Virus record (IMG/VR): IMGVR_UViG_3300020472_000173
Span: 1-23,334 of that record
Length of the DNA: 23,334 nucleotides
Direction: 5' to 3' (one strand)
Source of the DNA: a virus
In this document: positions 1-23,334 of the stretch, piece after piece
How positions within the stretch are numbered: the stretch's first letter is position 1
Layout of the letters: the number at the start of each line of letters is the position of its first letter
Translations under genes and position numbers: made by a program
The notes under the pieces: model-generated
Databases searched by the model: none
What the model was told of the DNA's origin: nothing
What the model saw: the letters and a program-made list of their open reading frames with translations, nothing else

Positions 1-438
1 GAAGATGAAAGTCCAATCAATCCTTTCGATCTTTGGAAGGGTGCTAACTTTAAGATCAAGATCCAGACCATTGGTGGATACTGGAACTATGATAAGAGTG
101 AGTTTGACTCACCCTCTGTGTTAGCAGATCTAGATGATGATACACTTGAGAAGGTCTGGAAGTCACAGTATTCTCTTAAAGAGTTTACTGATGCTAAGAA
201 CTTCAAGTCTTATGAGGATCTCTCATCACGTTTGAATCTTGTGCTTAACAAGTCATCAAGACCTGTAGTGCAGTCAAACGAGGAAGATGAGAATTTGGTA
301 CCTCTTGATAGTCCAGTTGTTAAAGCGGACCCTATACCCACCAAAACTAAAGGGTTTGGTGCTAAGATAGAAGAAATAGAAGAGTCAGGTGATTCACCAG
401 ATTTATCCTATTTCGCTGCCCTAGCTAACGAAGACTAA
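1..438 (+). CDS. gp32: gp32 single-stranded DNA-binding protein (3' part only)
   Basis: This is the C-terminal part of the T4 gp32-type ssDNA-binding protein. The frame is open from base 1 and the start lies outside the window. gp32 coats ssDNA in replication, recombination and repair and recruits partners through an acidic C-terminal tail. The visible part holds the end of the binding core, with stretches such as NPFDLWKGANFKIK and GGYWNYDKSEF that resemble gp32 from T4-like phages. It then runs into an acidic region rich in Asp and Glu ending YFAALANED, as expected for the gp32 partner-binding tail. An internal GTG at 118 is not the true start, because the homologous reading continues upstream of it. 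The stop TAA overlaps the next ATG by one base (TAATG), so the two genes are probably translationally coupled. Confidence 0.9.
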   Translation, partial: EDESPINPFDLWKGANFKIKIQTIGGYWNYDKSEFDSPSVLADLDDDTLEKVWKSQYSLKEFTDAKNFKSYEDLSSRLNLVLNKSSRPVVQSNEEDENLVPLDSPVVKADPIPTKTKGFGAKIEEIEESGDSPDLSYFAALANED

Positions 439-797
439 TGAAAAAACTACTACTGCTCCCACTTCTACTAATTGGTGTCACAACACCAGTCCGTGCAGAA
501 GCATTAACTTGGAATGAGTTTTGGGAGCCGTTTGTAGACTCCTATCATTATGGTCACGATCATGGATCTGGACATTGGAGAGATTGGCACTATGACCACC
601 ATCATCCCCATCCTCACTATGGACCACCAAGACGTAAAAGATGTGAAGTAACAGTCACGAAGAAGCAGTGGATACCAGGACATTACTTAGGTAATAGTTA
701 CAACTGGATCCCTGGTTACTGGGAAAAGCGTGATGTTATTGAGTGGAGGAGATGCGGACGACCAGACCGCAGACGACCAGTCGTTACACCACTTTGA
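438..797 (+). CDS. secreted His-rich small protein with WxPGxW-type repeats
   Basis: The function is unknown. The 119-residue product begins with a clear signal peptide: MKK, a Leu-rich core at residues 4-12, and a likely cleavage after A20 (VRA/EA). There is no lipobox cysteine. The predicted mature protein of about 99 residues has a segment at 37-60 with ten histidines among Asp, Tyr and Trp, which suggests metal binding (inference). Two related motifs follow, WIPGHY at 78-83 and NWIPGYW at 89-95, resembling the YxWxPGxW repeat of small bacterial envelope proteins. The two cysteines (C69, C106) could form a disulfide. The C-terminus is basic. It starts on the last base of the gp32 stop and is followed by a terminator. 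Export and a host-like envelope repeat suggest a periplasmic role in the infected cyanobacterium or acquisition from a host, but neither is shown. Confidence 0.75.
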   Translation: MKKLLLLPLLLIGVTTPVRAEALTWNEFWEPFVDSYHYGHDHGSGHWRDWHYDHHHPHPHYGPPRRKRCEVTVTKKQWIPGHYLGNSYNWIPGYWEKRDVIEWRRCGRPDRRRPVVTPL

Positions 798-822
798 TAT
801 ATTATTCGACTTTTTGAACAAG

Positions 823-856
823 CAAAACCCCCGAAAAAATCGGGGGTATTTTTTTG
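823..856 (+). terminator. rho-independent terminator, possibly bidirectional
   Basis: A 6-bp GC stem (cccccg at 828-833 with cggggg at 841-846) closes a 7-nt A-rich loop. On the plus strand it is followed by a T-rich tract up to about 855. It sits between two convergent genes, the His-rich protein ending at 797 and gp53 ending at 884. On the minus strand the same hairpin is followed by only four T residues, so it may also stop the gp48-gp53 transcript, less strongly. Confidence 0.85.
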
Positions 857-883
857 TCTGTAGGGTTTTTTAAGTATTATTAC

Positions 884-1750
884 CTATGCTGACCCATATT
901 GGTTAATTGGATCCGAAGCAGAGGTTATTCCTGCTGTGCTAGTTGTTACCACTGTAGTACCATCTGCTAAAACGTCACCTTCGCTAATAACTTCACCAGA
1001 AGTGTCAAATGTCCTAGATGAGTAATCTGACTCTGAAGCAAAATCGATAGAACTGGTCTGACCGATATTTGTGCTATAAGTCGGTTTAGTAGTAACAAAT
1101 TGCTCTTCAACTGTATCACGTGATTTCTTGGATTGTGTTTCTGGGTCGGTTTCAGCGTTTGGAAGGTATTTGCATAAATTCTTGAATTCTTGAATAAACC
1201 CAGTTAGGTAAGTTTTCCTTAAAAGGTAAATATTGCGTTTATAGTCGTTTTTCTCGGTTTCGTGGTCATAGACAGAAATCGGTCTAATTACCGTATCCTT
1301 GGGAAGGTATGTTCCGTCAAGTCTCCTATATGTGAAGTTTTCTGGTACTTCTCGACCTGCTTTCAATAATACACGACCTTTAGTATCTTTGACTTCTTGA
1401 GTAACCCAGTGATGCACTGAATCTGCATCTTCCTCATATTCACTCTCAATATACCTTTCTAACTCATCCTCTGACATGGGCCATTCATCATATAAGTTGA
1501 TAATATTGTTACAGAGTAATACAACCCAATCTAACTTCATATCACCATAGGCATCCAAAGCAACTTCATCAGGACGTTGGTTGTTTTTCACAGTATATTG
1601 CTGGAAACCCAAAATAACGTCATCTAATTCTTCACGAATTTTGATTCTTCTAAAGATATTCTTCGCAAGACTAAATGGATCGACATTACTCTTTCTGTAA
1701 CTCGATGTTCTAACATATACGTTAGGTAGGTAGGAGAAGTATTTGCTCAT
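884..1750 (-). CDS. gp53: gp53 baseplate wedge subunit
   Basis: This resembles T4 gp53, which joins baseplate wedges at the inner baseplate. Near the N-terminus there is a NIFRRIK segment (31-37). RPDEVALDAYGD (59-70) and DWVVLLCN (74-81) match the T4 gp53 pattern RPEELANAIYGN followed by YWVLLMCN. The protein is 288 residues, longer than T4 gp53 at about 196. The extra length is a Ser/Thr-rich, low-complexity C-terminal tail from about residue 205, with no recognisable domain. It is the second gene of a minus-strand pair: its ATG overlaps the gp48 stop by 4 nt (ATGA), so it is probably coupled to gp48. It runs opposite to the surrounding structural genes and ends just before the terminator near 823-856. 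Confidence 0.82.
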   Translation of the reverse strand: MSKYFSYLPNVYVRTSSYRKSNVDPFSLAKNIFRRIKIREELDDVILGFQQYTVKNNQRPDEVALDAYGDMKLDWVVLLCNNIINLYDEWPMSEDELERYIESEYEEDADSVHHWVTQEVKDTKGRVLLKAGREVPENFTYRRLDGTYLPKDTVIRPISVYDHETEKNDYKRNIYLLRKTYLTGFIQEFKNLCKYLPNAETDPETQSKKSRDTVEEQFVTTKPTYSTNIGQTSSIDFASESDYSSRTFDTSGEVISEGDVLADGTTVVTTSTAGITSASDPINQYGSA

Positions 1751-2727
1751 GGGTTCTCGAAGTCGAATTCAGGTATGTCAGCACTTTCAAAGTTGAAGAA
1801 ACCACCACTCCTGTCTTGAGGTTGTGTAAATGTTTCCTTTGTAAGGTATGCAGTTTCCATGAATTTAAGTGACATGGTATATGATACAGGACCAAAATCT
1901 GCTAAATCCTTACCTGGTAGTCTTGATTGTAGGGTTAAATTCTTTTCTGGTGTTACACTCATACCTTTTAACACCATTTTAGTTGGGAATTGCATTAAGG
2001 CAGATAACACTCCTTGTGCACCCCCTGTTTCTGGGTTAGATATATCTTCTTTACCACCACCTGCATCAGTATATCTAACTATCTGACATCTAAAGAAGTT
2101 AGGTAGTGTCAACCACATATTTTTATCCTTTCCAGGTAGCATTGCTAAACGGAGTTTATGGATAATCTCATATATGCGTATTACATCAGCAGAATTCTTT
2201 GGTACCATGTGGAAGGTAAAATCATGTGGTCTAAATGATCCACCCTTGTAAACTGCTTCTTCATACGGGTTGAATACCTTACCTGTTGTCATTTGGGCAA
2301 GTGTATTTGAGTCAATTCCACCACCACCGCCAGCAGCACCTGTTAAACCAACTACACCTTCAATTGCACCAGCAGCAGCTTTAAATCCTAATCCTGGTTT
2401 TGCTGATTCAGCGAATTTCTTTAATTGCTCACTAAAACCTTCACCAATACCTTTTTCATCAACAATACCTCTTGCTGCATTCATTGCAGCTGCACCTGCT
2501 GCACCCAATTCTATACCTTCCCATTTCGCTGTATATGCTTCACTTAGCGTTTCTGGTAAATATAAGAAGATAGTATCTTCAGCAGTATTGTCTTCGTGGT
2601 TAAATATATCTAACTTTAGGTAATCAATTACCTTTGTTGGAAAAGCAGCACTATCACGAATCGCTTCTCTACTGGTACTTGAATTTACACCTATTGGTTT
2701 ACTTTGTGGAAAAACGTAATTTGCCAT
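1747..2727 (-). CDS. gp48: gp48 baseplate tail-tube cap protein
   Basis: This is the likely counterpart of T4 gp48, which sits on the baseplate hub and, with gp54, forms the platform where tail-tube polymerisation starts. The best match is at residues 153-195, where NPYEEAVYKGGSFRPHDFTF and the helical stretch around DVIRIYEIIHKLR line up with the T4 gp48 region ending in TKVFTWDLTPRSTEDLMAII. Residues about 71-140 are rich in Ala and Gly. The length (326 aa) is close to T4 gp48 (about 364 aa). The start is the ATG at 2727-2725, which overlaps the start codon of the divergent gene gp4 inside CCATGG. No strong ribosome-binding site is visible. A consensus late promoter on this strand lies about 64 nt upstream, inside gp4. 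Confidence 0.8.
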   Translation of the reverse strand: MANYVFPQSKPIGVNSSTSREAIRDSAAFPTKVIDYLKLDIFNHEDNTAEDTIFLYLPETLSEAYTAKWEGIELGAAGAAAMNAARGIVDEKGIGEGFSEQLKKFAESAKPGLGFKAAAGAIEGVVGLTGAAGGGGGIDSNTLAQMTTGKVFNPYEEAVYKGGSFRPHDFTFHMVPKNSADVIRIYEIIHKLRLAMLPGKDKNMWLTLPNFFRCQIVRYTDAGGGKEDISNPETGGAQGVLSALMQFPTKMVLKGMSVTPEKNLTLQSRLPGKDLADFGPVSYTMSLKFMETAYLTKETFTQPQDRSGGFFNFESADIPEFDFENP

Positions 2728-3157
2728 GGCTTATAAAGGAATCTTCAGACCATCAAACAAACATAAGTATAAGGGTGATCATACCCGTATTATTTATAGG
2801 AGTTTGTGGGAACGCAAATTTATGGTATGGTGTGATCAAAATGTAAACGTTATAGAGTGGGGCAGTGAAGAAGTTATTATTCCATATAAGTCTCCCTTGG
2901 ATAATCGTGTCCATCGTTATTATCCCGATTTTTATGTCAAGGCGAGGACCAGAGACGGACGGATTGCCAGGTCAATCATTGAGGTCAAACCAGCTGCACA
3001 GACTAAACCCCCACGCAAGCGGAAGAAAACTAGGGCGTTTTTAAGTGAAGTTAAGACTTGGAATGTAAATAGTGCTAAATGGAGAGCAGCACGAGCGTGG
3101 TGTGCTGATCAGAAAATGAGCTTTATCATACTAACCGAGAAACATTTAAACGTATGA
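2726..3157 (+). CDS. gp4: gp4 head completion protein (nuclease-fold)
   Basis: This is a clear homologue of T4 gp4 (also called gp50/65), needed to finish DNA-filled heads before tail joining. It is 143 residues, close to the T4 protein. Motifs shared with T4 gp4 are RIIYRSLWERKFM (21-33), VIEWGSEE (42-49), SPLDNRVHRYYPDF (56-69), IIEVKPAAQTK (84-94) and the C-terminal FIILTEK (133-139). The PDF at 67-69 and EVK at 86-88 have the spacing of a PD-(D/E)xK nuclease centre (D68, E86, K88). Its ATG overlaps the divergent gp48 ATG, so its upstream control region lies within gp48. A weak GGA-type ribosome-binding site is about 15 nt upstream. It overlaps the next gene by ATGA. Confidence 0.92.
   Translation: MAYKGIFRPSNKHKYKGDHTRIIYRSLWERKFMVWCDQNVNVIEWGSEEVIIPYKSPLDNRVHRYYPDFYVKARTRDGRIARSIIEVKPAAQTKPPRKRKKTRAFLSEVKTWNVNSAKWRAARAWCADQKMSFIILTEKHLNV
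2791..2798 (-). promoter_or_regulatory. T4-type late promoter for gp48-gp53
   Basis: The minus strand reads TATAAATA, an exact match to the T4 late promoter recognised by the phage gp55 sigma factor. It lies inside the divergent gene gp4 and points toward gp48, giving a predicted leader of about 58 nt. It is the only TATAAATA noticed on the minus strand and is correctly placed for the only minus-strand operon. Confidence 0.7.
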
Positions 3158-3633
3158 GTATCTTTACAGACGTAAAAGACCTCGCAGGAGGAGTAACACA
3201 ATCTAAACAATGGTATAGAGAGCAACTTCAGTATGGACTAGAGTCATATGAAGGTGGTTTTACTGTAGGAGATATCATATTCTTCAATTATTCAGCTCAG
3301 ACACCAGATTTACCATTCTGGGATACCTTCCCTATGGTACTAATCACGGATGTGGACTATCAGAAGATGCAATTCTCTGGCGGGAATATGCATTATCTAC
3401 GCCCCAGCAGTAGAAGAAGCATGGGAAATAGTTGGGCTTCGGGTGGAATATCATATCCTATGCGTTGCCACCATAAATACTTTATGTCTAGTGTCACTAG
3501 AGCATATAATGTACCTCAAGAAGAGTTTCGTGAGATGACACCACTTCCAGTTGAGCAATTTGTTATAAGACCTAAAGGTCTTGGTAGGACTATGGAAGTA
3601 CCAAGCAGCATTATATGGAGTAGACTCAAATGA
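3154..3633 (+). CDS. uncharacterised T4-like structural-region protein
   Basis: I do not recognise a function for this 159-residue protein. It starts in the ATGA overlap with gp4 and ends in an ATGA overlap with gp54, so it is translated within the head and tail completion operon. Visible features are QWYREQLQYGLESY (19-32), VGDIIFFNYSAQTPDLPFWD (38-57) followed by FPMVLITDVDY, a GGNMHYLRPSSRR stretch (76-88) and a C-terminal IIWSR. The pattern of a Gly-Asp turn, beta strands and LPFWDTFPMVL followed by an MHYL motif is one I associate with a conserved unassigned protein of T4-like marine phages. There is no signal peptide or membrane segment. Position suggests head completion, neck or baseplate assembly, but that is context only. 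Confidence 0.75.
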   Translation: MSIFTDVKDLAGGVTQSKQWYREQLQYGLESYEGGFTVGDIIFFNYSAQTPDLPFWDTFPMVLITDVDYQKMQFSGGNMHYLRPSSRRSMGNSWASGGISYPMRCHHKYFMSSVTRAYNVPQEEFREMTPLPVEQFVIRPKGLGRTMEVPSSIIWSRLK

Positions 3634-4361
3634 GCACTGGGTTTGAAGATTTTAAGCAATTACTCACCACGACTGGTAAGGAGCCTGCTAGGTCCAATCT
3701 GTATGGCGTAGATATTTTTATGCCACCAGTATTAGCAGCAAACGATCCTACCTTGAGAAGGGATCAGCGTGGTGTTTATGATGCTATGAATTATCTTGCT
3801 GATACTGTAACGGTACCTGGAAGAAGAGTTACCACGTCACAATCAAAGACAAATGTTGGTGTGCAGTGGTCATATGCAACTAATCAGGCAAACTCAGACC
3901 TAAGTATAGAGTTTGTAACAACTAAAGATTTGATTCATCGCACATTCTTTGAGAAGTGGATGAATTATACTGCATCTGATGCACAGAATACTGCTACCTT
4001 CTATGATGAGTATATTACTAATGTGCAGATACTTAAGTGGGAATTAGCATCTCCTGTTAACTACAGTGGTCTTAATGCTGATAGACAAGCTTATACAACT
4101 AGACTTAATAGGACTACAGGTGTATGGCAATTCTTTGGATGTTATCCAAGTGATTTGGGAGGATTGACATTTAGTAATGCTCCAGCAGGATTAGTCAAGT
4201 TTAAGGTAGGATTCAAGTATGAGAGATACAGATTTGATACTATTGCAGATGATGTATTAAATGATAATACCCCTGATAGATATATTAACGGGTTCACTGA
4301 TGCACAAGGTGCTCTTGGCGTTAGTCCAAATCAAAAAGCAGTAGCTAGATTTGGCACCTAA
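3630..4361 (+). CDS. gp54: gp54-like baseplate tail-tube initiator
   Basis: This protein probably has the tail-tube fold and serves the role of T4 gp54, which with gp48 nucleates tube polymerisation on the baseplate. FEDFKQLL (5-12) followed by ARSNLYGVDIF (20-30) parallels T4 gp54 LEEFNNQA and RNNMFSCVF. A mid-protein VTVPGRRV, then SDLSIEFVTTKDLIHRTFFE leading to KWMNY, parallels VKMPENRL and the FRMDSEACNYRAMQDWVN region of gp54. The C-terminal QFFGCYPSDLGGL with the KFKVGFKYERYRF strand matches the gp54 FTGCIPISV and TFDVTFAYRV ending. At 243 residues it is shorter than T4 gp54 (about 320), lacking most of the segment before the VP motif. Because the tube protein gp19 shares this fold, a tube paralogue is the main alternative. 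Confidence 0.72.
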   Translation: MSTGFEDFKQLLTTTGKEPARSNLYGVDIFMPPVLAANDPTLRRDQRGVYDAMNYLADTVTVPGRRVTTSQSKTNVGVQWSYATNQANSDLSIEFVTTKDLIHRTFFEKWMNYTASDAQNTATFYDEYITNVQILKWELASPVNYSGLNADRQAYTTRLNRTTGVWQFFGCYPSDLGGLTFSNAPAGLVKFKVGFKYERYRFDTIADDVLNDNTPDRYINGFTDAQGALGVSPNQKAVARFGT

Positions 4362-4364
4362 ATA
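4357..4364 (+). promoter_or_regulatory. weak late-promoter-like motif before gp26
   Basis: CCTAAATA overlaps the gp54 stop and lies about 21 nt before the gp26 ATG, in one of the few gaps in this operon. It has one mismatch to NATAAATA and two to TATAAATA. Position favours a real promoter; sequence alone is weak. Confidence 0.35.
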
Positions 4365-4385
4365 AAGATAATATAATTAATTGTT

Positions 4386-5090
4386 ATGCCTTTACCAAAG
4401 TTAGCCATACCTGAGTATGAGATGAAGTTGCCTATTACAGGCACAAAAGTATCATACCGTCCCTTCCTCGTGAAGGAAGAGAAACTACTTTACCTTGCTA
4501 TGGAGTCGCAAGACAACAAGCAGATGGTTAAAGCAGTCAAGACCATTATTAAAAACTGTACCAATTTAAAGACTAAGGTTGAACAACTCGCTACATTCGA
4601 GATTGAATATATCTTCCTTAAGATTAGATCTGTTGCAGTTGGTGAGACAAGTGAATTTAAAGTTACATGTCCAGATGATGAAAAGACTACTGTCAACGTG
4701 ACTATTCCACTACAAGACGTGGAAATTAATATACCTGAAGGACATAGTAATGAAATTGATTTGGATGGTAATGTAGGTCTTAAGATGAAATATCCATCAT
4801 TGGATGTATTCATTCAACAAAACCTATCTGACAATCCTACTATGGATGATGTTTTTGAATTAGCTGCTGGTTGTATTGACCAAGTATATGATTCAGAAGA
4901 GGTATATGATTCATTCTCACATAAGGAAGCATTAGAGTTTCTTGAGAATCTAAATGCAGAGCAGTTTCAGAAGGTGCAAGCTTTCTTTGAAACAATGCCT
5001 AAGCTATCATATAACTTAGAAGTGACAAATCCTGAAACGAAAGTTAAGAGTGATCTGGTGCTTGAGGGTCTAGCGGCTTTTTTCGAGTAG
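4386..5090 (+). CDS. gp26: gp26 baseplate hub / tail-assembly protein, with a predicted frameshift extension
   Basis: This is the counterpart of T4 gp26, a protein of the T4 base-plate family needed for baseplate hub assembly. It is 234 residues (T4 about 208). The N-terminus (LAIPEYEMKLPITGTKVSYR, then PFLVKEEKLLYLAME) followed by a helical stretch with TIIKNCT and a FEIEYIFLKIRSVAVGE segment is typical of the family. Next come a small beta domain (residues about 97-145) and a helical C-terminus. The last codons are GCT TTT TTC GAG TAG, where T TTT TTC is a -1 slippery heptamer backed by a strong downstream hairpin. The zero-frame product ends AAFFE. A -1 shift would replace the final Glu with RVAL and continue into the 61-aa ORF at 5096, giving a fusion of about 298 residues. 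Confidence 0.85.
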   Translation: MPLPKLAIPEYEMKLPITGTKVSYRPFLVKEEKLLYLAMESQDNKQMVKAVKTIIKNCTNLKTKVEQLATFEIEYIFLKIRSVAVGETSEFKVTCPDDEKTTVNVTIPLQDVEINIPEGHSNEIDLDGNVGLKMKYPSLDVFIQQNLSDNPTMDDVFELAAGCIDQVYDSEEVYDSFSHKEALEFLENLNAEQFQKVQAFFETMPKLSYNLEVTNPETKVKSDLVLEGLAAFFE

Positions 5091-5144
5091 CGTTAATGCA
5101 TGACAGTCTTGAAAACTACTACAAGACTAACTTCGCATTAATGC
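5078..5144 (+). promoter_or_regulatory. predicted programmed -1 ribosomal frameshift signal at gp26/gp51
   Basis: The heptamer T TTT TTC (5078-5084) sits in the correct zero frame at the end of gp26. After a 5-nt spacer (5085-5089), bases 5090-5099 (gcgttaatgc) pair with 5135-5144 (gcattaatgc) over ten positions, nine Watson-Crick and one G-T. Inside, 5105-5111 (agtcttg) pairs perfectly with 5122-5128 (caagact), closing a 10-nt loop. After slippage the next codons are CGA GTA GCG TTA ATG, in frame with the 61-aa ORF. The ATG at 5096 lies inside the outer stem and has no Shine-Dalgarno sequence, so independent initiation should be poor. Confidence 0.72.
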
Positions 5145-5281
5145 AACACCACAAATACTCATTAACTGAGTTGGAAGACATGATACCGTGGGAACGAGAT
5201 GTTTACGTGAATCTCCTCATTGCTCATATACAAGAAGAGGAAAGACGGCAAGCAAAAGAAGAATCGGGGATGTCCCTATAA
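5096..5281 (+). CDS. gp51: gp51-position small protein or gp26 frameshift extension
   Basis: This 61-residue acidic, helical ORF lies between gp26 and the large tape-measure-like genes, where cyanophage annotations often place the hub assembly catalyst gp51. T4 gp51 is about 249 residues, so if it is related it is only a fragment-sized version. Visible features are YSLTELEDMIPWERDVYVNL (20-39) followed by a charged helix EEERRQAKEE. The W-E-R-D-V-Y pattern preceded by a Ser-Leu-x-Glu-Leu helix resembles the C-terminal (T) part of frameshifted tail-assembly chaperones. The reading frame is -1 relative to gp26, the ATG is buried in a hairpin and no ribosome-binding site precedes it. I infer it is made mainly as the C-terminal part of a gp26 fusion. 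It ends one base before the next ATG. Confidence 0.7.
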   Translation: MHDSLENYYKTNFALMQHHKYSLTELEDMIPWERDVYVNLLIAHIQEEERRQAKEESGMSL

Positions 5282-7930
5282 ATGGCAATCAAGAGTTTCG
5301 TTAAAATTAAACCACCCAGTGATGATGGGCCTTTTTCTGGATCTTTCAATGAGATTCGGAAGGGTATCAATCGTACTGGTGAAGTAACGGAGTCTATTGC
5401 CAATAATATGGTAGAGACTCATAAACTCATTAAGTTTGAGAAAGAGTGGTTATCAGATAGATCGGATGAGAGGGTAGAGAAGGTAGTAGAGGAAGAAGCC
5501 ACAGAGAAGAAAGGATTTAAGAAGTGGTTATCCAATTGGACAAAGATGTTCAGGAGGAAGAAGAGAGATCAAGCAGAGAAGTTGGCAGAGAAAGGTATAG
5601 AGGATGGTAACAAGGAGAATGAGGGATTAAAAGAAAAGGTAGGTAAGAAAGCGTTAGGTTTCTTTGGTAGACTAGCAAAGATGCTTGGACCATTGTTCAA
5701 CTTCTTTGTACTGTATGGTGCCTTTGATTGGTTATCTAAAAACTCAGAGAAAGCAACAAAGATCTTTAAGGTAATCTTTGGGATAGGTAAGTTTGCATTT
5801 GCCTTAGCAGGATTTGGAATAGATGCCTTATTTGGTGGTCTTGGTAATATGTTCGGTAACTTCAAGGAGGGACCGATAAAGAGAGGGTTTAGATTCTTAT
5901 TTGGATTCCTTAGTTTCGTAGGTGGGTTTGGGGTTCTTAGGTATCTACTTAACCCTTTAAAGATCTTCAGTGATGGTAAGAAGATCAAGAAGATATTTAG
6001 TGACCAGACTGGTAGAGAGGTAGAGGCAAAGAATTATGAGATGTGGAGGAAGACGGGATATAGAGATAAAGAAACGGGTAAGATCTATACAGAGCAAGAA
6101 TATAAAGCACAGAAGAAGTCAGTTGCTAAACAGCAGAAGAAGTTACAGCAACAGGGTAGGTATGAAGATGCAAGGAAACTTGGTAAGGCACATAATAAGA
6201 GGGTAGGAGCCACTCACTTACAGAAGGGTAAGAATATTGGTGGTAAGTTGATGCAACCTGGCATGCAGAAGGGTATTGCTGCTGTTGGTGGTATCACTAG
6301 GGCTTTTGCAGGTATATCACAGGGTGAGGATGCGACTCAGGCAATAGGTGCAGGTATGGGTCAGGCAGCAGGAGGAATGGTTGGTGCTGCATTATTAACA
6401 CCATTCTTAGGACCATTTGGACCTATAGTTGGTAATGCTTTAGGTGGATTTCTAGGAGAGTGGATAGGTAAGACATTCCTACCAGTAATTAAACCAATAT
6501 TTGAACCTATTAAAGATACCTTCGTGATGTTTAAGGATCTTATATTTGGTGTATTTAAAGATCTAGGTATAGGTGACTTCTTAAGTACCTTATTCAAATT
6601 CATAGGTGGATTGGGTGGTCTCTTAATGAAGGGATTGAAACCACTACTGTCCTTCATTGGGTTTATATTAGGTGGTGCTATTAAGATTATAGGAGGCATA
6701 CTTAAGTTTATTATAAGTGCTGCTAAGAATATATTCGCATTCATGATGAACCCTATAGGATTCGCATGGAAAGTTATAAGAGGTAAGGATCCTGGTAAGG
6801 ATGTAAAACTTGAGGAGGTTGAGGAGAAATCAGAAGGTGGTGTTGTTAAGAATGTAACAGTCACAAATCAGAGTTTCGTCAGCAGGTCAGAGGGTGGTCC
6901 TGTTTATCATCAGAGTTTCATACAACCAACACCACAACCCATGATATTGGGTGGAATATTTGGTGGTGGTCAGAAGACTGCTAGGAATAAAAGGAGGAAA
7001 AAGAGTCCATTCCCTAAAGGATGGAAACCAATATATGAAATAATAAATGAGACACATGTCCCAGGTAATATTAGAAGTATAGAATATAATATAACCAACA
7101 TGCCTAAAGGGTATGATGGTAGTGGTGAGAGAATTTATAGTGGTGACACTTATGTACAATTCTCTGCTATGGACATACTCCATAACAAGCATAAGAAGAA
7201 GGCAGAGCCTAAGACTGATCTAAAGACTTTAGAGGATACACCAAAAGTAAAACTAGAGCAGAGTAAGAAGGAGAAAAAAGGTCGTGGTTTTAAAGGTATA
7301 TTAGGTGGTATCGCTGATACTATGACTGGTGGTATATTTGATTTTGATGGAAGAGGTAATAATTGGATTCAGAATTTACAACAGTTACCATTCAAGATGG
7401 CAGCGATGGGTGCTAAGGGTCTTGGTCATGGGTTGTGGAATATTGCTAAGGGTCTTGGTATGGGTGTTGGTTTAATTGGTAAGGGTGTTGGTGCTGTTGG
7501 TAGGGGTATATGGAATGCACCTGGTGCTATTGCTAAAGGTATTGGAACTGCTGGCACTGCTGTTGGTAAGGGTATATGGAATGTTGGTAAGACTATTGTT
7601 AATCCTATTGGTGCATTAGCAGGAGGTATTGGTAAATTATTTGGTGGGGGTAGTAAGAAACCTAAGACCACATATGTATCAACAGCAAAGCAACCAGAAC
7701 CTAGGGAAACATGGTCAGCGATGTCTATTGATAAGATGAGAGACTTATCTGAGAAGAGGACAGAGCACCTAGCACAATTCCAATATAAAGCACAGAGGGA
7801 TAAGGATGCTGAGAAGTTTATGCCTACTCCTAGGACAATGATAAGAACAATCAGACAACCTGTAATAAATAACAGTGGTAACAACCCAGTGCCTATATAC
7901 GCACCAACTTCACCAATGTTTACTTGTTAA
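5282..7930 (+). CDS. large tape-measure-like tail protein, copy 1
   Basis: This 882-residue protein has no clear T4 sequence match, but position (after gp26/gp51, before gp27) and composition suggest a tape-measure or hub protein with the role of T4 gp29. The N-terminal ~125 residues are charged and probably coiled-coil. A hydrophobic helical block (about 125-225) includes YGAFDWLSKNSEKATKIFKV. A Lys/Gln-rich stretch follows (about 240-315), then a long Gly-rich hydrophobic region (about 335-505), a segment starting EGGVVKN, and a glycine-zipper tract near nt 7400-7650 with repeated GKGIWN-type units. The paired DWLSKN block, the Gly-rich membrane-like block and the FDFDGRGN motif recur in the next gene, so the two are paralogues. 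The start is the ATG one base after the previous stop. Membrane-like helices are known in tape measures, which can insert in the host membrane. Confidence 0.8.
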   Translation: MAIKSFVKIKPPSDDGPFSGSFNEIRKGINRTGEVTESIANNMVETHKLIKFEKEWLSDRSDERVEKVVEEEATEKKGFKKWLSNWTKMFRRKKRDQAEKLAEKGIEDGNKENEGLKEKVGKKALGFFGRLAKMLGPLFNFFVLYGAFDWLSKNSEKATKIFKVIFGIGKFAFALAGFGIDALFGGLGNMFGNFKEGPIKRGFRFLFGFLSFVGGFGVLRYLLNPLKIFSDGKKIKKIFSDQTGREVEAKNYEMWRKTGYRDKETGKIYTEQEYKAQKKSVAKQQKKLQQQGRYEDARKLGKAHNKRVGATHLQKGKNIGGKLMQPGMQKGIAAVGGITRAFAGISQGEDATQAIGAGMGQAAGGMVGAALLTPFLGPFGPIVGNALGGFLGEWIGKTFLPVIKPIFEPIKDTFVMFKDLIFGVFKDLGIGDFLSTLFKFIGGLGGLLMKGLKPLLSFIGFILGGAIKIIGGILKFIISAAKNIFAFMMNPIGFAWKVIRGKDPGKDVKLEEVEEKSEGGVVKNVTVTNQSFVSRSEGGPVYHQSFIQPTPQPMILGGIFGGGQKTARNKRRKKSPFPKGWKPIYEIINETHVPGNIRSIEYNITNMPKGYDGSGERIYSGDTYVQFSAMDILHNKHKKKAEPKTDLKTLEDTPKVKLEQSKKEKKGRGFKGILGGIADTMTGGIFDFDGRGNNWIQNLQQLPFKMAAMGAKGLGHGLWNIAKGLGMGVGLIGKGVGAVGRGIWNAPGAIAKGIGTAGTAVGKGIWNVGKTIVNPIGALAGGIGKLFGGGSKKPKTTYVSTAKQPEPRETWSAMSIDKMRDLSEKRTEHLAQFQYKAQRDKDAEKFMPTPRTMIRTIRQPVINNSGNNPVPIYAPTSPMFTC
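7864..7871 (+). promoter_or_regulatory. possible late promoter inside the first tape-measure-like gene
   Basis: AATAAATA fits the NATAAATA late consensus and lies 63 nt before the start of the next large gene. It is inside coding sequence in an A+T-rich region, so a chance match is possible. Confidence 0.4.
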
Positions 7931-7933
7931 TAG

Positions 7934-10813
7934 ATGGCACCGACAGTAAAAGTATCTAAGCCCTCAATGTATAAGATGATCTCTTATAAGGGTGTTTCTG
8001 GTGCTCAGTCAAATTATACTCCTATCACTGCTGCTAATAGATTAGGTAAGGTTGAGAAAAGTTTTGGTGCTGGTATGACTACCACCATTGCTGGTATCAA
8101 TTCACTTGGACAGACTCTTAATAGTATTGCTAGGAACACTGAGTTTACATTAGAAAGTTGGAAGTCAAATATAAGATCACAGATAAAGGATAATAAGTTA
8201 TTAACAAAGAAAGAGAAGATAGCAGATAAAGCTAAAGTTACTAGAACAAAGAAGAAGGATAAGGAAGAGAAGGATAGAAGAAAGAAAACTGAGAGAGATG
8301 ATGCAGAGAATAAGACTGAGAAGGATCCATTACTCAGGAGGATAGGAGAGACATTTGCGGAGAAGACCAAGGCAGTGGGTAAGGGTCTCTTTGGTACTAT
8401 ACTAAGTCTATTTGGTAATCTTATAGGTACCTTTATAACCTATAAGATATTTGATTGGATATCTAATAATCCTAAGAAAGTTACTGCCTTCTTTAAGGTT
8501 ATAGAGGGGATTGGTAAGTTTATATTTAATGTCGCAGGGTTCTTTTCGGGCATGTGGCTGGACGGACTCGCTAACTTCTTTGAGAATCCCATAAGTCTTA
8601 AAGGTTTCTTTGGTATATTCCAGTTCCTGCTGGGTGCTACACCTCTATTTGCAGCATTTGCATTCCTCAAGAATCCCAAGAAAGGGGTTGAGATGCTTGG
8701 TAGCATCATCAGTAAACTAGGTAATGGACTGAAGAGTCTCTTTGGATTCGGTAGTAAGGAAGATAAGTTAAAACAATTTAAACTTAAGAAAGCCACTGGA
8801 CATAGGTTCGGGAAGGTTGGTAAGTTTATGGATGGTAAGCTAGGTAAGGGATTACTTGCTGGTGGTGCTGCTGTTAGTACATTTGGTATTGTTAAAGCTG
8901 CTGGTGGTAGTACTTCTGAAGCTGGTGGTGCTGCTGTAGGTGCTGCTGGTGGTCAAATGGCAGGAGCAGCATTAGGTGCTGCAACTGGAATTCCTGGTGC
9001 TGGAGCACTGGGTGGTATGATTGGTAGTATGGCAGGTGGCACTGTAGGTAAGGCAGTTGGTGGATTGATAGAACCAATTACTAAACCTATAGGTGAATTC
9101 TTCAAGATGATTGGTGACACCTTTGGTAGTGTGATTAATGAGATTAAGAAACCAATGGAGGAATTCTTCACTGTATTAGGTGAAGTAATGGGTGGTATAA
9201 TTGATGCTATCAAACCTCACATGCCTATTATCACTAAGATAATTAGCACAGGTATTAAGGTACTATTCTGGCCCTTATTCTTAGGTATGAAAGCATTAAC
9301 TGCGGTGCTTAAGTTATTTGTTGGTGGTGGAGATAAGAAGGAAGATAAGGGATCCTCAGGATTAAAAGGTGGTCAAGATACTGGTCTGGGTAAGTCACAA
9401 CCTAAGACAAAAACTATAACGAAAGTTACTAGGGAAACTAAGATAGGTGGAGAGCCTTATACTCCTGGACAAACTCTTACAGAGAGGCAGAGAGCTGCTG
9501 TCTGGATGAAGTTGTCGATGGGAAATAAACCCCCATTGCCACCACATGTAGTAAAAGATTACTGGGATTCTGGTGGTCCTCTAAAAGCAAAAGAATCACA
9601 AAAGACTGATAATAAAGGTAAACCTGAGGTAGTAGAGAGTAAGGATAGTAAGAATGAATTTGATTTTGCTAAGGGTGGTTTATTTAAGTCTGGAGGATGG
9701 ATAAGTGGACCTCAATCAGGTTATCCTGTATCATTAGATGGTGGTAGAAGTACTGCATTTATAGGTCATGGTACTGAGTGGGTTGGATCTAAGATGGCAT
9801 CAGGTGGTGCATTTGTAGTACCATTTGATACTCCTGCTACTAGACAGAGACCTGGATTAACTAAGACACGCCTAGGAGAAGCAAAGAGACAAGGTTATGC
9901 ATTACCACAGGCATATGACCAGAGACTACAACCATACATGTGGGGTGGTGGATGGAAGAAAAAAGATAAGGGTAAGAAGACTTGGGAAGAATATAAGAGC
10001 TCACGTAAATATCAGAACAGACAAGCAAAGATTAATGAATTAAGAGCTCAGGACACAAGTAATAGCCGCACTATCTCAAGTGCTAGTAATCTTAATACTA
10101 GATGGGATATGAACACAGGGAAGGCATATATTAATGGAAAAGAAGTACCACTACAGGAATATGCTGATTTCAAACAGAAATCCAGTTCTGAGCAGTTGGA
10201 TAGTCGTGGTATACAAACCAAGTTTGATGTATCAGGTGACATGCCACCTGAAAGACTTGCTGCACCTAAACCTACCATTAAGGAGAGATTCTTAGGTGGT
10301 CTTGGACGTGGTTTTAATGCATTACCACAGGTCAGGGCAGCAAAATGGTTAGGTGGTAAGGCAGTACAAGGATTTAATGCATTACCAGGGGTTAGAGCAG
10401 CGAAATGGTTAGGTGGTAAACTTGGTGCAAAGGATGAAGAGGGTAAACCAGCAGGTATGGCAAGATGGTTAGCAGGTGCTTTAGATACAGCAACTGGTAA
10501 TGCATTTGATTTTGATAAGCGTGGTAATCTACTTGATGGTGCTAAGAACATCAAGGATCGTTTGATGGGAGATAGACTGGAGGAAGCACAGCAGAGAGAG
10601 AATACAGAGAAATTTAAGCAATTACAGGAGGCATTAGATGGTCCTCAGGTAGTTGCTATGGAAGAACAGGCAGCTCCTATTATAGGATCAAATACTGGTG
10701 AAGATGTACCTTTTGTTATACCTAGTGACCATGAGTTAGATGCTGACAAATTCATAAAACCTAAGTATGGATTGTTGCCTGAGTTTATGACAGATCCTGT
10801 GGAGTTTATGTAA
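7934..10813 (+). CDS. large tape-measure-like tail protein, copy 2
   Basis: This 959-residue paralogue of the preceding gene has the same order. It has a Lys/Glu-rich coiled-coil-like N-terminus (about 70-135) and a hydrophobic block with FDWISNNPKKVTAFFKV and GIGKFIFNVAGF (about 170-205). A very Gly/Ala-rich membrane-like region (about 300-385) and a helical amphipathic stretch around EPITKPIGEFFKMIGDTFG follow. Residues about 575-640 carry AKGGLFKSGGWISGPQSGYP, then GHGTEWVG and GGAFVVPFDTPATR, a Gly-rich motif series common in the C-terminal half of phage tape-measure proteins. Near the C-terminus there is a 20-residue tandem repeat and a FDFDKRGN motif shared with copy 1. If fully helical it would span roughly 140 nm, in the range of long myovirus tails (inference). 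The stop is directly followed by the gp27 ATG (TAAATG). Confidence 0.82.
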   Translation: MAPTVKVSKPSMYKMISYKGVSGAQSNYTPITAANRLGKVEKSFGAGMTTTIAGINSLGQTLNSIARNTEFTLESWKSNIRSQIKDNKLLTKKEKIADKAKVTRTKKKDKEEKDRRKKTERDDAENKTEKDPLLRRIGETFAEKTKAVGKGLFGTILSLFGNLIGTFITYKIFDWISNNPKKVTAFFKVIEGIGKFIFNVAGFFSGMWLDGLANFFENPISLKGFFGIFQFLLGATPLFAAFAFLKNPKKGVEMLGSIISKLGNGLKSLFGFGSKEDKLKQFKLKKATGHRFGKVGKFMDGKLGKGLLAGGAAVSTFGIVKAAGGSTSEAGGAAVGAAGGQMAGAALGAATGIPGAGALGGMIGSMAGGTVGKAVGGLIEPITKPIGEFFKMIGDTFGSVINEIKKPMEEFFTVLGEVMGGIIDAIKPHMPIITKIISTGIKVLFWPLFLGMKALTAVLKLFVGGGDKKEDKGSSGLKGGQDTGLGKSQPKTKTITKVTRETKIGGEPYTPGQTLTERQRAAVWMKLSMGNKPPLPPHVVKDYWDSGGPLKAKESQKTDNKGKPEVVESKDSKNEFDFAKGGLFKSGGWISGPQSGYPVSLDGGRSTAFIGHGTEWVGSKMASGGAFVVPFDTPATRQRPGLTKTRLGEAKRQGYALPQAYDQRLQPYMWGGGWKKKDKGKKTWEEYKSSRKYQNRQAKINELRAQDTSNSRTISSASNLNTRWDMNTGKAYINGKEVPLQEYADFKQKSSSEQLDSRGIQTKFDVSGDMPPERLAAPKPTIKERFLGGLGRGFNALPQVRAAKWLGGKAVQGFNALPGVRAAKWLGGKLGAKDEEGKPAGMARWLAGALDTATGNAFDFDKRGNLLDGAKNIKDRLMGDRLEEAQQRENTEKFKQLQEALDGPQVVAMEEQAAPIIGSNTGEDVPFVIPSDHELDADKFIKPKYGLLPEFMTDPVEFM
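10313..10432 (+). repeat. two tandem 60-bp in-frame repeats
   Basis: Two adjacent 60-bp units (10313-10372 and 10373-10432) encode FNALPQVRAAKWLGGKAVQG and FNALPGVRAAKWLGGKLGAK. They share the first 16 residues except one (Q/G) but differ at several synonymous positions. This indicates an older duplication kept by selection rather than a fresh one. Confidence 0.85.
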
Positions 10814-12292
10814 ATGGCATTACCCGAAATATTACAACAATTTCATAATAGTCTCACCCAGATTGAATATGGTCCTGGGGAGGAAGTCTATGAAGATCCT
10901 AGAAAGTTTGAGCTAAAGAAATTAGAGATGGAGATGGTCAGTGGAGATAAACTGGACATCGGAAATCTAGTGGTGGATTTTGAGTACCATGAGTCTATAG
11001 AGTCATCCTTCTTAAGGTGTGACTTCAGTATATTTGATGCTGTAGACTTTAATAAGAATCTACTTGGTGGTGAGTATATTGATGTTGAGTTAGTTACTTC
11101 TGCTGCAATGAAGGAGGAGCCTCTTAAGTTTAGGATGCAGGTCTTTAAGATCGGTAGTATTATTAAGAGTGAGAGAGGACAGATGTATATTTTACACACT
11201 GTATCTCCTGAGATGTATGTTGATGAGATGAATAAGGTATTCAAAGGATTTGGACCTGGAGATGGTGCTGTAGATGATGACTGTATACCAAAGTATATCT
11301 GTGAGAACTATCTTAAGGCAAAGGGTGGTGATAAGATAAAGAAAGATAACTTTGAGAATCATTCCAAATATACATTCTTAGCATGTAGTTGGAAACCTAG
11401 TGATGCTATCCATTTCCTATCAGATAAGGTTAGTAGAATTAATAAGAGTAAGGGATCTAATAAGCAGTCTGGTTTCTTATTCTGGGAGAATAGGAATGGA
11501 TTTAACTTTAGATCTATAGATGGTATATGTCAGGGACATTCACATAGAGAGAATGTATACACTTATACTTACGTTCAGAAATCACAGGAGGGTATGGGTA
11601 CACTTGGTAGGTATGCTATAGAGAGTATTAAGTATCCTGATAAAGCAAACCATCTATCTAATATGAGGATGGGTACCTATAAGACTGCTGCTATTGGTAT
11701 ATCATTAGCAACTCAGAGGGATAGTTTCGTACCTGTATCTGGTAAGAAGGAGGATGCTGAGACTGATACTGCAACTGCACAAGGAGGTAGTGGACTATCA
11801 CCAGCACCAGGTGGTACTGTAAATGAACCGAGGATATTAACATTTGGTGGTATATTTGGGAAGGCAGATACCTTAGAGGAGATGCCACCATATAAGATAC
11901 CAGACTTCTTTGATATTGAGAAGACACAACCGACTAGGATGAAGATAAGATGTCTACCTGGTTTAAAGAATCAAACTAGTACTGCTAACCCTAATAATGG
12001 TACAAATCCTGATATCGACACAATGGCAGTTGCACAATATGCAGCAGCGAGGTATAATTTACTTAAGTCAATTCAGTTGATTTTAGAGGTACCAGGTAAC
12101 TCTGCTCTAACTGCTGGTAATTTAATTAATGTTATTATACCTGCATCAATAGAGGAGGGTGAGAATCTTAAGGTAGACCAGAGGTTTAGTGGTAATTATG
12201 TTATCGCTGGATTAACTCACATATACAAGCGAGAAGGTCTTACATCCAGGTTATATCTTGTCAGGGACTCGGTACCAAAGACAGAAGACTAA
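10814..12292 (+). CDS. gp27: gp27-like baseplate hub protein
   Basis: This 492-residue protein lies immediately downstream of the tape-measure-like genes and upstream of gp5. I assign it as the gp27-type hub, which forms the trimeric ring linking the gp5 spike to the tail tube. After residue 30 the sequence is beta-rich with alternating hydrophobic strands (IGNLVVDFEYHESIESSFLR, then a SIFDAVDF segment), as in the first tube-like domain of gp27. The segment SGFLFWENRNGFNFRSIDGI has the pattern of the gp27/VgrG hub domain, comparable with T4 DKFVFVWQDIMGVNMMDY. The C-terminus (LEVPGNSALTAGNLINVIIP, then YVIAGLTHIYKREGLTSRLY) also fits hub proteins. It is about 100 residues longer than T4 gp27, with a Gly/Ser/Pro-rich linker near residues 320-340. 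Close T4 sequence identity is low, so the exact homology is moderately certain. Confidence 0.68.
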   Translation: MALPEILQQFHNSLTQIEYGPGEEVYEDPRKFELKKLEMEMVSGDKLDIGNLVVDFEYHESIESSFLRCDFSIFDAVDFNKNLLGGEYIDVELVTSAAMKEEPLKFRMQVFKIGSIIKSERGQMYILHTVSPEMYVDEMNKVFKGFGPGDGAVDDDCIPKYICENYLKAKGGDKIKKDNFENHSKYTFLACSWKPSDAIHFLSDKVSRINKSKGSNKQSGFLFWENRNGFNFRSIDGICQGHSHRENVYTYTYVQKSQEGMGTLGRYAIESIKYPDKANHLSNMRMGTYKTAAIGISLATQRDSFVPVSGKKEDAETDTATAQGGSGLSPAPGGTVNEPRILTFGGIFGKADTLEEMPPYKIPDFFDIEKTQPTRMKIRCLPGLKNQTSTANPNNGTNPDIDTMAVAQYAAARYNLLKSIQLILEVPGNSALTAGNLINVIIPASIEEGENLKVDQRFSGNYVIAGLTHIYKREGLTSRLYLVRDSVPKTED

Positions 12293-12298
12293 TAAATA
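12291..12298 (+). promoter_or_regulatory. late promoter for the cp12 cassette
   Basis: AATAAATA matches the NATAAATA late consensus. It overlaps the gp27 stop and lies 24 nt before the cp12 ATG, in the only gap between the hub gene and the metabolic cassette. Confidence 0.65.
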
Positions 12299-12322
12299 AC
12301 TATACACTCTACAGAGATAAAC

Positions 12323-12550
12323 ATGACAACTATAGAGCAACATATACAGCATGATAAGGATCTATTGGATGATCCTCTAACTAATCCTGCTGCTCGTCGT
12401 CACTTTAAAGAAGAGTTGCACGACCTTATAGAATATGCTGACCACCATAAGGCAGAAATTGATGCTGGTGATCACCATGATCCAAATTGCTTAGAACTAT
12501 TCTGCGATCAGAATCCAGACGAGCCTGAGTGCTTAGTCTATGATGATTGA
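12323..12550 (+). CDS. cp12: CP12-like Calvin-cycle regulator
   Basis: CP12 is a small disordered redox protein that bridges GAPDH and phosphoribulokinase and switches off the Calvin cycle. The C-terminal half is diagnostic: CDQNPDEPECLVYDD (61-75) matches cyanobacterial CP12 endings such as CDDNPDAAECLIYDD, including the Cys pair (C61, C70) whose oxidised loop inserts in the GAPDH active site. The preceding helix with KEELHDLIEYADHHKAEI corresponds to the CP12 helix. The N-terminal Cys pair and the AWD-VEEL core of host CP12, linked to PRK binding, are absent; an extra cysteine is at C56. At 75 residues the length is normal for CP12. A late promoter precedes it. The next gene starts within its last codons. 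CP12 is a known auxiliary metabolic gene of marine cyanophages, often found with talC. Confidence 0.9.
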   Translation: MTTIEQHIQHDKDLLDDPLTNPAARRHFKEELHDLIEYADHHKAEIDAGDHHDPNCLELFCDQNPDEPECLVYDD

Positions 12551-12821
12551 AAAAGGCGACAAGATAGTTCAGATGGTACTGTTAAGTCCACATGAGGCAG
12601 ACCACTTATATAAAAAAGAAAACGGCACATATTATTGGTGTCATCATCGAAAAGGTGGTGACACTTTTTCTATACCTGAGATACAGATGGAGATGTTTCC
12701 ATCTCCACCACCTAAGAAGATAAAGGTGAATGAAGACGCACCACATCATAATGCATTAGAAAGGTATTATGGTAAGGGTTGGAAACCTGTACCACAGGAA
12801 GGACTTGAGGATCATTACTAA
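12540..12821 (+). CDS. uncharacterised small protein in the cp12-cpeT cassette
   Basis: I do not recognise this 93-residue protein. It starts inside the last codons of cp12 (ATG at 12540, with a second ATG at 12543) and its stop overlaps the next start as TAATG. Visible features are an N-terminal beta-like stretch (DKIVQMVLLSPHEADHLY), a Tyr/Trp/Cys/His cluster YYWCHHRKGGD near residues 31-41, a Pro-rich linker FPSPPPKK, and a C-terminal ALERYYGKGWKPVP. There is no signal or membrane segment. Tight coupling to cp12 and the cpeT-like gene suggests joint expression but gives no function. Confidence 0.75.
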   Translation: MMIEKGDKIVQMVLLSPHEADHLYKKENGTYYWCHHRKGGDTFSIPEIQMEMFPSPPPKKIKVNEDAPHHNALERYYGKGWKPVPQEGLEDHY

Positions 12822-13096
12822 TGAAAGGATATAGTAAAGAAGATATCAAAAGGATCTTAGGATCCTCTTGGCCTACTATGCCTGAAGATCATGAGACTGG
12901 TAATCAGTTAAGAAGAAGAAAAGGTAATGAGATGAGAGCAGGGTTAAGACCTTATCCTACATACCCTGCAAAGAAAGTAGGTCCAAACTTTGATGAGGAT
13001 GGTAAATACATATATCCAGAGGGATCTGGATTTAATTGGATGGAGAAAATAGATCCTAATTCTCCTTGGAATTGCACAGGTGGTAAGGTATCATGA
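12821..13096 (+). CDS. uncharacterised small basic protein in the cp12-cpeT cassette
   Basis: This 91-residue protein has no family I recognise. It begins MKGYSKEDIKRILGSSWPTM, continues with a basic RRRKGNEMRAG patch (31-42), and is rich in Pro, Gly, Tyr and Trp toward the end (GSGFNWMEKIDPNSPWNCTG). The composition suggests a mostly extended or disordered protein. It starts on the last base of the upstream stop (TAATG) and overlaps the cpeT-like start by 4 nt (ATGA), so it sits in a fully coupled four-gene set. Confidence 0.75.
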   Translation: MKGYSKEDIKRILGSSWPTMPEDHETGNQLRRRKGNEMRAGLRPYPTYPAKKVGPNFDEDGKYIYPEGSGFNWMEKIDPNSPWNCTGGKVS

Positions 13097-13548
13097 ATTT
13101 TAATGATGTAGTAGGTCACTACAGGAATCAGAGGCAAGCATACTCTAATCCTGCACAGTGGCCTCAGATTGATATAAGAATAACAGAACCTCAGTATGGA
13201 GTACTAGAGGTGAAGTCTTGGTATAAGTATAAGGGAGAAGATAATCCATATAATATAATTCAATATCAATGGGAGGTGATGGATGAAAACATCATCTATA
13301 GTAAAAATAGGAATCTTATTACTGGTGACCCTACTTGTAACTTCATCTGGCACTGGGATGGTGAATGGTGGAGTGGGAATACTGATGGAGAGTGTATTCA
13401 GGGACCATCACGATTAATATCAAAGATAAGATTCAAAAAGAATGACTATCGTGCTATCGATACTGGGTATGATGTGGAGACTGGAGCATTCCGTTGGGGT
13501 AAACCTGAGGAGGATGGTGAATTTCTCTTCACTAGACTTGATAAATAA
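13093..13548 (+). CDS. cpeT: CpeT/CpcT-family bilin lyase-like protein
   Basis: This resembles the T-type phycobiliprotein lyases (CpeT/CpcT), beta-barrel proteins that deliver bilins to phycobiliprotein beta subunits. The 151 residues follow the family pattern: GHYRNQRQAYSNPAQWPQI (8-26), then YGVLEVKSWY and NPYNIIQYQW (51-60), a cysteine before a Trp-containing strand (C82 to W88), SGNTDGECIQG (94-104), and the ending DTGYDVETGAFRWG (123-136) with GEFLFTR (142-148). Host enzymes are about 200 residues, and the cyanophage forms are shorter, as here. CpeT-type genes are known in T4-like cyanophages, where bilin binding has been studied but the infection role is unclear. It overlaps the preceding gene by ATGA. 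Identification is from motif pattern only. Confidence 0.78.
   Translation: MNFNDVVGHYRNQRQAYSNPAQWPQIDIRITEPQYGVLEVKSWYKYKGEDNPYNIIQYQWEVMDENIIYSKNRNLITGDPTCNFIWHWDGEWWSGNTDGECIQGPSRLISKIRFKKNDYRAIDTGYDVETGAFRWGKPEEDGEFLFTRLDK
13540..13547 (+). promoter_or_regulatory. late promoter for gp5
   Basis: GATAAATA fits the NATAAATA late consensus. It overlaps the stop of the cpeT-like gene and lies 18 nt before the gp5 ATG, in the only gap between the metabolic cassette and the spike gene. Confidence 0.6.
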
Positions 13549-13565
13549 AAGAAAACTATATTACA

Positions 13566-16262
13566 ATGGCACAACGTACTGATTATCTCGGAAGGGATGG
13601 ATATACATGGTGGGTAGGAGAGGTCGAGGACATCGAAGACCCCTCACAGATCGGACGTGTTAAGGTACGTATCCTAGGTTGGTACACTGGGATGAATGAT
13701 GAACAAGCGTATCTAAAGGAGTTACCTACTGAGATACTTCCGTGGGCAACTGTGTTATTACCATGTGACCAACCACAAACTAAAGCAACAGGTACTACAA
13801 CAGAATTACAACCAGGAGCATGGGTGTTAGGTTTCTTCCTTGATGGTGAAGAAGCACAACTACCATGTGTACTAGGAGCATTTAGAGGATTCCAGCAGCA
13901 GAAGAAAGATGCATTCACTACCATTGCAGACGGTACTATTGCAGAGAAGAAAAAGACTTCTACTCCACAGCAGAAAGCACTAAACGATACTCCAGCTAGA
14001 GACGGTAACTCATATCCTAAGACAAATCTTGCACCTGCTGATCCAAAGGCATCAAAACCAGAGGAATCAAGGGGTGCTGGTGTTAATATTGCTGAAGCAA
14101 CAGTTGAGGGTAACCCAGTAACTAACCCTATTAAACCACCAACATTAGCACAAGGTATTGCTGATGGTGTTGCTGGTCCTGCTGGTGGTGGGTTTGAGAA
14201 AGATATGAAGAGGATGCTGACTGAGTTAGGTCAGATGTCATCTGCAATGTCCTCTGGACCTGGTGGATTTACCTCTATGATCACAGGTAATCCAATGCAC
14301 GGAGACAAGGTAAGGGAGCACCTTGGTAAGACAATGAACTTCCTATCCAGTGGTATATCAGGTATCCTTGCACCTCTGAAGGAGATGTTAGCGAAGTTAA
14401 TCGCTGAGGTTGTAGCGATGCTTGTTAAGATCATATCTCAGTTTGTACCAGTTATAGTGGTGCAGATGTTAATGGCATTCCTAGAGCAGATCTTTGCTCT
14501 ATTCTGTGCTAAGACACCAATGTGGATCGGACTGGTGCGAGGGGCACTGAGTGACACGGCAAACTTTGCTAACCAAATGGCGAGCCTTGCGGTAGATAAG
14601 ATAGCTACGTCTGCTATTGGTAGTAAGATTGATTCTGCTGTTAAAGGTCTAAGCAACCGTATCTTAGAGGGTATCACTAACGCAATGAATCGTGTAAGAG
14701 ACGTTGCTGGTGATGTGATGTCTGCTGTTAGTGCTGCTAAAGGTATGGCAGGAGCAGCTAAGTTAGGTGATACTGTTAGTATGATCATGGAGTTTGACTT
14801 CACCTCACTGGATTGGGGTAGTCTTATTCAGATCCTTATGGCAATCTTGGGTGCATTATTTAAGAAGAGTTGTAACAGGAAGATAAAGAGACCGAAGTCT
14901 AAGTCGTGGTTCCCTCTGTTAGGTACCACTGAGTGTGATGATATAGAAGATGCTGTTAGAGGCACACCATACGATAATATAGATCAATTCTTTGAAGGTA
15001 CTAGTAGTGTCATCAATATGGCAGGTACCCCTATATCACAGCAACAGGGTAGTTACATGGATAAGATGTTTACTGGCATCGATCCATACTTAATGCAGAC
15101 ATATAGTGCATTGAATGGTACAAGAATTATAGATGATGCAACGCCAGGTATAGAGAAGAGAATGAATACTGGACCTGGTGGTGTCAGTATATTTGAAGAT
15201 AAGTTTGGTAATAGACATAGTAATGTCCCAAGTAATGATACTGCTATTGTTGCTGGTGATAAGTGTCAGACGATCAAGGGTAACTATGCCTTAACAGTAG
15301 AGGGTGACTTCTATCTTAAAGTTATGGGCAACATGCACCAAGAGGTAGAGGGATCATGGAATGGACACTATTCTCAAGGACCACAGGCAGAGGCAGAAGG
15401 ATCATCCGCAACACCTGACAACACTACACAGGGTGGTGCCATGCAGAATGTTGATACTAATGTAAATGCTGGAAGACTATCACCAGAGGTGCAGAAGCAG
15501 ATACAGAACTCATCATCAGGTGAAGGAGCATTTGCACTTAAGAAAGATCTAGAGACTCTAAATGTTGGTGGTTTCTATCCAACAGATAAGATACCATATC
15601 CTAAGGGTGCTGATACATGGGGTAGGACACAGCATGGTCCTCAACTATCTGGTAGTTTATCAGATGATACAGAGCAGAAGTCATCAGCAAGATTCGAGGG
15701 AGATCGTGATGTCTCTGTCACTGGTGAGTATAAGTTCCAAGCAGCGAAGACAAGTCTTGCTGCTATTGAATCAATGCAGATCAACTCACAGAATACCAAG
15801 ATAGAAGGTAATACTATTGAGTTGATGGCAGACGGAGAGATAATTCAACAGGCAAACTGGATCACATCATTCTTAAATGCAGGTAGATTTGAGTTTATTG
15901 CTCTATTCAACCCAATGAGTGCATCCTTGACAGGACAGTTTGCTATAGTCAAGGGATCTATCGTAGATATTACAGCAGACCAACCTTTCCCAGGCATGGC
16001 ACCACCAACACAGATTAGAATATCGGTTGGTACTACAATGCCTAGTAGTTTCGCTGACATCATGGTAGGTACTCAGAACGCATTCCATGCTACATTCGTT
16101 GCGTGTCCTACTGGTGTGATTGCTGAGTTTGTCCCATCAGGTGCTATTATTAACCAATGTAACGCTGGTTTAGGAGCATACGTGGTCAACACTGGTTACC
16201 TAGCAGCAGGTTGTGCTATGGGACCAACACAGATCTTTGGCTTGCCAGTTCTGCTGAACTAG
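13566..16262 (+). CDS. gp5: gp5-like baseplate central spike, no lysozyme domain seen
   Basis: The N-terminal ~110 residues form a gp5-type OB-fold domain: WWVGEVEDIEDPSQIGRVKV (15-34), then LPTEILPWATVLLPC and PGAWVLGFFLDGEEAQLPCV. T4 gp5 carries a lysozyme domain after this; here no lysozyme-like sequence or Glu-Asp-Thr catalytic pattern is seen. Instead there is a Pro/Ala-rich linker and a hydrophobic helical region (about 267-315) with LAEVVAMLVK-like character, followed by another Ala-rich helical part. From about residue 535, short strands such as DTAIVAGDKCQTIKGNYALT and VEGDFYLKVMGNMHQEVEG have the period of the gp5/VgrG triple-stranded beta-helix, interrupted by a Gly/Ser/Gln-rich insert (about 610-705). 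The C-terminus is Gly/Ala-rich with several Cys. The length (898 aa) far exceeds T4 gp5 (575 aa). The last base of the stop is the first base of the next GTG. Confidence 0.85.
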   Translation: MAQRTDYLGRDGYTWWVGEVEDIEDPSQIGRVKVRILGWYTGMNDEQAYLKELPTEILPWATVLLPCDQPQTKATGTTTELQPGAWVLGFFLDGEEAQLPCVLGAFRGFQQQKKDAFTTIADGTIAEKKKTSTPQQKALNDTPARDGNSYPKTNLAPADPKASKPEESRGAGVNIAEATVEGNPVTNPIKPPTLAQGIADGVAGPAGGGFEKDMKRMLTELGQMSSAMSSGPGGFTSMITGNPMHGDKVREHLGKTMNFLSSGISGILAPLKEMLAKLIAEVVAMLVKIISQFVPVIVVQMLMAFLEQIFALFCAKTPMWIGLVRGALSDTANFANQMASLAVDKIATSAIGSKIDSAVKGLSNRILEGITNAMNRVRDVAGDVMSAVSAAKGMAGAAKLGDTVSMIMEFDFTSLDWGSLIQILMAILGALFKKSCNRKIKRPKSKSWFPLLGTTECDDIEDAVRGTPYDNIDQFFEGTSSVINMAGTPISQQQGSYMDKMFTGIDPYLMQTYSALNGTRIIDDATPGIEKRMNTGPGGVSIFEDKFGNRHSNVPSNDTAIVAGDKCQTIKGNYALTVEGDFYLKVMGNMHQEVEGSWNGHYSQGPQAEAEGSSATPDNTTQGGAMQNVDTNVNAGRLSPEVQKQIQNSSSGEGAFALKKDLETLNVGGFYPTDKIPYPKGADTWGRTQHGPQLSGSLSDDTEQKSSARFEGDRDVSVTGEYKFQAAKTSLAAIESMQINSQNTKIEGNTIELMADGEIIQQANWITSFLNAGRFEFIALFNPMSASLTGQFAIVKGSIVDITADQPFPGMAPPTQIRISVGTTMPSSFADIMVGTQNAFHATFVACPTGVIAEFVPSGAIINQCNAGLGAYVVNTGYLAAGCAMGPTQIFGLPVLLN

Positions 16263-16495
16263 TGTATACTGTATTCAGTGACCCATCTAACATGGCAGAG
16301 ATAACAGGAGACGCAGAAACATACCTAGAGCATATCTGGGTGAATGTGGCAAAGCGAGAGGTGAAGATCATGGATAATGAAGGTTATGATGAGATAGTGA
16401 CGTGGGAGTTTAGTGAAGACGGAGTAGATGGGTTCACTGAAACACTTCAGCACTTCAAGAGACTAGTACCAGAGGATATGATTACTTACCTATGA
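16262..16495 (+). CDS. small acidic protein of unknown function
   Basis: This is a 77-residue acidic protein if translation starts at the GTG at 16262, which overlaps the gp5 stop as TAGTG. The open frame extends upstream to 16211 inside gp5, but that would add only an unlikely N-terminus, so GTG is preferred. An ATG at 16292 is a further alternative (67 residues). Features include YLEHIWVNVAKREVKIM and a repeated acidic/aromatic pattern EGYDEIVTWEFSEDGVDGF. No family is recognised. No Shine-Dalgarno sequence is visible, so coupling to gp5 is likely. Its stop overlaps the next ATG by 4 nt. Confidence 0.7.
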   Translation: MYTVFSDPSNMAEITGDAETYLEHIWVNVAKREVKIMDNEGYDEIVTWEFSEDGVDGFTETLQHFKRLVPEDMITYL

Positions 16496-16749
16496 ATATT
16501 ATTTCATTAACTCAAGAAGAGTTTACAGAGAATGTAGATTTTGCTTTTAAGTTAGCATCAAAAGGACATTCACTAAAAATCAAGACCAATGACAACATTG
16601 TATTATTAGTTACAGCAGTTGCGTCAGAGGTTAATGACCCAGAAAATCCTGAGCTAAATATTCCAAGTCCCGATGAATTTGTGCCAGATCCAGTGGCAAC
16701 ACAAGCGTATGTGACACAATCATTGGGGGAAATGACGCAAGGGTTCTAA
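16492..16749 (+). CDS. small protein with Phd/YefM antitoxin-like N-terminus
   Basis: Residues 1-45 (MNIISLTQEEFTENVDFAFK, then LASKGHSLKIKTNDNIVLLV) follow the Phd/YefM antitoxin pattern: a short strand, an x-E-F-x-x-N helix, a basic or glycine turn, an I-K-x-N strand and a hydrophobic L-L-V strand. Such antitoxins bind DNA with this domain and neutralise a toxin with a disordered C-terminus. Here the C-terminal 40 residues are acidic and Pro-rich (NDPENPELNIPSPDEFVPDP), with no toxin gene adjacent. The total length of 85 residues is normal for the family. The similarity is by eye and short, so this stays a hypothesis. The gene starts in the ATGA overlap of the previous one and ends 1 nt before the next. 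Confidence 0.7.
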   Translation: MNIISLTQEEFTENVDFAFKLASKGHSLKIKTNDNIVLLVTAVASEVNDPENPELNIPSPDEFVPDPVATQAYVTQSLGEMTQGF

Positions 16750-16750
16750 C

Positions 16751-17017
16751 ATGAAAGGACGTATCACACGTAGTTATTGCTATCTCGATGGTAATGTAGT
16801 TGACATGTGGTACATTCAAGGCATACCTTTTACGTTTGAGGAGTTACCTCAACCAATGCAAGAGGTAGAAGATGTTGAGCAAGAAGCAGCAGATGCAACT
16901 GGATATTCGATGGAAGACATGATGAAATGGTCTAACTATCTAATAGCAGAGCAATGCCACCCACTACTGTTTACAGTAGAAGAATTTATTGAAAATTATG
17001 AGGAAGTTCCTGAATGA
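16751..17017 (+). CDS. small acidic protein upstream of talC
   Basis: This 88-residue protein is not recognised. It begins MKGRITRSYCYLDGNVVDMW, has a charged middle rich in Glu (QEVEDVEQEAADA), then TGYSMEDMMKWSNYLIAEQC and a C-terminal FTVEEFIENYEEVPE. It has Cys at positions 10 and 69, no signal and no clear membrane segment. It starts 1 nt after the previous stop and its own stop overlaps the talC ATG (ATGA), so it is co-translated with talC and may modulate or simply accompany it. Confidence 0.72.
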   Translation: MKGRITRSYCYLDGNVVDMWYIQGIPFTFEELPQPMQEVEDVEQEAADATGYSMEDMMKWSNYLIAEQCHPLLFTVEEFIENYEEVPE

Positions 17018-17724
17018 AGATCTTTTTAGATACTGCTGATGTCCCAACTATTCTCGAACGTTTCGAGACTGGTTTAATTGATGGTGTTACTACCAATCCA
17101 TCTCTTATTCGTAAGAGTGGTAGAGACCCAGAGGATGTCTATCGTGAATTAGCTATGGCAGGTATACCTGACATTAGCATGGAAGTTGTTGAGGATATGA
17201 TAGGTGAGGGTCAAAGACTCTCTGGTGAGTTTCCTCACGTAAGTACAATTAAGGTGCCATGCACACCAGAAGGACTAAAAGCATGTAAAATACTATCAGA
17301 CAATGGAGTTAGAGTAAATGTTACGCTTATATTCAATGCTGCTCAGGCTATCTTATCTGCAAAGGCAGGTGCTACGTACGTCAGTCCTTTTATTGGGCGG
17401 TTGGACGATAATAGCGTTGCTGGGTTGGAGGTTATCCGATCAATAAGTGAAGTGTTTAGAGTGCAGAAGGTTGAGAAGACAAAGATTCTTGCTGCATCTA
17501 TTCGTGACGTATATAAAGTATCAAGGGCATTCTGGAATGGTGCTGATATAGTTACCATGCCACCTAAGATCTTTGATGGAATGTATAAGCACATTCTTAC
17601 CGATAAAGGACTAGAGATATTTGATAAGGATTATCAAGCAACTGTATCTAGGGTAAACAAATCCGCATATCAACCACCTAGTACAATACGTGCCAGAGTT
17701 GGGGGTGATCTGGATGCTTTCTGA
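17014..17724 (+). CDS. talC: transaldolase TalC
   Basis: TalC moves a three-carbon dihydroxyacetone unit from fructose-6-phosphate to erythrose-4-phosphate in the pentose phosphate pathway. The 236-residue length and the motifs are those of the small TalC/FSA subfamily: FLDTADVPTI (4-13), DGVTTNPSLIRKSG (23-36), HVSTIKVPCTPEG (75-87) with the predicted Schiff-base lysine K80, VNVTLIFNAAQA (101-112), GATYVSPFIGRLDD (119-132) and NGADIVTMPPKIF (175-187). The catalytic Asp (D6) and the SPFIGR phosphate-binding region are intact, so the enzyme should be active. Marine cyanophages commonly carry talC, often with cp12; together they are thought to favour NADPH and ribose production over carbon fixation. 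It overlaps the preceding gene by 4 nt and the next by 11 nt. The C-terminal ~15 residues are a phage-specific tail. Confidence 0.96.
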   Translation: MKIFLDTADVPTILERFETGLIDGVTTNPSLIRKSGRDPEDVYRELAMAGIPDISMEVVEDMIGEGQRLSGEFPHVSTIKVPCTPEGLKACKILSDNGVRVNVTLIFNAAQAILSAKAGATYVSPFIGRLDDNSVAGLEVIRSISEVFRVQKVEKTKILAASIRDVYKVSRAFWNGADIVTMPPKIFDGMYKHILTDKGLEIFDKDYQATVSRVNKSAYQPPSTIRARVGGDLDAF

Positions 17725-18181
17725 GGAGGGAGTAGAATTAATAAGACAATACTATCCCATACCAGATGTGACATGGGAGGATGTGATTGAGAAGATAGAT
17801 GAGGATGTATTAGATGCTCAGTGGGGCTATTCTAATCAAAAACATCCTGATAAAATCCTTCCAGTCATAGTAGGTACTGGCCGATATGTGCCAGAGTCTA
17901 TATTACCCATATGGGAAGCAGTTGTAGAGGATGTAGGTATGGATTGCATGCATACCTATATTGGTTTTTCCAAGTTTTCTGCAACCTTAGGCCGACATAA
18001 TGATGATATGGATGTCTTCATTGTACAAGCAATAGGAGAAACATCATATAAGTTTGATTCTGGAGTATGTCATACATTAAAACCAGGTGATGCTATTTTC
18101 ATACCAGCGTATGTTTATCATCATCCATTTAGTCATGGACCTAGAGTTTCACTGAGTTTTTCAAACAATGGAAGAAATTAA
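17714..18181 (+). CDS. cupin/JmjC-type 2-oxoglutarate oxygenase candidate
   Basis: From the ATG at 17714 this encodes 155 residues; an in-frame GTG at 17690 would add eight. The ATG has a G-rich sequence (ggggg) about 9-14 nt upstream and is preferred. The C-terminal half has the double-stranded beta-helix signature of JmjC-like or cupin oxygenases: GRHNDDMDVFIVQAIGETSY (93-112) with an HxD facial pair (H95, D97), KPGDAIFIPAYVYHHP (123-138) with the distal His (H136 or H137), and RVSLSFS (144-150), where R144 could bind 2-oxoglutarate. This parallels ribosomal-protein and tRNA hydroxylases of the YcfD type, but the protein is much shorter. The N-terminal half is helical and acidic. The substrate is unknown. 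It overlaps talC by 11 nt, so it is co-expressed with the metabolic gene. Confidence 0.78.
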   Translation: MLSEEGVELIRQYYPIPDVTWEDVIEKIDEDVLDAQWGYSNQKHPDKILPVIVGTGRYVPESILPIWEAVVEDVGMDCMHTYIGFSKFSATLGRHNDDMDVFIVQAIGETSYKFDSGVCHTLKPGDAIFIPAYVYHHPFSHGPRVSLSFSNNGRN

Positions 18182-18305
18182 ATGGAGCATAGATGACCTT
18201 CGTAAAGCGATAGTTGACAGTGCAGCAGAGTATGATAGAATAGTTGAAAACATAAAGGAAAATGAGTCTGAGAACAGAGAAGAGACGAGCACAAGTGAAG
18301 AGTAG
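18168..18305 (+). CDS. 45-residue acidic ORF
   Basis: A short frame beginning MEEIKWSIDDLRKAIVDSAA and ending in an acidic, Ser/Glu/Asn-rich tail (NREETSTSEE). It begins 14 nt inside the end of the oxygenase-like gene and overlaps the next gene by 44 nt. The N-terminal two-thirds is a plausible amphipathic helix. No family is recognised and no Shine-Dalgarno sequence is visible. It fills the only gap in an otherwise gap-free operon, which supports it being real, but it is short. Confidence 0.5.
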   Translation: MEEIKWSIDDLRKAIVDSAAEYDRIVENIKENESENREETSTSEE

Positions 18306-18453
18306 ATTTTATTATCTCTTCTGGGGTATTGCTACCTTTTCAGTAGTTGCTGGTCAAGTATATGTTGGTGCAGGATACCGAGCGTATGCAGGTGCACTCA
18401 ATAGATTATTTGATACCATTGAAGTTCAAGTAAATGAACCAAGATTTTACTAG
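18262..18453 (+). CDS. 63-residue single-pass membrane protein
   Basis: A small protein with a basic N-terminus (MSLRTEKRRAQVKSR) and one hydrophobic segment at about 16-38 (FYYLFWGIATFSVVAGQVYV), then a soluble C-terminus. By the positive-inside rule the N-terminus should be cytoplasmic. An AAGGA sequence lies 2-3 nt before the ATG, closer than usual for ribosome binding. No family is recognised, although small single-pass proteins of this kind recur in T4-like cyanophages. It is the last gene of the gp5-talC operon; no terminator is visible directly after it. Confidence 0.65.
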   Translation: MSLRTEKRRAQVKSRFYYLFWGIATFSVVAGQVYVGAGYRAYAGALNRLFDTIEVQVNEPRFY

Positions 18454-18497
18454 GCATAAATTTTTATTAAATTGTCCTTATTCCAGGACGGAAATAT

Positions 18498-18505
18498 TAT
18501 AAATA
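18498..18505 (+). promoter_or_regulatory. T4-type late promoter of a short unit
   Basis: An exact TATAAATA in the intergenic stretch that follows the membrane-protein gene. It lies 87 nt before the 54-aa ORF. The transcript would end at the terminator near 18806-18829, giving about 320 nt. Confidence 0.75.
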
Positions 18506-18528
18506 GTAATGAAGTTTAGGAGACCAAG

Positions 18529-18537
18529 ATGCACTGA
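18529..18537 (+). other. two-codon mini-ORF (Met-His-stop) with strong RBS
   Basis: ATG CAC TGA is preceded by TTAGGAGA (18517-18524), a good Shine-Dalgarno sequence at normal spacing and close to the predicted transcript 5' end. It precedes the 54-aa ORF, which also begins ATG CAC. It may be a translated leader or an accident. Confidence 0.4.
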
Positions 18538-18584
18538 AAACTCTCTACATCATGAGTTAATCTTTCAAATTTCACGGAGTAACA

Positions 18585-18749
18585 ATGCACAATATTAGAT
18601 CACAAAATCAGCTAGCTGAGTGGAAGCACTTAAAAACAGATTACTGTTTGACAACCCCTCAAGAAGAATTAATCGACGATTACTTCGCTTGTATTGTCAA
18701 TAGCAACAGTAAAGCAGAAGAAAAAATATGTCAAGAACTGCTCTGTTAA
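18585..18749 (+). CDS. 54-residue Cys-containing ORF in its own transcription unit
   Basis: The ORF starts MHNIRSQNQLAEWKHLKTDY and ends KICQELLC. It has four cysteines (21, 36, 49, 54), with the last residue being Cys, and is mildly acidic and helical. No family is recognised. Support for it being real is a ggag Shine-Dalgarno sequence 5 nt before the ATG, an upstream consensus late promoter (18498-18505) and a terminator downstream (18806-18829). It is the only full-length ORF of the 414-base stretch between the membrane protein and the fibre gene. The four Cys could bind metal or respond to redox state, which is speculative. Confidence 0.65.
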   Translation: MHNIRSQNQLAEWKHLKTDYCLTTPQEELIDDYFACIVNSNSKAEEKICQELLC

Positions 18750-18797
18750 ATAAGTGTTTTACCTTTTTCACAGTCAATAGCATCATATATTGTGCAT
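18585..18797 (+). repeat. 11-bp inverted repeat spanning the 54-aa ORF
   Basis: Bases 18585-18595 (atgcacaatat), beginning exactly at the start codon, are perfectly complementary to 18787-18797 (atattgtgcat), just upstream of the terminator hairpin. Pairing in the RNA would close the start codon against the 3' untranslated part. Confidence 0.5.
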
Positions 18798-18805
18798 ATT
18801 ACTCA

Positions 18806-18829
18806 AACCCCCAGTAAAGGGGGTTTTTT
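18806..18829 (+). terminator. rho-independent terminator
   Basis: A stem of aaccccc (18806-18812) with gggggtt (18819-18825), a 6-nt loop and six T residues (18824-18829). It ends the short 18498-18829 unit and lies immediately before the late promoter of the fibre genes. Confidence 0.88.
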
Positions 18830-18833
18830 GTCG

Positions 18834-18841
18834 TATAAATA
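18834..18841 (+). promoter_or_regulatory. T4-type late promoter for the fibre/structural genes
   Basis: An exact TATAAATA lying 4 nt after the terminator T-run and 26 nt before the GTG start of the next gene. Confidence 0.8.
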
Positions 18842-18867
18842 AAGTTGTAGCAAATTGTTAAATCGCA

Positions 18868-20208
18868 GTGGCAACTAAAAGAATATCCCAGTTAGAAACA
18901 ATTTCCAATGCTCTAGTAACTGGTGAAGCTATTCTTCCTATTGTTATCTCTGATCCGCTAATACCTAATAGAAAAGCAAAAGTAAATCAACTTTTCCGTG
19001 GTCTTAGTGCAGGATCACAGGCAGCTCCAGGACTGGCTTTTGACCTGGACAGAGACACTGGAATATACCAGACTGCCATTGATGAGATAGGACTCTCATT
19101 TGGTAGTGCTGCTCTCTATAATAGTCGAAGAGAAAATACAGATGGATCAAGTACTCTATTAATTAGAGCAATTGATACTGCATCTGCATCTTCTAGTATG
19201 GAGATGACACCACAGGGTAGTGGTTTCTTCACAGTTAATGGATCTATAATTCAGACTGATGCACAGTTCTTCTTACAAGGTGATCAAAACACTGGTAAGA
19301 GAGCACATTTTAATGTAGATACTATTTCTACACAGTCAGGCACACGTCGTTTCGATCTACCTAACGTTGGTACTAATACAAGTACAACGTTGGTTGCTAA
19401 TGACACATTCCAGACTTTAACTAACAAGACTATCCTTATTAAGGACTCTGAGTTACAGATTACAGGATCTACTGCTACTGACAAGATCGCTAAGTTTGAG
19501 ACTGACGCATGGGAGTCACCAGGTGCACATACTTACAAGTTACCTGACTTTGGTGCAGCACAGACACAATCTACATTACTTGATGATATAACAAGTCAGA
19601 ATGTATTCAACAAGAATATGGTTAACCCCACATTCTCTAATACACCTTCTGATGATGAGAATAACCCAACTCGTTTTGTTATATTTGATTCATCTGGATT
19701 AACTAATAACAGGACTGTTACATTCCCTGACCTTAACATCAAGATAGTTGGTGAGGCATCTTCTCAAACTATTACAAACAAGGTTTATAAAGGAGCAATA
19801 TTCTGTGATACTGATCCTGCTGATGGTGAAGGTAGAAAGATACAGTTTGATCTCTCTAATATAGAAGATAACCAGACTTATACTTTCGCATTCCCTGATG
19901 ATGACCCTACTGCACCTCTCAATACTTCAGGTGTAAACGTCCTAGTTAGTGAGTTAAAAACACAGTTCCTAAAGAATAAAACGTTAGAATTGTGTAAGCT
20001 AAATAATCCTAACAACGTTAATGGTATTATCAATTTTGATGCCAGTAACATTGACGAAAGCGTTACTATTCAATTCCCCAACGCTGATGCAACCCTACTA
20101 TCTACTAATAACATTAGTGATGTTGCAATTAGTTTCGGTGGAGCACTCGCAGCACCTACGTTAGGTGGACAAATACGACTACAACAACATTTCTTATCAG
20201 GTTGGTAA
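18868..20208 (+). CDS. repeat-containing tail fibre / virion structural protein
   Basis: A 446-residue protein beginning at GTG (18868), directly after a consensus late promoter; there is no Shine-Dalgarno sequence. The N-terminus (KRISQLETISNALVTGEAIL) is the short 'ISxL...G.E.LPI' pattern seen at the start of many phage fibre or baseplate-attached proteins. Residues about 50-85 (GLAFDLDRDTGIYQ) look like a beta-rich fibre segment. From about 145 to 415 there are five degenerate repeats of roughly 45 residues, each with an F-x-x-S/T-x-I unit, an FP-D strand, an L-V turn and a T-NK-T motif (for example QTLTNKT and QTITNKV). Such repeats usually form trimeric beta-structured fibres. Its receptor or attachment point cannot be read from the sequence. 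Confidence 0.8.
   Translation: MATKRISQLETISNALVTGEAILPIVISDPLIPNRKAKVNQLFRGLSAGSQAAPGLAFDLDRDTGIYQTAIDEIGLSFGSAALYNSRRENTDGSSTLLIRAIDTASASSSMEMTPQGSGFFTVNGSIIQTDAQFFLQGDQNTGKRAHFNVDTISTQSGTRRFDLPNVGTNTSTTLVANDTFQTLTNKTILIKDSELQITGSTATDKIAKFETDAWESPGAHTYKLPDFGAAQTQSTLLDDITSQNVFNKNMVNPTFSNTPSDDENNPTRFVIFDSSGLTNNRTVTFPDLNIKIVGEASSQTITNKVYKGAIFCDTDPADGEGRKIQFDLSNIEDNQTYTFAFPDDDPTAPLNTSGVNVLVSELKTQFLKNKTLELCKLNNPNNVNGIINFDASNIDESVTIQFPNADATLLSTNNISDVAISFGGALAAPTLGGQIRLQQHFLSGW
19300..20110 (+). repeat. five degenerate ~45-residue fibre repeats
   Basis: Units begin near 19300, 19480, 19669, 19840 and 20023. The shared core is F-D/N-x-S-x-I/L followed by a T-x-x-F-P-D strand, then L-V and the motif L/I-T-N-K-T/V. 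The second and fourth units are the most diverged. Confidence 0.7.
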
Positions 20209-20214
20209 ATTCAA

Positions 20215-22398
20215 ATGACAGCAGGAAGATTAGCCGCTGATAAACCAGGGGCAACAACAAATACAGTGTTATATAAGTGCAGTACTACTCGAAGCGGTAG
20301 CACTGTTTTAAACGTATGTAACCAAGGTAGTGGATCAGCATCTTACCGAGCTGCACTTCGTGATTATGATCAAGTGCTGCATTTAGATGGAACTAATACA
20401 TCCACACATAAATTGGTGCAAGGTAATCCAATAACATCTTATAAACTGAAACTGAATCCAGGTTTCCAAGATGCTAATGCTATACCAGGTGCAACTATTC
20501 TTACCACTAATGGTGCTGAAGCAAAAATTCTTGATGTATTTAAACCAACCAATGACGTTGTATTATACACTCAAGTAAAAGAAATTAGTTTAACCAACCT
20601 CGCAGCAGACAGTCTTGCTGGTACTTTACAGGGTGGTGAAACATTAACTGGAGCAACTTCTGGATTAACTGCTACATTTAGAGGACAACAAGGTACTTCC
20701 CAGTTATTCATTGAGTATACAGATATCGCTGCTAATGGCACACAGGTACAGATCTCACGTAACACTGGTCTTGCTGATGGTATGTATCTTACTATTGGAT
20801 CAGACGCTAACATAGGTGGTGAGGTTTCAACTATTAATGCTAGTGGTATTAATACTGCTACCAACCAATTAACTATTACCAGAAACCAACTTGGCACTAC
20901 CTCTGCTGCTATTAAAGCAGGTAGTAGAATCAATGCATGGTCAGAATCTGCAACAACTACAACTATTGATGAGGGTGCAACTTATGTTGCAGGTGATGGT
21001 ACTTTAACAGTTGCTGACTCTACTGGATTTGTATCTGGTGGTATTATCAAGATTGATAATGAGTTACTAGAGATTACAACTGTTGCAGGTAATGACCTGA
21101 CTGTATCTCGTAACAGATTCGGTACTGCTGACGTTGACCATAATAATGGTGCTAACGTTACTCTACTAACAGATAATGGTGTATATCTTTTAAACTTCTG
21201 GACAGAAGGAGAATCACTTACTGGTGCAGCATCTAACGCTACTGCTACTTTTGAATTCCCAGTTGATACTGCTGCTGTGATTGATACCAAGTATGTTGTA
21301 AGTGAAACAGGTGTTTCAGCAACAGACCATATCTATGTCCAGTCACCACAGTATGATATAGGTAGGGTTTACAAATATGACCTAGTGGATGGTAGTTGCA
21401 ACAACTATCCACTTAAATTCTCAGCAGATGATGCTGAAGGTACCAATGGGTCAGGTACTGAATATACTGCTGGAGTCAGTAAGGTAGGTACAGCAGGTAC
21501 CGCAGGTGCATATACATCTATTGAGATTACTAGTGACACTCAGACAAACTTATTTGTCTACGCAGATGGCACACCTACAGGACAGACTCAAGGAATTGGT
21601 TTCAATACTTCTGTTAATGAAAACCCAGCGTATGTTGAGGTATTCCTCTATGATGTTACTGGTGAACCATTAACTGGTGGTGATACTTTCACTCTTAATG
21701 AAGTTACACAGACTGTTGAGAATGTTGGTGGTGTTACTGTTGGTCCTTATGGATTTGTGCAGCATTTTGATCCTGCTACATGCCACTTAAAGGTTACTCT
21801 AGGTGAAGGATCTGAACCATTTGCCTCTGGAGATCAATTCTATGATACTCCTACACTAAACAATGGTACCAGAACAATGGTAACTGTTGTTAGTGGTAAA
21901 GCAATATCACTTGATAGTGTAGGTGGTGCTGATGGATCAAGGACAGCAGGTACCTATACCAATATCTCACCCAACGCTACCACTGGTAGTGGTGATCTAA
22001 CCACAACGAAAGTTACTGTGGTAGTTGATGGATCGGGTGCAGCGACTGTAACTCTACTTAACGGTGGATTTGGACATGCAGCAGCAAACACTCTAACTGT
22101 CAATGATTCTCAGTTAGGTGGTGGAGGTGCTGCTAACCTCACATTCAACGTAGCATCAATAGGTGCTGCTGATGGTATAGAGGCAGATGAAGCAGAAATA
22201 TACAATGGAGAAGATTACCTCTTCTATGACAATGCTCTTGCGGGTAATACTTCAGAGAAGAATAGTTCAATCATAGTTGGTCCTGGTCAGAACCTACTTG
22301 TTTATTCCTCTTCAGCAGATCTTAGTTATGTGGTCAATGGATTTGAAACACAATCTGATGACTTCGAGGTGAAGAACATGACTAAAATAAGCTTCTAA
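20215..22398 (+). CDS. large virion structural / fibre protein with internal repeats
   Basis: A 727-residue beta-rich protein, Gly/Thr/Ala-rich, starting at ATG 20215 six nt after the previous stop. It contains pairs of related segments. One pair is GGETLTGATSGLTATF (about 140-156) and EGESLTGAASNATATF (about 330-346), a turn motif common in phage structural proteins. The other is NQLTITRNQLGTTSAAIKAG and NDLTVSRNRFGTADVDHNNG. The stretch TVADSTGFVSGGIIKIDNEL is a motif seen in baseplate or fibre proteins that present a surface loop. There is no signal peptide or enzyme motif. The C-terminal region (from about 600) is a separate Gly-rich domain. It is probably part of the tail fibre or baseplate periphery with the gene before it; a more exact role is not visible. 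Confidence 0.75.
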   Translation: MTAGRLAADKPGATTNTVLYKCSTTRSGSTVLNVCNQGSGSASYRAALRDYDQVLHLDGTNTSTHKLVQGNPITSYKLKLNPGFQDANAIPGATILTTNGAEAKILDVFKPTNDVVLYTQVKEISLTNLAADSLAGTLQGGETLTGATSGLTATFRGQQGTSQLFIEYTDIAANGTQVQISRNTGLADGMYLTIGSDANIGGEVSTINASGINTATNQLTITRNQLGTTSAAIKAGSRINAWSESATTTTIDEGATYVAGDGTLTVADSTGFVSGGIIKIDNELLEITTVAGNDLTVSRNRFGTADVDHNNGANVTLLTDNGVYLLNFWTEGESLTGAASNATATFEFPVDTAAVIDTKYVVSETGVSATDHIYVQSPQYDIGRVYKYDLVDGSCNNYPLKFSADDAEGTNGSGTEYTAGVSKVGTAGTAGAYTSIEITSDTQTNLFVYADGTPTGQTQGIGFNTSVNENPAYVEVFLYDVTGEPLTGGDTFTLNEVTQTVENVGGVTVGPYGFVQHFDPATCHLKVTLGEGSEPFASGDQFYDTPTLNNGTRTMVTVVSGKAISLDSVGGADGSRTAGTYTNISPNATTGSGDLTTTKVTVVVDGSGAATVTLLNGGFGHAAANTLTVNDSQLGGGGAANLTFNVASIGAADGIEADEAEIYNGEDYLFYDNALAGNTSEKNSSIIVGPGQNLLVYSSSADLSYVVNGFETQSDDFEVKNMTKISF

Positions 22399-22404
22399 GA
22401 AGCA

Positions 22405-22412
22405 AATAAATA
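22405..22412 (+). promoter_or_regulatory. late promoter before the last gene
   Basis: AATAAATA (NATAAATA) in the 35-nt gap between two structural genes, 21 nt before the ATG at 22434. Confidence 0.65.
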
Positions 22413-22433
22413 TATCAGTAGGATAATCCACTC

Positions 22434-23334
22434 ATGGCATTAACCCGTCTTAAAAATATCATCACGTCGAGGACTGGTCGTATTATATACGTCAACCCCG
22501 ACGACTTTGATGCATCGGATGCATACGATAATAGAGGTAACTCTGCTTTACGTCCGTTTAAGACGTTACAACGTGCCTTCCTAGAAGTAGCAAGATTTTC
22601 ATATAGAGTTGGTCTTAGTAATGACGAATTTGACGCATTTAGTATATACCTCTATCCTTCTGAGTATGTAATTGATAACAGACCTGGCATAGCAGACTAT
22701 AACCAGATCCAACCATTTAATGAGAATAGTAACTTTGACCTCACCTCAGCATCTAACGAACTTCATAAATTCAATTCAACTCGTGGTGGCGTTATCGTAC
22801 CCAGAGGTTGTTCAGTTGTGGGATCCGACCTCAGAAGAACTAAGATTGTACCTAAGTATGTACCGTATCCAACAGTACAAGGATCACTTGGTATAACTGC
22901 TGCAAACGAACCTGTCCCTGCTGGTATATTCAAACTAACTGGTGGATGTTACTTCTGGCAGATGTCATTCTTTGATGGTGACAACACTGGTGTATACTAT
23001 CGTGATGATCTATCACAGATAGCACCTAACTTCTCACACCATAAACTTACTTGCTTTGAGTTTGCTAACGTAGAAGATCTAGATCTCTACTATCAGAAGA
23101 TATCAAAAGGATACGCAGTTATTCCTGATACCTCTGGTATACCTGCTCAAGACCAAATGCAGGCAAGGGTTGAGGAAAATAGAATCGTTGGTCCGATTTC
23201 TGATGAATTCGCTGTATCACAGATAATACGAAATGGACAAACAGCAACAGCATTTACCGTGGATGAACTTGGTAACCCCAAGAACCACGGATTCTCTGTG
23301 GGTGTGGCAGTTAACATCTCTGGTGTTACTGGTC
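22434..23334 (+). CDS. virion structural protein with beta-helix-like N-terminus (3' end cut)
   Basis: The first 300 residues are visible; the frame is open to the window edge. It starts MALTRLKNIITSRTGRIIYV, then NPDDFDASDAYDNRGNSALR and PFKTLQRAFLEVARFSY, a pattern of cyanophage structural proteins in which a NP-DDFDA-NRGNS-RPFKTLQRA stretch leads into a pectate-lyase-like right-handed beta-helix. The downstream segments FSIYLYPSEYVIDNRPG, TRGGVIVPRGCSVVGSDLRR and GGCYFWQMSFFDGDNTG fit stacked beta-helix rungs. Such proteins often form tail fibres or spikes that bind or degrade polysaccharide; no catalytic motif is visible in the part present. It has its own late-promoter motif (22405-22412). 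Confidence 0.78.
   Translation, partial: MALTRLKNIITSRTGRIIYVNPDDFDASDAYDNRGNSALRPFKTLQRAFLEVARFSYRVGLSNDEFDAFSIYLYPSEYVIDNRPGIADYNQIQPFNENSNFDLTSASNELHKFNSTRGGVIVPRGCSVVGSDLRRTKIVPKYVPYPTVQGSLGITAANEPVPAGIFKLTGGCYFWQMSFFDGDNTGVYYRDDLSQIAPNFSHHKLTCFEFANVEDLDLYYQKISKGYAVIPDTSGIPAQDQMQARVEENRIVGPISDEFAVSQIIRNGQTATAFTVDELGNPKNHGFSVGVAVNISGVTG

Follow-up and report, generated by a model that had tools for sequence, protein, structure and literature searches.

In phage lambda, the slip site of the G/GT genes is GGGAAAG. Among the T4-like phages, Vladimirov, Gautam and Davidson are said to have found a frameshift conserved in several groups, with T4 itself reportedly using genes 26 and 51. Their paper (Vladimirov, Gautam and Davidson, Virology 2022, 566:9-15) is already credited with reporting the frameshifted tail assembly chaperone (TAC) arrangement in T4-like phages, so the novelty that an earlier note on the DNA analysed here had hinted at for a gp26/gp51 frameshift is not borne out. 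Two further papers cite the same work. The PRFect paper does so for some T4-like phages in which no frameshift is used and the long form has a gene of its own, a fusion gene beside the short one (PMC10274946), and the phage Adele paper for poly-T slippery sites in the TAC-N genes of T4-like phages (PMC12846349). T4 gp26 and gp51 are listed as hub assembly chaperones, and gp51 is absent from the virion (PMC3004832). In the literature on cyanophage frameshifting, slippery sites and the baseplate hub, no paper was found on the junction between gp26 and the small ORF described below.

The window is the whole stretch of DNA that was analysed, a virus fragment of 23,334 bases in IMG/VR (IMGVR_UViG_3300020472_000173). 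It holds a tail operon of T4-like type, whose TAC locus sits between the tail tube gene (upstream) and genes matching tape-measure and endolysin families (downstream). The features are as follows.

3630-4361, plus strand: tail tube gene (phrog_45, E 5.2e-36), the upstream neighbour expected for a TAC pair
4386-5090, plus strand: gp26-like gene of 234 aa, a probable short tail assembly chaperone (TAC-N) from PF12322 (E 1.4e-69), phrog_150 (E 1.9e-76) and a fold match
5066-5281, plus strand: open -1 frame (stop-free at 5066-5278) with a TAC-C domain (phrog_634, E 4.8e-29; phrog_150 columns 239-276)
5078-5084, plus strand: slippery heptamer T TTT TTC with the zero-frame codons TTT TTC, in phase and kept in two samples of junctions
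5085-5089, plus strand: 5-nt spacer, overlapping the gp26 stop codon TAG at 5088-5090
5090-5144, plus strand: stem, a probable stimulator, with outer arms at 5090-5099 and 5135-5144 and inner arms at 5105-5111 and 5122-5128
5282-7930, plus strand: large gene, partly tape-measure-like (phrog_90 endolysin, E 8e-28; phrog_973 and phrog_167 tape measure, E 1.5e-5 and 2.4e-4)

The gp26-like protein belongs to PF12322 with 234.6 bits against a cut-off of 24.5, and the nearest cultured relative by gp26 is the cyanophage P-TIM40 (65%). Inside the open -1 frame lies a small ORF of 61 codons (ATG at 5096, stop codon at 5279-5281). In relatives, its product bears the annotation gp51 (baseplate hub assembly catalyst), and the databases list two genes; in the profile search, phrog_150 covers both the gp26 part and the small-ORF part. 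The gene at 5282-7930 is the neighbour and client expected for a TAC pair. With the tube gene before it and the tape-measure-like genes after it, the TAC locus is placed as G/GT is in lambda, and the earlier note was right to liken the two. It was also seen that the genes at 5282-7930 and 7934-10813 adjoin and that both match the phrog_1200 endolysin family as well as tape-measure profiles; possibly, they are a duplicated tape-measure-like gene. By eye, an ORF at 17014-17724 resembles a TalC-type transaldolase, which cyanophages commonly carry as an auxiliary metabolic gene. The locus is very probably the TAC locus of an uncultured cyanomyovirus-like, T4-like marine phage.

The 3′ end of the gp26 gene reads GCT TTT TTC GAG TAG (5076-5090), which puts the heptamer in the X XXY YYZ phase. 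On the plus strand of the window, TTTTTTC occurs a single time, exactly here. A -1 slip product would consist of gp26 residues 1-233 followed by 65 residues, 298 aa in all. The elements that the earlier note had listed, namely a heptamer in the right frame, a 5-nt spacer and a downstream ORF in exactly the -1 frame, are all present in the window, and the predicted fusion has the length of about 298 residues that it gave. Going by the sequence, I consider it highly probable (about 0.94) that the locus encodes a T4-like TAC-N/TAC-NC pair, in which gp26 and a 298-aa fusion with a gp51-like C-terminal domain are made by a -1 slip. Most ribosomes would terminate at the TAG at 5088-5090 and release the 234-residue TAC-N, that is, gp26. 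A minority would pause on TTT TTC (5079-5084) with the help of the stem at 5090-5144, slip back by one base to TTT TTT and continue to 5278, giving the 298-residue TAC-NC. On the model of lambda gpG/gpGT, TAC-N and TAC-NC alike would be expected to coat the tape measure protein, and recruitment of the tube protein would fall to the C-terminal domain. For the window phage, I infer from these elements that slippage occurs, at whatever rate, and that the products act as chaperones.

Is the arrangement conserved among relatives? I compared two samples of junctions. The first comprised IMG/VR loci retrieved with gp26 or the small protein; 157 sequences had both parts and, after the removal of duplicates, gave 117 distinct heptamer-bearing relative junctions, in which gp26 identity falls as low as about 32%. 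The second comprised loci picked with the gp26 alignment alone, giving 78 distinct junctions. As in the window, the -1 frame holds the small ORF at each of the 157 loci. The heptamer is TTTTTTC in 111 of the 117 junctions, TTTTTTT in four and TTTTTTA in two, always in the correct phase, and it starts 10 nt before the gp26 stop codon in 110, 31 nt in six and 7 nt in one. In the second sample, TTTTTTC is found at -10 in 78/78. In all 49 non-redundant relatives, the codon preceding Phe-Phe ends in T (GCT, AGT, TCT, GAT or AAT) and the first Phe codon is TTT; from background codon usage, log10 P is -13.4 for the T-ending codon and -9.2 for TTT, on an assumption of independence that is not fully true. 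The same site occurs in the cultured phages S-PM2, P-TIM40, HTVC008M, phiM7, ACP17, V07, D484, X1, PhiW-14, pf16, Ps15, avDM12 and others. The sole first-sample locus without the heptamer, L142, has GTGTTTTC; in L141, a near relative, the sequence there is AGTTTTTTC. The difference is due either to an error of sequencing or to a slip site mutated in nature. In one lineage (L120, L121, L129, L136, L141 and L147), the gp26 stop codon lies 21 nt further downstream, with the heptamer 31 nt before it; thus, the two frames overlap more.

The stem described in the earlier note, 10 outer pairs including one G-U (G-T in the DNA) and 7 perfect inner pairs, was recovered both by a repeat search for the arms and by folding. 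In the window, its minimum free energy is -20.9 kcal/mol (z -5.8), and none of 200 shuffles was equally stable; the junctions of near relatives also fold far better than shuffles. Against a synonymous-codon null, the junctions have a mean z of -1.98, compared with -0.54 for control windows in gp26 (p 1.7e-8), so folding exceeds what coding constraint explains. The exact pairs, however, are lineage-specific. In relatives below 55% identity, 44% of the outer pairs are paired against 52% under the null, which rules out a universal stem. Downstream of the heptamer, L148 and L133 carry an unrelated hairpin (GGCTCTCNCACGAGAGCC) where the window has its stem, which illustrates turnover of the presumed stimulator. 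Since the exact pairs are lost below about 55% identity, the stem is not a required element, while the excess structure together with the turnover of pairs indicates that some downstream structure appears to be selected and that its form changes. It is plausible from the predicted folds that the stem is a lineage-specific stimulator rather than a defining element.

An AlphaFold model of gp26 (pLDDT 85.9) was compared with the PDB by VIA-align. Residues ~1-95 of the model match 3fgx (Z 7.9), 2ob9, which is the tail assembly chaperone of HK97 (Z 7.6), and 3klu (YqbN, Z 7.0); YqbN belongs to the same chaperone class. The next matches are the Vibrio PICI-like ORF19 5ir0 (Z 5.2) and then one with Z 2.7. 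A PDB sequence search with the gp26 profile gave no match at E up to 1. The model thus suggests a TAC-like fold for the N-terminal domain of gp26, which is supportive but not decisive because the top Z values are just below 8.

How are these proteins related to those of T4? Both T4 gp26 and T4 gp51 are PF12322 proteins, and residues 147-246 of T4 gp51 match phrog_634, to which the small ORF also belongs. The profile of the fused product aligns with T4 gp51 over positions 23-280, across the junction, but with T4 gp26 over positions 10-237 only. Thus, T4 carries the long and the short form as two genes. These genes (26/51, L167:7803-9229) are divergent on opposite strands, and their products are paralogues with 20% identity (E 1.7e-6, pairwise BLASTP). 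The earlier note had spoken of a gp51-position ORF; the -1-frame ORF is real, but its counterpart in T4 is the C-terminal domain of gp51 rather than the complete protein. The reading as a short and a long TAC is based on the gp26 fold, the alignment of T4 gp51 across the junction and the short paralogue T4 gp26.

It might instead be supposed that the small ORF stands alone as a gene, that its translation starts at the ATG at 5096 by translational coupling after the gp26 stop codon, and that the T run is incidental. The window ATG does lie 5 nt past the stop codon, an ATG directly after the gp26 stop is kept in 73 of the 117 distinct junctions, and two genes are what the databases hold. However, 24 of the 117 have no ATG, GTG or TTG ahead of the conserved core, and a Shine-Dalgarno sequence, sought in the other 93, was found in 0/93, which rules out a small ORF with its own ribosome-binding site. 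The window ATG lacks a Shine-Dalgarno sequence too and is buried in the stable outer stem, as the earlier note had said; a small ORF in another frame with a good ribosome-binding site, which that note had named as a refuting case, was seen in none of the loci. Moreover, the -1 frame is kept upstream of the ATG. Within 60 nt past the slip, stop codons occur in the -1 frame of none of the 117 junctions, in the zero frame of 117 and in the +1 frame of 115. In the -1 frame, the first four codons past the slip mostly encode R-[VI]-A-L. Codons 3 and 4 fall between the zero-frame stop and the ATG and vary most at the third position of the -1 frame. The annotated start of the small gene in P-TIM40 and HTVC008M lies further downstream, so that conserved residues are left out. 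With the heptamer phase invariant and T4 gp51 a single fused chain, a separate gene is improbable. Since 73 of the 117 relatives keep the ATG, some amount of a separate small protein may still come from re-initiation there.

A fusion made by transcriptional rather than ribosomal slippage is even less probable. Homopolymers can yield fused products, and the T run reaches eight in HTVC008M and seven in phiM7, but 111 of the 117 junctions have only six T, a folded stem follows, and slippage of the polymerase does not need a codon phase, yet the phase of T TTT TTC is fixed. Chance or a sequencing artefact is practically out of the question: by itself, TTTTTTC is no rarity (6 copies in the window, where 3.8 are expected), but the same arrangement recurs in independent contigs and cultured genomes, and a chance origin is excluded because the 117 distinct junctions and the 78/78 of the gp26-only sample are in phase. 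The programmed -1 frameshift proposed in the earlier note is therefore strongly supported by the invariant frame and heptamer and by the conservation of the -1 frame before any start codon. The frequent lack of a start codon, the colinearity of T4 gp51 with the fusion and the TAC-like fold of gp26 support it as well, and the alignment of junctions across relatives, a check which that note had suggested, found the heptamer missing from L142 alone in the first sample and from no junction of the second.

A different site was found in the Ackermannviridae phages PM10, Sa157lw, Kamild, 3M and KpS110, and in Cygsa01 and K445. TAC-C is again in the -1 frame in these phages, while [ACG]TTTTCA replaces T TTT TTC at all seven gp26 3′ ends (L166:3790-3810, L172, L173, L174, L175, L164 and L171). 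The small ORF is unannotated in four of the five Ackermannviridae records, and a viral-contig search with the K445 protein found no relatives. The codon overlapping the gp26 stop is ATT, ATC or ATG; initiation at this codon is disfavoured because Met alternates with Ile codons. The P-site codon at [ACG]TTTTCA cannot re-pair after a -1 slip, which makes a single-tRNA slip on TTC possible. Tentatively, and with more doubt than confidence, the sequences might be read as a non-canonical single-tRNA -1 slip on TTC in Ackermannviridae and a few relatives, unlike the tandem slip on T TTT TTC. This TTTTCA site may be the part that is less known than the principle of frameshifting in T4-like phages.

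These results correct a common annotation. What is annotated as gp51 in cyanophages and other T4-like phages probably does not exist as a free protein and instead forms the C-terminal portion of a frameshift product; gp26 and gp51 would thus be tail assembly chaperones, not hub parts. The conserved junctions also provide a set of sites for slippage tests in cyanobacterial hosts, and the conservation data help to trace how a two-gene solution arose in the T4 group in place of a frameshift.

Like lambda gpG/gpGT (Xu, Hendrix and Duda 2004), the window locus has a minor long isoform, which is predicted here. It differs from lambda in having T TTT TTC and a downstream stem, with no sequence similarity shown. 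The TAC locus of phage Adele (Vandenendeviridae/Andersonviridae; PMC12846349) resembles that of the window in its -1 frameshift, poly-T site and TAC-N/TAC-NC products, but its motif is GTTTTT and the phage families are different. T4 has a separate short gene (26) and a long gene (51), where the window phage would use a -1 frameshift. The closest likeness is to the T4-like TACs of Vladimirov et al. (2022), which reportedly share with the window the gp26/gp51 family, the short and long forms and, in several T4-like groups, the frameshift.

Follow-up and report, generated by a model that had tools for sequence, protein, structure and literature searches.

The window, by which we mean the whole stretch of 23,334 bases that was analysed, is an IMG/VR virus record and belongs to a T4-like cyanomyovirus, with PHROGs matches to baseplate, tail tube and hub genes and to a transaldolase. 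A short late-gene cassette lies between two of its genes, at 18498-18830, and the late promoter motif, leader mini-ORF, 54-aa ORF and terminator that had been predicted there are all present, as is a second late promoter motif after the terminator. The features of the region, with positions in the window, are as follows.

18262-18453: upstream neighbour, phrog_2000 (PHROGs match).
18451-18465, plus strand: conserved upstream element TAGGCATAAATTTTT, which occurs in this exact form once in the window.
18474-18489: 16-nt dyad GTCCTTATTCCAGGAC, just 5' of the late promoter motif.
18498-18505, plus strand: T4-type late promoter motif TATAAATA, in a position kept among relatives; by itself not significant.
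18518-18522, plus strand: AGGAG, the SD-like stretch of the mini-ORF, from sequence.
18529-18537, plus strand: two-codon mini-ORF, ATG CAC TGA.
18577-18595, plus strand: 5' arm of helix P4, made up of the RBS and the start codon (GAGTAA, a 2-nt bulge, ATGCACAATAT).
18585-18749, plus strand: 54-aa ORF of the phrog_665 family, with conserved Cys36 and Cys49 (profile match, dN/dS, Cys pattern).
18624-18633, plus strand: 5' arm of helix P5 (approximate), coding, including CACTTA.
18750-18759, plus strand: 3' arm of helix P5 (approximate), in the 3'UTR, including TAAGTG.
18787-18804, plus strand: 3' arm of helix P4 (ATATTGTGCAT, one unpaired base, TTACTC), abutting the terminator.
18805-18830, plus strand: intrinsic terminator, hairpin 18805-18826 and T run.
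18834-18841, plus strand: second late promoter motif TATAAATA, before phrog_692 and outside the cassette.
18868-20208: downstream neighbour phrog_692, a virion structural protein (PHROGs match).

The motif TATAAATA occurs three times in the window, both strands counted, against 2.4 expected, so its number is not above chance; its weight comes instead from conservation in place, since the same position holds TATAAATA in 18 of 19 loci of the clade to which the window belongs and NATAAATA in the remaining one. A terminator-like hairpin with a T run was found once in 18450-18900, where 0.1 would be expected. At the sequence level the cassette therefore has the make-up of a T4-type late transcription unit, with TATAAATA upstream and a terminator downstream, from which we infer that it is transcribed. 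The loci compared were the window and L001-L108 (109 in total), of which 96 were used after 13 re-fetched or duplicate ones had been left out; removal of those with flanks more than 93% alike gave 60 distinct loci.

Further elements lie upstream of the promoter motif. Of the 60 distinct loci, 28 have a form of TAGGCATAAATTTTT 117-139 nt 5' of the ORF, and the element is present at unrelated genomic sites too, for example in Syn9 and S-PRM1. Among the 47 of the 60 loci whose promoter box could be placed by script, the dyad before it reads GTCCN8GGAC in 7 (mean of 0.0 in shuffles) and GTAN8TAC, the NtcA-box consensus, in 13 (0.4 in shuffles). The GTAN8TAC form sits 5-12 nt from the promoter box; in NtcA-activated promoters the spacing is roughly 22 nt, which is farther. 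An NtcA-activated promoter was rejected for the window, where GTCC-N8-GGAC stands in place of GTA-N8-TAC. NtcA sites in cyanophages have been reported (PMC3037559). A sigma-70-like site (11/12, with TG before the second hexamer) lies at 18214-18241, 5' of phrog_2000 and within a 45-aa ORF.

The 54-aa protein matches phrog_665 with E=2e-13 over residues 1-53 of 54 and profile positions 1-55 of 56; the same family bears the name T4-like cluster GC 363 (Syn9 gp134). Values of dN/dS were 0.06-0.24 in seven of nine chosen pairs of relatives, the other two pairs differing in length, and the 54-aa ORF is therefore a real gene. Equivalents of Cys36 and Cys49 are present in all 63 distinct proteins encoded by the fetched loci. 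The inner Cys pair of a twin CX3C motif is complete in 36 of these and wholly missing in 27, and Cys21/Cys54 occur together in 21 and are both missing in 42, with no protein having a single member of either pair; a further cysteine without partner is found in 10 of the 63. The window's clade stands apart from the rest of the family in having no inner Cys pair while possessing Cys21/Cys54 and the fold-back described below. These sequence patterns, which shared ancestry explains in part, suggest that the cysteines are paired, through disulfide or metal, and give a hint that the peptide could sense redox state or metals.

An AlphaFold model of the protein has three helices (pLDDT 78, pTM 0.51). 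Neither the 18 fold matches in PDB nor the 128 in BFVD included one at E<=0.001, and the sequence profile gave a single match against PDB (E=0.97). Alpha-hairpinins carry a twin CX3C motif, and one of them, BWI-2c (PDB 2lqx), was fourth in the fold search and shares the helical hairpin; unlike the phage protein it is a plant trypsin inhibitor, and the match, at E=4, is not significant. The highest 19-residue Kyte-Doolittle mean is 0.38 for the peptide of the window; the maximum for the 63 distinct relatives is 0.62, and none of them reaches the hydropathy of 1.6 sought for a hydrophobic membrane peptide.

A tblastn search with the 54-aa protein matched 275 phage records when the limit was E<=0.1; at E<=1 there were 338, and the names of all 338 start with Synechococcus, Cyanophage, Prochlorococcus or Marine. 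The phage collection contained nothing closely related, the best protein identity being 44%, and the window's clade is known here from metagenomic contigs alone. Of 55 candidate stretches from the collection of bacterial and archaeal genomes, 5 encode a relative; the five MAG contigs concerned (L128-L132) are 5.7-36 kb long and are all labelled as non-cyanobacteria (Euryarchaeota, Flavobacteriales, Rhodopirellula, Bacteriovorax). A host origin of the gene was considered and rejected, these contigs being taken as cyanophage contigs that were probably binned wrongly.

The setting of the cassette varied among 17 named phage records fetched with their neighbours. It lies between tRNA-Asn and gp3 in P-SSM7, after gp23 in Syn9, S-RIM12 and S-H25, 3' of gp32 and a phosphodiesterase gene in ACG-2014d, beside pstS in S-SSM7, beside tRNAs in P-RSM6 and amid small hypothetical genes in S-SRM01, with further settings in other records. 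Within the window's clade it stands between phrog_2000 and phrog_692 in every locus long enough to include both, sometimes with several hundred extra bases between these genes. In an orientation survey whose loci include some re-fetched copies, the cassette follows its neighbours in the window, L001, L002 and L004, as it does in L003, where the downstream side alone is visible, and runs opposite to them in L005-L011 and L033-L059; most loci of the clade carry it inverted at this one site. Whether inverted in place or found at unrelated sites, the cassette keeps its promoter motif, leader, ORF and terminator together, which bears out the original prediction of a self-contained unit, and the cassette is probably movable. 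A search of viral contigs with one leader pattern retrieved 18 contigs, and phrog_665 follows the leader in 17; the fetched stretch of the other, L124, stops 81 nt on.

The main feature of the cassette, a long inverted repeat linking the start codon to the 3'UTR, had not been part of the original prediction. The start region at 18577-18595 is complementary to the end of the 3'UTR at 18787-18804, and the two form a helix of 17 pairs in the window (P4). Conservation of this complementarity was assessed by a partner test, in which the 5' arm of each locus is paired with its own 3' arm and with those of other loci. A group of 19 loci had first been picked after the pairing had been seen, and the test was repeated on 21 loci selected solely on their neighbouring genes, which adds L007 and L054. 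Across the 21 loci the duplex energies of cognate P4 arms sum to -326.7 kcal/mol; with permuted arms the sum is -209.8 (sd 15.1), which puts p at the permutation floor of 5e-5. The test was again at the floor when the 5' arm was restricted to its non-coding part (-127.7 versus -82.2, sd 8.2, p=5e-5) and when the set was reduced to 18 loci whose arms are all distinct. A second helix, P5, which joins the coding sequence to the proximal 3'UTR, gave -361.0 versus -320.7 (sd 7.8, p=5e-5) for the 21 loci. Many single folds also contain a further candidate helix, P1, which joins the 5' end to the pyrimidine stretch preceding the RBS; the permutation p of P1 is 0.42, and this helix is not claimed.

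Parsimony on a tree of the 19 loci assigned 30 two-sided and 17 one-sided changes to P4 pairs, counts in which one insertion or deletion may register as several changes and in which all positions are paired by construction, the states being those of each locus's best duplex, so that the permutation test serves as the control. Positions -9 to -1, which precede the start codon, account for 25 of the 30 two-sided changes, and positions -7 to -3 each show 3-4 Watson-Crick types. The three positions of the start codon are paired in 15, 17 and 18 of the 19 loci. The arms of L005 and L034 consist of wholly different letters and still lie over the RBS and reach the start codon; L007 and L054 have 8 and 7 pairs only, and L115 and L127 share the leader and do not have a strong helix. 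The 3' end of the unit is complementary to its own translation start, and this complementarity is kept by covariation; we are confident that P4 and P5 form a covarying structure in the clade.

Folding of the unit points the same way. Its z-score against shuffles is -5.1 in the window with the terminator and -4.3 without. Among the 60 loci, the unit without terminator has a mean z of -3.1 in the 19 clade loci versus -0.3 in the 41 others, and predicted pairing of the start codon with the 3'UTR is 0.84 versus 0.06; in these family-wide folds the ATG used for L005 and L034 is 9 nt downstream of that used in the partner-test, mini-ORF and truncation analyses. Long-range pairing as strong as that of the clade is absent from the 39 of the 60 distinct loci that lie outside the syntenic group, although predicted start codon-3'UTR pairing is 0.51 in L089 and about 0.27 in L014 and L024. 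Most of the family shows no fold-back, so the protein can do without it. Folds of some non-clade loci (for example L067, L068 and L101) predict local pairing between the start codon and an upstream stretch of TTGTGC type, with the SD in the loop, and such pairing could possibly be another way of masking the same start.

The 3' arm of P4 is the last part of the message to be made before the terminator, and truncated transcripts differ in predicted accessibility. Mean start-codon pairing in the 19 loci is 0.40, 0.39, 0.40 and 0.49 at successive cuts (0.40 at the stop codon, 0.49 at stop+35) and 0.85 for the full-length transcript, values that describe equilibrium folding, not kinetics. The window itself goes from 0.39 at the stop codon and 0.34 at stop+35 to 0.95 at full length. 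Five of the 19 loci gain less than 0.25 between stop codon and full length, namely L004 (0.59 to 0.66), L009 (0.55 to 0.72), L010 (0.53 to 0.73), L034 (0.18 to 0.31) and L044 (0.31 to 0.55), and L009 and L010 reach 0.72-0.73 as early as stop+35.

The leader is conserved as nucleotides, so that conservation of the unit is not confined to the protein level. Mean pairwise nucleotide identity in the 19 loci is 0.76 from the start of the leader to the mini-ORF stop, 0.73 in the proximal 3'UTR and 0.80 in the ORF; outside the clade, leader and protein are mostly retained, whereas the fold-back is not. An aligned mini-ORF AUG is present in 54 of the 60 loci and missing from 6, and a permissive pattern finds an SD-like stretch before it in 52 of the 54. 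It starts 45-56 nt 5' of the main start, in a leader predicted to be structured. By length, 35 of the 60 loci have a mini-ORF of two codons, 4 of one codon, 8 of three to nine and 7 of ten or more, a classification that depends on the script's choice in loci with several AUGs (L015, L027 and L101 among them) and on an AUG chosen by hand in L010. In shuffled leaders, 8.6% of ATGs meet a stop at codon 3. The two-codon form is present in all 19 clade loci, and it occurs overall in 13 codon/stop combinations, related loci not being independent. Several relatives retain the RNA motif GAAAAC and do not have the early mini-ORF stop, and selection on this motif is an alternative to selection on the stop codon. 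A subgroup comprising L013, L060, L068, L094 and L104 has lost the mini-ORF AUG as well as the late-promoter motif and keeps other letters of the leader.

The simplest model is that of a message that would be translatable while it is being made and closed once finished. The cassette would give an mRNA of about 320 nt, whose product, of the phrog_665 family, would be a helical protein of 54 aa in which the cysteines are paired. As long as transcription is under way, the start codon would be mostly accessible, which would allow a few translation rounds; synthesis of the last ~20 nt preceding the terminator would then let the 3' arm pair with the RBS region and start codon to form P4, and its closure, abutting the terminator hairpin, would cap the protein yield of each transcript. 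The start could be reopened later by 3' trimming or unfolding, and the leader with its two-codon mini-ORF may hold a ribosome on the leader, or protect or tune the RNA. We infer repression, reopening and the role of the mini-ORF. That the mRNA masks its own start and so represses its own translation is, for the clade alone, a reading we consider reasonably probable, and it is better supported than the dual-function RNA also envisaged in the original prediction, for which no direct support was found. A broader proposal is put forward tentatively, as possible but doubtful: the cassette would be movable and independent of orientation, a 'self-closing' unit in which the minigene and a fold-back formed only at termination jointly set how many rounds of translation each transcript undergoes, so that it acts as a kinetic dose limiter. 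The joint claim that such a device arose outside toxin systems and was kept by compensatory change in a cyanophage clade known only from metagenomes is equally speculative.

Other explanations account for parts of these data. The long-range pairing might mainly protect or close the RNA (stability, control of decay or a double-stranded processing site), with occlusion of the start as a side effect; P4 lies directly against the terminator and P5 encloses the ORF, so that the RNA is compact and closed, and the icaR pairing of the same kind also makes an RNase III substrate, according to PMC3868564. We regard this as unlikely, however, since P4 spans the start codon in most of the 19 loci and the entirely dissimilar arms of L005 and L034 both cover the RBS. 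It is more doubtful still that the RNA itself, in a dual-function or regulatory capacity, is the functional product and the peptide secondary. Identity in the leader and proximal 3'UTR does come near that of the ORF, but the low dN/dS indicates strong purifying selection on the protein, which is also conserved in phages that do not have the fold-back, and the Rfam families, including Downstream-peptide, wcaG and PhotoRC-II, gave nothing above gathering score in the window and seven relatives save tRNAs in L012 (best sub-threshold match in 18300-18950, E=0.46).

A small late gene of the usual kind, with an unremarkable leader and an incidental fold, would fit the absence of a fold-back from most of the family members examined; this reading is very unlikely given that P4 and P5 both reach the permutation floor in the partner test, P4 even with the 18 distinct-arm loci. 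Least probable of all, in our estimate, is a killing or takeover module of the phage resembling type I toxin-antitoxin systems. The combination of a small ORF with a 5'-3' long-distance interaction recalls hok and aapA, and an upstream ORF is found in mok-hok as well (as described in PMC6733600 and PMC8309996), but the hydropathy of the peptide is not that of a membrane protein and the opposite strand carries no antisense promoter of the kinds sought: on the minus strand of 18450-18900, a search covering sigma-70-like promoters and TATAAATA found neither.

Among the matches listed in the literature searches there was no published description of the unit. Known systems resemble separate parts of it. 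The Downstream-peptide and glnA RNAs of cyanobacteria and cyanophages likewise place a structured leader before a short ORF (PMC2864571), although the window matches no Rfam family at gathering score; CfrI is described as antisense at psbA (PMC5931967). Two-codon minigenes in leaders are reported to alter expression of the downstream gene, and one raises expression of txe (PMC8708949). The minigenes of txe and of EHEC LEE1 ler share with the cassette an ATG-codon-stop with an SD 5' of the main ORF, whereas that of the cassette recurs across a phage gene family and lies in a leader predicted to be structured.

The closest parallels to P4 are mRNAs that pair their own ends. In the icaR mRNA of Staphylococcus aureus, the 3'UTR is reported to pair with the SD region and to interfere with initiation (PMC3868564); the motif involved there is UCCCCUG, within a long 3'UTR, whereas the 17-pair helix of the cassette spans the start codon beside the terminator and covaries among relatives. 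In the aapA and hok toxin mRNAs a 5'-3' interaction masks the start (PMC6733600, PMC8309996), the start of the full-length hok/aapA message being covered by its own 3' end and opened by 3' trimming, and compensatory changes have been reported for local hairpins of this family (PMC6733600). The cassette resembles hok/aapA, on paper, in its small ORF and in a start covered by the mRNA's own 3' end. It differs in that the peptide is not hydrophobic and no antisense promoter is seen (sigma-70-like or TATAAATA), and in having a T4-type late-promoter motif, a phage genome as its setting and a two-codon mini-ORF instead of mok. As a compact system it lends itself to testing, and its paired-cysteine peptide may be a phage effector that responds to redox state or metals. 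The self-inhibiting 5'-3'-paired mRNAs of the papers cited are those of toxin genes and of one bacterial regulator; if the self-masking reading is true, a covarying cyanophage example with a late-promoter motif shows that the device is more widely used.
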